From assembly GCF_001905095.1 (NCBI RefSeq), contig NZ_LWLS01000105.1, positions 62,001-126,000 of the forward strand: a stretch of 64,000 nt of DNA, given 5' to 3'. The notes beneath the pieces are model-generated. The model saw nothing but the letters and a program-made list of their open reading frames with translations. It did not search any database and was not told where the DNA came from. Origin of the DNA: Micromonospora sp. CB01531 (GTDB taxonomy: Bacteria; Actinomycetota; Actinomycetes; Mycobacteriales; Micromonosporaceae). Positions 1 through 64,000 of the stretch are shown here, piece after piece. The translations under genes were made by a program, and so were the position numbers. Numbering within the stretch: the first letter of the stretch is position 1; each line of letters opens with the position of its first letter.

Positions 1-212
1 AAGCCCTTGTTGCCCAGGGCGTCGTGCTCGTCGGACAGGGACAGCGTCACGGTCCAGCCGATCAGCCCGTAAACGAAGACGGCCAGCACGATCAGCGACG
101 GGGAGAGCAGCAGCAGACCCGGCAACCAACGGCGCAGCCGGGCCCGCCGCGCTCCCGGGCTCGGGCTCGGTCGGGTCCGTGGCGGCGTCGGGGTGGCGGT
201 TCTCGTGGTCAC
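1..212 (-). CDS. Sugar ABC transporter permease, MalF-like (N-terminus only)
   Basis: Only the first 70 codons are in the window; the gene continues past position 1. The reading frame starts with GTG at 212, preceded by a strong Shine-Dalgarno sequence (GGAGG, 216-220). A basic, proline-rich cytoplasmic tail of about 28 residues is followed by a hydrophobic segment (about residues 31-50). This is the usual beginning of a carbohydrate-uptake permease of the MalF/UgpA type. It lies 65 bp downstream of the solute-binding lipoprotein gene on the same strand, so both should belong to one sugar import operon, with the ROK regulator on the other side. The substrate cannot be told. Confidence 0.75.
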   Translation of the reverse strand, partial: MTTRTATPTPPRTRPSPSPGARRARLRRWLPGLLLLSPSLIVLAVFVYGLIGWTVTLSLSDEHDALGNKG

Positions 213-234
213 CGATCCTCCATCATGGACATAC

Positions 235-264
235 GTTGGGACAGGTCAGGGGACCTGTCCCAAC
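235..264 (-). terminator. Intra-operon hairpin between binding protein and permease
   Basis: A perfect 13-bp inverted repeat (235-247 and 252-264, arm GTTGGGACAGGTC) with a 4-nt loop lies between the stop of the lipoprotein gene and the ribosome-binding site of the permease gene. There is no U tract. Hairpins here usually stabilise or partly terminate the message, so that the binding protein is made in excess over the permeases. Confidence 0.7.
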
Positions 265-277
265 GCAGCCGTCGGTT

Positions 278-1543
278 CTACTTGCTCGCGTACTGCTTCG
301 CCGCGGCGACGAGCGCACTCTGCAGCGCCGCGACGTCACCGTCGCTGGAGAACTTGCCCTGCGCCGAGGCCACCGCGCCCTGCCAGCCCTGCGAGCAGGC
401 CGAGCCGTGCGGGCAGGACGGGACGGGCTTGCCCTTGGCCCAGTCGGCGATCGCGGCCTGCTGGTAGGCGGGGTAGTCCGTGGCGTTGGCGTCGGTCCGG
501 GCCGGGATCGAGCCCTTCTTGGTGTTGAAGGCCTTTTGCCCAGCGGCGCTGCCCAGCGTCTTCAGCCAGCACTTGGTGCCCTCGGGGTTCTTCGCATTCT
601 TGGGCAGCACGAACGAGTCGGCCAGCCACTGGTAGGCGTCGCCGTTGCCCGGGAAGACCGAGTAGTTGTAGTCCTTGAAGCCCTTGGCGTCGAGGTCGGC
701 GGCCTCCCAGTCGCCCATGAGCTGGTAGGCGGCCTTGCCCTCCATGACGAGCTTCTCGGCATCGGTCCAGTCGAAGGTGTCGCGGTCCTTGTTGCTGTAC
801 GACAGCAGCTTCTTGTAGTCGTTGATGGCGTCGGTGATGTCCGCGGCGGCCCAGTCGGTCTGGCCGGTCCAGAGGCCGCTGAACTTCTCCGGCCCCAGCT
901 TCGAGATCAGCACCGCCTCGAAGAGCATCTGCTGCGTCCAGTCCTTGCCGAGCGCGAGGGGCGTCGCGACCCCCTTGGCCTTTAGCGTGTCGAGCTGGGA
1001 GAAGAACTCCGGCAGCGTCGTCGCCGGGACGGTGATGCCGGCCTGGGCCAGCACGGTCTTGTTTCCCCACAGCACGTTGGCGCGGTGGATGTTGGCCGGC
1101 ACCGAGTAGATCTTGCCGTCAACGGTCAGGCTGTCGACGAGTCCCTTGGGGAACGCCGAGTCCAGGCCCCACTCCTTGTAGTCCCCGCTGAGGTCCTCGA
1201 TCTGGCCGGCCTTGATGTAGTCGGTCAACTCGGCGCCGGCATGTGCCTGGAAGGTGTCCGGCGGGTCGTTCTGCTGCAGCCGTGAGGCCAGGACCTGCTT
1301 GGCGTTGGACCCCGCACCGCCCGCGACCGCGCCGTTGACGAACTCGTACTGCGCGCAGTCGGTCTTGAACTGGGCGACCAGGCCGTCGAGGCCGGCCTTC
1401 TCGCCGCCGTCGGCCCACCAGGTAAAGACCTCGACCTTCTTGCTGCCGGCTCCGCCGTCGCCATCGTCGGCGCCGCAGCCGCTCGCCAGCAGGGCGAGCG
1501 CCATGCCGGCCGCGGCAACGGCCGTGCGAGTGCGCAAGCGCAT
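278..1543 (-). CDS. Extracellular solute-binding lipoprotein of a carbohydrate ABC transporter
   Basis: This 421-aa protein delivers an extracellular sugar or oligosaccharide to the permease encoded just downstream. A basic N-terminus and hydrophobic stretch end in a lipobox (LASGC), so the mature protein is a lipid-anchored lipoprotein. The rest has the length and character of a family 1 binding protein (MalE/UgpB type): an early EVFTWW strand, a central aromatic-rich region, and a C-terminal repeat of short helices. It is first in its operon, followed by a hairpin and the permease. It diverges from a ROK regulator, the usual arrangement for sugar-responsive control. The ligand is unknown. 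Confidence 0.9.
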   Translation of the reverse strand: MRLRTRTAVAAAGMALALLASGCGADDGDGGAGSKKVEVFTWWADGGEKAGLDGLVAQFKTDCAQYEFVNGAVAGGAGSNAKQVLASRLQQNDPPDTFQAHAGAELTDYIKAGQIEDLSGDYKEWGLDSAFPKGLVDSLTVDGKIYSVPANIHRANVLWGNKTVLAQAGITVPATTLPEFFSQLDTLKAKGVATPLALGKDWTQQMLFEAVLISKLGPEKFSGLWTGQTDWAAADITDAINDYKKLLSYSNKDRDTFDWTDAEKLVMEGKAAYQLMGDWEAADLDAKGFKDYNYSVFPGNGDAYQWLADSFVLPKNAKNPEGTKCWLKTLGSAAGQKAFNTKKGSIPARTDANATDYPAYQQAAIADWAKGKPVPSCPHGSACSQGWQGAVASAQGKFSSDGDVAALQSALVAAAKQYASK

Positions 1544-1584
1544 ACGTCCTCCATCAGGTTCTCGTGGGATGTGGGGCTGTGATG

Positions 1585-1594
1585 GAACATGTTC
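1585..1594. promoter_or_regulatory. Perfect palindrome in the divergent ROK/ABC promoter region
   Basis: GAACATGTTC is a perfect 10-bp palindrome in the 207-bp space between the lipoprotein start (1543) and the ROK start (1751). It lies 42 bp from the lipoprotein gene and could be an operator for the ROK protein. This rests on symmetry and position only. A TTGACA hexamer at 1714-1719 on the plus strand lacks a convincing -10 partner. Confidence 0.3.
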
Positions 1595-1750
1595 AAGCTT
1601 GGTAGCAGCGTCTACTGTGACCCTCGTCCTGTCGCCCGAGTTGTGTCAACTGTTGGCAATCAAAATGTGATCCCGGGGCAATGTTCGGGCCAGCTCGGCT
1701 GGTTTTGTCGATCCTTGACAGAACTCTGGCGTGGCCAGGAAGATCGCGCC

Positions 1751-2983
1751 GTGGCCAGGCAGCGGATCGACCCGCGGACCCTGTGGCGTCCCGGCGCCTC
1801 CGCGATCGTGCGTCGTGTGGCCACGACTCTGCGGGTGTACGGACCGAGCACCCGGGCCGAGCTGGTCGCGCTCAGCGGCCTGTCCCGAACCACCGTTTCG
1901 GCCGCCCTGGCCGACCTCGGCGCCGCCGGTCTCATCGGCGAGCGCGCCAGCGCGCACGGCCCCTCCGGCGGGGGCCGGCCCGCCTCGGTCGTCCGGCTGA
2001 CCCGTCGCGCCGGGCTCGCCGCCGGCATCGACATCGGCCGCCGCCACGTTCGGCTCGCTCTCGCCGACCTCGCGCACGAGGTGCTCAACGTGCACGAGAC
2101 CCGCACCGACTTCGACCTCGACGACCGACCGGACGACGCGCTCGCGACGGCCGTCGGCCTTTTTGACTCCGCCCTGGCCGGCATCGGCGCCGGTCGCGAC
2201 GACATCGTCGCCGTCGGTCTCGGCGTGCCGGCCCCGATCACCCGCGATCGGCGTATCGGCTCTCCACCAATGCTGCCCGGCTGGGCCGGCCTGCGTCCGG
2301 CCGACGCGTTCGCCGACCTGCTCGGCCGGCCCGTCCGGGCCGAGAACGACGCCAACCTCGGCGCGCTCGGCGAGTACGTCTGGGGTGCCGGTCGCGGCTG
2401 CAGCGATCTCGTCTACGTGAAGCTGGCCACCGGGGTCGGTGCCGGCATCGTGCTGGACGGCCGGCTGTATCGCGGCGCCGCCGGCACGGCCGGGGAGCTC
2501 GGTCACGTCACCCTCGACGCCAGGGGCGCGGTCTGCCGCTGCGGCAACCGCGGCTGCGTCGAGCTCGCCGTCGGCGGCCGGGCGCTGCTCGCCCACGCCC
2601 GGCAGGCCAAACCCGAGCTGGCCGACCTCGCCGCGCTCATCGCCGCCGCCCGGGACGGCGACCCCGGCTGCCGCCGGCTCGTCGCCGACGCCGGGACGCA
2701 GCTCGGCTACGCGCTCGGCAATCTGGTCAACCTCATCAACCCGCAGCGCGTCGTCCTCGGTGACGAACTCGGCACCGCCACCGACCTGCTTCGCGAGCCG
2801 TTGCAGCGCGGTCTCGCCGAGACCGCGTTCGCTGCGGCGGCCGAGGCGGTCGAGGTGGTGCAGAGCGACCTGGCGCTGCGGGCGGCGGCGTACGGGGGGA
2901 TCGCGCTCGCCCTCGGCGTCGACACCGTTCCGTTCGCCACCCTTCGCCGGGCAGAGCCGGCTGACCGTCCGGGGGCGCCGTAG
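1751..2983 (+). CDS. ROK-family transcriptional regulator
   Basis: A 410-aa regulator with an N-terminal winged helix (about residues 10-75) and a C-terminal ROK sugar-kinase-like domain. The ROK part shows a DIGRR nucleotide-binding turn, an NDAN motif and the zinc site CRCGNRGCVE (bases about 2530-2562), which matches the family pattern CxCGxxGCxE. Such proteins repress sugar uptake genes and are released by a sugar ligand. The GTG at 1751 is preferred because the conserved domain begins right after it; the frame stays open to ATG 1589, but that would add 54 untypical residues. It diverges from the sugar ABC operon, its likely target. Confidence 0.85.
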   Translation: MARQRIDPRTLWRPGASAIVRRVATTLRVYGPSTRAELVALSGLSRTTVSAALADLGAAGLIGERASAHGPSGGGRPASVVRLTRRAGLAAGIDIGRRHVRLALADLAHEVLNVHETRTDFDLDDRPDDALATAVGLFDSALAGIGAGRDDIVAVGLGVPAPITRDRRIGSPPMLPGWAGLRPADAFADLLGRPVRAENDANLGALGEYVWGAGRGCSDLVYVKLATGVGAGIVLDGRLYRGAAGTAGELGHVTLDARGAVCRCGNRGCVELAVGGRALLAHARQAKPELADLAALIAAARDGDPGCRRLVADAGTQLGYALGNLVNLINPQRVVLGDELGTATDLLREPLQRGLAETAFAAAAEAVEVVQSDLALRAAAYGGIALALGVDTVPFATLRRAEPADRPGAP

Positions 2984-3137
2984 CGCTCGCGCGTCGCGCC
3001 CCGGTGACCCCAGGGCCCCTGGGAGCTGATCAGTTGACGGATACGACCGGCGCGCCGGCCGGGATCACAGGTCCTGGCCGGCGTCGTCCGCATGCCGGCG
3101 GCCCCGCCCGCTGCGGTCGGGATCCGATCTCGGGTGC
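2984..3137. other. Convergent intergenic spacer with weak dyads
   Basis: This stretch separates the convergent ROK and msrB genes. It holds several short dyads (CCCAGGG/CCCTGGG near 3008-3022, a CCGGCGCGCCGG palindrome, and CCGGCC/GGCCGG arms) that could end transcription from either side. None is a clean long hairpin. Confidence 0.4.
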
Positions 3138-3581
3138 TCAGGCGAACAACGCTCGGTACTCGCCGTAGCCCTCGCGCTCGAGCTCGTCGCGCGGTATGAA
3201 CCGAAGCGCCGCCGAGTTCATGCAATAGCGCAACCCGCCCGCCTCCGGGGGGCCATCGTCGAACACGTGGCCGAGGTGGCTGTCCCCGTGCGCCGACCGG
3301 ACCTCCGTGCGGACCATGCCCAGGCTCGACTCCTGTGCTTCGACCACATTCTTCGCTTCGACGGGCCTGGTGAAACTGGGCCAGCCGGTACCACTGTCAA
3401 ACTTGTCGACGGAGGTGAACAGCGGTTCACCGGAGACGACGTCGACGTATATGCCCGGCTCCTTGTTGTCCCAATAGGCGTTGTCGAAGGCCGGCTCTGT
3501 CCCAGCTTCCTGAGTGACCCGGTACTGCTCCGGCGACAGCCTGGAAATTGCCTCGGCGCTCTTGCGGTACTCGTGCGGCAC
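3138..3581 (-). CDS. msrB: Peptide-methionine (R)-S-oxide reductase, one-cysteine zinc-less form
   Basis: This 147-aa cytoplasmic enzyme reduces the R-epimer of methionine sulfoxide in oxidised proteins. Visible family signatures are [35 protein letters not shown] and the active-site [11 protein letters not shown], with catalytic Cys120. It has no other cysteine: both CxxC zinc sites are absent, and the usual recycling position in DSGxGWPSF is Thr65. A separate thiol (thioredoxin or mycothiol) would therefore have to reduce the sulfenic acid. The methyltransferase gene at 3835 is transcribed divergently. The start fits the family length, with a purine-rich GGAGGAAG just upstream. Confidence 0.93.
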
Positions 3582-3834
3582 GGCGCTTCCTCCGGATATC
3601 GGTCAGCGGCAAGAAATCCGTTCACCCGGCCTCGACAGGTCGGGGCCCGAATGCCTACCCCGCGTGCCGTCGAGTAACCACCAATCCCTCCGCCGCCACG
3701 TCCCGGCTCCGGCCGGCTGCCACCGCCACCTCGGGCGTTTGCCGAACCAGCAAGATTCCTTGCCGTTTCGTGTCTCGGCGGCGCACCATCGCCCGGTCGG
3801 GGCGGGCGGGCGTCCGCCCGGTGAGGAAGGCAAC

Positions 3835-4497
3835 ATGATCGAGCACGACGCGTACCCGGTGGACTCGGCCGTGGACGACGCCACCGCCCGGTTCTGGGAC
3901 GAGCTGTACCAACAACGCGAGCGGGTGTGGAGCGGCCGGGCAAACGCCGTCCTGGCCGAGGTGGTGGAGCCGCTGCCGCCCGGCACCGCGCTCGACCTGG
4001 GCTGCGGCGAGGGCGGCGACGCGATCTGGCTGGCCGGCCAGGGTTGGCAGGTCAACGCCGTCGACATCTCGACCACCGCCCTGGACCGGCTCACCGCCGA
4101 GGCAGCCCGGGCCGGCGTGGCGTCCCGGATCACCGTGGCCCGGCACGACCTGACCCGGACCTTCCCGGCGGGCCGGTACGACCTGGTCTCGGCGCAGTTC
4201 CTCCAGTCCCCGCTGGAACTGCCCCGGGAGGCGGTGCTGCGTGCGGCGGCGCGCGCGGTCGCGCCCGGCGGTCGGCTCCTGGTCGTGGAGCACGGCGCGC
4301 CGCCGCCGTGGGCCCGTGACAGCCACCCGCACGCCCGCTTCGCCAGCCCCCAGGAGATCCTCGCCGCCCTCGACCTCGACCCGGACCGCTGGCACACCGA
4401 ACGGCTCAGGGCCGCGTACCGGACGGGCACGGGCCCGGACGGCGAGACGGGCAACCTCGTCGACCACGTCGTCCTGGTCCGCCGCGAGCAGCGCTGA
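3835..4497 (+). CDS. Class I SAM-dependent methyltransferase
   Basis: A 220-aa Rossmann-fold methyltransferase. SAM motif I is seen as ALDLGCGEGGDAIWLA, followed by the acidic end of beta-2 (NAVDIST) and a typical VARHDL motif. It looks like the TehB/UbiE-like soluble methyltransferases of actinomycetes that act on small molecules. The acceptor cannot be named. ATG 3835 has a good ribosome-binding site (GAGGAAGG, 3822-3829); a longer open frame upstream would run over the msrB promoter and is not coding. It appears monocistronic. Confidence 0.8.
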   Translation: MIEHDAYPVDSAVDDATARFWDELYQQRERVWSGRANAVLAEVVEPLPPGTALDLGCGEGGDAIWLAGQGWQVNAVDISTTALDRLTAEAARAGVASRITVARHDLTRTFPAGRYDLVSAQFLQSPLELPREAVLRAAARAVAPGGRLLVVEHGAPPPWARDSHPHARFASPQEILAALDLDPDRWHTERLRAAYRTGTGPDGETGNLVDHVVLVRREQR

Positions 4498-4709
4498 ACC
4501 ACGCCAGCGAATTCGGACGAAAAAAGATCGCTGCCTGGGGGAGCCGGCCTACCCGAAAGAGTGCGGTCGCAGTTCTGGGCGTACGAGCACTATTCTTGCC
4601 CGCCGTACTGGTAAGGCCGGCGCCCAGCACGAAAATATGGCTGGAAGCGCCGGCCAGGACAAAGCCGTCCGAGACTGCCCCCATTGCGACCGACGCGGCG
4701 TGGAGAGAC

Positions 4710-5876
4710 ATGACGAAGAAGATGCGAGGTTTGGCCGCTGTCCTGCTCGTTGCCGTTTCCGCCGCGATAACCGTCGGCCGTGCCGCCGGCGCGAGTCCGT
4801 TCGAAACGGACGTCGCGACAGCGTCGTCCCATAGCGGCGCGTCCGACCCGGATGTGACGAACAACGACGGGCGAACGGCCGAGCCGGCCGATCTGTTCAA
4901 CGGGACGGCAACCGTGAGCCAGCCGAGCCGGTCCCCGTTCCCGGAGGCCATCGGCAGTCACGCCGAGAGCACCTCGATCATCTGGAACGGGCAGTACCTG
5001 ATGTACTACCGGACCTTCATCAGCCCGACCGGGACCACCTGCGCCATTCCGCAAGGCGTGGCGATGGCGACCTCGAACGACCGCGGAGCCACCTGGACAC
5101 CGGTCAACGGAGGACGTCCGTTGTCGGCCCTACAGACAGTCCAGCAGGGCCAGAGTTGCCAGTTCGACGACAACGTCACGAGCACCTGGGTGTACTCGCC
5201 CGACGTCATCGCCGACGGATCACGCTTGGTCATGGTGTTTGAGCAGCGTGATCACGACCCGAACTACGTCGCCCCAGGGCAGGGACGGAGCCTGCACTCC
5301 GTTCGATATGTCACCAGCACCGACGGGCGTAACTGGTCAAACAGCGCCCTTCTGATTCGGCCCGGGGCGGTCGGTGCGTGGGACGACGAGGTCGGCACGC
5401 CCGATATCGAGAAGGACGGAACGGGTTACCTCCTGACGTTCCACGGGCACGACGCGACCGGGCGCCTGAAGCAGACGCGCGGGGTGGCCCGGCTCGACAC
5501 GCTGGCCAGTGAATACACCGGCGTCCGTCAGAAGATCGATCTGTCGCCGACCCCGGACTGGGCCAACTTCGGTGTGGGTATGGCGGACATGACTCGGGAG
5601 CCCGACGGCTACTGGTACATCGTCTTCGAGGCCTTCTCGGGCGCCAGCGGAGCGTGTGGCCGGACGGACACCAAGACGGTGGTCGGCATCGCGCGTAGCG
5701 CTGACGCCGTGCGCTGGTCGGTGGCCCCGACGCCGTTGATCTACGGCCGCGACGGGCTCAGCTGCGGTTACGACATGCCTGCCTGGCAGCTCCTCGGCGA
5801 TGTTCGAGGCATCGTCACGCCCAACGACCCGCCGGAGGGCGGCAGCCTGGTGCGCTGGGACATCCTCGCCAGGTAG
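4710..5876 (+). CDS. Secreted five-bladed beta-propeller protein, possible glycosidase
   Basis: A 388-aa exported protein. The N-terminus from ATG 4710 has a KK pair, a hydrophobic core and an AGA-type signal peptidase site near residue 28. The mature part has repeated beta-propeller blades with Asp-box-like turns (STSIIWNGQYLMYYR, ATSNDRGATW, STDGRNW, IARSADAVRW). This is the pattern of GH43/GH32-like and sialidase-like folds. I cannot place the catalytic triad confidently, so a non-catalytic carbohydrate-binding propeller is possible. It stands alone, followed by a large bidirectional hairpin. Confidence 0.65.
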   Translation: MTKKMRGLAAVLLVAVSAAITVGRAAGASPFETDVATASSHSGASDPDVTNNDGRTAEPADLFNGTATVSQPSRSPFPEAIGSHAESTSIIWNGQYLMYYRTFISPTGTTCAIPQGVAMATSNDRGATWTPVNGGRPLSALQTVQQGQSCQFDDNVTSTWVYSPDVIADGSRLVMVFEQRDHDPNYVAPGQGRSLHSVRYVTSTDGRNWSNSALLIRPGAVGAWDDEVGTPDIEKDGTGYLLTFHGHDATGRLKQTRGVARLDTLASEYTGVRQKIDLSPTPDWANFGVGMADMTREPDGYWYIVFEAFSGASGACGRTDTKTVVGIARSADAVRWSVAPTPLIYGRDGLSCGYDMPAWQLLGDVRGIVTPNDPPEGGSLVRWDILAR

Positions 5877-5887
5877 TGCTGGGCAAG

Positions 5888-5946
5888 CCGCCCGCCTGCT
5901 CAAGCGGCAACCAGGAGGCGAAGCCCCTGAGCAGGCAGGCGGGCGG
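5888..5946. terminator. Bidirectional hairpin terminator
   Basis: Arms CCGCCCGCCTGCTCA (5888-5902) and TGAGCAGGC...GGGCGG (5928-5946) form a long stem with a small bulge on the right side. It lies between convergent genes ending at 5876 and 5979, so it can serve both. Confidence 0.6.
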
Positions 5947-5978
5947 TGTGCGGCCCGGCAGGGAGCAGCTGGGCCCTG

Positions 5979-6554
5979 CTATGCCGGCGCCGGAACCTGC
6001 GGCGCCGCCCCGCGTCGGCGCCGCATCAACTCCCGCAACCCGAGATACACGAACGGCAGCATCAGCAGCACGTCGGCGAGGTGCGCGATCCACACCTCCC
6101 GACTGATACGGCTCAGCGGGAAGGCGGCGGCGCCCAGGCTGATCAGCAGACCGACGGCGACCGGGGCGGCCCGCGTCCAGGCCAGGACGAGGCCCAGCGC
6201 GAACAAACTGAGCGGAAACAGCGGCCCGGCGGTCCAGAACAGCGTGTACGCGGCGAACGCGGACCGCTCGTCGAGCAGTTCGACCGCCGTCGCGTGCGAG
6301 ACGTCGAACAGGCCCTCGTGCACGCTCTGCACGCCGAACGCGACGCCGCCGACCGCTCCGAACACCGCCACCGGCAGCGCGACCGCCACGAACCGAGGAG
6401 CGGCCGGCCGCAGCCGCTCGTACAGGCCGAACAGGCCGATCAACCAGCACGCGGTCGAGAGCGCGACGAGCGCGCCGGCGGTGCTGCCCTGTCGATCGTC
6501 CTCCCAGAAGAAGCTGGCGAGGAAATTCAGGGTGGAACCGAGGATGAGAAACAT
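5979..6554 (-). CDS. Integral membrane protein of unknown function
   Basis: A 191-aa protein with about six predicted membrane-spanning segments and a short basic C-terminal tail (MRRRRG). It has no catalytic motif I can recognise. It lies 56 bp downstream of the response regulator gene on the same strand. It may belong to the patatin-kinase-regulator transcription unit, perhaps as an output or sensing partner. The family is not identified; its overall look is that of DUF4386-like small membrane proteins, which is a guess. Confidence 0.6.
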   Translation of the reverse strand: MFLILGSTLNFLASFFWEDDRQGSTAGALVALSTACWLIGLFGLYERLRPAAPRFVAVALPVAVFGAVGGVAFGVQSVHEGLFDVSHATAVELLDERSAFAAYTLFWTAGPLFPLSLFALGLVLAWTRAAPVAVGLLISLGAAAFPLSRISREVWIAHLADVLLMLPFVYLGLRELMRRRRGAAPQVPAPA

Positions 6555-6610
6555 GCCCGAACGCTACGAACGCGCCGCCGGTATCGAATTCGCCAAGCGC
6601 TGATGTCGGC

Positions 6611-7267
6611 CTACCGCAGTCGCGGTACACCGGCCAGCCCGCTGCGGTAGGCGAACACGACCAGCTGGGCCCGGTCCCGCGCGCCGAGCTTCGCCATCGC
6701 CCGGTTGGCGTGGGTCTTGGCGGTGGCCGGGCTGATTCCCAGCCGGATCCCGACCTCCCCGTCGGACAGGCCCGCCGCGACCAGCCCGACCACCTCACGT
6801 TCGCGCACGGTCAGCGTCTCCGTGCCGGGCACCCGCGGGCCGGCCGCGAACGCCGCGATGAGCCGGCGGGTCACCGCCGGAGCCAGCAGCGCGTCCCCGG
6901 CAGCCACCACCCGTACCGCGCGGCGTAGCTCGTCCGGCTCCACGTCCTTCAGCAGGAAACCACTCGCGCCCGCCTGCAACGCCGCGTACACGTATTCGTC
7001 CAGCTCGAACGTGGTCAGAACGACTACCCGAACGCCCGGCAGCCGGCCGTCGGCGAGAATCCGCCGGGTCGCGGTAAGCCCGTCCGTACCCGGCATGCGG
7101 ATGTCCATCAGTGCCACGTCCGGCCGGTGCGCCCGGGTCAGGGCGATGGCCTCGTCCCCATCGGCCGCCTCGGCGACCACCTCGATGTCCGGCGCCCGTT
7201 CCAGCAGGACCCGGAAACCGGCGCGCACCAACCGCTGGTCGTCGGCGAGCAGCACCTTCACGGTCAT
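6611..7267 (-). CDS. NarL/LuxR-family response regulator
   Basis: A 218-aa two-component regulator: receiver domain (residues 1-120) with acidic pocket LLADDQ and phospho-acceptor Asp55 in ALMDIRMPG, then a LuxR-type helix-turn-helix (about 150-210) with LTVREREVVGLVAAGLSDGEV. ATG 7267 overlaps the stop of the histidine kinase gene by 4 bp (ATGA), so the two are translationally coupled and form a cognate pair. The frame is open a further 20 codons upstream, but those lie inside the kinase gene and are not family-like. Targets probably include its own operon. Confidence 0.92.
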   Translation of the reverse strand: MTVKVLLADDQRLVRAGFRVLLERAPDIEVVAEAADGDEAIALTRAHRPDVALMDIRMPGTDGLTATRRILADGRLPGVRVVVLTTFELDEYVYAALQAGASGFLLKDVEPDELRRAVRVVAAGDALLAPAVTRRLIAAFAAGPRVPGTETLTVREREVVGLVAAGLSDGEVGIRLGISPATAKTHANRAMAKLGARDRAQLVVFAYRSGLAGVPRLR

Positions 7268-8388
7268 CGCGGCAACCACCCCTGCACCTCGAAACCACCA
7301 CCGTCGACCGGGCCCGCACGCAGCCAACCGCCGAGGCCCACGGCCCGTTCCGTCATCCCGCGCAGCCCGTTCCCTGGTGGCCCGGCGGGGTTACGCCCGT
7401 CGTCGCGCACCGTCAGGGACAGCCCGTCAGGTCGGTAGCCCAACCCGATCTCGATCCGTCCGGCACGGGCATGCCGTACCGCGTTGGCCACCGCCTCCTG
7501 CACGATGCGGTAGGCCGCCGCCTCCACGGCGCGCGGCAGCGCCCGCGGCTCGCCGTCACACACCAGCACGGCGCCGGTCTCCGCCGCCAGCAGCGGCAGC
7601 CGGTCAAGGCCGGGGATCGGCGGCTGCGGTTGCGCCGGCAGGCCGTCGCGCAGCAGGCCCACCGCGGCGCGCAACTCCACCATCGCCTCCCGGCTGGCCC
7701 GGCGTACCGCGTCCAGCGCCGCGCGGGCCTGCGCCGGGTCGTCGTCGAGCACGTCACGGGCCACGCTCGCCTGCACACCGACCACGGCGAGCGTGTGCGC
7801 GGTGACATCGTGCAGCTCACGGGCGATGCGCAGCCGCTCGTCGGCGAGTTGCCGGTCGGCGGCCCGGTCCCGTTCGGCGGCCAGCAACGCCAGCCGGGTT
7901 CGCCGCTCGCGAACCACCTCACCCAACAGCAGCGCCGCCACGAACACCACCGTCGAACTGTCCAGCGTGGCGTCCAGGAAGCCCACCCCGGCGACCGCCG
8001 TGCGCCCCTGCGCGTCCAGCGCGATGAACAGCGCCGCCACCGCCAGACCGACGCGGCGACGAGGCGCCACGGCCACCGAGTACAGCGCCACCCAGACCGG
8101 AACGGCCGGCGCCCCACCGGGATAACGAAGGACGTGGTACAGGAGAAATAGGCCGCCCACCACGGACAGGACGGCAGCCGGCCACCGCCGCCGAGCCAAC
8201 AGCGCCAGGACCATGGCGGCGCAGAGCCCGTACGCCACCCCGTCGGCTCCCCGGTCGTCCGGCGCTACCGCCGTCGACGTGATCCGCAGCCAGGTGAGGG
8301 CACCGCTCACTGCCACGACGCCCGCGTCGATACCCCACCGCCGCATCCGGTCACTGTACGAAGGCAGCACATCGGACGCGTACCGCAA
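7264..8388 (-). CDS. Sensor histidine kinase (HisKA_3 type)
   Basis: A 374-aa membrane kinase. Several hydrophobic segments occupy residues 15-155, followed by a short coiled coil and the dimerisation/phospho-acceptor helix with His193 (ARELHDVTAHT). A C-terminal HATPase domain follows, with EAVANAVRHA and DDG and GxGLxGM motifs. It phosphorylates the response regulator encoded immediately downstream, with which it overlaps by 4 bp. There is no large extracytoplasmic loop, so it is probably an intramembrane sensor of envelope or lipid state. An alternative start at 8346 removes 14 residues. The patatin gene upstream ends only 13 bp away, suggesting one operon. Confidence 0.9.
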   Translation of the reverse strand: MRYASDVLPSYSDRMRRWGIDAGVVAVSGALTWLRITSTAVAPDDRGADGVAYGLCAAMVLALLARRRWPAAVLSVVGGLFLLYHVLRYPGGAPAVPVWVALYSVAVAPRRRVGLAVAALFIALDAQGRTAVAGVGFLDATLDSSTVVFVAALLLGEVVRERRTRLALLAAERDRAADRQLADERLRIARELHDVTAHTLAVVGVQASVARDVLDDDPAQARAALDAVRRASREAMVELRAAVGLLRDGLPAQPQPPIPGLDRLPLLAAETGAVLVCDGEPRALPRAVEAAAYRIVQEAVANAVRHARAGRIEIGLGYRPDGLSLTVRDDGRNPAGPPGNGLRGMTERAVGLGGWLRAGPVDGGGFEVQGWLPR

Positions 8389-8401
8389 GCGCGGTATCCG
8401 C

Positions 8402-11400
8402 CTATCGCCGGTCGCGTCCGGGCCGGCGGGGTTGTGCCCGGGCGACCCACCAGCCGAGCAGGACGACGAGCACCGAAACCCCGAGCTTGATCGACAGACT
8501 CCAGATCAGCGCCGCCGAGCCGTTGCGGGCCCAGTCCCACCACAGAACGCCACCGAGAGCGAGGAGGGCGACGAGCGCCGCCGCTGCCAGGCGCACACCG
8601 ACCGGCCTGGCCCGGGGCGAGAGCAGGGCAGCAGACGAGAAGCCGGCCAGGAGAAGGAGAACAGCGAGCAGGGTCAGGGCGACCGGTACCGCAGGCACCA
8701 GCAGTGTGACGGCGAGGAGGACTCCGCCGGCGGCCACCGCGATCTCCACCGCACGCGTACCCACGGCGCTGCCGCGGGTGAGCATGGCCACCATCGCCCA
8801 TACGGCGAGGGCGTAGCCGCGGAAGGCGGAGAGGACAGTGGTCACCGGCTTGATGCGAGCCGAGTCCCCGGCGACATTGGCGAGGACGGTGGCGGTGTGC
8901 GACACGGTTCGCGCGAACGTGTCACTTCCGACGTCGCCCTCGATGCGTTCCCTGCCGATCTTCGCGGCCTCGTCCCACAGCCGCCACAGCTCCTCGGCCG
9001 GCAGGTTCTGACCGGCCTTGCGGTCGGCGGCGTCAAAGGACTCCAACCAGCTGTTGCTCGTCCGGGACCGGTCATTGCCCTCACCGCGCACCGCGATGGC
9101 GAGGCTGGGGAGGTCTTCCCTGAGCACTGCGGTCTGGATCGGTCGGGCCATGGCTCGGGGGCAGGCGCACAAGGACGGTGCGTCCCGGCCAGCAATGATC
9201 TGTTCCACCTCGCGTTCGCATGCCGCCCGGTCCTGTGCCCACTGCTCGGCCAGCCACCGGCGGTCCGGTGACTGGTCGGGAACCGCGCAACGCTCGAGTG
9301 CCGCCATGAGCTGGGCCACGGCCTCCGAGGGCGCCGGCCGAGGATCGGCGGCGGCCGTCGAGCCGGGTGTCAGCAGGCACTGCCGCAGTCGCTCCGGCGC
9401 CAGCAGGATCCGGATGAGCTGTTCGACCCCGTCCATCCGGCCGTGCAGCCAGTCGTTCATTCGCCAGGAGCCGCGGTAGAAGGCGCCGAAATGGTGCAGC
9501 TGGATGCCGGTCAACCGGTCCGGGTTCACCGAGGAGACCTTGGCCAGTTCCACCTCCTGCTCCGGCTCGGGGCTGGCGCTGGTGTACGCCAGCTGTACGA
9601 CGTCGAGGCGCAGCATGTTCTGCAGCACGGTCTCGTCGCTCGCCCGTTCCGCACCGCCGGCAGGGCCCGCATCGGCCATTGCCACCGGGTGCATCGCCCC
9701 GCTCGCGGCCTGGGTGGATTGCGCCGGGACGAGGAACCGGTGGAGTGCGGCAAGCCGCTGCGCCCACTCGCCGTCCGGATCGAGAACATCGTTTCCTGCC
9801 TCGCTCACCGCCCGTACGGCCGGGGCGACCTCGCGGAGGCGCCGGGCCAGTTCGAGGGCCTGCCGGTACAGCCGAGCCCGCCGGGCGGCGTCGTCGGGCG
9901 CGGGTAGGGCATCCCACGCGACCAACGCGGCTGCGAGCCATCGTTCCAGTTCTGGGAGGTTCTCGGCGGTCTGGTTCAGCGAGCCCCGGCGTGCCGGCAT
10001 CGGGCCGATGCCGTACCGCGTCGGTCCGGTCGGCGCCGTGGACCAGTAGCGGTTGAGATCTTCCCGGTCGGCGTGGATCTCCTTCAGCGTGGCAGCCACC
10101 TCTTCGCGGCAGCGCACGATGGCCGCGCGCTCCGGCGACCCGAGGTGGGCCAGCCACACCGCTCGTTTGAGCAGGTCGACGGTCATGTCTGCCAGCCGTT
10201 GGACGGTGGTCTGCCCCCAGTCCCAGCTCACCCCGACTCTTCCGAGCGCCTCCGGGAAGGCGCCCTGCGGGATGAACGACATCGGCTGTCGCCGTAGCGC
10301 GGTAAGGAGTTCCTGCCGGCTCCACTGCTCGGCGGGCCGGCCGCGTTGCCCGGTCGCCAGCAGCGGAGCCAGCGTTCGGGCTGCGTGCTCGGCGCTAACC
10401 TCCAGATAGGCCGGCCACGCCCGTTCGGACAGTTGGTCGGCGACGTCCGTCATGGTCATCGCGAACCGGTCACGTGCCCGGCGGCGCTGCCGCGCATTGG
10501 CGTTGCGGTTGCGAATCTCCGTGAGCTCCCGGGAAACGGAGTCTGTCGCCCGCAGGCGGGTGAGGACGCCCAGCAGTACCTCGCGGGCCGACGGCAGCGG
10601 CGATGCCGGCCGATCGGCCGAATCCGGTTGAAGCATCGCGTCGGCTGCGGGGGAGTAGACCTCGCCCGGATCCGGCGCGACGTATGCGAGCACTCGACGC
10701 ACCTGAAAGCCGGCGGTCTGCCGGTACACCGCCTCCAGCGCCGGCCTGATCGGCTTGTTGAGCAGGACTCCGCCGTCCACCACGTACTGTGCTTCGCAGA
10801 AGTTGGCTCGACCCGCCGCGGAATCCCACCGCAGGTCCCCGGCCGGGGCTCCGGGGCGCACCCGAACGAAATGCGGCTCGAACGCGCCGGGGAAGGAGGA
10901 GGTGCATCGCGCCGCGGCGGCCAACTCCTCGAGTACGGCGTCCGCGGCGAGGTCACCGCTGACGGGCCGACCATCGCGGTAGCCAGCCCGTAGGTCGGCG
11001 AACCGGAAGGTGGCGTCGTGGTCGGTTTCGGTGATGGCGACGCCCAGGTCGTCGGTGAACGTCGTGGACCTGCCCTGCCAGAGCGTTCCGGTCAGGACCA
11101 ACTCGATCGGCACCCGGTCGTCGTCGGTTCGGCTTGCGGGGCGCCGGACCTCCGAGATCACCTTCTCCAGCGCTTCCCTCACCTTGGGGAGGAAGTAGTC
11201 GTCGCCCTTGAGCAGGGACTTCGGGTTGCGGGTCAAGGGATCGCGCAATAGTCGGTCCAGGCTGCCGTGCTCGTGCCACAGGTCGCGCATGACGGACAGG
11301 TCCCCGCCCCGGGCGAGCCCGAGCGCCAGGAAAGCCCCGTTGAGACCGCCCGCCGACGTCCCTGAGATCACATCAACGCGGACGTCGGCCCGAAGCAGAT

Positions 11401-11593
11401 CCAGCAGCGATGCGTACGCCGATCCCGCGCCTCTGCGGGCCGTGGCGAGCCGAAAGAGTTCAAGAGTGACGCCGCTGATCCAGACTGCCAGGCTGACTCC
11501 ACCGGTCATGACCGCGGCAAGTCGAATGTCCTGTCGGTCGGCGTCCTGGGCAGGGGACGCCGCCCACTCTTGATCCCCCACGGTCTCCGCCAT
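8402..11593 (-). CDS. Patatin-like phospholipase with C-terminal membrane region
   Basis: A 1063-aa protein of the large actinobacterial patatin-like family (often annotated with DUF3376). The catalytic dyad is visible: Ser80 in GTSAGG and Asp273 in VVDGGVLLNKP. The oxyanion-type glycine-rich stretch lies at residues 31-37 (GGVSLAV). A long alpha-helical middle part of unknown function follows. The last 150 residues hold about four membrane helices and a basic tail, so it should be membrane-anchored. It likely hydrolyses phospholipid acyl esters. It is first in a minus-strand run with the sensor kinase, response regulator and a membrane protein, which suggests a link between lipid turnover and signalling. 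Confidence 0.85.
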   Translation of the reverse strand: MAETVGDQEWAASPAQDADRQDIRLAAVMTGGVSLAVWISGVTLELFRLATARRGAGSAYASLLDLLRADVRVDVISGTSAGGLNGAFLALGLARGGDLSVMRDLWHEHGSLDRLLRDPLTRNPKSLLKGDDYFLPKVREALEKVISEVRRPASRTDDDRVPIELVLTGTLWQGRSTTFTDDLGVAITETDHDATFRFADLRAGYRDGRPVSGDLAADAVLEELAAAARCTSSFPGAFEPHFVRVRPGAPAGDLRWDSAAGRANFCEAQYVVDGGVLLNKPIRPALEAVYRQTAGFQVRRVLAYVAPDPGEVYSPAADAMLQPDSADRPASPLPSAREVLLGVLTRLRATDSVSRELTEIRNRNANARQRRRARDRFAMTMTDVADQLSERAWPAYLEVSAEHAARTLAPLLATGQRGRPAEQWSRQELLTALRRQPMSFIPQGAFPEALGRVGVSWDWGQTTVQRLADMTVDLLKRAVWLAHLGSPERAAIVRCREEVAATLKEIHADREDLNRYWSTAPTGPTRYGIGPMPARRGSLNQTAENLPELERWLAAALVAWDALPAPDDAARRARLYRQALELARRLREVAPAVRAVSEAGNDVLDPDGEWAQRLAALHRFLVPAQSTQAASGAMHPVAMADAGPAGGAERASDETVLQNMLRLDVVQLAYTSASPEPEQEVELAKVSSVNPDRLTGIQLHHFGAFYRGSWRMNDWLHGRMDGVEQLIRILLAPERLRQCLLTPGSTAAADPRPAPSEAVAQLMAALERCAVPDQSPDRRWLAEQWAQDRAACEREVEQIIAGRDAPSLCACPRAMARPIQTAVLREDLPSLAIAVRGEGNDRSRTSNSWLESFDAADRKAGQNLPAEELWRLWDEAAKIGRERIEGDVGSDTFARTVSHTATVLANVAGDSARIKPVTTVLSAFRGYALAVWAMVAMLTRGSAVGTRAVEIAVAAGGVLLAVTLLVPAVPVALTLLAVLLLLAGFSSAALLSPRARPVGVRLAAAALVALLALGGVLWWDWARNGSAALIWSLSIKLGVSVLVVLLGWWVARAQPRRPGRDRR

Positions 11594-11719
11594 GGACTAC
11601 CCGGCAGTGACTGAGTGCGTGGGAATCCGCCCGATTCGTGGAGCCATGTCCGGTATGGTACGGCTGCCTCGCGGCTTTCGAAATCCTGTCCCAGTCGACA
11701 CGCCGGGCAACTGGGCGGG

Positions 11720-13696
11720 TCATGGGCCCGGCGTACCGCCGAGCGCGGCAGCGAGATCGTTGAGGTGGCCTGAGACGGGGCCGACGGTGAGCATGCCGCT
11801 GCCGGCTCCGGCAAGCTCTCTCGCCGCCGGCGCGAGTTCCGTCTGGGCGCGTCGCATCATCGTTCGGTCGTCCAGCGCGATTGCGGCCTGGGCGGTCAGG
11901 CACCACAGGGCTTCGAAGAGCAGGTCGGGTGGCGGGTTCGGAGTCTGACGCAGGGCCGTGGCGGCGTCGGGTCGACGGTCCCGGGCCAGCAGGAGCAGCG
12001 GGCGGGCCCACGGGGCGTACGGGCCCCAGTCGGTGTCTTCACCGACGTCGACCGGGAGACCGCGCCACACCCGCAGGGACAACAGGGCCAGCGGCAGGAG
12101 GCCCTGCTCGACCCCGGGCATGCCGGCGCCGGGGAGCTGCGCCCCCGCCTCCCGGTAGGCGGCTTCCGCGTCCGGCGGTGACGCCCCGGTCGCGGCCAGC
12201 CGCAGCGCGCGGTACCACTGGGTGAACACTCCCACGAGGGGGCGCTCGTGCCGCGCGGCGAGCCGGTCGGCGGCGGCGGCGTGCTGGTCGGCCGTGTGGA
12301 AGTCCGCGAGTGCGCTGCGGGCCTGCAGGCGGATGAGGTGCCCGAGGATCTCGAACGAGGCCAGGCCGTGCCGCGCGGAGAGGGCGACGAGGCCGGCGCC
12401 GATCTCGTCGCGCTCAGGGGCGAGGCCCGCGCGGTGGAAGGTCTGCATGAAGGCGCCGTTGAGGGCGAAGGCCAGCAGGGCCGGGTCGCCCAGGCGGCGG
12501 GCGATCCGTTCCGCGTCCCGGGCCGCCTCGGGTCCGCGCGCCGACCGGGTACCCCGGGACTCCACCGCGATGGTGGCCAGCAGGCCGGCGCGAGTGGCCT
12601 CGGGGGAGGTGGGGTGAAGGGCGGCGAGGGCCCGCTCGGCCGCTGCCACGATCCGCGCCGCCTGGTCCGGATCATCCGAGCGGGTCCAGATCGCCGGTAC
12701 GTCGTATCCTCCGATCACCCGCGCGGTGAGTTCGGGATCGCCCAGCTGCTCAGCCGCGGCGATGGCCGCGACCCGTTGTTCCCGCGCCGCCTCCAGCCCG
12801 CCCGGCCCGGCCACCGCGAGGCTGCGCAACAGGCCGACCGTCGACTCGAGCCGAGTCCGCGAGCCGGACGCGACGGCACGGTCGTAGGCCGCCGCGGCGT
12901 CCGCCCACACCCGCTCCGGACCCAGCGCACCGAGAGCGCCACCCGCTTCTTCGGACTGACGGAGGATGTCGACTTCCAGGCGACGCAGACGGGGGCCCGG
13001 ATCGACACCGAGCTGCGCCAGGAGCAGGCCGCGGGCTCGGCGCAGCACGGCGAGCGCGTCGCCCTGGCGTCCGGCCCGATACAGGGCCAGCGCCAGCAGC
13101 CGCCACGCCTCCTCCCGCCACGGATGCTCCGCCACGTGCGCATCAAGATCGGGTACGACGTCGGCGGGTCGCCCGAGCGCCAGGAGCGCCTGAGCCCGCC
13201 GCTCGACCGCGTTCAGCCGTCGCTGGTCAAGCCGGGAACGCTCCGCGCGCGCCCACGGCTCGTCGTCGACGCCCGCATAGGCGGGCCCCCGCCACCAGTT
13301 CAGGGCCCGGTCGAGGCGCTCTAGCGCCTCCTGCGCCGACGCGCCGGCAGCGGCGGCGACCTCGTCCTCGAACCGCCAGGCGTCCACCGTCTCCGGGGCC
13401 GCCCGCAGCACGTAGCCCGGCCCCTCGGTGATCAACAGCCTGGCCGGCTCCCGCGGCGGTCGCTGCGGCTCCAGCGCGCGCCGCAACGCGGCCACGAATG
13501 TGCGGACGGCGCTCACCGCTCCGCCGGGCGGCTCCGCCCACAGGTCATCGACGAGGCGACTGACCGGGACGACCCGGCCGCGCGCGACGATCAGCCGCGC
13601 AAGCACTGCCCGGTGGCGGGGCCCCTTCAGGTCGATCGGGGTGCCGGCTTCGTCCCAGGCGTCCACCGGCCCGAGAACACCGAACCTGACCTGCAC
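11720..13696 (-). CDS. SARP/AfsR-type transcriptional regulator with BTAD domain
   Basis: A 658-aa regulator. The N-terminus has a Trans_reg_C winged helix (residues 1-95, VRFGVLGPV...DLKGPRHRAVLARL) followed by a bacterial transcriptional activation (BTAD) domain (about 100-245). The remaining 400 residues are alpha-helical, leucine- and alanine-rich TPR-like repeats. No NB-ARC P-loop is seen, so it is a SARP with a TPR tail rather than a full AfsR. GTG 13696 is chosen because the conserved domain starts there and GGGAGGG lies upstream. SARPs commonly activate secondary-metabolite genes; no such cluster is in this window. Confidence 0.85.
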   Translation of the reverse strand: MQVRFGVLGPVDAWDEAGTPIDLKGPRHRAVLARLIVARGRVVPVSRLVDDLWAEPPGGAVSAVRTFVAALRRALEPQRPPREPARLLITEGPGYVLRAAPETVDAWRFEDEVAAAAGASAQEALERLDRALNWWRGPAYAGVDDEPWARAERSRLDQRRLNAVERRAQALLALGRPADVVPDLDAHVAEHPWREEAWRLLALALYRAGRQGDALAVLRRARGLLLAQLGVDPGPRLRRLEVDILRQSEEAGGALGALGPERVWADAAAAYDRAVASGSRTRLESTVGLLRSLAVAGPGGLEAAREQRVAAIAAAEQLGDPELTARVIGGYDVPAIWTRSDDPDQAARIVAAAERALAALHPTSPEATRAGLLATIAVESRGTRSARGPEAARDAERIARRLGDPALLAFALNGAFMQTFHRAGLAPERDEIGAGLVALSARHGLASFEILGHLIRLQARSALADFHTADQHAAAADRLAARHERPLVGVFTQWYRALRLAATGASPPDAEAAYREAGAQLPGAGMPGVEQGLLPLALLSLRVWRGLPVDVGEDTDWGPYAPWARPLLLLARDRRPDAATALRQTPNPPPDLLFEALWCLTAQAAIALDDRTMMRRAQTELAPAARELAGAGSGMLTVGPVSGHLNDLAAALGGTPGP

Positions 13697-13793
13697 CCCG
13701 ACCCACCCTCCCGCGCCTGAGAGCAACGTATCGCGCTCATCCGTTGCTCATCCGCCTCCGGCACGCTGAACGAGCCAACGAGAAGGGACAACC

Positions 13794-14672
13794 ATGACAA
13801 CCGTCATCCCCGGTTTCGAGTACCAGCGCGTCGCGGTCGCCGACGACGTGACGCTGAACCTGGCGGTGGGCGGCGCCGGCAGCCCGATCGTGCTGCTGCA
13901 CGGCTTCCCGCAGACCCACCTCATGTGGCGGCACGTCGCCGTCGACCTGGCCACCGATCACACCGTGATCTGCCCCGACCTGCGCGGCTACGGAGCCAGC
14001 GACAAACCCGCCGCGCACCGCCCCGACACGTACGCCAAGCGGACGATGGCCGCCGACGTCGTCGCCCTCGCCCGCCGGCTCGGGCACGACCGCTTCGCCC
14101 TTGCCGGACACGACCGCGGTGCCCTCGTGGCCATCCGCGCCGGCCTGGACCACCCCGACGCGATCACCCACCTGGCCGCGCTCGACGTCCTCCCCACCCT
14201 GGACATGTGGGACATCCTGCACGGTGCGCCCGCCGCGGTCGCCTTCCACCTCTACCTGATGGCCCAGCCGCCGGGCCTGCCCGAACAGATGATCAGCGCG
14301 AGCGCGGACGCCTTTTTCGGCTACTTCCTCGACCTGTGGGCGCAGAACCCGCAGGCCATCCCGGCGGACGTGCGCGCCGAGTACCTGGCCGCCTCGCGCG
14401 GGGCGGTCGACTCCATCGTCGCCGACTACCGCGCCTCGGCCGGCATCGACATCGAGCACGACCAGGCCGACCGGGCCGCCGGGAACCGGCTGGCCATGCC
14501 GGTCGCCGTCGTTCAGCAGGACTGGGGTGCCGCGCTCGGGTACGACGCCGCCGCGCTGTGGCGGGCCTGGGCCCCGGACCTGGAGCACCACACCACGTCC
14601 GCGGGGCACTTCATGGCGGAGGAGGCGCCGGCAGGGATCGTCAAGAAGCTGCGCTCTCTCCTCACCCGGTAG
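13794..14672 (+). CDS. Alpha/beta hydrolase, epoxide hydrolase/haloalkane dehalogenase-like
   Basis: A 292-aa soluble hydrolase. Motifs: HGFPQT (36-41, oxyanion), RGYGASDKP (64-72), nucleophile elbow GHDRG with Asp107, and the C-terminal catalytic His272 (SAGHFMAEE). An Asp nucleophile points to the epoxide hydrolase/dehalogenase branch rather than esterases. In fluoroacetate dehalogenases GHDRG is followed by a second substrate-binding Arg; here that position is Leu111, so that activity is unlikely. The ribosome-binding site AGAAGG precedes ATG 13794. The gene diverges from the SARP gene and is followed by an AraC-type regulator. Confidence 0.85.
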   Translation: MTTVIPGFEYQRVAVADDVTLNLAVGGAGSPIVLLHGFPQTHLMWRHVAVDLATDHTVICPDLRGYGASDKPAAHRPDTYAKRTMAADVVALARRLGHDRFALAGHDRGALVAIRAGLDHPDAITHLAALDVLPTLDMWDILHGAPAAVAFHLYLMAQPPGLPEQMISASADAFFGYFLDLWAQNPQAIPADVRAEYLAASRGAVDSIVADYRASAGIDIEHDQADRAAGNRLAMPVAVVQQDWGAALGYDAAALWRAWAPDLEHHTTSAGHFMAEEAPAGIVKKLRSLLTR

Positions 14673-14737
14673 GCGCTGACGCGGAGTGGAGCCACCGGTG
14701 TTGGGCAACTCCGGCGAGGCGTGGCACGATTTCGCGG

Positions 14738-15187
14738 GTGACCAGCAGATCCGCCGCGGCCCAGCGGCTGTTTGACCTTGCGCGGCTGCGTCGCGTGCGT
14801 GATCGGATCGACCGGGAGTACGCGCGGCCGTTGGATGTCGAGGCGCTGGCGCGGGGTGTGAACATGTCGGCCGGCCATCTCAGTCGTGAGTTCCGGGCTG
14901 CTTACGGTGAGTCGCCGTACGCGTATTTGATGACGCGGCGTATCGAGCGTGCGATGGCGCTGCTGCGTCGTGGTGACCTGAGTGTCACCGAGGTCTGTTT
15001 CACGGTCGGTTGCGCGTCGCTGGGTACCTTCAGCAGTCGGTTCACCGAGCTGGTCGGTGTGCCGCCGAGCGTGTACCGGCGGCAGGCGGCGGGGGCGGCG
15101 GCGGGGATGCCGTCGTGCGTGGCGAAACAGGTGACCAGACCGATCAGGAATCAAGAAGCGGGGGGTCATGGGCCGCAACTAGCCTGA
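14738..15187 (+). CDS. Small AraC-family regulator
   Basis: A 149-aa protein consisting almost only of the AraC DNA-binding domain: two helix-turn-helix units (ALARGVNMSAGHLSREFR and VTEVCFTVGCASLGTFSSRF) and the conserved GVPPSVYR end. There is no separate ligand domain. GTG 14738 is chosen because the frame upstream is only a shadow of the hydrolase gene. It lies 33 bp before the VOC gene, so it may control the VOC, PNPOx-like and UvrA-like genes that follow. Confidence 0.85.
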   Translation: MTSRSAAAQRLFDLARLRRVRDRIDREYARPLDVEALARGVNMSAGHLSREFRAAYGESPYAYLMTRRIERAMALLRRGDLSVTEVCFTVGCASLGTFSSRFTELVGVPPSVYRRQAAGAAAGMPSCVAKQVTRPIRNQEAGGHGPQLA

Positions 15188-15220
15188 CCGACGTTGCGAT
15201 CCACGACCTCAGGAGTGACC

Positions 15221-15571
15221 ATGACTGCCACGCAGGGAATCATGACCGTGCTGCATCCCGTGTCCGACCTGGCGGCGGCCAAGGCGGTGTACACCGCCCT
15301 GCTCGGCGTACCGCCGCAGACCGACTCGTCCTACTACGTCGGCTTCGAGGCCGCGGGTCAGCAGATCGGGCTGGTGCCGGCCGGTGGACCGCAGGGCATG
15401 ACCTCACCGGTGGCCTACTGGCACGTGCCGGACATCGAGGCGAAGCTGGCCGAGGTGACCGCGGCGGGTGCCACCGTGAAGGAGCCCGCGCACGACGTCG
15501 GTGGGGGTCGCCTGGTGGCCACCGTCACCGACCCCGACGGCAACGTCCTCGGCCTGCTTCAGGACCGATGA
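15221..15571 (+). CDS. VOC-family (glyoxalase/bleomycin-resistance-like) protein
   Basis: A 116-aa protein with the paired beta-alpha-beta-beta-beta modules of the vicinal oxygen chelate fold (VLHPVSDLAAAKAVYTALLG and VTDPDGNVLGLLQ). Members are metal-dependent lyases, dioxygenases or drug-binding resistance proteins. The metal ligands cannot be assigned with certainty. AGGAG (15211-15215) gives a clear start at 15221. Its stop overlaps the next start (ATGA, 15568-15571), so the two products are made together. Confidence 0.82.
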   Translation: MTATQGIMTVLHPVSDLAAAKAVYTALLGVPPQTDSSYYVGFEAAGQQIGLVPAGGPQGMTSPVAYWHVPDIEAKLAEVTAAGATVKEPAHDVGGGRLVATVTDPDGNVLGLLQDR

Positions 15572-16020
15572 GCGCCGCCGCCCGCTCCCGCGTTCAGCGT
15601 CGTCGCGACACCGAGCATCGGCTCACCCACGACATCGATGTCTGGGTGGCCAGCGCCTCGGGGGACGGCGCGCCGTACCTGGTGCCGCTGTCCTTCGACT
15701 GGGACGGCGAGGTACTGCTGATGGCCACGCCGACGGACAGCCCGACCGGGAGGAACCTGGCCGCCACCCGGGCAGTTCGGCTGGGGCTGGGCCACACCCG
15801 CGACGTGTCCATGATCGAGGGGGAGGTCGAGGTCCTCGAGATCGACGCGCTGCCGCGGGAGCTGGGCGACCGGTTCGCCGCGCGCACCGGCTTCGACCCG
15901 CGTGTGCTGGCCATGCCGTACCGCTGGTTCCGCATCTCCCCGCGCCGCATCCAGGCGTGGCGCGAAGTGAACGAGCTGCCCGACCGCGACCTGATGCGCG
16001 ACGGCCGCTGGTTGGTCTGA
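15568..16020 (+). CDS. Pyridoxamine 5'-phosphate oxidase-like flavin/F420-binding protein
   Basis: A 150-aa split-barrel protein. It has the family pattern: a first strand [20 protein letters not shown], the [22 protein letters not shown] cofactor loop, and a C-terminal [15 protein letters not shown]. Relatives bind FMN or F420 and reduce small molecules. Translation is coupled to the VOC gene by a 4-bp overlap. The UvrA-like gene follows after 65 bp. A detoxification role is inferred from this context. Confidence 0.8.
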
Positions 16021-16085
16021 CGCCTCGCCAACGCGGTGCCGACGGGCGCCGCGAAGGCGGTCCCCGCCCAACAGATGGAGACACG

Positions 16086-18485
<2,400 letters not shown>

Positions 18486-18488
18486 GGC

Positions 18489-18520
18489 GTCAGGAACGAG
18501 AGCCCGCTCTCGCTCCTGAC
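18489..18520 (+). terminator. Hairpin terminator after the UvrA-like gene
   Basis: Arms GTCAGGAACGAGAG (18489-18502) and CTCTCGCTCCTGAC (18507-18520) pair over 13 of 14 positions with a 4-nt loop. It begins 4 bp after the stop codon and has no U tract. Confidence 0.75.
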
Positions 18521-18700
18521 CCGATCGGGCAGGTGAGAGGCGTCAGAGCCCAGACGTGACTCCTGCCCGGCCTCGCGCGAGCGCGGCACCCGAACCGGTG
18601 CTGTGCCGGCCGGTCGCGCCCATGCTCGCGGCGCCGGTCGACGCCAGATCCTCCAGGGCAGGAGCGCCTATCAGGGCGAGGCCGGCCGCGTTGCGCGTTG

Positions 18701-19825
18701 TCAATATGCGGGTGCCGGCTCGGTGGGCCGCGGCGTGAAGAAACGGATGATGTCGTCGGCTGCGGTGGGGGACAGCATCATTGCCTGGACTCGTACGGAC
18801 ATTTCGGCGATCGGGTGGATTCTGGTGAACATCGCCTCCTCGTACGTCTGGATCGCTGTGTCGGGGTCGGCGGGGTGGGTGGCGAGTTCGGCGGCGAGTT
18901 CGGCGGCGTCGAGCATGGCTTGGTTGGCGCCCTCGCCGACCGGCGGCATGAGGTGCGCGGCGTCGCCGATGAGGGTGATGCCCGGCTGGTGGGCCCAGCG
19001 TGTACCGGTGGGCATCGCCTCGATCCTGCTTGGGGTCGGCGGTCTGTCGCCGGCTTCGATGAGTGCGGTGAGGCTGGAATCCCAGCCATCGAACATGTCC
19101 AGCAGAGCGCGCTTGCTGCGGTAGGCGTCTAGGTGGCGATCGTCCGCGCCTAGGGAGATGCCGACTCGGATGCTGCCGTCGCCGAGGCGTTGTGCTGCCA
19201 GGATCTGGTTCACGCCGATGCACCAGAGGTTTCCGGGGCCGACCAGCTCGGCGAGATCCGGGTGGCGCCGGTCGACGTCGCTGATGCTGAGCTCGGCCAA
19301 AGTGGCCACGGAGGACAGTGTCGCGTCGGTCAGCAGCGACCGGACGACCGAGCGTGCGCCGTCCGCGCCGATGAGGACGTCGCAGTCGGCGCTGTGGTCG
19401 CCATCGAACGTCAGCCGGAAGCCTCCGTCGGGTCGTGGCGTCGCCGCGACGAGCCGGTGCTGCCAGGCCACCGCGTCGCCGGGGAGCGAATCGAGCAGAA
19501 GATCACGCAGTGCGCTGCGGTCGATCTCGGGGCGTCCGGAGAATGAGCCGGGTTGTGGCTTGTGGTGCACGAGGGTGCGTCCGGCCGGGTCGAGGATGCG
19601 ATGTTCCTCGCCCTCCGGCCGTGCCTCGGACCGGAATCGGCCGGCGAGGCCCGCATCGGCCAGGGCCCGTTGTCCGGACTCCGGGTGCAGGTCGAGCGAT
19701 CCACCCTGTGATCGCGCGGATCGGCTTGCCTCGCGTTCGTACACCACCGCGCCGATGCCGTGGCGGTGCAGGATTCGGGCCAGCGTCAGGCCGCCGAGGC
19801 CGCCACCGGCGATCGCAATTCGCAT
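18701..19825 (-). CDS. TetX-like FAD-dependent monooxygenase
   Basis: A 374-aa flavoprotein of the aromatic-ring hydroxylase family. The N-terminal FAD-binding turn is GGGLGGL (residues 7-13); the second FAD motif is LIGDAAHLMPPVGEGAN, as in TetX-type tetracycline-inactivating enzymes. Three consecutive ATG codons occur (19831, 19828, 19825); GGAG at 19832-19835 is best spaced for the third, so 19825 is chosen. It diverges from a TetR regulator across 30 bp that contain a good operator. The substrate, probably an antibiotic or aromatic, is not known. Confidence 0.82.
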   Translation of the reverse strand: MRIAIAGGGLGGLTLARILHRHGIGAVVYEREASRSARSQGGSLDLHPESGQRALADAGLAGRFRSEARPEGEEHRILDPAGRTLVHHKPQPGSFSGRPEIDRSALRDLLLDSLPGDAVAWQHRLVAATPRPDGGFRLTFDGDHSADCDVLIGADGARSVVRSLLTDATLSSVATLAELSISDVDRRHPDLAELVGPGNLWCIGVNQILAAQRLGDGSIRVGISLGADDRHLDAYRSKRALLDMFDGWDSSLTALIEAGDRPPTPSRIEAMPTGTRWAHQPGITLIGDAAHLMPPVGEGANQAMLDAAELAAELATHPADPDTAIQTYEEAMFTRIHPIAEMSVRVQAMMLSPTAADDIIRFFTPRPTEPAPAY

Positions 19826-19839
19826 CATCATCTCCGTTG

Positions 19840-19872
19840 CCGTACGCTGTATCTCATGGATACGCCGTACGG
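19840..19872. promoter_or_regulatory. Probable TetR operator over the tetR start codon
   Basis: An inverted repeat with arms CCGTACGCTGTATC (19840-19853) and GATACGCCGTACGG (19859-19872) matches over 12 of 14 positions around a 5-bp centre. The centre (19854-19858) contains the ATG of the TetR gene itself, and the left arm lies just upstream of the ribosome-binding site of the divergent monooxygenase gene. Size and symmetry fit a TetR-family operator controlling both genes. Confidence 0.7.
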
Positions 19873-20614
19873 TAGCGCACCGCTGCCTGTCTGGGAACGG
19901 CCCGAGCCTCAGCCGCGGGCGGCGCCGGTGCCGCTGAGCCGCGCGAAGATCGCCGCCACGGCGATCCGGCTCGCCGACGCACACGGCCTCGACGGGCTGT
20001 CGGTACGCAAGATCGCCAAAGAGCTCGGTGTCGGTCCGATGCGGCTCTACGACTACGTGATCAACAGATCCGAACTGCTCGATCTGATGGTCGACGCCGT
20101 GTATGCCCAGATCGCCGAGGCCAGCCAGCACTCCGAGTGGCGGGCCACGGTACTGGCCATCGTGCACCGGACCCGCGATGCCGCTCTTGATCATGAGTGG
20201 TTCGTCGACCTGCTCGGTGCAAGGCCACACTTAGGACCTCACGCGCTCGCCGTGGGCGAATCGACCGCGGCGGCGCTCAGCCAGGCCCCTGGCGTGCGCG
20301 GTGTCGACGATCTCCAGCGGGCCTTGGGCGCCCTCAACGCGTTCATCGTCGGAGCGCTCCGCAGGGAGATCACCGAGCGACGCACCGCCCGTTCAACCGG
20401 CACTGACATGTCCGCTTGGCAGGCCACGCTCGGGCCCTACCTGACCCGCATGCTCGAAACAGGCCGCTACCCCACCGTCGCCCGGCTCGTCATCGACGGC
20501 GCCCACCTCAACGCCGAGGAAACCTTCCACCACAACCTGATCACCATCCTGGACGGCATCACCAGCCATCCCCGCACGTGCCCTACTGATGGACGGCGCC
20601 GAGCGGTTGGGTGA
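19856..20614 (+). CDS. TetR-family transcriptional repressor
   Basis: A 252-aa regulator. A proline-rich leader (WERPEPQPR) is typical of the TetR subgroup whose helix-turn-helix follows at about residues 28-75 (IAATAIRLADAHGLDGLSVRKIAKELGVGPMRLYDYV). The C-terminal half forms the ligand and dimer domain. No Shine-Dalgarno sequence precedes ATG 19856, and the start codon is inside the dyad operator, so translation may be leaderless. It most likely represses the divergent TetX-like monooxygenase and itself, with the monooxygenase substrate as inducer. Confidence 0.88.
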   Translation: MDTPYGSAPLPVWERPEPQPRAAPVPLSRAKIAATAIRLADAHGLDGLSVRKIAKELGVGPMRLYDYVINRSELLDLMVDAVYAQIAEASQHSEWRATVLAIVHRTRDAALDHEWFVDLLGARPHLGPHALAVGESTAAALSQAPGVRGVDDLQRALGALNAFIVGALRREITERRTARSTGTDMSAWQATLGPYLTRMLETGRYPTVARLVIDGAHLNAEETFHHNLITILDGITSHPRTCPTDGRRRAVG

Positions 20615-20628
20615 TCCGCTGGTCACCC
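20609..20628 (+). terminator. Short hairpin at the tetR stop codon
   Basis: Arms GGGTGA (including the TGA stop, 20609-20614) and TCACCC (20623-20628) can pair with a small loop. It is short, so a weak terminator at best. Confidence 0.3.
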
Positions 20629-20715
20629 TCGCCACCCCGGATTCGCCCGGCAACCGCACTGGACGTTCGGAGTCGTGATCACGTGGCGGGGATAGGACTG
20701 GACGGGATGATGCTC

Positions 20716-22420
<1,705 letters not shown>

Positions 22421-22492
22421 TTTTACGCATGCCAGCGTCGGTAGCCGGTCGTGCTGTCCCTGAACACCGGAGACCTCGTGGCCACCTTGGCG

Positions 22493-22622
22493 GTGCCGAG
22501 GCGCCACGCCCTGACCGACGCCGAGTGGGCGGTGCTGCAGCCGCTGCTGCCTGCGACGCGTCGGTCGGGTGGCAGCGCGCTGGAGTGTGGCGAGAGGCCC
22601 TGACCGCGTTGCAGACCGATAC
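22493..22622 (+). pseudogene. Remnant of an IS5-family transposase
   Basis: A first piece reads RHALTDAEWAVLQPLLP, the typical N-terminus of IS5-group (DUF4096) transposases. After a deletion and change of frame the next piece reads WQRAGVWREALTALQTD, which belongs some 40 residues further on in the same family. The catalytic DDE region is absent. It abuts the end of the broken DHFR-like gene on the other strand. Confidence 0.75.
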
Positions 22623-23120
22623 TTACCTTCTCGGCTCGTACCGCATCACCACCGCCCCCGAGGCGAACTCCAGCCGGCTCACGAGCTTCAAGTCGACACA
22701 CTTCGATAGCCCCGCGAACAATGTCGGCCCGTGGCCCGCCATCCGGGGATGCACCCCGAACTCGTACTCATCGATCAACCCGAGCTCCGCCAACGCCAGC
22801 GGGAACGTCACGCCCGACACGAACAGCCCCTTGCCCGGCTCCCGCTTGAGCTGCTCAACGGCCTTGCCCAGATCCCCGCGCACGAGCTCCGCGTTCCAGT
22901 CGACCCGCTCCAGGGCGCTTGACACGACGTACTTCTTCGCCGCGTTGACCGTCTGGGCGAACGGTTCCATCCAATCAGGTCTCGACCCCGTCGGTGCCGT
23001 CGGCCGCCACGCTGCCTCCATCATCTGGTGCATCACCCGGCCAAAGAGAAGTGCATCGGCCCGGGCAAGGTTCTCGGTGTGGTGACGATGCAATTCTTCG
23101 TCGGCCGGAATTGCACGATG
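22623..23120 (-). pseudogene. 5'-truncated dihydrofolate-reductase-family (RibD C-terminal-like) gene
   Basis: The reading frame from about 23100 to the stop at 22623 encodes the last 155 or so residues of a DHFR-like reductase (DEELHRHHTENLARADALLFGR ... GLFVSGVTFPLALAELGLIDEYEF ... GAVVMRYEPRR). The usual N-terminus with the first beta strand and SLDG-type motif is missing; the sequence is cut at about 23120, where a Tn3 transposase fragment begins on the other strand. The frame stays open further upstream only by chance. It is unlikely to work without the nucleotide-binding N-terminus. Confidence 0.7.
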
Positions 23121-23133
23121 ATCGCAGCACCCG

Positions 23134-23462
23134 GGCGTGATCGCCGAGAACGACCCGGCCGAGCAGGAGAAGTCGGTCAAATGGCACTCGCTGCTGTGCA
23201 ACCTGATCGTGTTCCACACCGCGATCGACATGATGGAGGTCATCCGGCAGCTGGTTGCCGAGGGGTGGCAGGTGACCGCTGAGGACCTTCCCAGCTCTCG
23301 CCCTACCTGACCTCCCACATCCTCCGGTTCGGCGCCTACGCAACCGACGAACTGCACATCCCGCCGGACGTGTTCGTCCTCGCGCTGGACGAGGTCGACT
23401 TTGGCGGCGAACAGCCCGCGGCCGCGTGGCAGAGCGCGGTAGCGCAGCAGAGGGTGGTTTAG
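23134..23462 (+). pseudogene. C-terminal fragment of a Tn3-family transposase, frameshifted
   Basis: The plus strand reads GVIAENDPAEQEKSVKWHS, then LLCNLIVFHTAIDMMEVIR, as in the last 100 residues of Tn3-family transposases. Near 23292 the frame must shift to continue QLSPYLTSHILRFGAY to a stop at 23460-23462. No 38-bp Tn3 terminal repeat or resolvase is seen nearby, so this is a relic. Its left end coincides with the truncation of the DHFR-like gene. Confidence 0.75.
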
Positions 23463-23620
23463 CGCCTCCCCATGCAGGGTGACAACTGGTGGGCCGAGAA
23501 TCCTCCATCTCTCACGCAGCACGCGTATCCCACGCAAATGTCCGCGGCCGGGCGCTCGTCCGGGATCGGCGCCGGCGCGATGCTGGCGGCAGCGCGGCTG
23601 GACCATGCCGGCGCGCGATG

Positions 23621-23654
23621 CCGGCGGGGTTGATCGCGAACACGGTGGCGGCGA
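23621..23654 (+). repeat. Inverted copy (left) of an internal AraC-gene segment
   Basis: These 34 bases are the reverse complement of 24293-24326, inside the AraC gene, with 33 of 34 identical. On the minus strand they read AATVFAINPAG, the gene's own AATVFAIDPAG. The copy ends 10 bp before the AraC start, replacing whatever promoter stood there. Confidence 0.9.
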
Positions 23655-23664
23655 TGCTGTGGGC

Positions 23665-24504
23665 GTGGAGTACGTGTCCAGAGTGCCGCGACCGCCGCTG
23701 GACGGGCTGATCGACGACCTTTACTACCTGGAGGGTGCGCCGCCGTACGCCCGGCTGATGCTGCCGCCGATGCCGTCGGCGTTGCTCATCGTCAACCTCG
23801 GGGCGCCGTTCCGCATCCGCGCCGGCACCGACATCGAGACGGCCGAGTACGCCGACGGCTGCGTGGTCACCATGCCCACCCGCGCGTTGGAGTTCGGCTA
23901 CCCGCTCCGGACCCGGTCCGTCGGTGTGCACTTCAAGCCGTGGGGACTGGCGCCGTTCCTGCCGATGCCCGCGGCCGAGCTGTGTGACCGGCCGGTGACA
24001 GTAGAGCAGGTTTGGGGCCGGCTCGCCATTGCTGAGCTGCGAGACCGGCTGGCCACGGCGGACGGACCGCACGAGATGCTGACGCTGCTCGAGGAGGAGC
24101 TGATGCGACGGCTGTGCGAGACCGCCGGCCTGGGGCTGGTCCGCCATACGAGCAGCGTCATCGCGGCGACCAGCGGGGCGGTGGCGATCGGCGACCTGAC
24201 GGTGGCAGCCGGTGTCAGCAGCACTCATCTGGCACGGCGGTTCAAGGAGCTCATCGGCGTCACGCCGAAGCGGCTGGCCCGCACCCACCGCTTCGCCGCC
24301 ACCGTGTTCGCGATCGACCCCGCCGGACCGATCGACTGGGGCGAACTCGCCGGTGGCGCAGGCTACTTCGACCAGGCCCACTTCGGCCACGAGTTCCGGG
24401 CGTTCACCGGGCTCACGCCGACCCGGTACGTCGAAGTCCGGCGGCGGTTCCTGCGCGAACATCCCGGCCACGTGCTGGACAGCTGGCCGCTGCCGGCCGA
24501 TTGA
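23665..24504 (+). CDS. AraC-family transcriptional regulator
   Basis: A 279-aa regulator with an N-terminal cupin-like ligand domain (about residues 1-160) and a C-terminal AraC DNA-binding domain: first helix-turn-helix in IGDLTVAAGVSSTHLARRFKELIGVTPKRLART, second in WGELAGGAGYFDQAHFGHEFRAFTGLTPTRY. GTG 23665 is chosen because the conserved start EYVSRVPRPPLDGLIDDLYY follows; GTG 23659 is an alternative. The frame is open further upstream but there it crosses the inverted copy of its own 3' part. It is followed after 66 bp by a DHFR-like gene, its likely target. Confidence 0.82.
   Translation: MEYVSRVPRPPLDGLIDDLYYLEGAPPYARLMLPPMPSALLIVNLGAPFRIRAGTDIETAEYADGCVVTMPTRALEFGYPLRTRSVGVHFKPWGLAPFLPMPAAELCDRPVTVEQVWGRLAIAELRDRLATADGPHEMLTLLEEELMRRLCETAGLGLVRHTSSVIAATSGAVAIGDLTVAAGVSSTHLARRFKELIGVTPKRLARTHRFAATVFAIDPAGPIDWGELAGGAGYFDQAHFGHEFRAFTGLTPTRYVEVRRRFLREHPGHVLDSWPLPAD
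24293..24326 (-). repeat. Inverted copy (right), within the AraC coding sequence
   Basis: Partner of 23621-23654 in reverse orientation with one mismatch. The two copies enclose 638 bp containing the AraC start and most of its coding region, so recombination between them would invert that stretch. Confidence 0.9.
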
Positions 24505-24570
24505 TTTCTTACAAGAGCGACAGCTCACGACACGCTAATTTGGGGGCACCCGAAAGCAGAGGAGAGCCCC

Positions 24571-25152
24571 GTGGGCAAGGTGGTCATGTACAGCTCGGTG
24601 TCGGTGGACGGCTTCATCGCGGACGAGAATGACCAGCCCGGACCGCTGTTCGACTGGTTGTCCAGCGGGGACGTTCCGTTGGACGAGAGCGGCGAGCTGA
24701 AGGTGTCGCAGACGTCCTACGACTACACCCGGCCGTACTGGGACCAGATCGGGGCGACAGTCGTCGGCCGCCACGTCTTCGACATGACGGACGGCTGGGA
24801 CGGGAAGCCTCCGGGCGGGATCGACCACGTGGTCGTCGTGACGCACCGGCCGGCGCCCGAGGGCTGGGACCCCGAGGCGCCGTTTCACTTCGTCGACGGT
24901 GTCGAGGCAGCCGTGGCCAAGGCGCAGGAGCTTGCGGGTGACCGCATGGTCGAGATCGCCGCTGGCGACGCCGGTGGCCAGGTGCTTGCCGCGGGCCTGG
25001 TCGACGAGGTGCGCATGGACGTCGTACCCGTCGTGTTCGGGTCCGGCAAGCGCTACTTCGGGTCGGTCCACGCGCAGCACCTGTTGGAGGATCCTGACGA
25101 GGTGATTCAGGGCAACCGGGTGCTTCACCTGCGCTATCGGGTGCGCCGTTGA
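24571..25152 (+). CDS. Dihydrofolate-reductase-family protein (RibD C-terminal-like reductase)
   Basis: A 193-aa reductase of the RibD_C/DHFR-like family. It has the N-terminal VVMYSSVSVDGFIAD strand-loop, GATVVGRHVFDM, and the C-terminal GLVDEVRMDVVPVVFGSGKRYF motif. Members bind NADPH and reduce unknown small molecules. GTG 24571 has an AGAGGAGAG ribosome-binding site. It is downstream of the AraC regulator and is an intact relative of the truncated gene at 22623, suggesting duplication or repeated acquisition in this region. Confidence 0.85.
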   Translation: MGKVVMYSSVSVDGFIADENDQPGPLFDWLSSGDVPLDESGELKVSQTSYDYTRPYWDQIGATVVGRHVFDMTDGWDGKPPGGIDHVVVVTHRPAPEGWDPEAPFHFVDGVEAAVAKAQELAGDRMVEIAAGDAGGQVLAAGLVDEVRMDVVPVVFGSGKRYFGSVHAQHLLEDPDEVIQGNRVLHLRYRVRR

Positions 25153-25352
25153 CCGATCTGAGCGGGAACGCGAAGAAGTCCACTGCGAACGGTGACACAA
25201 GATCGGGCCTCCGGCTGTGCTTGCGCATCGCTGTCCCTGGTCGGGCAGCCGACGCCGATCCGCCCCAGCACCTCACCTGGGGCAAGGTCAACTCAAGATC
25301 ACTGGTTGCCGATTTCCGTCGTATCTTGGCCGACCCTCAGGAAGAGCGGCTC

Positions 25353-25745
25353 TCACAATGCAGGGTGTAGTCGGGGTCTGAATCCGCCTGTCTCGAGTAG
25401 GGATCGGGCGATGTAGTTGGTGAGGTTGCGGAAGCCGAGGGCGGAGCCGCGCAGGTGCTCCAGGCGGCCGTTGATCGCTTCGGTTGGACCGTTGCTGGTG
25501 CCGGGCCGGTCGAAGTAGGCCAGCACGTCAGCGGCTCGCTTGCTCAGGGTGCGGCCGAGGCGATCTCGACCAGCGGCCTGCTCATCGACCCCGATGACCT
25601 TCACACCGTTCAACCGGCCGGGATCGTTGATCAGCACCCGTCGGCGCTCGGCCAGGACCGCGTCGTTGGCGGTGTTCCACGTAGCCATTGCCAGCGCCCT
25701 CCAGACCCACTGAATGCCTACGCGCTGGTCGGGCAGGATGTGGCG
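25353..25745 (-). pseudogene. ISL3-family transposase, internally deleted
   Basis: The upstream part reads WNTANDAVLAERRR and VKVIGVDE, the segment leading into the first catalytic Asp of ISL3 transposases. After a junction (EQAAGRD) it jumps to GRTLSKRAADVLAYFDRPG, SNGPTEAINGRLEHLRGSAL and FRNLTNYIARSLLETGGFRP, the normal C-terminus. About 200 residues between are missing, and so is the N-terminus. A GGCTCT end-like sequence at 25348-25353 may be the remaining terminal repeat. The relic stands divergent from the GNAT gene. Confidence 0.8.
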
Positions 25746-25767
25746 GATGAGGAGAGAACCTGTCCTG

Positions 25768-26616
25768 ATGGTTCGCGGTGCCACCGTCGGTGATCTCGAT
25801 GCCATCGCGCGTGTCGCGGAGGCGGCGGGTCAGCGAGGCGAATGGACCGGCGCAGACCCCGCGTACGTTAGGCACCTGCTGCGGTACGGGCAAGTCGTTG
25901 TCACGGTCGATGACGACCGGGTTGCCGGATTCGGTGCGACCCGGGACATCGCCGGCCGCGCTGGGGTGACCTCGATGCTGTGCGATCTGTTCGTTGACCC
26001 GTCGTACCGTGGCCGCGGCCATGGCAGGGCGCTGCTCGCCGAGCTGTGGCCCGAGCGAAACACCCTGCGGATGACCTTCAGCAGCCAGCACCCACATGCG
26101 CTGCCGCTCTACACGAGTGCCGGTCTGGACGCCTGGTGGCCGCTGCTGTATCTGACCGGTGATACCCGTACCGTGCGGCCGCCTGCTGGTTGGACTGTCG
26201 AGCCGTCCTCGCCGGATGCGGTCGCTGCGTTCGAGGCGGGCTGGACGGGCCTGGACCGCGCCGACGACCATCACGCATGGGCCCGGCGGTCGAATGGAGT
26301 AGCGCTGGTCGCGGCGTTTGACGGCCAGCCACGGGCCGCCGGGGTCGCGGCGGGGGAGGGCGCGGGCTACGGCCTGGTGCACCTGGCATCGGACCCGCGT
26401 CTCACCGACGCCCAGGTTGCCGACAGCGTGCTGGCGGTCCTCGCGTCGCTCGACAGCGGGGACGGGTACGCGCAGTTGTGCCTGCCGGCGCCGCACCCCG
26501 CAGTCCGCCCCCTGCTCGCGGCCGGTTGGCGGGTGGCCGAGCTGGACGTGTTCATGGCGACCCGCGTCGACCTGCTGGACGCGCGCCGTGCCGTGCCGTC
26601 GCCCGCTCTGGCCTGA
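25768..26616 (+). CDS. GNAT-family N-acetyltransferase with two GNAT-like halves
   Basis: A 282-aa protein. The first half carries the acetyl-CoA-binding segment LCDLFVDPSYRGRGHGRALLAEL (RxxGxG/A pattern) of a GNAT fold. The second half (about residues 140-280) looks like a degenerate GNAT repeat without a clear motif A. Such tandem GNATs acetylate small molecules or protein N-termini; the acceptor is unknown. AGGAGAG (25750-25756) favours ATG 25768. Its upstream side has been overwritten by the ISL3 relic, so its present promoter may lie within transposon sequence. Confidence 0.75.
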   Translation: MVRGATVGDLDAIARVAEAAGQRGEWTGADPAYVRHLLRYGQVVVTVDDDRVAGFGATRDIAGRAGVTSMLCDLFVDPSYRGRGHGRALLAELWPERNTLRMTFSSQHPHALPLYTSAGLDAWWPLLYLTGDTRTVRPPAGWTVEPSSPDAVAAFEAGWTGLDRADDHHAWARRSNGVALVAAFDGQPRAAGVAAGEGAGYGLVHLASDPRLTDAQVADSVLAVLASLDSGDGYAQLCLPAPHPAVRPLLAAGWRVAELDVFMATRVDLLDARRAVPSPALA

Positions 26617-26629
26617 CGGCCCTGCTGAC

Positions 26630-29236
26630 TCATCCCACCGGCGTGCGTCGGGCTGCCGAGGGCGGACGGGCCATCGATCGTGCCGCGGCACGGGGCGGCA
26701 GGGCGTGGGAGGGCACTGATCGGGCCCGCTGTGCGCGGTGGGACGCGCGTAGCCGGCGGGCCGCCAGCCGGGTGAGCGCCGCGCAACCGACCCCGACGGC
26801 CAGGGACACGACCAGCGCCGCGCCTCGCGACCACGGGCCGACCAGTGGCATCACCTGCCAGTGGATGAGGTAGATGTACAGCGAACTGCTGGCCAGTAAC
26901 CCCGCCACCCGGTTGACGGACCGACTGCTCGGCAACCTCGGTACCCAGATCAGCAGCGCGAACCCGGCTGCGATGAACGCTTCCCGCAGCGGCTGTCCGA
27001 AGAAGCCGGGCACCGTGAGCAGCGCGGTGGCGGTGACCACCACCCGCTGGCCGGTCGTGCGGGCCCGGGCCGCCGCCCAGCCGAGGGCGAACAGCCAGAA
27101 CACCAGGATCGCGGACGGGACGTGGCCGTGGGAGGTCAGCCCCGGCAGGTCGTAGCGGGTGACGAGGCCGAGCGCGGCCAGCGCGAGTGGGAACCCGAAC
27201 GGCAGCCGTCGTTCCAACCGGTCCAGTGCCGGGATCGCCAGGAGCGCTGCCGCGGCGAGCAGGATGTACACCAACGCCTCGATGAACCAGAACTGCCACT
27301 CGGTGGTCCCGTCGTGCGGGCCGAGGACGCTGTTGAGCAGCAGCACGTTGGTCAGCGTGTAGTCGCCGGTGACGGCGCCGGCCGCGGCGATCCAGGCCAC
27401 CGACGGCAGCACGATCCGGCCGACCGTGCGCAGGGCGGCGCGTACCCGCTCCCGCCGGGGCGCGGCGGTGAGCTGGAAGCGGGCGAAGTTGAACCCGGCG
27501 ACGGCGAGCAGCAGGTGCGCGCCGCCCTTGATGGTGAAGAGCGGGATGTGTGAGCCGACGATGACGACGATCGCCAGCGCCCGTAGCGCCACGCCGGTCT
27601 CCAGCACCCGACGTGGAACCGGCCGGTCCGGCACCGGCCGGGCCAGGTCCCGGATGGGGACGGTGTGCCAGTCGGCGGGCAGGTCCCCGAGAAGTTCCTG
27701 CAGCCGGATGGACGCCTCCACGTAGGACAGCGAATCGCCGCCGAGGTCGACGAAGCTCTGGTCGGGGCTGACCTCGGGCTGGTCGAGCAGCTCGGCGTAG
27801 AGCCAGCAGAGCTGTTCCGGGCCGGCCCCGGTGGGCACGGTGGCGGCCGCCGGCGGCGTGGCGAGGGCACGGACGGCCGCCAGGTCCGGCTTGCCGTTGG
27901 CCAGTCGGGGCAGCTCGGCCAGCAGCTGCGCGCGGACCACGCGGGCCGGCAGGCCCGCCGCGGCGGCGGCCAGGCGCCGCACCCGATCGGGGTGGTGGGC
28001 GCCGGTCGCGGCGACGACCAGCTCGCGGTCCGTGCCGGCGCAGTACGCCTCGACGCCGGCCTGCCGCAGGTGCTCCTCCACGCGGCGCAGGTCGACCCGC
28101 AGGCCGAAGATCTTCGCGAAGTCGGCGACCCGTCCGACGATCTCGTAGATCCCGTCCGGCCCGCGTCGGGCCACGTCCCCGGTGTGCAGCTCCGCCACGG
28201 TGCGCCCGAGGGCCAGGTCGCTCGGCCGCTCGGCGTAGCCCAGCATCACGTTCGGTCCGGCGTAGACCAACTCGCCGGTGTCCGGTTCGGGGCGGTCCGG
28301 CAGGGAACGCAGCCGGAACGAGCCGCCCGGGATCGGCACGCCGATCGCCTCGGGCCGGTGCTCGGCCAGGTCCGGCGGCAGGTACGCCATCCGGGCGGTG
28401 GCCTCGGTCTGGCCGTACATGACGAAGAACCGCCAGCCGCGGCGGCGGCCGAGGGCGGCGTACCGGGCCACCCGTTCCGGGTCGAGCCGGCCGCCGGCCT
28501 GGGTGAGGTGGCGCAGGTGGGGCAGGTGCATTCGGTCGAAGTCGACCCGGTCCAGCAGGTCGAAGGTGTACGGCACGCCGGCCAGGCTGGTGCCCTGCTC
28601 GGCGCGGAACAGCTCCCAGAAGCAGCGGTCGGTGACCGAGAGCCCGGTGAGGATCAGCGCCGCCCCGCGCAGCAGGTGACTGTTCACCACCGACAGGCCG
28701 TAGCAGTAGTGCAGCGGCAGGGTGGTGGCGGCCCGGTCGGTGTCCCGGATGTCGAGGTACTCGGCGATCGCTTCGGCGTTGGCCTGCAGGTTCGCCGACG
28801 ACAGCCGGACCAGCTTGGGGGAGCCGGTCGACCCGGAGGTGCTGAGCAGCAGCGCCAGCTCGGGATGCAGCTCGTGTCGGCTGCCGGGACGGCGCTCGTC
28901 GAGGACGACTTCTCCGTCGACGCGGCGGATCACCACGTCCGGGTCGTACGCCCGGGTCAGTTCGGTGGCCGCGGCGTCGTGGTCCCCGGGCACCAGCAGC
29001 AGGGGATGCCCGCCGGCCAGCGCCGCCAGGTACGCGACCAGCTCGTCGACCCGGTTCGCGCAGGCGAGCAGCACCAGCCGGCGGACCGGGTCGAGCCGGG
29101 CTGCCAGCGCGTCGACCCGCTCGGCCAGCTCGGCGTAGCTGAGCCGACCGTCGGCGGTGATCACTGCCGGCCGATCGCCGTGCTCGGCCAGGGCGCGGAC
29201 GAACGGCGCCGGCCCGGTGTCGGGGAGGAGGCGCAT
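26630..29236 (-). CDS. Fused adenylation domain, carrier domain and membrane acyltransferase
   Basis: An 868-aa one-chain activation and transfer enzyme. Residues 1-455 form an AMP-binding acyl or aminoacyl adenylation domain (STSGSTGSPK at 132-141, YGQTEAT at 274-280, HTGDVARR, GRVADFAKIFGLRVDL, catalytic lysine in LANGKPD, Lys449). Residues 470-535 are a phosphopantetheine carrier domain with Ser502 in DLGGDSLS. Residues 545-840 are a multi-spanning acyltransferase-3-type membrane region, with a basic tail. The logic resembles DltA-DltC plus a membrane transferase in one protein. The substrate and acceptor are unknown. An iron box lies 10 bp before the start, opposite an Fe(III) transporter operon. 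No Shine-Dalgarno sequence precedes ATG 29236. Confidence 0.85.
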   Translation of the reverse strand: MRLLPDTGPAPFVRALAEHGDRPAVITADGRLSYAELAERVDALAARLDPVRRLVLLACANRVDELVAYLAALAGGHPLLLVPGDHDAAATELTRAYDPDVVIRRVDGEVVLDERRPGSRHELHPELALLLSTSGSTGSPKLVRLSSANLQANAEAIAEYLDIRDTDRAATTLPLHYCYGLSVVNSHLLRGAALILTGLSVTDRCFWELFRAEQGTSLAGVPYTFDLLDRVDFDRMHLPHLRHLTQAGGRLDPERVARYAALGRRRGWRFFVMYGQTEATARMAYLPPDLAEHRPEAIGVPIPGGSFRLRSLPDRPEPDTGELVYAGPNVMLGYAERPSDLALGRTVAELHTGDVARRGPDGIYEIVGRVADFAKIFGLRVDLRRVEEHLRQAGVEAYCAGTDRELVVAATGAHHPDRVRRLAAAAAGLPARVVRAQLLAELPRLANGKPDLAAVRALATPPAAATVPTGAGPEQLCWLYAELLDQPEVSPDQSFVDLGGDSLSYVEASIRLQELLGDLPADWHTVPIRDLARPVPDRPVPRRVLETGVALRALAIVVIVGSHIPLFTIKGGAHLLLAVAGFNFARFQLTAAPRRERVRAALRTVGRIVLPSVAWIAAAGAVTGDYTLTNVLLLNSVLGPHDGTTEWQFWFIEALVYILLAAAALLAIPALDRLERRLPFGFPLALAALGLVTRYDLPGLTSHGHVPSAILVFWLFALGWAAARARTTGQRVVVTATALLTVPGFFGQPLREAFIAAGFALLIWVPRLPSSRSVNRVAGLLASSSLYIYLIHWQVMPLVGPWSRGAALVVSLAVGVGCAALTRLAARRLRASHRAQRARSVPSHALPPRAAARSMARPPSAARRTPVG

Positions 29237-29246
29237 GGCCGAAAGG

Positions 29247-29265
29247 TTAGGGGAGCCTCACCTAA
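29247..29265 (-). promoter_or_regulatory. Iron box (IdeR/DtxR type) of the adenylation-acyltransferase gene
   Basis: TTAGGGGAGCCTCACCTAA matches the IdeR/DtxR consensus TTAGGTTAGGCTAACCTAA at 15 of 19 positions and keeps both outer half-sites. It lies 10 bp upstream of the start at 29236, so iron-loaded repressor would shut the gene off. Confidence 0.75.
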
Positions 29266-29302
29266 ATTCCAACGGGGGGTGGTTTGCATCGAAGGGGCTG
29301 AG

Positions 29303-29321
29303 TAAGGTAAGCCTTACCTGT
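29303..29321 (+). promoter_or_regulatory. Second iron box at the start of the Fe(III) transporter operon
   Basis: TAAGGTAAGCCTTACCTGT contains a near-perfect dyad (AGGTAAG-C-CTTACCT) and fits the IdeR/DtxR consensus at 13 of 19 positions. It runs into the GTG start of the binding-protein gene (29320), leaving no normal leader. Confidence 0.65.
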
Positions 29322-30357
29322 GCGAAAGCGTCTCAGTCTCGTTCTGGCCGGCACCCTTGCCGGCCTGGTGTCCCTGACCGCGTGCGGCGGCTCCGACAGC
29401 GACCCGGGCAAGCCCGGCGACAAGCGGCTCACCGTCTATAGCGGCCGCAGCGAAGCCCTCGTCAAGCCGGTGCTGGAGAAGTTCGAAAAAGCCACCGGTA
29501 TCACTGTCGACGTCCGCTACGGCACCACCTCGCAGATGGCCGCCCAGCTGCTGGAGGAGGGCAAGCGCAGCCCCGCAGACGCGTTCTTCGCCCAGGACGC
29601 CGGCGCGCTCGGCGCGGTCAGCAAGGCCGGACTCTTCGCGGTGTTGCCCGCCGAGCAGCTCGACCGGGTCCCGGCCACGTACCGCGACGCCAACGGTCGG
29701 TGGGTCGGTGTCAGCGGCCGGTCCCGCGTCCTGGCCTACAACGCCGACCAGGTCCGCGCCGCCGAGCTGCCGAAGAGCGTGTTCGAGCTGACCGATCCGA
29801 AGTGGCAGGGCAAGATCGGCCTCGCGCCCACCAACGGCTCCTTCCAGGCCTTCGTCACCGCCCTACGGGTGCAGCACGGCGACGCCAAGGCCCGCGAGTT
29901 CCTCACCGGCCTCAAGGCCAACCAGCCGCAGGTCCGGGAGGGCAACGTCCAGATCGTCGCCGACATCGACGCCGGCACCCTCGCCGTCGGCCTGGTCAAC
30001 CACTACTACGTGTACGAGTTGGCCAAGGAGCGCGGCGGCAGCCCCGACGTGCTGAAGGCGAAGCTGCACTTCTTCCCGGACGGCGACACCGGCGGCCTGG
30101 TCAACGCCGCCGGCGTCGGCCTGCTGGAGCGGGCCGGCACGGACCCGGACGCCCGGGCGCTGGTCGACTACCTGCTCGGCACCGAGGCGCAGACCTACTT
30201 CGCCACCCAGACCTTCGAGTACCCCCTGGCTGCCGGGGTACCCGCCGCGCCGGGCCTGCCGCAGCTCGCCGCCCTCGAGGCCCCGAAGATCGACCTCAAC
30301 GACCTCGACACGCTCGACGCCACCGTCACCATGATCAAGGAAGCGGGGCTGGCCTGA
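29320..30357 (+). CDS. Fe(III) ABC transporter substrate-binding lipoprotein
   Basis: A 345-aa periplasmic-type iron-binding protein of the FbpA/AfuA (ferric-binding) family. The signal sequence ends in a lipobox with Cys22 (SLTACGG). The mature part begins TVYSGRSEALVKPVLEKFEK and has the conserved Tyr pair NHYYVYELA that coordinates ferric iron. GTG 29320 is the only reasonable start, as an in-frame stop (TAA) lies at 29308-29310; the Shine-Dalgarno sequence is weak. It is first in an operon with a permease and an ATPase, under an iron box. Confidence 0.9.
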   Translation: MRKRLSLVLAGTLAGLVSLTACGGSDSDPGKPGDKRLTVYSGRSEALVKPVLEKFEKATGITVDVRYGTTSQMAAQLLEEGKRSPADAFFAQDAGALGAVSKAGLFAVLPAEQLDRVPATYRDANGRWVGVSGRSRVLAYNADQVRAAELPKSVFELTDPKWQGKIGLAPTNGSFQAFVTALRVQHGDAKAREFLTGLKANQPQVREGNVQIVADIDAGTLAVGLVNHYYVYELAKERGGSPDVLKAKLHFFPDGDTGGLVNAAGVGLLERAGTDPDARALVDYLLGTEAQTYFATQTFEYPLAAGVPAAPGLPQLAALEAPKIDLNDLDTLDATVTMIKEAGLA

Positions 30358-31931
30358 GCACCATCCTGGCCGGCGACCGTCGGGGCACCACCCGACGGTC
30401 GCCACGCCGGCTGATCCGGCGCCCGGCGCTCACCGCCGCCTCGGCCGCCGCCGTCGCGGTCGCCCTGCTACCGCTGGTCTACCTCGCCGTACGGACTGCC
30501 GAGGCGGGTGGTGAGCGAATCGTCGCCGAGCTGCTCACCGCCCGGGTCGCCATGCTCGCCGGACGCAGCCTCGCCCTCGCCGCCGTGGTCACCGCCGCCT
30601 GCGCCGTCCTCGGCGTCGGCACCGCGCTCCTGGTGACCCGCACCGACCTGCCCGGCCGGCGGGTCTTCGGCGTCCTCGCCGCGCTGCCGCTGGCCGTCCC
30701 CACCTACGTGGCCGGCTTCGCCTGGACCGCCACCGTCACCGGATTCGAAGGCTTCTGGGCCGCCGCCCTGCTGCTCACCGTCTGCTCCTACCCGTACGTG
30801 TTCCTGCCCGCCGTCGCCGCCCTCAACCGGACCGACCCCGGCCAGGAAGAGGTGTCCCGGTCACTGGGGAAGGGACCGTGGGCCACCCTGTTCGGGGTCA
30901 CCCTGCGTCAGATCCGCCCGGCCGTCGCCGCCGGCTCGCTGCTGGTCGCCCTTTACGTGCTCAGCGACTTCGGCGCCGTCTCCATCGTCCGGGTCGACAC
31001 CTTCACCCGGGCCATCTTCACCGCGTTCAACCTCGGCTTCGACCGCACCGGCGCGCTGGTGCTGTCCACCGTGCTGGTGCTGCTCACAGTCCTGCTGATC
31101 GGCGCCGAGCTCACCACCCGCACCCGCGACGCCCGATACGCCAGCACCGCCGTCCGACTCCCCGTACGGCTGCGGCTGGCCCGGTGGCGCGGGCCGGCGC
31201 TGGCCGGCCTGCTCGCGGTGAACGGGCTCGCTCTCGGCGTGCCGGCCGCCGGCCTGGCCCGGTGGCTCGCGGCCGGGGTGTCCCGCCCCGGCTCCCTCGC
31301 CGAGATCGCCGCCGCCGCCGGCGCGTCCCTGTCGGTCTCCCTCGCCGGCACCGCGCTGACCATGCTTCTCGCCCTGCCCCTGGGCCTGCTCACCGCCCGA
31401 GCTCCGGGACCGGTCGCCACCGCCCTCGACCGGCTCACCTACCTAGCCCACGCCCTGCCCGGCGTGGTGATCGGCCTGTCCCTGGTGTTCTTCGCGGTCA
31501 ACGTGGCGTACCCGCTCTACCAGAGCGCCTGGCTGCTCGCCCTGGCGTACGCGACGCTCTTCCTGCCGTTGGCCGTCGGCGCGGTGGCCTCCGCCGCCGC
31601 GCAGAGCCCGCCCGCCGTCGAGGAGGCCGCCCGGTCCCTCGGGCGCGGCCCGTTCACGGTGTTCCGCACCGTCACCCTGCCGCTCACCCTGCCCGGCATC
31701 GGCGCCGGGGCGGCGCTGACCTTCCTCACCTGCATGAAGGAACTCCCCGCCACCCTGCTGCTGCGCCCGACCGGGATGGACACCCTGGCCACCGAGCTGT
31801 GGACCCACACGTCCACCGCCGCGTACGCCGCCGCAGCCCCGTACGCCGCCATCCTCGTCGCGCTCGCCGCCGTGCCCACCTGGCTGCTCGCAGCCCGCAC
31901 CGGACTCACCCAAACCGGAGCCACCCGATGA
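30354..31931 (+). CDS. Fe(III) ABC transporter permease (FbpB-like, duplicated)
   Basis: A 525-aa inner-membrane permease with two homologous halves of about six helices each, typical of FbpB/AfuB. EAA-type loops occur in each half (EEVSRSLGKGPWATLFGVTL and EEAARSLGRGPFTVFRTVTL). No ATG, GTG or TTG is available before the first membrane segment. The best start is CTG at 30354, overlapping the stop of the binding-protein gene (CTGA), with AAGGAAG about 10 bp upstream. The next ATG would delete helix 1. The stop overlaps the ATPase start by 4 bp. Confidence 0.85.
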   Translation: MSTILAGDRRGTTRRSPRRLIRRPALTAASAAAVAVALLPLVYLAVRTAEAGGERIVAELLTARVAMLAGRSLALAAVVTAACAVLGVGTALLVTRTDLPGRRVFGVLAALPLAVPTYVAGFAWTATVTGFEGFWAAALLLTVCSYPYVFLPAVAALNRTDPGQEEVSRSLGKGPWATLFGVTLRQIRPAVAAGSLLVALYVLSDFGAVSIVRVDTFTRAIFTAFNLGFDRTGALVLSTVLVLLTVLLIGAELTTRTRDARYASTAVRLPVRLRLARWRGPALAGLLAVNGLALGVPAAGLARWLAAGVSRPGSLAEIAAAAGASLSVSLAGTALTMLLALPLGLLTARAPGPVATALDRLTYLAHALPGVVIGLSLVFFAVNVAYPLYQSAWLLALAYATLFLPLAVGAVASAAAQSPPAVEEAARSLGRGPFTVFRTVTLPLTLPGIGAGAALTFLTCMKELPATLLLRPTGMDTLATELWTHTSTAAYAAAAPYAAILVALAAVPTWLLAARTGLTQTGATR

Positions 31932-32956
31932 CCAACAGCATGCTGACCGTAACCGGCCTGGCCAAGTCCTACGGCCCGATGCCCGCCCTGGCCGGCGTCG
32001 ACCTCGACGTCACCCGCGGCACGCTGCTGGCGGTACTGGGACCGTCCGGCTGCGGCAAGACCACCCTGCTGCGCTGCGTCGCAGGATTCGAGCGCGCCGA
32101 CGAGGGCATGGTTGCCGTCGCCGGCCGGACGGTCGCGGGCAACCGGCTGCATGTGCCGCCGCACCGGCGCGGCGTGGCCGTCGTCCCACAGGAGGGGGCA
32201 CTGTTCCCACACCTGTCCGTCGCCGACAACGTCGGCTACGGGCTGGACCGGGCGGCCCGCCGCTCCGGCCGGGTCGAGGAGACGCTCGAACTGGTCGGCC
32301 TCGCCGCGTACGGCGCGCGGATGCCGCACCAGCTGTCGGGCGGCCAGCAGCAACGGGTCGCCATCGCCCGGGCGCTGGCTCCCCGGCCAGCGCTGGTGCT
32401 GTTGGACGAGCCGTTCAGCGCCCTGGACGCCCGGCTGCGCGCCGAACTGCGCGCTGACGTGCGACAGGCGCTGCGCGCCGACGGCGCCACCGGCGTGCTG
32501 GTCACCCACGACCAGGGCGAGGCGCTGTCCATGGCGGACGCGGTCGCGGTCATGGACGCCGGGCTGATCGTCCAGTGCGGCGCTCCCGCAGCGGTCTACC
32601 GGGACCCGGCCACCCCGTGGATCGCCCGGTTCGTGGGGGAGGCCGTGCTGCTCCCGGCCACCGTCGACGCCGACGTGGCGACCACCCCGCTCGGCCGGCT
32701 GCCGTTGCGCGGATCCGCCGCCTGCGGCGCGGCGACCGTCCTTGTCCGGCCCGAGCAGATCCGGCTCACCCCGTCCGGCGGGGCGCCGGCCACCGTGGTG
32801 CGACAAGACTTCCACGGCCACGACGCGCTGACCACGGTCCGCCTCGACGACGGCACGGTGCTGACCGCGCGGATGCTGGACGAGGACAACGGCCTGACCG
32901 CCGGCACCCGGGTCGCCATCACCGTTCGGGGGCAGGTGCGGGCGTACGCGGAGTAG
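31928..32956 (+). CDS. Fe(III) ABC transporter ATP-binding protein (FbpC-like)
   Basis: A 342-aa ATPase energising ferric iron import. Walker A GPSGCGKT (38-45), Q-loop VVPQEG, signature LSGGQQQR (136-143), Walker B LVLLDEP and a switch His in VTHDQGEAL are all present. The C-terminal 110 residues form a TOBE-like regulatory domain, as in FbpC. It is translationally coupled to the permease (ATGA) and is the last gene of the operon before a small hairpin. Confidence 0.92.
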   Translation: MTNSMLTVTGLAKSYGPMPALAGVDLDVTRGTLLAVLGPSGCGKTTLLRCVAGFERADEGMVAVAGRTVAGNRLHVPPHRRGVAVVPQEGALFPHLSVADNVGYGLDRAARRSGRVEETLELVGLAAYGARMPHQLSGGQQQRVAIARALAPRPALVLLDEPFSALDARLRAELRADVRQALRADGATGVLVTHDQGEALSMADAVAVMDAGLIVQCGAPAAVYRDPATPWIARFVGEAVLLPATVDADVATTPLGRLPLRGSAACGAATVLVRPEQIRLTPSGGAPATVVRQDFHGHDALTTVRLDDGTVLTARMLDEDNGLTAGTRVAITVRGQVRAYAE

Positions 32957-32962
32957 CGGCAA

Positions 32963-32976
32963 GGTGCAAAGGCACC
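32963..32976. terminator. Short hairpin between convergent genes
   Basis: GGTGC and GCACC pair perfectly around AAAG, 6 bp after the stop of the transporter ATPase gene. Short and without a U tract, so only a likely weak terminator. Confidence 0.35.
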
Positions 32977-33017
32977 AGTACGTCTACGTCGCCCGCTGCC
33001 CGGCGAGGACCAGCTTC

Positions 33018-33431
33018 TCAAGAATCAAGAAACCGCAGAATGGCGTCGCGGAGCAACCGGTCCGGGTCGCGAGGCCCAAGGTGAGGGTCGGCGACCGGTG
33101 GACCGGCAACGAGCTCAGCCAGCACTGAGGCCAGTTGCTTCCGCTCCGCCCGCAGGTTTGACCACACCGAGTCGGGTAACCGCAGGACGTTGGCGAGCAG
33201 GTCGCCCGGGTAGTAGTCGCCCTCGGCCAGGGGATCGCTGAGCAGGACTTGCACCGCGAGGGGCAGCAGAGCCGGCACGCCGATCTGCTGACCGAGCATG
33301 ATGCGCAGGTCTTCGATCGCGAACTCGGCCAACGGCTTGCGTCGCAGCTCGAGGCAGCGTCTCACGAGGAAGCTGTCGTCCGGGCCAGGATCCGACCAGA
33401 CGTCCCGCTCAAGCTCCTCGATCGTGGTCAC
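33018..33431 (-). CDS. CdiI-like immunity protein (orphan)
   Basis: A 137-aa acidic protein matching the contact-dependent growth-inhibition immunity family in actinomycetes: TTIEELE, LVRRCLELRRKPLAEFAIEDLRIMLGQQIG, LLPLAVQVLLSDPLAEGDYYPGDLLANVLRL. Such proteins bind and neutralise a cognate toxin domain. No toxin, RHS or ESX-secreted polymorphic toxin gene lies next to it, so it may protect against a neighbour's toxin. GTG 33431 is chosen to match the family start; the frame is open for 30 more codons. It is convergent with the iron transporter operon. Confidence 0.7.
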   Translation of the reverse strand: MTTIEELERDVWSDPGPDDSFLVRRCLELRRKPLAEFAIEDLRIMLGQQIGVPALLPLAVQVLLSDPLAEGDYYPGDLLANVLRLPDSVWSNLRAERKQLASVLAELVAGPPVADPHLGPRDPDRLLRDAILRFLDS

Positions 33432-33520
33432 GGCGATCAGGGTAGTTGGCACCGTAACTCTGCGTCGCCCGGCAGGTTGGCGGACCACCCATGGACCAGC
33501 CGCCAGCGGCCGCCGCGACA

Positions 33521-33554
33521 AAGCGGCCCGGCGCGATGATGCGCCGGGCCGCTT
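33521..33554 (-). terminator. Perfect 14-bp hairpin after the carboxylase gene
   Basis: AAGCGGCCCGGCGC (33521-33534) and GCGCCGGGCCGCTT (33541-33554) are perfectly complementary around a 6-nt loop. It starts 18 bp beyond the stop of the acyl-CoA carboxylase gene and has no U tract. Confidence 0.8.
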
Positions 33555-33571
33555 GGCAGTGGTTACGCCGA

Positions 33572-36500
33572 TCAGGCCCGCTGGTGACGAGGCCGGTTGC
33601 CATCGGCGGCGCTGGCGAGGCCGCGCTCGACGGCCGCGATGATCTGCGGGCGCAGCTCCTCCGGCCGGATGATGGCATCCACCGAGCCGACCTCGACCGC
33701 GCGCTGAATGCTGTGCACGCCGTCGAACTCGGCGGCCACCTCGCCCAGCTTCTCCGCCCGGACCGTGGCCCGGACGTCCATGAGCTGCGTGACCAGCGCC
33801 GCACGCTCCCCACCGGTCGCCGCGGCGATGCGCGCCTCCAGTTCGGCCACCCGCGGATCCTTTGCCGTACGGGCGTTGACGTCACCGGCGAACACCACGG
33901 CCGCCGCGGGCGCCCCGCCGATGACAGACGCGAACGAGCCCTCCACCGCGAGCACGGTCATGTTCGGGTTGAGCGCCTTGGAGAACACCACGAACGCGCC
34001 GCCGTGATACCGCGAGATCACGCAGAACACGATCGGGCCTTCGAAGTTCACGATCGCCCGGCCGATCTCCGCGCCGTACTCCAGCTGCAACTGCCGCATC
34101 GACTCCGGCGAGCCGTCGAACCCGGACAGGTTCGCCAGCACGACCAGCGGCCGGTTCCCGCTCGCCGCGTTGATCGCCCGCGCGGCCTTCTTCGACGAGC
34201 GCGGGAACAGCGTGCCCGCGGTGTAGGTGTCCGGGCCGTCGGTGGGCGGGAATCCCCGCCGCGGCACCGACCGGGACTCGATGCCGAGCAGGCACACCGG
34301 GATGCCGCCGAGGTGCACGTCCTGCACCACCGCGGTCTCGGCGTCGGCCATGCCCGCCCAGCGCTCCAGGACCGCGTGATCCTGGTCGGCCAGGGCCCGC
34401 ACCAGCGTACGGATGTCGAACGCCTTCTTGCGGTCGGGGTTGCGCTCACGGGAGAAGATCTCGCCGACGGTCGTGAAATCGCTGTCCGGCATCGCGTGCG
34501 GGTAGTCGGAGATGTCCCGGTCGACCGGGTCGGCCGTGACCGCCCGCCGCGGCCGGGTCTCGCCGGGCGCGATGTAGGTGTGGTCGTGGTGGGTCATCAG
34601 CAGGTTGCGGGCGGCCCGCAGGTCCGGCGCCCAGTACTGGGCCTGGCCGTTGGGGCCCATCACCCGGTCGTAGCCGCCGATGCCGAAGTTGTCCTCGGCC
34701 GACACCCCGCCGGAGAAGTCCAGCGACTGCTTGCCGGTCAGCACCATCGCCGAGTCCGGAGTCATCACCAGGATGCCCTTGGTGTGCATGAGCATCGTGG
34801 CTTCGGCGTTCCAGTACGGCTGAGCACCCACGGTGATCCCGGCGACCACGATGTTGATCTCGCCGCCCTGCTGGGTGAACTCCACGATCCGCTTGAGCGC
34901 GGCGGCCACCCAGTCCATGTTCTCGGTGCCCGAGCTCATCGAGATCCGCGCGCCCGCCGACAGCGCGAACCAGTCGACCGGTACGCGCATCCGCTCGGCC
35001 AGGTCGAGTGCGGCGATCACCCGCGCGCATTCCGGCTCGGCCAGCGCGCCCAGCGCCTTCGTCGGATCGCCGAGCAGCACCACCCGCGTGACGCCTTCGG
35101 GATACCGCTCGGTCGGCGTGCTCACCACACCGGCGACGATGCCCGCCTTGTTGTGCCCCTTCGGCCGGTCGACCGGGGCCAGCGCGCCGGTGTCGTCCAG
35201 GTCGTACTCGGTGAAGGTGCCGCGCTGACCGGCCAGCATCTCGGTCAGCTCGTACGGGTACGTCGTGCCGCGGCGCCGCGCCGAGAGCACCTTCTGCCGG
35301 TAGTCGTCCAGCGGCTGGATCGGCTCGTCCGTCGGCTCGGTGACCGACACCCGCATGCCCGCGTCGTAGGAGATCTGGACCGCGATGTCGGTCAGCTCGC
35401 CGGTGACCCCGTCGCGCTGCCGACCGAGGAACAGCACCTCCTCCAGGCCCGCGCCGGCCGTGATCGGCAGCACGCGCTGGGCGACGGCGTCCAGCTCCTC
35501 CATGGTCAGCTCGTTCGGCGGCCAGACGTAGATGGTGATCCGGTTGGTGTCGAACCGCTTCTTCGCCGGCCGCTGCGCCTGGACCTTGCGGATCGCGTCG
35601 AGACACGCGTCCAGCGCGCCCTCGACCGCGGGCAGCGCGAGGATCCGGCCGTCGGCGTCGCGCAGCGGCGTCAGGTCACGGACCTGGGCCATCGCCGCCA
35701 GCCGCTCGTCGGCTGGGTTGTCGGGGGCGACGCAATGGACGAGGTAGACCTCCTCGTCCGCGGACGGCAGCCGGGTCAGGTCGAAGTTCCGCAGCCGCGG
35801 CAGCTGCAGGCGCTCGGCGATCAGCGGGTGCAGCCCGCGGATGACCCGGTCCTCGCCCACGCCCGGCCGGAACGTGAACTGGTGGTGCATCGGCGTGCCG
35901 TTGCGCCCGGCCACCGACACCGTCACCCGCTGGAGCACGTCCAGCAGTCCGGCGCGGTCGACGATCTCCCGCAGCGTCGCGGCCATCGCCTCCGTCTCGG
36001 GCTGGTCGGCCCAGGTCAGGTACACATCGGCGACCGACGGCTCCGGGTCGCGGCGCGGCGTCGGAGGCGCCGAGCCAGAGCCGTCGCCGGAGTCCGAGCC
36101 GGACAGTTCGGCGACCTTTGTCAGAATCGCCGGCAGCTCGGCGAAGTCCGTGGCCGCCGCGATCAGCCGGAAGCGCTCGCCGTCGCGGTCGTACTCCGCG
36201 GTGAAGAACGAGCGCCCCGTCACCTCGACCGTTCGCGCGTCGCTCGCGCCGCGGTTGCCGTAGTAGCGCCGGCTGAGCACTTCGAGCATCGGGCCGTGAT
36301 CGGCGCCCGGCTTGCCGACGCGCTGACCGAGCAGCCGGACCAGCGGCTCGGGCGAGGCGACCATCTTCGTGATCCGCTCGGCGCGGTCGGCCGCATCCGG
36401 GTGCTGGTCGAGGTAGCGCAGGTGGCTACGGACGCCCGCGTACACCTCGGCACGCTTGCGGCGCAGCATCGGCTGGGCCGCCCACCGGAACACGATGCTG

Positions 36501-39109
36501 CGGGCCAGATCGCCGACCACCGGGAACCGGAGCTGGGTGGCGAAGATCAGGTGCTCCAGCGCCTGCCCGACCAGCTCGCGCAGTCCGTCGCCGGGCAGCG
36601 GCTCGGTCAGCCACTGCTGCAGGAACGTCACGATCACCGAGACGTCGGCCGACGCCCGTCGCTGCGCAAGGAAGATCCGGAACACGGCCTCCTCCAGCGC
36701 GGGCGTGCGCTCGAAGTCCTTGACGCCGTAGTGGGCGAGCACCCGGGCCAGCCGGTTGCGGAAGGTGTCCGGCAGCGCGGCCCGCTCGACGTCAAGGCAC
36801 TGCAGGTAGGCGTGGAAGTATTCGCGCGGGCTGTGCACCCGGGTGTCGGCCCTGGTCTCCTCGCCGACCGGCCGGTTGCGGCTGAGCTCGGACAGGTCGG
36901 CGAACAGCTGCAGCAGCTCGACCTCTGCCTCCAGCGGAGGCCGGGTGAGCTCGGACCGCGCGGCCAGGTAGTGGGACAGCGCCCGACGCTCGTCGCGGGG
37001 ATCGAGGTCGTAGCCGAGCAGCAGGCTGCGCAGGTCGGCGATGCCGCGGGCGACCCGGGCCTCGGCGGACAGACCGGTCGGCTCGGACGGCAGCTCCAGG
37101 TCGACGGCCTCGCCCTCCGCGGCCTCGCCCGGGGCTTCGTCGCCGACCGGTTCCAGACGCAGCAGCGGGGCACCGGCCTCCACCTGGCTGCCGACGGAGA
37201 CCTGGCACTCGCGCAGCTTCGCCCGGAACGGCGCGCGCAGCACGGTCTCCATCTTCATGCTCTCCAGGACGAGCACGGGCGCGCCCGCCTCGACCTCGTC
37301 CCCGACTTCGAGTGGGGTGGCGACGACCAGCGCGGGCGCGGGGGAGCGCAGCACGCCGCCCTCGTCGCGGCTGACGCGGTGCGTGATGCCGTCCACCTCG
37401 ACCAGGTGGACGGGCCCGTGCGTGTGGGTGACCAGCCGGAACTGCCGGCCGTTCACGAGGATCCGACCGGTGTGGTCGTCGTACCGATCGAGTTCGGCAT
37501 CCACCGCGGACGCCTCCCCGATGCCGACCCGGAACCGGTGCGGCCCGGTCTGCGCGACGGTCACCCGGTAGCTCGCGCCGCGGAGCTTGAGGTCGACCGG
37601 CCGGCCGCTCTCGTGCTGGACCTGCGGGCGGCCGCCGTGGGCGGTGGACAGCAGCCGCTGCTGCTCGACGAGCGCCTCGTCCTCGTACGCCTCGATCGCC
37701 GCCGCGGCCAGCGCGATGCCGGAGTGCTTGGTGGAGACCAGGCGGCCCTGCGCCCGGACCCGGTCGATCCAGCCGGTGTCAGCGCTGGCGTCGATCACCT
37801 CGGGCTGGTCGAGCAGATCGAGCAGGAAGCTCTTGTTGGTGGCGCCACCCTCGATGATCACCGTGGTCTCGGCCACCGCGCGGCGCAGCCGGCCCAGCGC
37901 TTCGTCGCGGGTACGGCCGTAGGCGATGATCTTGGCGATCATCGAGTCGAAGTCCGCCGGGATCACGTCGCCCTCGCTGACCCCGGTGTCCACCCGGATG
38001 CCGGGGCCGCTGGGCAGCGCCAGCCGGACGATCCGGCCGGGCGACGGCGCGAAGTCCCGGTCGGGATCTTCGGCGTTGAGCCGAGCCTCGACGGCATGGC
38101 CGGCCTCGGCCGGGATCCGTTCCCCGAGCCGGCCGCCGGCGGCCACGTGGATCTGGGCCTTGACCAGGTCGAAGTCGGTGGTGGCTTCGGTGATCGGGTG
38201 CTCGACCTGCAGCCGGGTGTTCACCTCGAGGAAGGCGAACAGCTTGTCGCCGGGGTGGTAGAGGAACTCGACGGTGCCCGCACCGCGATAGTTCACGGCC
38301 AGCGCGAGCCGCTCGGCCGCCGCCTTCAGCTCGCGGGTCTGGTCGGGGGTGAGAACGGGGGAGGCGGACTCCTCGATGACCTTCTGGTTGCGCCGCTGCA
38401 CCGAGCAGTCCCGGACCCCCAGCGCCCACGCGGTGCCCTGACCGTCGGCGATCACCTGCACCTCGACGTGCCGTGCGCCGGTGACCAGGCGTTCCAGGAA
38501 CACCACGCCGCTACCGAACGCGCGCTCAGCCTCCAGGCTCGTGCGCTCGTAGGCGTCGGTGAGTTCCTCCTCGCTGCGGACGACCCGGATGCCCCGGCCG
38601 CCACCACCCGCGGTCGCCTTGAGCATCAGCGGGTAGCCGATGTCGGCCGCCGCGCGCTTGGCCGCGTCCAGACTCTCCACCGCGCCGCGGCTCCACGGCG
38701 CCACCGGGACGCCGACCTCCTCGGCGATCAGCTTCGCGCCGATCTTGTCACCGAGCTCACGCATCGCGCCCGCGCTCGGACCGATGAAGGTGACACCGAC
38801 CTTCTCGCAGAGTTCGGCGAACGCCGGGTCCTCGGCGACGAAGCCCCAGCCCACCCACGCCGCGTCCGCGCGCGTCTCGACCAGCGCACGTTCGAGGATG
38901 CTGTGGTTCAGGTACGGGCGCGCCGACGCGGGCCCGAGGCAGTAGCTGTCGTCCGCTTCGCGGACGAAGGTGGCGGCGCGCTCGGCGTCGGTGTAGAGCG
39001 CGATGGTCTCGATTGGCGGGGCCCCGGTCTCGGCGTTGAGCTCGCGAACGGCGTGGATCAGCCGCATGGCGGCCTCTCCCCGGTTGACGATGGCGATGCG
39101 GCTGAACAC
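33572..39109 (-). CDS. Single-chain acyl-CoA carboxylase (biotin carboxylase, BCCP, carboxyltransferase)
   Basis: An 1845-aa multidomain enzyme that carboxylates acetyl-CoA or another short acyl-CoA. In order: biotin carboxylase ATP-grasp domain (residues 1-460; KATAGGGGRG, EVQVIADGQG, EVNTRLQVEHPITE), biotin carboxyl carrier with Lys619 in ESMKMET, a helical central region (about 680-1250), and a fused carboxyltransferase (about 1290-1845; MGPNGQAQYWAP, LANLSGFDGSPESM). This is the layout of eukaryotic ACC rather than the split bacterial subunits. GTG 39109 has GGGAGG 8 bp upstream. It appears monocistronic, ending in a strong hairpin. Its exact acyl substrate is not shown. Confidence 0.93.
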   Translation of the reverse strand: MFSRIAIVNRGEAAMRLIHAVRELNAETGAPPIETIALYTDAERAATFVREADDSYCLGPASARPYLNHSILERALVETRADAAWVGWGFVAEDPAFAELCEKVGVTFIGPSAGAMRELGDKIGAKLIAEEVGVPVAPWSRGAVESLDAAKRAAADIGYPLMLKATAGGGGRGIRVVRSEEELTDAYERTSLEAERAFGSGVVFLERLVTGARHVEVQVIADGQGTAWALGVRDCSVQRRNQKVIEESASPVLTPDQTRELKAAAERLALAVNYRGAGTVEFLYHPGDKLFAFLEVNTRLQVEHPITEATTDFDLVKAQIHVAAGGRLGERIPAEAGHAVEARLNAEDPDRDFAPSPGRIVRLALPSGPGIRVDTGVSEGDVIPADFDSMIAKIIAYGRTRDEALGRLRRAVAETTVIIEGGATNKSFLLDLLDQPEVIDASADTGWIDRVRAQGRLVSTKHSGIALAAAAIEAYEDEALVEQQRLLSTAHGGRPQVQHESGRPVDLKLRGASYRVTVAQTGPHRFRVGIGEASAVDAELDRYDDHTGRILVNGRQFRLVTHTHGPVHLVEVDGITHRVSRDEGGVLRSPAPALVVATPLEVGDEVEAGAPVLVLESMKMETVLRAPFRAKLRECQVSVGSQVEAGAPLLRLEPVGDEAPGEAAEGEAVDLELPSEPTGLSAEARVARGIADLRSLLLGYDLDPRDERRALSHYLAARSELTRPPLEAEVELLQLFADLSELSRNRPVGEETRADTRVHSPREYFHAYLQCLDVERAALPDTFRNRLARVLAHYGVKDFERTPALEEAVFRIFLAQRRASADVSVIVTFLQQWLTEPLPGDGLRELVGQALEHLIFATQLRFPVVGDLARSIVFRWAAQPMLRRKRAEVYAGVRSHLRYLDQHPDAADRAERITKMVASPEPLVRLLGQRVGKPGADHGPMLEVLSRRYYGNRGASDARTVEVTGRSFFTAEYDRDGERFRLIAAATDFAELPAILTKVAELSGSDSGDGSGSAPPTPRRDPEPSVADVYLTWADQPETEAMAATLREIVDRAGLLDVLQRVTVSVAGRNGTPMHHQFTFRPGVGEDRVIRGLHPLIAERLQLPRLRNFDLTRLPSADEEVYLVHCVAPDNPADERLAAMAQVRDLTPLRDADGRILALPAVEGALDACLDAIRKVQAQRPAKKRFDTNRITIYVWPPNELTMEELDAVAQRVLPITAGAGLEEVLFLGRQRDGVTGELTDIAVQISYDAGMRVSVTEPTDEPIQPLDDYRQKVLSARRRGTTYPYELTEMLAGQRGTFTEYDLDDTGALAPVDRPKGHNKAGIVAGVVSTPTERYPEGVTRVVLLGDPTKALGALAEPECARVIAALDLAERMRVPVDWFALSAGARISMSSGTENMDWVAAALKRIVEFTQQGGEINIVVAGITVGAQPYWNAEATMLMHTKGILVMTPDSAMVLTGKQSLDFSGGVSAEDNFGIGGYDRVMGPNGQAQYWAPDLRAARNLLMTHHDHTYIAPGETRPRRAVTADPVDRDISDYPHAMPDSDFTTVGEIFSRERNPDRKKAFDIRTLVRALADQDHAVLERWAGMADAETAVVQDVHLGGIPVCLLGIESRSVPRRGFPPTDGPDTYTAGTLFPRSSKKAARAINAASGNRPLVVLANLSGFDGSPESMRQLQLEYGAEIGRAIVNFEGPIVFCVISRYHGGAFVVFSKALNPNMTVLAVEGSFASVIGGAPAAAVVFAGDVNARTAKDPRVAELEARIAAATGGERAALVTQLMDVRATVRAEKLGEVAAEFDGVHSIQRAVEVGSVDAIIRPEELRPQIIAAVERGLASAADGNRPRHQRA

Positions 39110-39141
39110 CGAGTAAGCCTCCCAAAAGTGCGTTCACAACA

Positions 39142-39176
39142 TGACGGGGACTCCCTCGGGGCAGGGGTCCCCGTCA
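39142..39176 (-). promoter_or_regulatory. 10-bp dyad in the carboxylase leader region
   Basis: TGACGGGGAC (39142-39151) and GTCCCCGTCA (39167-39176) are perfectly complementary with a 15-bp spacer, and both sides carry CACAAC/CAACTT flanks. It lies 33 bp upstream of the carboxylase start and may be an operator or a leader hairpin. Confidence 0.5.
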
Positions 39177-39239
39177 CAACTTTGTCCGCTACCGGCCGGT
39201 AGGCAAATCGTCGGACCCGCCACCGGCGGACGGCGAATG

Positions 39240-39280
39240 TTGTGGACATCCGCCAACCGCAGTTGTGGACTCCCGCCAAC
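39240..39280. repeat. Tandem 18-bp direct repeat upstream of the carboxylase gene
   Basis: TTGTGGACATCCGCCAAC (39240-39257) is repeated as TTGTGGACTCCCGCCAAC (39263-39280), 16 of 18 identical, with a 23-bp period, about two helical turns. Such spacing would place two regulator molecules on the same face of the DNA. Confidence 0.7.
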
Positions 39281-39437
39281 TTCTAGACATTTCGGTTTCA
39301 ACACCTGAACAGCTGCCAGGCCCGGCAAGTCAGTCACCAGGCCTGCGCGGACCGGCCGGATCACCCGACGCCCGATCCATCTGACGAGACACCAATATCC
39401 GGTGGCGGGGCCGGCCCACGCCGGTGAAGATCGCGTC

Positions 39438-39998
39438 GTGGATGCCTTCCTGGAAACCGAGCGGCTCGTGCTGCGCCCGTTCACCGACGCCGACGTCGAC
39501 CACCTCGTCGCCCTGGACAACGACCCCGACGTCATGCGCTTCATCAACGGTGGCCGGCCGACGAGCCGCGACACGATCCAGGAGCGGACCCTGCCGCACC
39601 TCCTGCGCGACTACCCGTGTTTCGGTACCCGCGGCTACTGGGCCGCCGAGGAGAAGGCCACCGGCACCTTCCTGGGATGGTTCGAGTTCCGTCCCCTCGA
39701 CGAGCACAGCCCCGAGGCGGTCGAACTCGGCTACCGGTTGAACCAGGCCGCCTGGGGCAAGGGCTACGCCACGGAGGGATCGCGGGCCCTGATCGACAAG
39801 GGGTTCACCGACCTCGGCGTAAAGCGGGTCACCGCGAACACCATGGCGGTCAACAGCCGATCCCGGCGGGTGATGGAGAAGGCGGGCCTGTCGTTCCTGC
39901 GCAACTTCACCGGGGACTGGCCCGACGCGATCGAAGGCTCCGAACACGGCGAGGTCGAGTACGCACTCACCCGCGCCGACTGGGAGCAGCGCCGATAA
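39438..39998 (+). CDS. GNAT-family acetyltransferase, RimJ/RimL type
   Basis: A 186-aa acetyltransferase. It starts FLETERLVLRPFTDADVDHL as in RimJ/RimL-like enzymes, has acetyl-CoA motif A in ELGYRLNQAAWGKGYATEGS, and the late motif VNSRSRRVMEKAGL. It probably acetylates a protein N-terminus or a small amine. GTG 39438 fits the family start and has GGTGAAGA upstream; the frame extends 12 codons further. It is convergent with the unknown gene at 40011. Confidence 0.85.
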   Translation: MDAFLETERLVLRPFTDADVDHLVALDNDPDVMRFINGGRPTSRDTIQERTLPHLLRDYPCFGTRGYWAAEEKATGTFLGWFEFRPLDEHSPEAVELGYRLNQAAWGKGYATEGSRALIDKGFTDLGVKRVTANTMAVNSRSRRVMEKAGLSFLRNFTGDWPDAIEGSEHGEVEYALTRADWEQRR

Positions 39999-40028
39999 CC
40001 GCCAGCGTGCCTACGCCCGGCTGGCGGT
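39998..40028. terminator. Bidirectional hairpin between convergent genes
   Basis: ACCGCCAGC (39998-40006) and GCTGGCGGT (40020-40028) form a perfect 9-bp stem that touches the stop codons of both converging genes (39998 and 40011). Confidence 0.65.
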
Positions 40029-40871
40029 GAGCAGCAGCGGGGTGGTGACCCCGTGCCAAGCACCCAGGTCGGCGAGGAAGCCGCCCAGCCAGCCGAGCGC
40101 ATCCAGTGACCACTCGGCGAGCGTCCCGTGAAAGGTCACGCGGTGCAGCGACGACGGGCCGTTCCAGAGCCCGTCGTCGAACAGGGCCGTCCCGGCCAGC
40201 GGATCGTGATCGGCCAGGGAATGCGACTCGCACACGAACACATCCTGGTCCAGCCCGCTCATCCGCTCCCGCATCTCCGACGCCGCCGAGAGGATGGACG
40301 CCGCCTGGCCGCTGTCCAGCGTGACCCGCACCGGCGTCCTCGACCGCGGATCACCGCCGCCGAACCACCCGGCGGTGCGGACCGAAGGTATCGGGGCGTA
40401 CGCCGGGCGCGACCCGGGGTCAAGGCCCTGGACGGGTAACAACACCTGCACCGCCCGCAGCTGCAAGGTGCCGATCCGCGCCACCGCATCGCCGGCGCAG
40501 CGGAGGAACGGCTGCACCGGCAGCGGCCGATCGCCGGGCACCGCCTCGACCCCCACCTGAAACCATGCGGCCAGTGACGCCTCTGAAGCCGCGCGCGGGT
40601 GAGCTTGCCCGGCGTCGTTCATGCCCCACAGGCCCGCCGCCCCGACCTCTCGCTCCTCGATGCCCCAGGCGGTCTTCCGAAGCACCCCGCCGATGTCGTC
40701 GAGCCAGCCCATCGCGAGCGACCTGTCGTAGAACAGGATGTACGTATCCGGGTCGGCGTCCGGGTCCCGCCACGGATGCGGCGCCAGCTCGCCGTACAGC
40801 GCCGCGAACATGGTGCCCACCGGGGAGCGGGCACCGGGTGCCAGGCCAGGGCGGGCTTCCTCGCTGGTCAT
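40011..40871 (-). CDS. Protein of unknown function
   Basis: A 286-aa soluble protein that I do not recognise. It has no signal peptide or membrane segment. Tryptophan-rich stretches (WRDPDADPDTY, GWLDDIGGVL, TAGWFGGG) and a DQDVFVCESHSL segment stand out. Third codon positions are strongly G/C, supporting a real gene. ATG 40871 was chosen because the conserved-looking sequence begins soon after; the longer frame runs into the divergent ThuA promoter. It diverges from the ThuA gene across 142 bp. Confidence 0.6.
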   Translation of the reverse strand: MTSEEARPGLAPGARSPVGTMFAALYGELAPHPWRDPDADPDTYILFYDRSLAMGWLDDIGGVLRKTAWGIEEREVGAAGLWGMNDAGQAHPRAASEASLAAWFQVGVEAVPGDRPLPVQPFLRCAGDAVARIGTLQLRAVQVLLPVQGLDPGSRPAYAPIPSVRTAGWFGGGDPRSRTPVRVTLDSGQAASILSAASEMRERMSGLDQDVFVCESHSLADHDPLAGTALFDDGLWNGPSSLHRVTFHGTLAEWSLDALGWLGGFLADLGAWHGVTTPLLLTASRA

Positions 40872-41013
40872 CGGTTGCCTCTCGAGTTGGCAGGCCACCC
40901 CGGCCTGCCACACCCCCGCAAGGGTGATCTCCCCAGCGTAACGGCGCGCGGAACCGCGCGGCGCATACTGACGACGTTCCGGCCCGGCACCCCGTACGGC
41001 CCTGGAGAGCGAG

Positions 41014-41793
41014 ATGAGACACCTCCGACCGGCCCTCGGCGCGGCCACCGCTGTCCTCGCCACCCTCGCCTGCACCACCCCGGTCACCCCGACAGCGGCC
41101 ACCGACGTCCCCTACGACGTGCTGGTGTTCGCCAAGACCGCCGGCTTCCTGCACGACTCCATCCCGGCCGGCATCCAGGCCATCCGCGACCTCGGCGCGG
41201 CCAACAACTTCACCGTCACCGCCACCGAGGACGCCGCGCAGTTCACCGCCGACAACCTCGCCAGATACGAGGCGGTGGTCTTCCTCAACACCACCGGCGA
41301 CGTGCTCGACCCCACCCGGCAGGACGCGTTCGAGTCGTACATCGGCGCCGGCGGCGGCTTCGTCGGGGTGCACTCCGCCGCCGACACCGAGTACGACTGG
41401 CCGTTCTACGGCAACCTCGTCGGCGCCTGGTTCGCCTCCCACCCCGCCGTCCAACCGGCCACCATCACCGTCGAGGACCGGACGCACCCCGCCACCGCCC
41501 ACCTGCCGGCGGCCTGGCTCCGCACCGACGAGTGGTACGACTACCGCACCAACGCCCGCACCACGGCGCACGTGCTCGCCAGCCTGGACGAGTCGTCATA
41601 CTCCGGCGGCTCGATGGGAAGGGACCACCCGCACGCCTGGTGCAAGTCGTACGCCGGCGGCCGCGCCTTCTACACCGGCGGCGGACACACCCGGGCCTCC
41701 TACACGGAGGCGGCGTTCCGGGCCCACCTGCTCGGCGGCATCCGCTACGCGGCCGGCCGGACGAAGGCCGACTGCCGCCCCGAGACCGGCTGA
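41014..41793 (+). CDS. Secreted ThuA-like domain protein
   Basis: A 259-aa exported protein. A signal sequence (MRHLRPALGAATAVLATLACT) is followed by a ThuA/class I glutamine-amidotransferase-like fold: VLVFAKTAGFLHDSIP, YEAVVFLNTTGDVLD, GGGFVGVHSAADTEYDWPFY, HPHAWCKSYAGGRAFYTGGGHT. ThuA proteins are linked to disaccharide use, and exported versions often act on polysaccharides; the reaction is not known. The LATLAC segment is a poor lipobox, so it could be a lipoprotein or freely secreted. GAGAGCGAG precedes the ATG. Confidence 0.85.
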   Translation: MRHLRPALGAATAVLATLACTTPVTPTAATDVPYDVLVFAKTAGFLHDSIPAGIQAIRDLGAANNFTVTATEDAAQFTADNLARYEAVVFLNTTGDVLDPTRQDAFESYIGAGGGFVGVHSAADTEYDWPFYGNLVGAWFASHPAVQPATITVEDRTHPATAHLPAAWLRTDEWYDYRTNARTTAHVLASLDESSYSGGSMGRDHPHAWCKSYAGGRAFYTGGGHTRASYTEAAFRAHLLGGIRYAAGRTKADCRPETG

Positions 41794-41941
41794 GCGCCGC
41801 TGCTGAACCGGGACGGACGGAATGCCGGCGTGCCCGGCCGGCCAGCCGGCTCGGTGACTACGCCCAAGAAAGCGGAGCGTCACTGCGAGAAAATTCCTAC
41901 CGGGCGTGTCCATTAGGCCATGTCCCGTCCGTGGTTATGGC

Positions 41942-41960
41942 GTACGGCGGCCCGCCGTAC
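41942..41960. promoter_or_regulatory. Perfect 19-bp dyad upstream of the DGPF/ECF operon
   Basis: GTACGGCGG and CCGCCGTAC are perfect inverted arms around a single C. The dyad ends 25 bp before the DGPF start and 13 bp before its ribosome-binding site, a good place for a repressor operator. Confidence 0.5.
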
Positions 41961-41985
41961 CCGACAACGGGATAGGAGTTTGGAC

Positions 41986-42336
41986 ATGAAGTACATGCTG
42001 CTGATCAACGCCGGCAAGGTCGACGGGGACGGGCAGGCCGCCGGCTGTGACGTCCAGGACTGGATCGCCTTTGACAAGCAGGTGCGGGAGGCGGGGATCT
42101 TCGTCTCCGGGGAGTCGCTGGCGGACCTGGTCACCGCCACGGCGGTGCGGGTCGGGCAGGACGGCCGGCAGATCGTGACCGACGGGCCGTTCGCCGAGAG
42201 CCGGGAGGTGCTCGGCGGCTTCTACGTCATCGACGTACCGGACCTTGACATCGCTCTGGACTGGGCCGCCCGCTGCCCGGGCGCGCGCGGGGGCGGATCC
42301 GTCGTGGTGCGGCCGGTCGCCGAGTTTGGGGTCTGA
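41986..42336 (+). CDS. YCII-related DGPF-domain protein
   Basis: A 116-aa protein with the DGPF signature (VTDGPFAESREVLGGFYVIDVPDLD) and the YCII-like ferredoxin fold (MKYMLLINAG). Genes of this family are characteristically paired with ECF42-group sigma factors, as here, where the sigma gene starts 1 bp after this stop. AGGAG at 41974-41978 sets ATG 41986. Its molecular activity is unknown; it is a common target of the linked sigma factor. Confidence 0.9.
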   Translation: MKYMLLINAGKVDGDGQAAGCDVQDWIAFDKQVREAGIFVSGESLADLVTATAVRVGQDGRQIVTDGPFAESREVLGGFYVIDVPDLDIALDWAARCPGARGGGSVVVRPVAEFGV

Positions 42337-42337
42337 G

Positions 42338-43612
42338 GTGGCGCCTGCTGGCTCCGGGATGGCGGGCGGGGCGTCGTCGGCGTCCGTGGAGGCGGTGTTC
42401 CGCGAGGAGCACGGCCGGCTGCTGGCGGCGCTCGTCCGCCGGTTCGGCGACCTCGACCTGGCCGAGGAGGCGGCCTCCGAGGCGGTCGAGGCGGCGCTGG
42501 CGCACTGGCCGGTGGACGGCGTCCCGCCGAAGCCGGGGGCTTGGTTGATGACCACGGCGCGGCGCAGGGCCGTCGATCGGCTGCGGCGCGATCGCGCGTA
42601 CGCGGCACGGCTCGCGCTGCTGCAGGTGGACGCGGACCGGGCCGACCCCGCCCCACCCCCGGACGCCGACGGCGAGCTACCGGACGAGCGGCTGCAGCTG
42701 TTCTTCACCTGCGCCCACCCGGCCCTTCCCGCCGAGGACCGGGTGGCGTTGACCCTGCGCTGTCTGGCCGGGCTGAGTACGCCCGAGGTGGCGCGCGCCT
42801 TCCTCGTGCCGATCGAGACGATGGCGAAGCGGATCACCCGGGCGAAGAAGAAGATCCGCGAGGCGCGAATCCCGTTCCGGGTGCCGGCCGTGGACGAGCT
42901 GCCCGAGCGGGTGCCGGTGGTGCTCCAGGCCAGCTACTCGATCTTCACGGAGGGGTACGCGGCGAGCTCCGGCCCGAGCCTGCAGCGGCTGGGCCTGGCC
43001 GAGGAAGCCATCCGACTGGCGCGGATCCTGCGCCGGCTGCTGCCCGGCGAGCGGGAGGTCGCGGGGCTGCTCGGGTTGATGCTGCTGGTGTATGCGCGGC
43101 GGGAGTCGCGCAGCGGCCCGGACGGCGCGCTGGTGCTGCTGGAGGAGCAGGACCGCGGCCGGTGGGACCGCGCGATGATCGAGGAGGGACGCGGGCTGGT
43201 CGAGGTGGCGCTGTCCGGCGGGCCGCCTGGGCCGTACGGGGTGCAGGCCGCGATCGCCGCGCTGCACGACGAGGCGGTCGATTTCGCCAGCACGGACTGG
43301 CCGCAGATCGCGGCGCTGTACGAGGTGCTGCACGCGTTGACGCCGTCACCGGTCGTCGCGCTGAACCGGGCCGTCGCGGTGGCCATGCGGGACGGCCCAC
43401 AGGCCGGCCTGGCGCTGCTCGACGCGCTGCTCGGCGAGCCCCAGCTGCGCGGCTACCATCCCTATCCGGCCGCCCGCGCGGAGCTGCTGCACCGGCTGGG
43501 ACGGAACGCCGAGGCCGCCGCGGCGTATGCCGAGGCGCTCGCGCTGGCCGGCACCGAACCCGAACGCGCCCTCCTCCGGCGCAAGCTCCACACGGTCGCG
43601 CTGAAAGACTGA
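42338..43612 (+). CDS. ECF-group RNA polymerase sigma factor, ECF42 type
   Basis: A 424-aa extracytoplasmic-function sigma factor. Region 2 (EAVFREEHGRLLAALVRRFGDLDLAEEAASEA) and region 4 (EDRVALTLRCLAGLSTPEVARAFLV) fill the first 190 residues. A long helical, TPR-like C-terminal extension follows, as in the ECF42 group, which has no anti-sigma factor and is controlled through this extension. GTG 42338 starts right after the DGPF gene stop. The neighbouring DGPF gene is the hallmark of this group. The peptidase gene follows 4 bp after the stop. Confidence 0.9.
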   Translation: MAPAGSGMAGGASSASVEAVFREEHGRLLAALVRRFGDLDLAEEAASEAVEAALAHWPVDGVPPKPGAWLMTTARRRAVDRLRRDRAYAARLALLQVDADRADPAPPPDADGELPDERLQLFFTCAHPALPAEDRVALTLRCLAGLSTPEVARAFLVPIETMAKRITRAKKKIREARIPFRVPAVDELPERVPVVLQASYSIFTEGYAASSGPSLQRLGLAEEAIRLARILRRLLPGEREVAGLLGLMLLVYARRESRSGPDGALVLLEEQDRGRWDRAMIEEGRGLVEVALSGGPPGPYGVQAAIAALHDEAVDFASTDWPQIAALYEVLHALTPSPVVALNRAVAVAMRDGPQAGLALLDALLGEPQLRGYHPYPAARAELLHRLGRNAEAAAAYAEALALAGTEPERALLRRKLHTVALKD

Positions 43613-43616
43613 CCGC

Positions 43617-44750
43617 GTGGAGCAGCAGGGCGGGCAGCGGGCGGCGAGAGCGCGAGCCGAGGCGATCGGGTTCCCCCGCCAGGGCACGAGCGGGCCGTTC
43701 GGCGCCATCACCGACGTGCCCGGCGTCGAGGTGGGGATGCAGACGCTCATCTCCGGCGACGGGCCGCTGCGGGTCGGGCACGGGCCCGTACGCACCGGCG
43801 TGACCGCCATCCTGCCCCGGGGGCGCTCCGGCGTCCGGGACGGTTGCGCCGCCGGCGTGCACGTCCTCAACGGCAACGGAGAGATGACCGGCACCGCGTG
43901 GATCGCCGAGAGCGGCATCCTGGCCACGCCCGTCATCCTGACCAACACGCACGCGGTCGGCGCCGGCCACCGGGGCGCGATCGACTGGATGCTGCGCGAG
44001 CGTCCCGACACCGACGCCTGGCTGCTGCCCGTGGTCGCCGAGACCTTCGACGGTCGCCTGAACGACATCAACGGCGACCACGTCAGGCCGGCGACCGTCG
44101 TCGCGGCACTCGATGCCGCCGCCGGCGGCCCCGTACCGGAGGGATCGGTCGGCGGCGGCACCGGCATGACGTGCTACGACTTCAAGGGCGGCACCGGCAC
44201 CGCGTCACGGATCGTTCGCTTCGCCGGCGTCACGTACACCGTCGGCGTGCTCCTGCAGGCGAACTTCGGCGCACGTCCCGAGCTGACGCTCGCCGGCGTG
44301 CCCGTCGGGCGGCTGGTCGGCGGCGAGGTGCCCATGCCGGGCGGCGCCCCGCCGCCGGGAGCGGGCTCCGTGATCGTCGTCGTCGCCACCGACGCGCCGC
44401 TGCTGCCCGGTCAGTGCACCGCCCTCGCCCGGCGGGTACCGCTGGGCCTGGCCCGTACCGGCACCAGCGGCTCGCACTTCTCCGGGGACCTGTTCCTGGC
44501 CTTCTCCACCGCGAACCCCGGCACGCTCGTCAGCCACTACCCCGGCCCGTCGACGGAACGGCTCGAGCAGCTCGCCTTCGTCCCGTGGGGGCACCTGGAT
44601 CCGTTCTACGAGGCGTGTGTCCAGGCGGTCGAGGAAGCCGTCGTCAACGCCCTCGTCGCGGGCACCGACATGACCGGCCGCGACGGGCATTTCGTACCCG
44701 GGCTCCCACACCGGCGAGTGGCGGAACTGCTGCGCACCGCCGCCCGCTGA
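43617..44750 (+). CDS. P1/S58-family self-processing aminopeptidase (DmpA-like)
   Basis: A 377-aa Ntn-hydrolase-like peptidase. DmpA/BapA enzymes cut themselves at a Gly-Ser bond, freeing a catalytic N-terminal serine. Here the site is visible as GAG|SVIVVVATDAPL, Gly250-Ser251. Other family motifs are TDVPGVEVG, GVHVLNGNGE, PVILTNTHAVG, GSVGGGTGM and ARTGTSGSHFSGD. It would release N-terminal residues, D-amino acids or beta-peptides. GTG 43617 lies 4 bp after the ECF42 stop, so it is probably in the same operon. Confidence 0.88.
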   Translation: MEQQGGQRAARARAEAIGFPRQGTSGPFGAITDVPGVEVGMQTLISGDGPLRVGHGPVRTGVTAILPRGRSGVRDGCAAGVHVLNGNGEMTGTAWIAESGILATPVILTNTHAVGAGHRGAIDWMLRERPDTDAWLLPVVAETFDGRLNDINGDHVRPATVVAALDAAAGGPVPEGSVGGGTGMTCYDFKGGTGTASRIVRFAGVTYTVGVLLQANFGARPELTLAGVPVGRLVGGEVPMPGGAPPPGAGSVIVVVATDAPLLPGQCTALARRVPLGLARTGTSGSHFSGDLFLAFSTANPGTLVSHYPGPSTERLEQLAFVPWGHLDPFYEACVQAVEEAVVNALVAGTDMTGRDGHFVPGLPHRRVAELLRTAAR

Positions 44751-44850
44751 CCGGCCCCCAGGTCCGGCGACTGACCGCCGTGGAGAACTGCCGGGCCGAG
44801 GTGTTCCTGGCCGGCTGTTCGCCCATTGGGGACAGCGTCCCCCGGCCCCT

Positions 44851-45621
44851 ATGTGCCAGACTCTGATCATGGAAGAGGTGCCCGGTTACCTTCGCCCTTC
44901 CGTGCTGAGCCCGGCGGAGTGTCGACACGAGCGCGAGTCGAACCTCGACTGGTACCTACCGGAGAGCGACGAGCCGCGGCCCGCCGTGATCCTCGTGCAT
45001 GGCGGCCCGCTCCCGCCCGAGCTTCACGCGACACCGCGCGACTGGCCCGTCTATCGCGGCTACGGCAACCTGCTCGCCTCGCTCGGCCTGGTCGCGGTCA
45101 CCGTGGAGCACCGGATGCGGGTGGTTGCCACCGCGCAGGGCCCGGCCACTGATTGCGCCACCGCTGTCCTCGACGTCGCCTCGGCCGTGGGGCGGGTACG
45201 TGCCGACCCGCGCGTCGACCCCGATCGCATCGCCCTCTGGTTCTTCTCCGGCGGGGGCCTGCTGAGCACGGACTGGCTCCGCGAGCGGCCCGCGTGGTTG
45301 CGGGCCATCGCGCTGACGTACCCGGTCCTCGCGCCGATGCCGGGCTGGGGCGTCGACCCGCGATTCGAGCCGTCCGCCGCGGTCACCGAGCCGGGTACGC
45401 CCGTACCGCCGCTGCTGCTCACCCGGGTCGGCCTGGAGGCGGTCGCGGTGGCCGGGACGGTCGCGGTGTTCCTCAAGGCGGCGGCCGACACCGGCGTGCC
45501 GGTGGAGGTGATCGACGTACCGAACGGGCGCCACGCGTTCGACATGCTGGACCACACCGACGAGTCTCGGCGGGCGGTCGAGCAGGCGGCCAACTGGGTC
45601 TCGGCGAGACTCACCCGGTGA
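44851..45621 (+). CDS. Alpha/beta hydrolase, dienelactone-hydrolase-like
   Basis: A 256-aa hydrolase. The oxyanion motif HGGPLPPEL, a nucleophile elbow ALWFFSGGGLL (serine in FSGGG, less usual than GxSxG), and a C-terminal catalytic histidine in NGRHAFDML are visible. The substrate is unknown. ATG 44851 and ATG 44869 are both possible; neither has a Shine-Dalgarno sequence. It follows the peptidase by 100 bp and may be in the same unit. Confidence 0.75.
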   Translation: MCQTLIMEEVPGYLRPSVLSPAECRHERESNLDWYLPESDEPRPAVILVHGGPLPPELHATPRDWPVYRGYGNLLASLGLVAVTVEHRMRVVATAQGPATDCATAVLDVASAVGRVRADPRVDPDRIALWFFSGGGLLSTDWLRERPAWLRAIALTYPVLAPMPGWGVDPRFEPSAAVTEPGTPVPPLLLTRVGLEAVAVAGTVAVFLKAAADTGVPVEVIDVPNGRHAFDMLDHTDESRRAVEQAANWVSARLTR

Positions 45622-45636
45622 GTGCTCCTGCCGGCC

Positions 45637-45653
45637 CGGTCCAGGACGGACCG
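45637..45653 (+). terminator. Hairpin after the hydrolase gene
   Basis: CGGTCC and GGACCG form a 6-bp stem with a 5-nt loop, 15 bp after the hydrolase stop, flanked by further GC-rich complementary bases. Confidence 0.45.
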
Positions 45654-45700
45654 ACCGGCGGGGCAGCCGCTGTCGGTTGAGCGCGGGAGTGACGCCGCTG

Positions 45701-46096
45701 CTACCGCCGCTCGTCGGGCCAGAGAACGCGGTCGAGGAAGTCCTCCACCGCCGTGGCCAGCTCGCCCAGCACCGCCGCCGACCGCGCAAGTGGTCCCGGT
45801 ACGCGCAGCCCGTGATCCGCATGCAGCTTCCCGCCACGAAGCCGCGCCGCATCGGCCGCGAACAACTGGTGGGGCAGGTGCTAGCAGCCACCGCTGCCCG
45901 GGATGACCAACACCGCGCGCTGTGCCGGCACGACATCCTCCCGCATGTTGAACCGCTGGCCACAGCCGTCCTGGCAGGCCGTGGAACGCCTCGCCAACGG
46001 CAATCTACCCGTCGGGCGGCCGGCGGGTCGTCCCTCGCGTCGAGCTGCAGCCGGCCCTGATGGAAGTTTTCGCCGGGGCGATCGACATGATCGCAA
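45701..46096 (-). pseudogene. Interrupted coding sequence of unknown function
   Basis: One minus-strand frame has strongly G/C-ended codons from about 46015 to its stop at 45701-45703, as in the real genes around it, but is broken by a single TAG at 45881-45883. The half before the stop reads RFNMREDVVPAQRAVLVIPGSGG; the half after reads HQLFAADAARLRG and ATAVEDFLDRVLWPDERR. The second half faintly resembles the end of an alpha/beta hydrolase, but I do not recognise the family. Either a gene with a recent nonsense mutation or two short genes. Confidence 0.45.
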
Positions 46097-46185
46097 GAAC
46101 TATACATCGACGACCGTCACAGTGTACGGTGCGGCCACCCGGCTTTCCCGGCCGGAAACGTCCGGTCATCCGGAAAGGAGCTACT

Positions 46186-47589
46186 GTGCGCCTTCGGTTC
46201 CCGCTGCGCCGACCGAATCGGCTGGTCGGCACCATGCTGATCCTGACCCTCGGTCTGTCCGCCCCGCCCGTCCTGGCCGCCGGGCCCGCCTTCGCCGCAC
46301 CGGGCGGCGCCGCGGCCAGCCCGCTGAGCGCCGCCTTCGCCACCGCCGCCGCCCGCTACGACGTGCCACGGGATCTGCTCGTCGCGCTCGGCTACGCCGA
46401 GACCCGGCTGGACGGGCACGGCGGCGCCCCGAGCGCGTCGGGTGGCTACGGTCCGATGCACCTCACCACCAACCCGTCCATGCACACCCTCGACGAAGCG
46501 GCCACGCTGACGGGACTCGAACGCGCGGCACTGCGCACCGACCCGGCCGCGAACATCACCGGAGCCGCCGCCGTGCTGCGGTCGTACGCCGACCGGGCCG
46601 GCCTGACCGCCGCCGACCGCAAGGACATCGGCCGGTGGTACGGCTCAGTCGCCTGGTACGGCGGCGCGACCGACCCGGCAGTCGCCCGGCTCTACGCGGA
46701 CACCGTCTACGACCTGCTCGCGGCCGGATTCACGTCCACCAGGGATGGCACGGTGACGGTCACCGGCCGGCGGGTCGTGCCGCAGCGGGGCGAACTGGCC
46801 CGGGTGCCGGCCCTCGGCACGGGCGGCGTCGGCACGATGAGCACCGACTACGGGCCCGCCGCCTGGGCGCCCGCCTACTCCGGCAACTACACCGTGGCGA
46901 ACCGCCCCTCCGACTACCGGATTAACTACGTGGTCATCCACGTCACCCAGGGCTCCTACGCCGGGTCGATCAGCTGGTTCCAGAACCCATCGGCCAAGGT
47001 GAGCGCGCACTACACGTTCCGGTCCTCCGACGGGGCGGTCACCCAGTCGGTCCGGGAGAAGGACATCGCCTGGCACGCCGGCAACTGGACCTACAACACC
47101 CAGTCCATCGGCATCGAGCACGAGGGCTACGTCGACGACCCCGGCTGGTTCACCGACGCCATGTACCGCGCCTCGGCGGCGCTGACCCGCAACGTGGCGA
47201 ACAAGTACGGCATCCCGAAGGATCGGGCGCACATCATCGGCCACATCGAGGTGCCCGGGGCGACGCACACCGATCCCGGCCCGAACTGGAACTGGACGTA
47301 CTACATGCAGCTGGTGAACGGCGTGACCGGCATCGGCACCGGCACGGTGAACACCGGCGGGGGCGGGACCCTCAACGTCCGCTCCGGGCCCGGGACCAGC
47401 TACGCCATCGTCGGCTCCGTCGCCAACGGCGCGAGTGTCAGCATCTACTGCCAGACCACCGGCACCACCGTGACCGGCACCTACGGCACGAGCAACATCT
47501 GGAACCGCATCGGCACCAACCGGTACATCGCCGACGCGTACGTGCTCACCGGGTACGACGGCTTCATCCCCAACGTGCCACGCTGCTAG
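46186..47589 (+). CDS. Secreted N-acetylmuramoyl-L-alanine amidase with SH3 domain
   Basis: A 467-aa cell-wall hydrolase. A signal peptide (about residues 1-37) is followed by a lysozyme/transglycosylase-like helical domain (45-180; LLVALGYAETRLDGHGG), an amidase_2 catalytic domain (225-365) with zinc ligands His252 (VIHVTQG), His361 and Asp363 (ATHTDPGPNW), and a bacterial SH3 domain (385-467; LNVRSGPGTSY). It cleaves the amide bond between muramic acid and the stem peptide outside the cell. GTG 46186 has GGAAAGGAG upstream. It is convergent with the Rho-like gene, separated by a perfect hairpin. Confidence 0.92.
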   Translation: MRLRFPLRRPNRLVGTMLILTLGLSAPPVLAAGPAFAAPGGAAASPLSAAFATAAARYDVPRDLLVALGYAETRLDGHGGAPSASGGYGPMHLTTNPSMHTLDEAATLTGLERAALRTDPAANITGAAAVLRSYADRAGLTAADRKDIGRWYGSVAWYGGATDPAVARLYADTVYDLLAAGFTSTRDGTVTVTGRRVVPQRGELARVPALGTGGVGTMSTDYGPAAWAPAYSGNYTVANRPSDYRINYVVIHVTQGSYAGSISWFQNPSAKVSAHYTFRSSDGAVTQSVREKDIAWHAGNWTYNTQSIGIEHEGYVDDPGWFTDAMYRASAALTRNVANKYGIPKDRAHIIGHIEVPGATHTDPGPNWNWTYYMQLVNGVTGIGTGTVNTGGGGTLNVRSGPGTSYAIVGSVANGASVSIYCQTTGTTVTGTYGTSNIWNRIGTNRYIADAYVLTGYDGFIPNVPRC

Positions 47590-47603
47590 ACCGGCCTGCC
47601 CGT

Positions 47604-47637
47604 CCGTCGCCTCGGCAGCGAAGTGCCGAGGCGACGG
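47604..47637. terminator. Perfect 14-bp bidirectional terminator
   Basis: CCGTCGCCTCGGCA (47604-47617) and TGCCGAGGCGACGG (47624-47637) are exactly complementary with a 6-nt loop (GCGAAG). It sits between the convergent amidase and Rho-like genes. Confidence 0.85.
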
Positions 47638-47670
47638 CCCCGCGCCCGCCACCACCCCGACAGCAGCACT

Positions 47671-48801
47671 CTAGCCACGAACGACGGTGCCCAGCCGGCC
47701 GAGGAAGGCCAGGTTGTCAGGAGTAGCGGCCAGTTGGTGAAGCAACTGGTCGAGGGCCGGCTGGCGATCCAGTTGGGACAGCGCGGACCGCAGGCCGCGC
47801 AGCAGGTGCCGCTCGCCGTCGCTCAGCAGCAACTCGTCGCGTCGGGTACCGGAGGCGCGGACGTCGACGGCCGGATACGTGCGCCGGTCGGCGAGCGCCC
47901 GATCCAACCGCAGCTCGGCGTTGCCGGTGCTCTTGAACTCCTCGTAGATGAGCGTGTCGGCGGCGGAGCCGGTCTCCACCAGCGCGGACGCGAGGATGGT
48001 CAGGGAGCCGCCTTCTTCGGCCCTGCGGGCAGCGGCGAGCAGCCTTTTCGGCGGGTTGAGCGCGGCGACGTCGACTCCACCCGAGAGCGTACGGCCGGCC
48101 GAGCGCACGGAAAGGTTGTAGGCGCGGCCCAGCCGGGTCAGTGAGTCGAGCAGCACGACCACGTCGTGCCCCAGCTCGACCAGGCGCTTCGCCCGCTCGA
48201 TCGCCAACTCCGCCACCGTGGTGTGGTCCTGCGGCGGACGGTCGAACGTGGCCGCGATGACCTCGCCCTTCACCGACCGCTGCATGTCGGTGACCTCTTC
48301 CGGCCGCTCGTCGACCAGCACCACCATCAGGTGGCACTCCGGGTTGTTGCGGGTGATCGCGTTCGCGATCGCCTGCAGCACCATCGTCTTACCGGCCTTC
48401 GGCGGCGAGACGATCAACGCCCGCTGACCCTTGCCGATCGGCATCACCAGGTCGATCACCCGGGTGGTCAGGATGTGCGGCTCGGTCTCCAGCCGCAGCC
48501 GCTCCTGCGGGTACAGCGGAGTGAGCTTGTAGAACTCCGGACGGCGCTTCGCCTCGTCCGGCTCCATCCCGTTGATGGTGTCCAGCCGGACCAACGGGGC
48601 ATGTCGGCCTCGGTGCGGTGCGGCGGCGGCCGCGCCGGTGATCAGGTCGCCGCGACGTAGGCCGTACCGGCGCAGTTGGGCGGCGGTGACGTAGGCGTCG
48701 GCGGCGGAGGGCAGGTAGCCGTCGACCCGGAGCAGGGCGTGGTCGTCGACGGTGTCGAGGATGCCGCTGACCGGGACCGGTGAGGTTGACACGGTGTTCA
48801 T
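47671..48801 (-). CDS. rho: Short Rho-like transcription termination factor
   Basis: A 376-aa RNA-dependent ATPase of the Rho family. P-loop PPKAGKT (133-139), VDERPEEVTDM, Walker B VVVLLDSLTRLGRAYN, Q-loop RSAGRTLSGG and R-loop NPPKRLL are all intact. It lacks the N-terminal helix bundle and the long Arg/Gly-rich insertion of the usual actinobacterial Rho. The primary RNA-binding strand GFGFLR of E. coli Rho is DHALLR here, without aromatics. Most likely a second Rho with altered RNA recognition. ATG 48801 has GAAAGG upstream. The 1-kb region before it holds no intact gene. Confidence 0.85.
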   Translation of the reverse strand: MNTVSTSPVPVSGILDTVDDHALLRVDGYLPSAADAYVTAAQLRRYGLRRGDLITGAAAAAPHRGRHAPLVRLDTINGMEPDEAKRRPEFYKLTPLYPQERLRLETEPHILTTRVIDLVMPIGKGQRALIVSPPKAGKTMVLQAIANAITRNNPECHLMVVLVDERPEEVTDMQRSVKGEVIAATFDRPPQDHTTVAELAIERAKRLVELGHDVVVLLDSLTRLGRAYNLSVRSAGRTLSGGVDVAALNPPKRLLAAARRAEEGGSLTILASALVETGSAADTLIYEEFKSTGNAELRLDRALADRRTYPAVDVRASGTRRDELLLSDGERHLLRGLRSALSQLDRQPALDQLLHQLAATPDNLAFLGRLGTVVRG

Positions 48802-49867
48802 CGGGTGCCTTTCGGTGTGGTGGGGTCCGGTCGCCTGCCGGAGACTGGCGGCGACGGGCTGAAACGCCGGGCCCGGGCGTGCCGGTGCCAAGGACGGCGC
48901 GACGGTGCCGGCGGGTGGTGAGGTGAGCAGCCGGGGGCGGAAATGGATGCCGTGCGAGCGGGGAGCGCACCGGCGGACGCTGGCGCGAGCGCGTGTCCGG
49001 CCACACCTGGTCGCCACCTCGCCGGTCCGCGGCCAGCCGCCTGGTCCGCGAGATGCGGGCGCGTTCGACTGCCCGCCTGCTTCGCCACTAGCGGGCGTCA
49101 TGCACAGCGACGAATCGCTTGGGGCTCCCGGATCGGCTGCGGCTCAGGAGTTCGGGCCGAGGCGTCCGCAGTGTGGCGGGCGATGCGCCGGCGGGAGAGT
49201 ACGGAGATCGGGATCCGGGTGGCGCTGCGCGCCGGCATCCGGGCCCGTCGGAAGGCTAACCCAGGGCCGCCGGGGTGGGCAAGCAGGTTGCCCAGGCGGA
49301 CGCTTTCTGTAGTGCGGGACGCGCCGACGGGGACACGAGCTCCGTTGCAGTAGCCCTCGTACGCGGTCGACCCGAACCGGGCTTCATACCAGGCGACCGC
49401 GTTGTCAGCCCGACTGCTGGTGCAACTCGGCGCGACCTGGCCATTGCTGCAACCGGACACGCGCAGCCGATGGTCACCCTGACGACCGACGACGGCGCTC
49501 GGCGGCGGTTCGGGAGGTCCTGCCAATTTGACGGGGTGCTGACCGTTCGTCGCCGGGGGCAGTTGCCTTTACGTCTTTTCGCGGTGCCTGATCGGCCGGG
49601 TCGCCCCGTCCTCCTTTCGGTGAGCTGATAGCCGGCAACTACTGACCGGTAGACGACTGAGATGTCGGTCACCACGTCCGCCGCGAGGCCCATAGTTGCG
49701 GCCTGAGCAGCGATTCTGTCCGTCGGAAATCGATCGGTCGACAGATCGGAAGGGCGGAGCCGCTGACGGGAAATTCACTGTCAGCTAGCCGTCCGCCAAT
49801 TCGCTCTCCCTGCGGCGGCGCCGTGCCGCTGACTGTATGCATCCATTTGATTGAAACGGAGTCAACC
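48802..49867. other. 1-kb region without an intact gene; decayed fragments
   Basis: No frame looks like a complete gene. The minus strand at about 49330-49440 encodes a fragment (NAVAWYEARFGSTAYEGYC) like secreted cell-wall-hydrolase-type proteins, after which coding character stops. The plus strand at about 49160-49300 reads AMRRRESTEIGIRVALRAG, weakly recalling a Vsr-type endonuclease. The rest includes the Rho-gene leader and the promoter of the FAD monooxygenase gene. Confidence 0.45.
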
Positions 49868-51253
49868 GTGTCCACCACCAATGACACCGGGCGGGTGATC
49901 GTCCTCGGCGGCAGCATCGGCGGTCTGCTTGCGGCGCGGGTGCTGAGCGAGTCGTACGCGAAGGTGACCGTCTTCGACCGGGACGAGTTGCCGGCGGCGG
50001 CCGCCGACCGCAAGGGTGTGCCGCAGAGCGGGCATTCGCACGGCCTGCTCGCCCGGGGCCGGCAGATCCTGGAGGAGCTCTTTCCCGGTCTGACCGGCGA
50101 CCTGACCGCCCAGGGGGCCGCCGCCATCGACATCCAGCGGGACTGCCTCTGGGTCAACGACGGCCACCGGATCCCCCGGGTCGCCTCCGGGCTGGAGGGT
50201 CTCTGCGTCAGCCGGCGCGCCCTGGAGGCGTACGTCCGGGACCGGGTCCGTGCCCTGCCCAACGTGGAGATCCGGGACAGGTGCGAGGCGTTGGGACTGC
50301 TCGTCGACGCCGACGGCGGCACCGTCACCGGCGCCCGGATCCTGCCTCGAGGTGGACGGGAGGAGCGCCACGCCGCCGACCTGGTCGTGGACGCGACCGG
50401 CCGCGGCAACCGCGGTCCCACCTGGCTCGCCGAGCTCGGCTACCAGCCGCCCGTCGAGGACCGGGTGGACCCCCACACGGTGTACGTCTCCCGCGACTAC
50501 CGCCGCACGCCGGGCGAGGCCAACTTCGCCGCCTTCGTCAGCAGCCCGTCGCCGGCCGTCCCGTACGGCGGGGTGGCCATCTCGGCCGAGGGCGACCGGT
50601 GGATGGTCACGCTGTTCGGCGTCGGCCCGGACCAGGCCCCGCCGATCGACCCCGAGGGTTACCTCGCCTTCGCCGGGCGGCTGCCCGCCTCGGAGCTGCA
50701 CGCGCTGCTGAGCCGGGCGGAGCCGCTTGGCCCGCCGAAGCGGATGCGACTGCACACCAGCGTGCGCCGCCGGTACGAGCGTCTCGCCCGCCTGCCGGAG
50801 GGCTTCATCGCGTTCGCCGACGCGATCTGCAGCTTCAACCCGGCGTACGGGCAGGGCATGACGGTGGCCGCGGCGGAGGCGATGGTGCTGCGCGACTGTC
50901 TCCGGCAGGGCAGGCGGGAACTGCCCCGCCGTTTCTTCGCCGGAGCGGCGAAGGTGGTGGACGTGCCCTGGGACATGGCCGTCGGCGCCGACCTGCGCTA
51001 CCCGGCGGTCGTCGGACCGCGCAGCCGCCGGACCCGCTTCCTCAACGGGTACGTCACCCGGCTGCATGCCGCCGCCGCGCGGCACCCGGTCGTGGGTCGG
51101 CGCTTCCTGAGTGTGGCCAACCTGATGACGCCGCCGCCGGGGCTCTTCGGGCCGGGCATCGTGGCCCGGGTGCTGTGGTCCGGCCGGCGCTCCACGCCTC
51201 AGGTGGCCCACCGCGAACCGGCGGCGCAGGTCGAGGAGTTGGTCGCAGGGTGA
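49868..51253 (+). CDS. FAD-dependent monooxygenase/oxidoreductase
   Basis: A 461-aa flavoprotein. The N-terminal dinucleotide-binding turn GGSIGG (about residues 13-18) is followed by VFDRDELP; a substrate-channel histidine pair appears in QSGHSHGLLARG; DATGRG and the C-terminal FADAICSFNPAYGQGMTVAAAEA are the second FAD motif. It resembles the squalene-epoxidase/UbiH-like hydroxylases of actinomycetes that oxidise lipophilic small molecules. GTG 49868 with CGGAG upstream is chosen over the ORF start at 49823. No regulator is adjacent. The substrate is unknown. Confidence 0.8.
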   Translation: MSTTNDTGRVIVLGGSIGGLLAARVLSESYAKVTVFDRDELPAAAADRKGVPQSGHSHGLLARGRQILEELFPGLTGDLTAQGAAAIDIQRDCLWVNDGHRIPRVASGLEGLCVSRRALEAYVRDRVRALPNVEIRDRCEALGLLVDADGGTVTGARILPRGGREERHAADLVVDATGRGNRGPTWLAELGYQPPVEDRVDPHTVYVSRDYRRTPGEANFAAFVSSPSPAVPYGGVAISAEGDRWMVTLFGVGPDQAPPIDPEGYLAFAGRLPASELHALLSRAEPLGPPKRMRLHTSVRRRYERLARLPEGFIAFADAICSFNPAYGQGMTVAAAEAMVLRDCLRQGRRELPRRFFAGAAKVVDVPWDMAVGADLRYPAVVGPRSRRTRFLNGYVTRLHAAAARHPVVGRRFLSVANLMTPPPGLFGPGIVARVLWSGRRSTPQVAHREPAAQVEELVAG

Positions 51254-51362
51254 ACTGGCGTCCATCCCAGCGAGTTCGGCGGGCGAAAGCGACAGAAAAT
51301 CACGTCCGTGCAGTTCCGGTTTCCCGGGTAGACGGCGGCGTGCGGGTTGGTATGCCTGTGGG

Positions 51363-53345
51363 GTGTCGGAGCAAGCGAACAACGAGCAGCCTGCGGTAGG
51401 CGGCACCGAGCCGACGGAAGACGGTGGAACGGCGTCCCAGACATCGCTGGCGGGCCCGGCGGCGGGAAGAGCGGCGGGGGCGACCTTGCTGCTCGGCGCG
51501 TTGGGTGTGGTGTACGGCGACATCGGCACCAGCCCGCTGTACGCGCTGAAGACCGTCTTCACGCTCGACCGGGGCCTGGACCCGGGCTCGCGTGACGTGT
51601 TCGGCGTGATCTCGCTGGTCTTCTGGTCGATCACCCTGATCGTGTCGATCAAGTATGTGATCTTCATTCTGCGAGCCGACAACCACGGCGAGGGCGGGGT
51701 GATGGCCCTGGCCGCCCTCGCCCGACAGGCGCTGCGCAACGCCAACGGAAGGCGGGCCGCCAGCGTGTTGGCGCTCGGGGCGCTCGGCGCCGCCCTGTTC
51801 TACGGCGACAGTGTGATTACTCCGGCCATCTCCGTGCTGTCGGCAGTGGAGGGGCTGGAGGTCACGTCTCCGCAGTTGGCAGTGGTCGTGCTGCCGGTGT
51901 CGGCGGTGATCCTCACCGTGCTGTTCGCCGGGCAGCAGTGGGGCACCGGACGGGTCGGGAACATCTTCGGGCCGATCATGATGCTCTGGTTCGCCTGCCT
52001 GGGCGTGGCCGGCGCGGCCGAGGTGTTCCGTCGCCCGAGCATCCTGGGCGGGCTGTCGCCGACGTATGCCGCTCTGTTCGTCGTCGACCACCCGATCATC
52101 GCGTTCGTCGCGATGGGCGCGGTGGTGCTGGCGATCACCGGCGCCGAGGCGCTCTACGCCGACATGGGCCACTTCGGGCGTGCCCCGATCCGCCGGGCCT
52201 GGTTCGCCATCGTGTTTCCCGCGCTGACCCTCAACTATCTGGGTCAGGGCGCGCTGATCCTGCGAGCACCGGACAGCCGGGCCAATCCGTTCTTCCTCCT
52301 GATGCCGGAATGGGCGCGGCTGCCGATGGTCGTCCTGGCCACCGTGGCCACCGTGATCGCGTCCCAGGCGGTGATCTCCGGGGCCTTCTCGGTGTCCCGG
52401 GAGGCCATGCGGCTGGGGTTCCTGCCGCACCTGCGCATCCGGCAGACGTCCCAGCGCGAGTACGGGCAGATCTACCTGCCCGGATTGAACTGGAGCCTGT
52501 TCGCGGCGGTCCTGGTGGTGGTGTTCGCGTTCGGTTCCTCGACGAAACTCGCCGCGGCCTACGGGGTGGCGGTCACCGGCACCTTCCTGATCACCACGAC
52601 TCTGGTCCTGGTCGTCGCGCGGGCGCTGTGGCGCTGGTCCGCTCGGCGGGTGGTGCTGTTCGGGGTCGTCTTCGGCAGCATCGAGCTGATCTTCTTCACC
52701 GCGAACCTGGCCAAGGTGAGCCACGGTGGCTGGCTGACGCTGCTCATCGCGGTAGCCCTGTTCACGATCCTGGTGACCTGGCGGCGCGGAGCCGAGCTGG
52801 TCACCCCGCGACGGACCGAACGCGAAGGCCCGCTACGCGACTTCATCGACACCCTGCACGCCGCGGACATCCCGCGGGTGCCGGGCACCGCGGTCTTCCC
52901 CCACCCGAACAAGGACACCACCCCACTGGCACTGCGCGCGAACGTCGCGCACAACCATGTCCGGCACGAGCGAATTGTGCTCATTACCGGCCGTACCGCG
53001 AACGTCCCGCACATTCCCTGGGATCAGCGGCTGACCCTCGATGACCTCGGCGACCCGAACGACGGGATCATCCACATCACCGCCGTGTTCGGCTTCCAGG
53101 ATCCCACCGACTTCCCCGAGGTCCTGCGCCGCGCCGCCACCCACCCCCTCGCCAGCGGGATAGACCTCGACGAGGTCTCCTACTTCGTCTCGAGGATCAC
53201 CTTGCGGTGCACCCCACATCCCGGGCTGGCCACCTGGCGGAAACGCCTGTTCATCGGTCTCGCCCACAACGCCGCCAGTCAGGCCGAGTTCCTCCACCTC
53301 CCCGAGGAGAAGACCATCGTCCTCAGCGCCGAGGTCCCCGTCTGA
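51363..53345 (+). CDS. kup: KUP-family low-affinity potassium uptake protein
   Basis: A 660-aa membrane transporter importing K+ with protons. An alanine/threonine-rich leader of about 40 residues precedes the KUP signature GVVYGDIGTSPLYALK, then twelve predicted helices (to about residue 480) with ADNHGEGGVMAL, FYGDSVITPAISVLSAVEGL and ITGAEALYADMGHFG. A soluble C-terminal domain ends the protein (IHITAVFGFQD, GIDLDEVSYFVSR). GTG 51363 is preferred by the family start. Only 109 bp separate it from the upstream gene, and no clear c-di-AMP riboswitch is seen there. A perfect hairpin follows. Confidence 0.95.
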   Translation: MSEQANNEQPAVGGTEPTEDGGTASQTSLAGPAAGRAAGATLLLGALGVVYGDIGTSPLYALKTVFTLDRGLDPGSRDVFGVISLVFWSITLIVSIKYVIFILRADNHGEGGVMALAALARQALRNANGRRAASVLALGALGAALFYGDSVITPAISVLSAVEGLEVTSPQLAVVVLPVSAVILTVLFAGQQWGTGRVGNIFGPIMMLWFACLGVAGAAEVFRRPSILGGLSPTYAALFVVDHPIIAFVAMGAVVLAITGAEALYADMGHFGRAPIRRAWFAIVFPALTLNYLGQGALILRAPDSRANPFFLLMPEWARLPMVVLATVATVIASQAVISGAFSVSREAMRLGFLPHLRIRQTSQREYGQIYLPGLNWSLFAAVLVVVFAFGSSTKLAAAYGVAVTGTFLITTTLVLVVARALWRWSARRVVLFGVVFGSIELIFFTANLAKVSHGGWLTLLIAVALFTILVTWRRGAELVTPRRTEREGPLRDFIDTLHAADIPRVPGTAVFPHPNKDTTPLALRANVAHNHVRHERIVLITGRTANVPHIPWDQRLTLDDLGDPNDGIIHITAVFGFQDPTDFPEVLRRAATHPLASGIDLDEVSYFVSRITLRCTPHPGLATWRKRLFIGLAHNAASQAEFLHLPEEKTIVLSAEVPV

Positions 53346-53401
53346 GCGTGTCGATCAGGCGGCGGCGCGATGGGCCAGGATCCGTGCGACCTGGACGACG
53401 G

Positions 53402-53434
53402 ATGGCGCCGGGTCCGCCTCGGACCCGGCGCCAT
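53402..53434. terminator. Perfect 15-bp bidirectional terminator
   Basis: ATGGCGCCGGGTCCG (53402-53416) and CGGACCCGGCGCCAT (53420-53434) are exact complements around a 3-nt loop, between the convergent kup and serine protease genes. No U tract. Confidence 0.85.
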
Positions 53435-53443
53435 TCGGTCGCA

Positions 53444-54532
53444 CTAGCTGGAGATGTTCCGGACCGTGTTGTACAGGTCGGCCACCTGGTTGCCGTAGTA
53501 CGGCGAGAACATGTACTGCGGCAGGGTGTTGTACTTGAAGTCGTTGTGTCCGTTGAGGTAGCCCCAGTTGCCGTCGAACGACATCAGCCAGCCCCCGCCG
53601 GATGAACCGCCCGTCATGTAGTTCAGCATGTAGATGGTGCCGCCGCCCCCGTCGTAGGTCGGGCCGTTCTCCGCGGTGAGCACCTCACCGTTGAACGGGG
53701 ACGCGGCCGGGTAGCCGAAGGCGTAGTCGTACTGGCCGATCGGGTAGTTCCAGGCGATTCCCTGTCCGCCGAGGTAGTCGGTGATCCGCCAGCCGTTGCT
53801 GCGGGCCATCACTGCCGACCCGACGTCGTTGGCGAAGTCACCGTTGTTGTTGAACCAGGCCGTGGTCGTCCACAACTGGGTGGCGTACCAGTAGCCGTAG
53901 GGGGCCGATCCGTTGTTGTAGTTCGGGACGAAGGTCCAGTTGGTCGCCCACGCCCGGTTGCCGGTGAGGCAGTGACCCGCGGTCCACACCTCGGACTTGC
54001 CCTCGGTGTTCACGATGGTCGCCGAGCAGACGTAGTTGCCGCCGTTGAGGGTGAAGTAGACCTTGCCGGAGGTGCGGGCCACCGGGTGGCCGACCGGGTA
54101 GTTGGGGTAGTAGGCCTGCGTCGACATGTCGGGCGAGGTGACGGTGGATCCGCTGGCCTTCGGTTCGACGGCGGGCGCGGCCGGGGCCACGCTGCCGGAC
54201 GGCCCCTGCGGGCGGGTGGTGCTGGTCGCCCGCTGCCCGGCGCTTTCGCGCGCGGCGAGCGCGGACTTCACCGCGGGGATCTCGGTGTCCGGCTTGGCCG
54301 CCTTCATCCGGGTCGGGGTCCAGTACGCTGCCAGGGCCCGCTGCCGGGCGTCGGGGCCGTTACCCGTGGCGGTACGGGCCACCTCGGGGCTGAGCTGTGC
54401 GGAGCTTCCGATGACGGCGCTGTTCGGCGTGGTGAGGGTGGCCGGGGCGGCGCCTGCGGTGCCCGCCGTGACCAGCGTCGCCGCGGTCGCCACCGCGACA
54501 GCTGCCAGGCCGCGGAGCAGTCTTGTGGACAT
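53444..54532 (-). CDS. Secreted trypsin-like serine protease
   Basis: A 362-aa exported protease. A signal peptide (residues 1-29, ending AGAA) is followed by a pro-region of about 110 residues rich in Ala, Thr and Pro, then a chymotrypsin-fold domain. The triad is His187 (WTAGHC), Asp236 (ANDVGSAV) and Ser311 (TGGSSGGGW). Cys170 and Cys188 flank the His, as in S1 peptidases. ATG 54532 has AAAGG 8 bp upstream; the ORF extends to 54601 but without signal-peptide character there. An AT-rich palindrome lies in its promoter region. Confidence 0.88.
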   Translation of the reverse strand: MSTRLLRGLAAVAVATAATLVTAGTAGAAPATLTTPNSAVIGSSAQLSPEVARTATGNGPDARQRALAAYWTPTRMKAAKPDTEIPAVKSALAARESAGQRATSTTRPQGPSGSVAPAAPAVEPKASGSTVTSPDMSTQAYYPNYPVGHPVARTSGKVYFTLNGGNYVCSATIVNTEGKSEVWTAGHCLTGNRAWATNWTFVPNYNNGSAPYGYWYATQLWTTTAWFNNNGDFANDVGSAVMARSNGWRITDYLGGQGIAWNYPIGQYDYAFGYPAASPFNGEVLTAENGPTYDGGGGTIYMLNYMTGGSSGGGWLMSFDGNWGYLNGHNDFKYNTLPQYMFSPYYGNQVADLYNTVRNISS

Positions 54533-55025
54533 GTTCCCTACCTTTCGGATAGCGGGTTGGGGAGCCCAAAATACTGCCCGAGGAGCATTGACGGTCATCA
54601 CTTGAATATCAAGTAGGCAGATGAAGGAAAATGTAACGAAAGTAGCGACGCCCTCCCTTTGGCATTGACCTGCCTAGATGTATAGTGCGTATTGCCGCGT
54701 TCGCCGGAGCTCGCGGGAGAGCCGCAGCCGGGAATTGCGCGGAGATGGGTGCCGCCGGCGTGGGATACGCCGGCGGTCGTGGTGACCGTGGCACGGATGC
54801 GGACAGCGCTCGGCACAGTCAGAGATCAGCTCCACGTCGCGCCCTTGACTGTCCGGGCAACTCGTCACCCCCATGCTCGTCACCGTGGCGGCCTTCGTCC
54901 ATGTCGGACGGGCAGACTCAAGAGTCCCTCAATTTCCATGCCCGAGGTGCCTCCAGGCAGTGTGGCCAGCCTAGGTTCGGCTCACTTCGATGGAACACGG
55001 CGACGTGCATCACCAGAGGAGCACC
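54533..55025. other. Divergent intergenic region between protease and amidase operons
   Basis: No gene is seen in this 493-bp stretch. It has a relatively AT-rich part (54590-54700) that should hold the protease promoter, including a palindrome described separately. The right part (54700-55000) is GC-rich with several short dyads and no coding frame I trust. Confidence 0.5.
54600..54614 (-). promoter_or_regulatory. AT-rich palindrome in the protease promoter
   Basis: ACTTGA and TCAAGT are perfect arms around ATA. On the minus strand TTGATA within it is followed by 17 bp and AATGCT, a plausible -35/-10 pair for the protease gene. The palindrome would then be an operator overlapping the -35. 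Confidence 0.35.
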
Positions 55026-55328
55026 ATGGCCCCTACTCCGCCCACCGATGCTGAGCTGAACACCCTGATCCGAGCTCGGCTGGCCACGCTCGGTATCGAT
55101 CTCGATCAACTTCCGCCAGGAAGCGCCGCCGACCCGGAGACCGGCTCGCCGGGCCGGGATTCGGTGCTCGCCTCGCTGCGCTCGTTTCTGCGCGGCACCG
55201 TGGCGGCGCTGGCCGCGTACCAGTTGCCCGCCCCCGACGCCACGGATCCCGAGGTCGGGAGGGCGCTGTCGCAGCAACATGTGCCGATTCTGTACCCCTC
55301 GAACAGCACAGAATGGCGGAAGGCATGA
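55026..55328 (+). CDS. Small protein translationally coupled to the Tat amidase
   Basis: A 100-aa protein without signal peptide. It starts MAPTPPTDAELNTLIRARLATLGIDLDQLPP and ends with AALAAYQLPAPDATDPEVGR. I do not recognise the family. GAGGAG precedes ATG 55026. Its stop overlaps the amidase start by 4 bp (ATGA), so the two are made in fixed proportion. Small partner proteins are known for some amidase-signature enzymes (AtzG with AtzE); a like role is possible but not shown by sequence. Confidence 0.6.
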   Translation: MAPTPPTDAELNTLIRARLATLGIDLDQLPPGSAADPETGSPGRDSVLASLRSFLRGTVAALAAYQLPAPDATDPEVGRALSQQHVPILYPSNSTEWRKA

Positions 55329-56965
55329 CTGCCGAACCACTCGACCGTTCGATCGACCGCCGGGCGTTCCTGGCCCGCGCCGCCGCGCTGGCCATCGCCT
55401 CCGCGGCAGGCGCCACCGTGGCCTCGCCGTCGTTGGCGCTGGCGGTCGGCCCGCTGTCCGTCGACCCCGGAGCGGAGACCAGGAACCGGGCCCTGGACCA
55501 GCCCAACGCCTACACCCAGCCCCGGCCGGAGGCGGTCGCGGATCCGACCGAGCTGACCATCGCCGAGGCAGCCTGGCTCATCCGTGCCAACAAGCTGACC
55601 CCCGAACAGCTGGTCGAGGCGTACCTGGCCCGCATCTCCACGTACGACGGCACCTATCAGGCATTCAACCTGGTGCTCGCCGACGCGGCCACCGCGGCGG
55701 CACGCGCTGCCGTCCGCGCGCCACGACTCGGCGCGCTCCATGGCATTCCCCTGGCCATCAAGGACAACTACTACACCGAAGGCGTCCTGACGACCGCGAA
55801 CTCCTTCCTGTTCAAGGACTTCGTGCCGCCGTACGACGCGACCGCGGTGGCCCGGCTCAAGGCGGGCGGCGCGATCGTCCTCGGTAAGACGCAGATGGGT
55901 CCGCTGGCCACCACCCGGGCCACCACCCCCGCCGGCGTGATCACCACGGTGAACGCCTGGACGCCGACCAACCGCAACACCGACCCCGGCGGATCGTCCA
56001 CCGGCACCGCCACCGCGGTGGCCGGCCGGATGGCCACCTCCGGCATCGGCACCCAGACCGGTGGCTCGATCACCGCACCCTCCAACGCCCAGAACCTGAC
56101 CGGACTCAAGCCGACCATGGGCCGGGTCTCGGCGACCGGCGTCATCCCGCTCAGCTACACCCGGGACCATCCGGGCCCGCTGGCGCGCGATGCCAAGGAC
56201 GCCGCCATCATGCTGACCGCGATGGCGGGCGAGGACCCGGCGGACCCGCGCAGCCAGGGGCTGCCCGACGTGCCCGATCTCATCGACGCGGCCACCCCGG
56301 TCTACCGGAGGAACCGGGTCAGGTTGCGGTGGAACACCAGGATCGGCGTGCTGCCCGGCTTCACCAACGGCACCTCGGCCACCGCGGCGGCCCGCCAGGG
56401 GTACCTGGCCCAGCTCGCCGAGATTCCCGGGGCGACGCTGGTGGACGTGTCCCTGCCGGACGGGTGGAGCCAACTGACCGGCAGCACCTTCAACAACATA
56501 CGGCTGCCGGAGCGCAGCGAGCCGTTCATGCCGTACCTGCGGACAGACCTGCGCGGTTTCGGCGTGTCGGTGACCAGTTGGCTGCAGGGAGCGTTGCTGG
56601 GTGGCAACGAGTTCCTCACCGGCCAGCGGGCCAAACTGCTGCTGATGGAACGGGTGCTCAACGACCTGTTCGACGTGTGCGACGTGGTGGTGCAGACCGA
56701 CCCGGTGCCCTTCGACATCCTGGGCCTGCCGGAGATCGCCTTCCCGATCGGGTTCACCGCCGCGGGCGTACCGATCGGCACCATCCTCGGTGGACTGCCG
56801 TACGCCGAGGACCGGCTGTTGTCGGTGGTGGCCGCCTACCAGGCGACGACGGACTGGCATCTGCGGCGGCCCGCCGACCCGCCCGCGACGGCCAGGATGC
56901 GCGCTGAAGCTCCTGCGGAGGCGCTTCGGCTGACGGCTGAACAGGTCGCCGAGCTCACCCAGTAG
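55325..56965 (+). CDS. Tat-exported amidase-signature hydrolase
   Basis: A 546-aa amidase. A twin-arginine signal (DRRAFLARAA, residues 11-20, then a hydrophobic core) sends the folded enzyme out of the cell. The Ser-cisSer-Lys triad is Lys146 (LAIKDNYY), Ser224 (PGGSSTGTA) and nucleophile Ser248 (GTQTGGSIT). It cleaves an amide of unknown identity outside the membrane; exported members are less common than cytoplasmic ones. ATG 55325 overlaps the preceding 100-aa gene. The ORF extends 4 codons upstream, but the coupled start is preferred. A strong hairpin follows. Confidence 0.9.
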   Translation: MTAEPLDRSIDRRAFLARAAALAIASAAGATVASPSLALAVGPLSVDPGAETRNRALDQPNAYTQPRPEAVADPTELTIAEAAWLIRANKLTPEQLVEAYLARISTYDGTYQAFNLVLADAATAAARAAVRAPRLGALHGIPLAIKDNYYTEGVLTTANSFLFKDFVPPYDATAVARLKAGGAIVLGKTQMGPLATTRATTPAGVITTVNAWTPTNRNTDPGGSSTGTATAVAGRMATSGIGTQTGGSITAPSNAQNLTGLKPTMGRVSATGVIPLSYTRDHPGPLARDAKDAAIMLTAMAGEDPADPRSQGLPDVPDLIDAATPVYRRNRVRLRWNTRIGVLPGFTNGTSATAAARQGYLAQLAEIPGATLVDVSLPDGWSQLTGSTFNNIRLPERSEPFMPYLRTDLRGFGVSVTSWLQGALLGGNEFLTGQRAKLLLMERVLNDLFDVCDVVVQTDPVPFDILGLPEIAFPIGFTAAGVPIGTILGGLPYAEDRLLSVVAAYQATTDWHLRRPADPPATARMRAEAPAEALRLTAEQVAELTQ

Positions 56966-56969
56966 CCCA

Positions 56970-57003
56970 GACGGAGGGCGGGAAAGTGTTCCCGCCCTCC
57001 GTC
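56970..57003 (+). terminator. Perfect 15-bp hairpin terminator after the amidase gene
   Basis: GACGGAGGGCGGGAA (56970-56984) and TTCCCGCCCTCCGTC (56989-57003) are exact complements with a 4-nt loop (AGTG), 5 bp after the stop codon. No U tract. Confidence 0.88.
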
Positions 57004-57324
57004 ATTGTCGACGGGTCGCGGGGCGAATATGTGTGCGGTCGTTGAGGAAACCTCGACCGCAATTCTGCCGTGCCATTGAAACGTCCGGCTTCGTTCAATA
57101 CCTCACCTGCTGACGAGCCGGATCGCGGACGCGACGCCGATCACTCCGGACCAGGCTGTCCGGGCCGGGTTCGGCAACATCAGCAAGGCTCAAGATTTGC
57201 TCAATTGCCGCCGAGAGCGTTCCTGAAATTGATCGAAGCCTGTTGAATCGATCTCATCCGATCTGGCGCGGCCGCCCCTGTCGGTCCCTTTTCCGTCGTG
57301 CAATGTGCTGTGAAGGGGTGTCAG
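57004..57324. other. Promoter region of the M14 carboxypeptidase gene
   Basis: No gene is seen here. The sequence is less GC-rich around 57030-57110 and 57190-57260 than the neighbouring genes, as expected for a promoter and leader, but I find no convincing -35/-10 pair or operator. Confidence 0.4.
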
Positions 57325-59913
57325 GTGAAACGAAGACTGTCTCGGACCGCGGTGCCACTCGCCTGCGTACTGACGTTGATCGGTACGCCGGTGCTGACGT
57401 CGGGAACCGTCGCCACCGCAGGAGACCGGGTACCCAAGCCGGAGTCCGTGATCGGCTGGGTTCCCTGCGCGGACTACAAGCTGGCCACGTACGAGCAGAT
57501 CGCCGACTACTACCGCGCGCTGGACAAGGCCAGCGACCGGATGAAGCTGGTCGAGATCGGCAAGACCAGCGAGGGCCGGCCGCAACTGATGGCCATCGTC
57601 TCCTCGGAGAAGAACCTCAAGGACAAGGACCTCGAGCGCTACCGGAAGACCTCGGTACAGCTGTCCCAAGGCGACGCGCTCTCCGCACCGGAGGCGCGTG
57701 ACCTGGCGAAGAACGGCAAGACCATCGCCTGGGTCGACTTCGGCATCCACTCCACCGAGGTGGCCGGTCACCAGACCGCCCCGCAGTTCGCCTACGACCT
57801 GGTGACCAGCGAGACGCCCGAGGCGCGCGCGATCCGCGACAACGTCATCACCCTGCTCGTGCCGAACGTCAACCCGGACGGTGGGACCAAGGTCGCCGAG
57901 TGGTACCGCCAGAACCTCGGTGGCCCCTACCAGGACGCCGGCTATCCGGAGCTTTACCAGAAGTACGCCGGGCACGACAACAACCGTGACTGGTACATGT
58001 TCAACCTGCAGGAGACCCAGAACGTCGGGCGCCAGCTGTTCCACGAGTGGATCCCGCAGGTCATGCACAACGTGCACCAGACGGCGGTCTTCCCGGCGCG
58101 AATCAGCATCCCGCCGTACGAGGACCCGCTGAACCCGAACATCCACCCCCAGGTGGTCCGCGGCGTCAACCTCGTCGGCGACGCGATGGGGCAGCGGTTG
58201 GAACGGGAGGACAAGGGCGGTGCGCTGGCGCGCCAGTCGTACGACATCTGGTGGAACGGCGGCGCGCGGACCGCGCCGTACTACCACAACCAGATCGGCA
58301 TCCTGACCGAGACGGCGCACGCCTCGGCGACGCCCCGGGTGTACGACCCCGCGACGTTCCCGAAGACCTTCGCGGACGGCACCTCGACCAGCGAGCCGTC
58401 GGTGTTCTACCCCAGCCCGTGGAAGGGCGGCGAGTGGCACCTCTCGCAGAGCTGCGACTACATCAAGACGGCCTCGTGGGCGATGCTGCGCGTGGCCAGC
58501 GACGACCGGGAGTCCCTGCTCTACGGGGCGTCGCAGATGGCCCGGGACGGCGCGCGTGACGGCGCCCGCACGACCTACGTCATCCCGGCCGACCAGGCCG
58601 ACTTCCCGACCGCCACGAAGCTGGTGGACAAGCTGCGGTGGAACAACATCCGGGTCGAGCAGGCGGTGAGCTCGTTCACCGTGGGCAACCGCACCTACCC
58701 GGCCGGCAGCTACCTCGTCCGGGAGGCCCAGCCCTACCGGGCGGCGGTCCTGGACCTGCTCAACGCGCAGAAGTACCCGGACCGTCGACTCTACCCCGGC
58801 GGTCCGCTGGAGCCGCCGTACGACATCACCGGTTACACCCTGTCGTTCCAGATGGGCGTCACCGTCGACAAGCTCGACCAGCCGGTCCCGGCGACCACCC
58901 GCCAGGTCGACTGGCCGGCCGTGCCGGCCGGGGTGGTGGCGGGCGCACCGAAGTACGCGTACGCCCTCGACGCCCGCGTCAACGACAGCTCGGCCGCGGT
59001 GAACTCGCTGCTCGCGGCGGGGGAGAAGGTCTCCCGGAGCGGCGGCGAGGCGACCACCCGAACCGGCACCCTGCCGGCCGGGACCTTCCTGGTCACGCCC
59101 GCGGCAGGCACGGACGAGCGGGTAACGTCGCTCGCCACCCGGCTCGGGCTCAGCATCGCGGCGGTGGACGTGAAACCGGCGAAGGTGACCACCCTCGCCG
59201 CACCACGGATCGGCCTGTACGACGGGTTCAACAACTACGACGAGGGTTGGACCCGGCTGATCCTCGACCAGTTCGGCTTCCGCTACGAGAAGCTGACGAA
59301 CGCGGCGGTTCGGGCCGGTGACCTGCGGGCGAAGTACGACACGATCGTGCTGCCCGACGCCACGTACAACTCGATGCGCAACGGCCGGGCGGCGGGATCG
59401 CTGCCGCCGGAGTACACCGGCGGGATGACCGACGCGGGCGTGGCCAAGCTCAAGGCGTTCGTCGAGGCGGGCGGCACGCTGGTGACCCTGAACAAGGCGG
59501 CCCAGCTGCCGATCAAGGCGTTCGGGGTCCCGGTCAAGGACGTCACCGAAGGGGTGGCCGACACCCGGTACAACATCCCGGGATCGGTGCTGAACCTCAA
59601 CGTCGACGCCACCGACCCGGTCGGCGCCGGGTTTGGCTTGACCGCGTCGGTGTTCGTCGCCAACGGCCCCGCGTTCGAGGTCGAGCAGGGAGCCACGGGC
59701 GTCACGGTGGCGGCCAGTTGGCCGAAGACGAACCTGCTGAAGAGCGGTTTCCTCCTCGGTGACGACGTCATCGGCGGGAAGGGCGCCGTGGTCACGGCCA
59801 AGGTGGGCGACGGACAGGTCGTGATGATCGGCTTCAAGCCGCAGCACCGGGCCCAGTCGCACGGCACCTACCGCCTGCTGTTCAACGCGATGTACCTCGG
59901 GGGTCAGGGCTGA
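57325..59913 (+). CDS. Secreted M14-family zinc carboxypeptidase
   Basis: An 862-aa exported metallopeptidase. A signal peptide covers residues 1-32. The M14 domain (55-400) shows zinc ligands His142 and Glu145 (HSTEVAG) and a downstream His (His251 in MHNVHQ), plus the substrate-binding NVNPDG and HDNNRDWY motifs. The C-terminal half (about 560-862) looks like a class I glutamine-amidotransferase-like fold (IGLYDGFNNYDEGW, KAFVEAGGTLVTLNKAAQL) found in large exported carboxypeptidases. It probably trims extracellular peptides. GTG 57325 fits the signal peptide; an in-frame GTG at 57298 is possible. Confidence 0.9.
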   Translation: MKRRLSRTAVPLACVLTLIGTPVLTSGTVATAGDRVPKPESVIGWVPCADYKLATYEQIADYYRALDKASDRMKLVEIGKTSEGRPQLMAIVSSEKNLKDKDLERYRKTSVQLSQGDALSAPEARDLAKNGKTIAWVDFGIHSTEVAGHQTAPQFAYDLVTSETPEARAIRDNVITLLVPNVNPDGGTKVAEWYRQNLGGPYQDAGYPELYQKYAGHDNNRDWYMFNLQETQNVGRQLFHEWIPQVMHNVHQTAVFPARISIPPYEDPLNPNIHPQVVRGVNLVGDAMGQRLEREDKGGALARQSYDIWWNGGARTAPYYHNQIGILTETAHASATPRVYDPATFPKTFADGTSTSEPSVFYPSPWKGGEWHLSQSCDYIKTASWAMLRVASDDRESLLYGASQMARDGARDGARTTYVIPADQADFPTATKLVDKLRWNNIRVEQAVSSFTVGNRTYPAGSYLVREAQPYRAAVLDLLNAQKYPDRRLYPGGPLEPPYDITGYTLSFQMGVTVDKLDQPVPATTRQVDWPAVPAGVVAGAPKYAYALDARVNDSSAAVNSLLAAGEKVSRSGGEATTRTGTLPAGTFLVTPAAGTDERVTSLATRLGLSIAAVDVKPAKVTTLAAPRIGLYDGFNNYDEGWTRLILDQFGFRYEKLTNAAVRAGDLRAKYDTIVLPDATYNSMRNGRAAGSLPPEYTGGMTDAGVAKLKAFVEAGGTLVTLNKAAQLPIKAFGVPVKDVTEGVADTRYNIPGSVLNLNVDATDPVGAGFGLTASVFVANGPAFEVEQGATGVTVAASWPKTNLLKSGFLLGDDVIGGKGAVVTAKVGDGQVVMIGFKPQHRAQSHGTYRLLFNAMYLGGQG

Positions 59914-59928
59914 CCTGACCTCGGTCCT

Positions 59929-59960
59929 GGTGGCCGGGCGCGCTGACGCGCCCGGCCACC
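59929..59960. terminator. Perfect 14-bp bidirectional terminator
   Basis: GGTGGCCGGGCGCG (59929-59942) and CGCGCCCGGCCACC (59947-59960) pair exactly around CTGA, between the convergent carboxypeptidase and methyltransferase genes. Confidence 0.85.
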
Positions 59961-59983
59961 ACCGGGACCGCCGGCAGGAGCTC

Positions 59984-60418
59984 TCACGACCGCGGGATGG
60001 GAATCTCGCGAAGCGGGTCGCCGCCGTCGACGAAGAGGCGGGCGTCGGCCCTGGTCGCCACGGCGATCCGCGGCAACACCCGTTGACCCGCCTGGGGATG
60101 TCGCCCGTCGGGGGCACCGACGCGGACGGCGAACACGATGTCGAACGGTTCTTCGCCGTCGTGCAGGACGAAATCCTCGGCCGCGACCTGGCAGACACTC
60201 ATGCGGCCGGAGGCGATCTCGGGCGCCGCACCGGCCTCCGCCTGTGCGATGGCGCGGGCGGATCGGTCGATGGCCAGGATGTGGCCGGTGGTGAGCCGGG
60301 CTGCCACGGCTCGTGCGGCGGCCCCGGGGCCGCACCCGACCTCCAGGACGCGGGAGTGCGGCTGGAGGGGAAGGGCGTTCACGATCGCGGCGAGGCGGGG
60401 CGACAGCGATGCCGGCAC
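59984..60418 (-). CDS. Small class I SAM-dependent methyltransferase
   Basis: A 144-aa methyltransferase with SAM motif I RVLEVGCGPGAAARAVA, the motif II acidic residue in ILAIDRSARAI, and a VAAEDFVL segment. It is short for the fold (usual about 200), with the late beta strands reduced, though strand 4 (FDIVFAVRVG) is present. The substrate is unknown. ATG 60418 has GGAGGTGCC upstream. It lies 104 bp downstream of the luciferase-like oxidoreductase gene on the same strand. Confidence 0.78.
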   Translation of the reverse strand: MPASLSPRLAAIVNALPLQPHSRVLEVGCGPGAAARAVAARLTTGHILAIDRSARAIAQAEAGAAPEIASGRMSVCQVAAEDFVLHDGEEPFDIVFAVRVGAPDGRHPQAGQRVLPRIAVATRADARLFVDGGDPLREIPIPRS

Positions 60419-60521
60419 CTCCGAAAGGATAGGTGACGATCGGCCTCGACGTCGGGGCCCACGCGAGGCGGGTCGCCACGGGTCGTCAGCGTTGGTTCGC
60501 CGCTGATCGGCCAGGGGTAGC

Positions 60522-61394
60522 TCAGGGGAGTTCGGCCAGCAGCGTCGCGACCTGCTGCTTGGCCAGCTGCTGCGCGAACTCGACCGGGTGGCGGTCGGGC
60601 ATCGTCTGCACCTCCGTCACGCCGAGCGCGGCGTACTCGGCCACCTCGGCCACGAACGCGTCGACGTCGGCCAGGGGAGGCCGCATGACCAGCACGGTCT
60701 TCTCGATGCTGTCGTAGTCCCGGCCCTCGGCGGCGCAGTGTTGCCGCAGGACGTCGAGCTTGTGTGCGACCTGGGCGGTGCTCTCGCCGAACAGGTTGCA
60801 GGCGTCGGCGTAGCGGGCCACGAGCCGCAGGGTCTTCTTTTCGCCACCTCCACCGATCATGATCGGGGGGTGGGGCCGGCTGATCGGCGCCGGCACGCAC
60901 AGCGTCTCGGCCAGCTGGTAGTGCTTGCCGTCGAACGGGCCGTTGTTGGCGCTCCACATCTGCCGGCAGATCTGCAACGTCTCCTCGAGCCGTTCGAAGC
61001 GCTCGCCGACCGGGACGACCGGTACGCCGAGGCCGCGCTGCTCGCGTTCGTACCACGACGCGCCGATGCCGAGCTGGGCGCGCCCGCCGGAGAGCACGTC
61101 CAGAGTGGTGACAATCTTGGCGAGCAGGCCCGGGTGGCGGTACATCACTCCGGTGACGAGGACGCCGAGTGTCATCCGTTCCGTCTTCGCGGCCACGTAG
61201 CCCAGGGTTGTGTAGGCCTCGAGCATCGGCTCGTCGGCCGACGTCGTGAACTCCATCTGGAAGTAGTGGTCCATGACCGTGAATGTCGAGACGCCGGCCT
61301 GCTCCGCGATCCTTGCGGTCTCCGCCAGGGCCGGGGCGATCTCGGCCGGGTCGGCGGGCGTGGAGAAGTTCCAGTAGTGCAGGCCAAGCCTCAT
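60522..61394 (-). CDS. Luciferase-like (LLM-class) oxidoreductase, probably F420-dependent
   Basis: A 290-aa TIM-barrel oxidoreductase. Typical segments are MRLGLHYWNFSTPADPAEIAPAL, GVSTFTVMDHYFQ, LGVLVTGVMYRHPGLLAKIVTTLDVLSGGRAQLGIGASWYEREQ and PIMIGGGGEKKTLRLVARYADACN. In actinomycetes such proteins mostly use F420 rather than FMN. The substrate is unknown. ATG 61394 has GGAGGAATG upstream. It diverges from the aminotransferase gene. Confidence 0.88.
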   Translation of the reverse strand: MRLGLHYWNFSTPADPAEIAPALAETARIAEQAGVSTFTVMDHYFQMEFTTSADEPMLEAYTTLGYVAAKTERMTLGVLVTGVMYRHPGLLAKIVTTLDVLSGGRAQLGIGASWYEREQRGLGVPVVPVGERFERLEETLQICRQMWSANNGPFDGKHYQLAETLCVPAPISRPHPPIMIGGGGEKKTLRLVARYADACNLFGESTAQVAHKLDVLRQHCAAEGRDYDSIEKTVLVMRPPLADVDAFVAEVAEYAALGVTEVQTMPDRHPVEFAQQLAKQQVATLLAELP

Positions 61395-61560
61395 GCCTCA
61401 TTCCTCCAGTTCCTGGCGGCTCCTCCCATCATGCCGGGTGCGCGGCCGGTCCTCCGCTCATCCCGCGGACGGAAGGGAACGTTGGGCTGCCCGGCGCGAG
61501 AGGAGGGAATCAGTCGCACAGCTACTGGTTCGATGAGCACTTCGTTGGTAACCTCGCCCG

Positions 61561-62937
61561 ATGTCGACGGATTTCGTAGCTGACGGGATTGACCGCGCGC
61601 GTCTCAACAGGCTCCTTGAGCGGGAGCGGGCCGAGTTCGTCGACCGGCACCCCCGGTCGGCCGCCGCGTACGCCCGGGCCGAGCACCTGTTCGGCAAGGT
61701 GCCGATGACCTGGATGAACAAGAACGCCGCCGGCTTCCCCGTGTACGTGGACCGGGCCCGCGGGGCCCGACTCACCGACATCGACGGAAACGACTACGTT
61801 GACTTCTGTCTCGGCGACACCGGCGCGATGGCCGGACATTCCCCGGACCCGGTCGTCGCCGCGGTCACCCGTCGACTGGCCGAGCTCGGCGGAGCGAGCA
61901 CCATGCTGCCCACCGAGGAGGCGGCGACGGTCGGGGCCGAGCTGAGCCGACGCTTCGGGCTGCCCGCCTGGAGCTTCACCCTGACCGCCACCGACGCCAA
62001 CCGGTGGGCGATCCGGCTGCTGCGCGCCGTCACCGGCCGACCCCGCATCCTGGTCAACAGCTACTGCTACCACGGCTCGGTGGACGAATCACTGATCGTG
62101 GTCGGGCCGGACGGGCGATCGCGCAGCCGCGAGGGCAACGTCGGCGCCCCCTGCGACGTGACCGTGACCAGCCGGGTCGCCGAATTCAACGACCTCGACG
62201 GCCTGGCCCGCGAACTCGCACACGGCGACGTCGCCGCGGTGCTGATGGAGCCGGCGCTGACCAACATCGGCATCGTGCTGCCCGAGCCCGGTTATCTCGA
62301 TGGGGTTCGCGCGCTCACCCGGCAGCACGGCACCTACCTCATCAACGACGAGACGCACACCTTCTCTGCCGGGCCGGGCGGCGCGACAGCCGCCTGGGGG
62401 CTGACGCCGGACGTGGTCACGATCGGCAAGGCCATCGGTGGCGGCGTCCCGGTCGGCGCGTACGGCCTGTCCGCCGAGTTGGCCGCCGCGTTGACCGGCC
62501 GGGCGGACCTGGACCTGGTGGACATGGGCGGTGTCGGGGGCACCCTCGCCGGCAACCCGGTGTCGATCGCGGCCACCCGAGCCACCCTGCAGGAGGTACT
62601 CACCGACGACGCGTTCGCCGGCATGATCGACGTGGCGACCGTTTTCGCCGAGGGCATTCGCAAGATCATCGAAGGGCACGCGCTGCCCTGGTCGGTGAGC
62701 CAACTCGGCGCGCGGGTGGAGTACCGCTTCGCCGCGCCGGCTCCCCGCACCGGCACCGAGTCAGCGGCCTGCGCCGATCCCAACCTGGAGGACTACCTGC
62801 ACGTCTACCTGATCAACCGGGGCGTCCTCCTGACCCCGTTCCACAACATGGCGCTGATGTGCCCGCAGACCACCGTCGAGGACGTCGCCCGGCACCACGA
62901 GGTCTTCGCCGACGCACTCGCCGAGCTGCTGGCCTGA
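61561..62937 (+). CDS. Class III PLP-dependent aminotransferase, GSA-aminomutase-like
   Basis: A 458-aa fold-type I PLP enzyme. The Schiff-base lysine is Lys290 in VVTIGKAIGGGVPVGAYG; the cofactor-ring aspartate lies in NDETHTF (262-268). YCYHGSVDES and LAGNPVSIAATRATL are as in glutamate-1-semialdehyde aminomutase-like transaminases. It lies outside any haem cluster, so a transaminase acting on a metabolite is more likely than HemL. It is alone, with an NTF2-like gene 114 bp downstream. A hairpin overlaps its stop codon. Confidence 0.88.
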   Translation: MSTDFVADGIDRARLNRLLERERAEFVDRHPRSAAAYARAEHLFGKVPMTWMNKNAAGFPVYVDRARGARLTDIDGNDYVDFCLGDTGAMAGHSPDPVVAAVTRRLAELGGASTMLPTEEAATVGAELSRRFGLPAWSFTLTATDANRWAIRLLRAVTGRPRILVNSYCYHGSVDESLIVVGPDGRSRSREGNVGAPCDVTVTSRVAEFNDLDGLARELAHGDVAAVLMEPALTNIGIVLPEPGYLDGVRALTRQHGTYLINDETHTFSAGPGGATAAWGLTPDVVTIGKAIGGGVPVGAYGLSAELAAALTGRADLDLVDMGGVGGTLAGNPVSIAATRATLQEVLTDDAFAGMIDVATVFAEGIRKIIEGHALPWSVSQLGARVEYRFAAPAPRTGTESAACADPNLEDYLHVYLINRGVLLTPFHNMALMCPQTTVEDVARHHEVFADALAELLA

Positions 62938-62964
62938 CCGCTCGCCGGCAGGGCCGGTCAGGCC
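62931..62964 (+). terminator. Hairpin overlapping the aminotransferase stop
   Basis: GGCCTGACCG (62931-62940, containing TGA) and CGGTCAGGCC (62955-62964) are perfect 10-bp arms; the 14-nt loop can form a smaller GCCGG/CCGGC-type stem. Confidence 0.6.
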
Positions 62965-63051
62965 GGGACGGCCGCGGACGGCGACATCCGCGCGGCGCGG
63001 CCTGGCCCGACCGCGCCACCTGACGGCGGTCAGCTGGCAAGCTGGGTACTT

Positions 63052-63414
63052 GTGGATCGGAAGCAGGTGACGGGCTGGGTCGCGGCCTACGAGCAGGCGT
63101 GGCGCACGCCGGGGACCGAGGTGCTCGCCACGATCTTCACCGAAGCGGCGAGCTATCTGCAGGGGCCCTACCGGACGCCGGTCATCGGCCTGCCGGCCAT
63201 AGCCCGGATGTGGGAGGACGAGCGCGACGGCCCCGACGAGGTGTTCCAGCTGACCAGCGAGATCGTCGCGGTCGAGGGCGACACCGCGGTCGCCCGAGTG
63301 GAGGTCCGGTACGGCGAACCGGTCGAGCAGGAGTACCGCGACCTGTGGATCATGCGATTTGCCGAGGACGGGCGCTGCCGTTCGTTCGAGGAGTGGCCCT
63401 TCCAGCCGGCTTAG
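63052..63414 (+). CDS. SnoaL/NTF2-like domain protein
   Basis: A 120-aa protein with the cone-shaped NTF2-like fold: an N-terminal helix pair (VAAYEQAWRTPGTEVLATIFTEAASYL), a central GLPAIARMWEDERDGP helix, and long beta strands (TAVARVEVRYGEP, YRDLWIMRFAEDG). Members are small isomerases, cyclases or binding proteins. No catalytic residues can be assigned. GTG 63052 is preceded by no strong Shine-Dalgarno sequence. It is convergent with the partial hydrolase gene. Confidence 0.78.
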   Translation: MDRKQVTGWVAAYEQAWRTPGTEVLATIFTEAASYLQGPYRTPVIGLPAIARMWEDERDGPDEVFQLTSEIVAVEGDTAVARVEVRYGEPVEQEYRDLWIMRFAEDGRCRSFEEWPFQPA

Positions 63415-63459
63415 CCGACCGTCTCCGGTGGACGCTGATGGCGCCGGTCGGCTCACCCG

Positions 63460-64000
63460 TCATCGCAGCGATCGGAAGGCCGCTCGAAGCTCCGCCGCGA
63501 ACAGTTGGGGCTGCTCCCATGCCGCGAAGTGACCGCCCCGGTCGACCTCGTTGAAGTAGTTGAGCTGTCGGTAGGCCTGCTCCGCCCAACTCCTCGGCGC
63601 ACGGTAGATCTCGCCCGGAAACACGGTCACCGCCACGGGGAGCGAGATCTCCGCCGTCTGCTGTGACGCGGCGCTGAAATAGTCGTACTTGTTCTCCCAG
63701 TAGAGCCGCGCGGAAGAGACGGCGGTGTTCGTCAGCCAGTAGAGCGAGATGTCGTCGAGGACATCGTCCCGCGCGAGGTCGCCCGCGGGTTGCCCTTCGA
63801 GCACCCGCTGGATCGCCCCGGCCGGCTGGCCATCACCGTCACCGTGGTCAAGAAGCCAGGCTGCCAGGCCGACGGGCGAATCCGTGATGCCGTAGCCCAC
63901 GGTCTGTGGTCGGGTTTGCATCATGACCCCGTAGGCGGCGTTCTTCAGGAAGAAGCCGCTCAGCGTCTCGAAGGCCCGCCTCTCGTCAGCGGACAGCCCG
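63460..64000 (-). CDS. Epoxide hydrolase-like alpha/beta hydrolase (C-terminal part)
   Basis: The frame runs off the right edge, so only the last 180 residues are present. They carry GFFLKNAAYGVMMQTRPQTVGYGITDSPVGLAAWLLD and end with EVDRGGHFAAWEQPQLFAAELRAAF, where the catalytic histidine sits in GGHFAAWEQP. This is the signature of the EPHX1-like epoxide hydrolases. The nucleophile Asp lies beyond the window. An internal ATG at 63924 is not the real start, because the family sequence continues upstream of it. Confidence 0.85.
   Translation of the reverse strand, partial: GLSADERRAFETLSGFFLKNAAYGVMMQTRPQTVGYGITDSPVGLAAWLLDHGDGDGQPAGAIQRVLEGQPAGDLARDDVLDDISLYWLTNTAVSSARLYWENKYDYFSAASQQTAEISLPVAVTVFPGEIYRAPRSWAEQAYRQLNYFNEVDRGGHFAAWEQPQLFAAELRAAFRSLR

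Follow-up and report, generated by a model that had tools for sequence, protein, structure and literature searches.

Can a single polypeptide that joins an adenylation domain, a carrier domain and a membrane acyltransferase, and that is encoded divergently from a Fe(III) importer, belong to the iron-starvation response of Micromonospora sp. CB01531, and what would it do there? We addressed this question in a window of 64,000 nucleotides, which is the whole stretch of DNA analysed. A first-pass annotation of the locus had suggested that under iron limitation the cell activates an acyl or amino acid in the cytoplasm and passes it through or at the membrane to an acceptor such as a siderophore, lipid or wall polymer, possibly as part of an undescribed iron-acquisition module. 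Our own reading, held with moderate confidence, is that the protein is an iron-starvation enzyme that takes an acyl group bound to its carrier, transfers it to an acceptor on the outer side of the membrane and serves iron uptake together with FbpABC. The features of the locus are as follows.

26630..29236, minus strand: fusion gene of 868 aa with adenylation, carrier and membrane acyltransferase-3 domains (A-T-AT3), from ORF, Pfam and orthologues
27863..29197, minus strand: adenylation domain, residues ~14-458, ANL fold, from Pfam, alignment and model
28391..28393, minus strand: codon of Arg282, invariant, equivalent to GrsA position 331, from alignment
27890-27892, minus strand: codon of the catalytic A10 lysine, Lys449, invariant, from alignment
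27632..27829, minus strand: carrier (T/PCP) domain, residues ~470-535, from Pfam and alignment
27731-27733, minus strand: codon of the phosphopantetheine serine, Ser502, from alignment
26711..27610, minus strand: AT3/TmAT membrane domain, residues ~543-842, with R552-X10-H563 invariant and RXXR lost, from Pfam, alignment and model
29247..29265, no strand assigned: predicted iron box 1 (DtxR/IdeR type), 10 bp ahead of the fusion ATG, from consensus match
29303..29321, no strand assigned: predicted iron box 2, which reaches into the start codon of the divergent substrate-binding protein (SBP) gene, from consensus match
29320..30357, plus strand: Fe(III)-binding lipoprotein of the FbpA/HitA type (345 aa), carrying a Tyr-Tyr motif (VNHYYV), from Pfam and PDB match
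30360..31931, plus strand: double permease of the FbpB type with an unsettled start codon, from Pfam
31928..32956, plus strand: FbpC-type ATPase with a TOBE domain, from Pfam, with a 4-bp overlap with the permease gene

The fusion is encoded on the minus strand, which the first-pass annotation had left unstated; reading of the plus strand of 26630-29236 is interrupted by stops. Orthologues with 50-65% identity over ~92% of the length occur in many Actinomycetota. All three domains that the first-pass annotation had placed in the 868-residue chain, including the carrier with Ser502, exceeded their Pfam gathering cut-offs: AMP-binding at residues 14-334 (2.8e-43), PP-binding at residues 479-517 (2.1e-5, a modest score of 25.1 bits against a cut-off of 20.8) and Acyl_transf_3 (PF01757) at residues 551-817 (6.4e-13, 48.9 bits against a cut-off of 31). 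None of the NCBI named families reached its own cut-off with the protein. AlphaFold2 yielded a confident model (full-length mean pLDDT 89.4; pTM 0.59, which leaves the arrangement of the domains uncertain). In it, an adenylation domain of the ANL type and a carrier domain are joined to bundled membrane helices. Lys449, Ser502, Arg552 and His563 are invariant among 43 aligned homologues.

The adenylation domain has the fold, the A3 and A5 motifs and the A10 lysine of ANL adenylating enzymes, and its model matched FACL13, MenE, oxalyl-CoA synthetase and VinN with Z scores of ~36-37. Its closest named sequence relatives are the exosortase-associated family TIGR03098 (153.6 bits, which does not approach the cut-off of 592) and VinN (3wvn, 82 bits). 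With VinN it has the MYGQTE motif and the arginine in common, but VinN keeps Asp230 where the fusion has Cys178 and its relatives Ser or Thr. In VinN, Arg331 binds a carboxylate and Asp230 the amino group (PMC7756342, PMC11253843, PMC12186527). Alignment with GrsA places Cys178 at position 235, the site of the amino-group-binding aspartate, so that the residue expected of an NRPS amino-acid adenylation domain is missing. Cys or Ser occupies this position in all examined homologues, with Thr or, once, Val in some stand-alone relatives. Because the aspartate is replaced by Cys, Ser or Thr, an alpha-amino acid appears unlikely, and the substrate is probably a non-amino carboxylic acid, perhaps dicarboxylic or hydroxy, as judged by alignment to GrsA and VinN rather than from a docked structure. 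Arg282, whose loop is one residue longer than that of VinN, would possibly read a second carboxylate or a hydroxyl. The pocket-based prediction of specificity that the first-pass annotation had proposed, here run by alignment, has narrowed the class to a probable non-amino acid: of its "acyl or amino acid", the alpha-amino part became unlikely.

The pocket, Y-[C/S/T/V]-Y-G..S..T.A.M..R, is common with few exceptions even to stand-alone adenylation domains of Clostridia, Bacteroidales, Treponema and Gammaproteobacteria, which have nearly all of it in common with the fusion. The stand-alone relatives that we examined belong to gene clusters for glycans of the surface or the flagellum, alongside SDR, LuxE, LuxC, GNAT, Maf or GT2 genes. 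These clusters also hold an ACP-sized ORF, which had no Pfam match in the one that was scanned. Pocket and context together suggest that the substrate could be a common metabolite that is used elsewhere for the acylation of surface sugars.

In the carrier domain, Ser502 lies within a GGDSL motif, in agreement with the GG[DN]S signature of phosphopantetheine carriers, and is conserved in 43/43 homologues. The membrane domain that follows retains the R-X10-H motif of AT3 proteins in TMH1 (R552 and H563, both 43/43). The RXXR motif of TMH3 is described as highly conserved in AT3 proteins and has been proposed to help in holding the 3'-phosphate of CoA (PMC9833829), and its first arginine is conserved across most of the superfamily (PMC12423673). 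In the fusion homologues, the first arginine was found in 0/43 and the second in 21/43, in a region whose alignment is imperfect because the spacing of canonical AT3s is off by one residue; five other usable AT3s from the same genome mostly keep RXXR, with L135, chosen as a canonical control but read in the wrong frame, left out of this count. Since the motif is described as highly and not absolutely conserved, the domain is a divergent rather than canonical AT3. Modelled alone (pLDDT 93.8, pTM 0.90), it matched all listed human HGSNAT entries with Z scores of 12.9-14.2 over ~260 residues. The best of these (Z 14.2) is acetyl-CoA-bound; the next match was GWT1 (Z 8.8), and unrelated entries scored ~6. 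Foldseek alone gave nothing significant with this model, and HGSNAT emerged after realignment of the Foldseek list. The model thus has the TmAT membrane fold of the HGSNAT type, to which AT3 proteins belong (PMC12423673).

The AT3 proteins studied to date use acyl-CoA as donor (PMC9833829, PMC12423673). This fact, together with the kept RX10H, would agree with two halves that act separately, in which the A-T part makes a thioester for another cytoplasmic enzyme and the AT3 part moves a different acyl group from acyl-CoA. We consider this arrangement improbable: the CoA-holding RXXR is lost, no other acceptor enzyme recurs nearby, and rhizobial homologues (36-41% identical) have the full A-T-AT3 order, so that the architecture is intact from Actinomycetota to Alphaproteobacteria, which counts against separately acting halves. 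Phosphopantetheine on a carrier has no 3'-phosphate, and the loss of RXXR therefore fits a role of the fused carrier as acyl donor to the AT3 domain in place of CoA. This is suggestive, not proof. Loss of RXXR could also reflect drift.

The proposed order of reactions resembles that of the Dlt system of teichoic-acid D-alanylation (DltA, the carrier DltC and the MBOAT protein DltB), in which adenylation, loading of a carrier and outward transfer by a membrane acyltransferase follow the same logic. The adenylation domain belongs to the same superfamily as DltA, although it scored 57 bits with the NCBIfam DltA model, far under its cut-off. In contrast to Dlt, the fusion is one polypeptide, its transferase is of the AT3/TmAT (HGSNAT-like) and not the MBOAT type, the amino-acid aspartate is absent, and its loci have iron boxes and a Fe(III) importer but no recurrent DltD-like neighbour. 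A Dlt-type D-alanylation system is thus ruled out by the AT3/TmAT domain in place of a DltB MBOAT and by the missing Asp of a D-Ala-type adenylation domain, and a Dlt-like alpha-amino-acid substrate is made unlikely by the absence of an Asp235 equivalent; by analogy, the fusion may work like Dlt without being Dlt. The AT3/TmAT proteins OafB, OatA, ExoH and OpgC, of the HGSNAT fold, are alike in the PF01757 match, the RX10H motif and the HGSNAT-like model, but the fusion brings its own adenylation and carrier domains, does not conserve the TMH3 RXXR and has no SGNH domain. NRPS siderophore synthetases are alike in their A-T architecture and in apparent iron control. The fusion differs from them as a single module that ends in a membrane transferase, and the absence of condensation and thioesterase domains and of recurrent companion biosynthetic genes rules out this line.

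We next turn to the divergent importer and the iron boxes. The best PDB match of the SBP was 7w3w, "Ferric iron ABC transporter iron-binding protein" (7.4e-86), and HitA and FbpA were also matched. Its VNHYYV segment aligned with VNNYY and TNHYY of solved Fe(III)-binding proteins, which marks it as an FbpA-type protein. The tyrosine pair of FbpA-type proteins provides ligands of Fe(III). The adjacent SBP, permease and ATPase genes are ordinary members of FbpABC/HitABC importers, for which we know of no coupling to an acyl-activating enzyme.

The 83-bp gap between the two divergent genes contains two predicted boxes. Box 1, TTAGGGGAGCCTCACCTAA (29247-29265), is separated by exactly 10 bases from the ATG at 29236 and agrees with TTAGGTTAGGCTAACCTAA at 15/19 positions as written and at 16/19 on the opposite strand; the distance and the 15/19 match given in the first-pass annotation were thereby both reproduced. 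Box 2, TAAGGTAAGCCTTACCTGT (29303-29321), which that annotation did not contain, extends into the GTG start codon (29320) of the FbpA-type gene and matches the degenerate consensus better than box 1. Sequences with at most 3 mismatches to the degenerate box occur at only six places in the whole 9.24-Mb genome. Two of the six are in this gap, and a reversed control box has one such place in the same genome. The boxes in the gap are thus more than chance. The genome encodes one DtxR/IdeR-type regulator, a Fe_dep_repr_C protein (contig C65, 9681-9887), and with both this regulator and boxes near the promoter, the fusion is predicted to be subject to iron regulation.

To what extent this arrangement is general was assessed in a fusion sample drawn from plasmids, genomes of the same family and named genomes, comprising 61 actinobacterial loci. 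An FbpA-type SBP gene lies within 5 kb of the fusion in 44/61 loci, usually with permease and ATPase, and a 19-mer box with at least 13/19 matches precedes the fusion or its SBP gene in 57/61, compared to 1.7% of random 340-bp windows from the same loci; the homologues are related by descent, so that these locus counts are not independent. Homologues standing apart from iron genes and iron boxes, which would have spoken against the first-pass proposal, are therefore not the rule, and the association of the fusion with fbpABC-like operons, for which it had suggested a genome search, extends across Actinomycetota. Two loci (L060 and L074) fell just under the box threshold. The transporter is found divergent from, upstream of or downstream of the fusion. 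In transporter-first operons (Mycolicibacterium, Lentzea and some Nocardioides) the box precedes the SBP gene and not the fusion, as an operon predicts.

The partner transporters form two lineages, with SBPs roughly 45-71% and roughly 31-37% identical to that of the window, the latter for example on Rhodococcus and Mycolicibacterium plasmids; the fusions paired with both are about 46-66% identical. Most Arthrobacter and Pseudarthrobacter fusions do not adjoin a transporter. Each of ten genomes in which the fusion lies apart from the transporter has one FbpA homologue elsewhere (10/10), and boxes with 13-17/19 matches lie upstream of these unlinked genes in 10/10 genomes. Within the Micromonosporaceae, an SBP is present in 13/15 genomes with the fusion vs 20/86 without it (Fisher p=4.6e-6); the two exceptions, G061 and G062, have neither a box nor any FbpA homologue. 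The fusion was found in 14/296 sampled genomes of the phylum, often on plasmids, and this patchy spread with plasmid copies suggests a mobile accessory trait.

When 805 neighbouring ORFs were clustered, no recurrent family emerged beyond SBP, permease, ATPase, apparent shadow ORFs and P-type ATPases, which rules out a larger siderophore cluster. The recurrent P-type ATPases near the fusion are mostly on plasmids. That genes of a Fe(III) importer are the sole recurrent neighbours might point to a diffusible product: the AT3 domain would acylate a small metabolite while it is being exported or afterwards, and the released minimal siderophore would be reclaimed by the Fbp transporter, so that product and importer could close a loop. 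We regard this as doubtful. FbpA-type proteins bind Fe(III) directly, which is in keeping with such a loop, but neither an exporter nor any other biosynthetic gene recurs at the loci, and most of the acceptors described for AT3 proteins are surface glycans, although antibiotics are also modified by stand-alone AT3s (PMC9558356, PMC9833829).

The rhizobial fusions lack an IdeR box and do not lie beside a transporter. Upstream of 11/12 of them, within about 130 bp, we found TGA-N9-TCA, for which chance is ~5% per window, although the 12 genes are related and 11/12 is not a clean probability. This pattern is the IRO box that has been published for the iron regulator RirA (PMC6386902); the boxes mostly read TA[C/G]TTGAC-N7-TCA and lie over the likely -35 region. 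Ahead of the alphaproteobacterial genes, Fur or Irr operators gave no consistent signal, and only the IRO pattern stood out. The "iron-controlled" of the first-pass annotation thus has a counterpart in rhizobia. In S. meliloti, the homologue lies three genes before ndk (SMc00595), and the orthologue is for this reason probably SMc00592. SMc00592, a "hypothetical, transmembrane protein", rises with the hmu and fhu iron genes in one published transcriptome, with an expression pattern resembling that of hmuT, hmuV, fhuF and SMb21432; the up-regulation of iron genes was the most remarkable response recorded there (PMC2848241).

These data also bear on whether the link to iron is a coincidence of chance boxes and of adjacency through common mobile islands. 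The patchy spread (14/296 genomes) and the many plasmid copies are what such a coincidence would produce, but the 57/61 boxed loci against a background of 1.7%, the boxes ahead of unlinked FbpA genes and the IRO boxes in rhizobia make it extremely improbable. A weightier alternative is envelope remodelling, in which the enzyme would acylate a glycan of the surface, a lipid or a wall polymer in iron-starved cells and so change surface charge or permeability, the acyl group itself not holding iron. The glycan clusters of the stand-alone relatives with the same pocket, the common acetylation or succinylation of glycans by AT3 proteins (PMC9558356) and the rhizobial fusions with IRO boxes but without a transporter neighbour all agree with it. 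Alone, it leaves the repeated pairing with two FbpABC lineages unexplained, and we hold it to be possible but on balance not likely.

Our preferred reading, an iron-starvation enzyme that acts with FbpABC, treats the four genes as one module of a membrane enzyme and a Fe(III) importer. What the computation shows for it are the domains and their layout, the conserved active sites, the fold, the iron boxes and the coupling to the transporter, both in genome position and in phyletic distribution. With ample iron, DtxR/IdeR would repress the module; as iron falls, IdeR (or RirA in rhizobia) would leave the promoter and the fusion would be made, a step based on the binding sites and, by inferred orthology, on one S. 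meliloti transcriptome. The cytoplasmic adenylation domain would then adenylate a small non-alpha-amino carboxylic acid, which probably has a second carboxylate or a hydroxyl for Arg282 to read, and the acyl group would be loaded onto the phosphopantetheine at Ser502. The carrier would offer it at the cytoplasmic mouth of the AT3 domain, replacing acyl-CoA, and Arg552/His563 would serve to carry it across the membrane to an outside acceptor. Adenylation, loading and transfer are read from domain conservation, from which we infer the non-amino substrate, the carrier as direct donor and the direction of transfer. The acylated product, surface-bound or released, might finally hold or mobilise Fe(III) for the adjacent FbpA-type lipoprotein; this is a hypothesis from genome context, and the chelating role of the product is a guess. 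In a more specific form, which we offer tentatively and consider unlikely, the acyl group itself would bind iron (e.g. as a hydroxy- or dicarboxylate), and the fusion would attach it to a polymer, a glycan or a lipid outside the cytoplasm, giving a surface-anchored "siderophore" that hands Fe(III) to the FbpA-type lipoprotein.

In the open-access literature searched (subscription papers were outside its scope), we found no description of the A-T-AT3 architecture. The "undescribed iron-acquisition module" of the first-pass annotation is therefore a fair reading, with its novelty provisional. Overall, the gene is widespread, and its predicted response to iron starvation would depend, in two phyla, on iron sensors that are unrelated to each other. 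If the proposed donor role is true, its AT3 domain would be fed by its own covalently attached carrier, unlike the CoA-fed AT3s studied so far. A surface-anchored "siderophore", if true, would constitute a distinct class of iron acquisition, in which chelation is tethered to wall or membrane by a carrier-fed AT3. The usual partner of the fusion is a Fe(III) importer without a known chelator, and the module could explain how Gram-positive FbpABC systems are provided with soluble Fe(III).

Among rhizobial homologues of the fusion protein, which combines adenylation, carrier and acyltransferase-3 membrane domains, we found TGA-N9-TCA, the IRO box of RirA, at 11 loci (L009, L010, L080, L085-L088, L093, L101, L106 and L117). 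The motif lies about 50-105 bp upstream of the start of the match, and its commonest form is TA[C/G]TTGAC-N7-TCA. Heavy-metal islands contain or adjoin five plasmid-borne copies (L006, L008, L049, L050 and L051), with genes for P-type ATPases, a cadmium transporter, a cation transporter, CcdA and an extra signal peptidase II nearby. On Rhizobium phaseoli plasmid pRphaR630b (L010), the homologue is followed by AAA ATPase, YcaO and TfuA-like genes, a set that resembles a TOMM-type peptide cluster.

In the genome of strain CB01531 itself (G000), the whole-genome scan returned four iron-box-like sites besides the two next to the fusion (contig:position C63:28731, C127:158117, C83:251813 and C146:3038). 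Fragments matching fusion residues 360-488 and 648-686 in differing frames (L045, G000:C119:3481-3964) look like a decayed second copy. Two further genes of the window are:

20783-22420, plus strand, rifampin monooxygenase (NF033145, 832 bits against a cut-off of 800)
33572-39109, minus strand, biotin-dependent carboxylase whose biotin carboxylase, biotinyl, ACC_central and carboxyltransferase domains all lie in one chain of 1845 aa

The former likely inactivates rifampin. A 1903-aa plus-strand ORF overlapping the carboxylase gave no Pfam match and appears to be a shadow ORF.

Stand-alone relatives of the adenylation domain (L108, L110, L113, L120, L124 and L128), which have the same pocket as the fusion, reside in surface or flagellar glycan clusters with SDR, LuxE, LuxC, GNAT, Maf or GT2 genes; most are adjoined by an ORF of about 79 aa, the size of an acyl carrier.

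Two Micromonosporaceae fusions, L041 (genome G062) and L043 (G061), have no iron box, and neither genome encodes a homologue of FbpA, the Fe(III)-binding lipoprotein, anywhere. Perhaps these fusions are decoupled from iron or have another partner.
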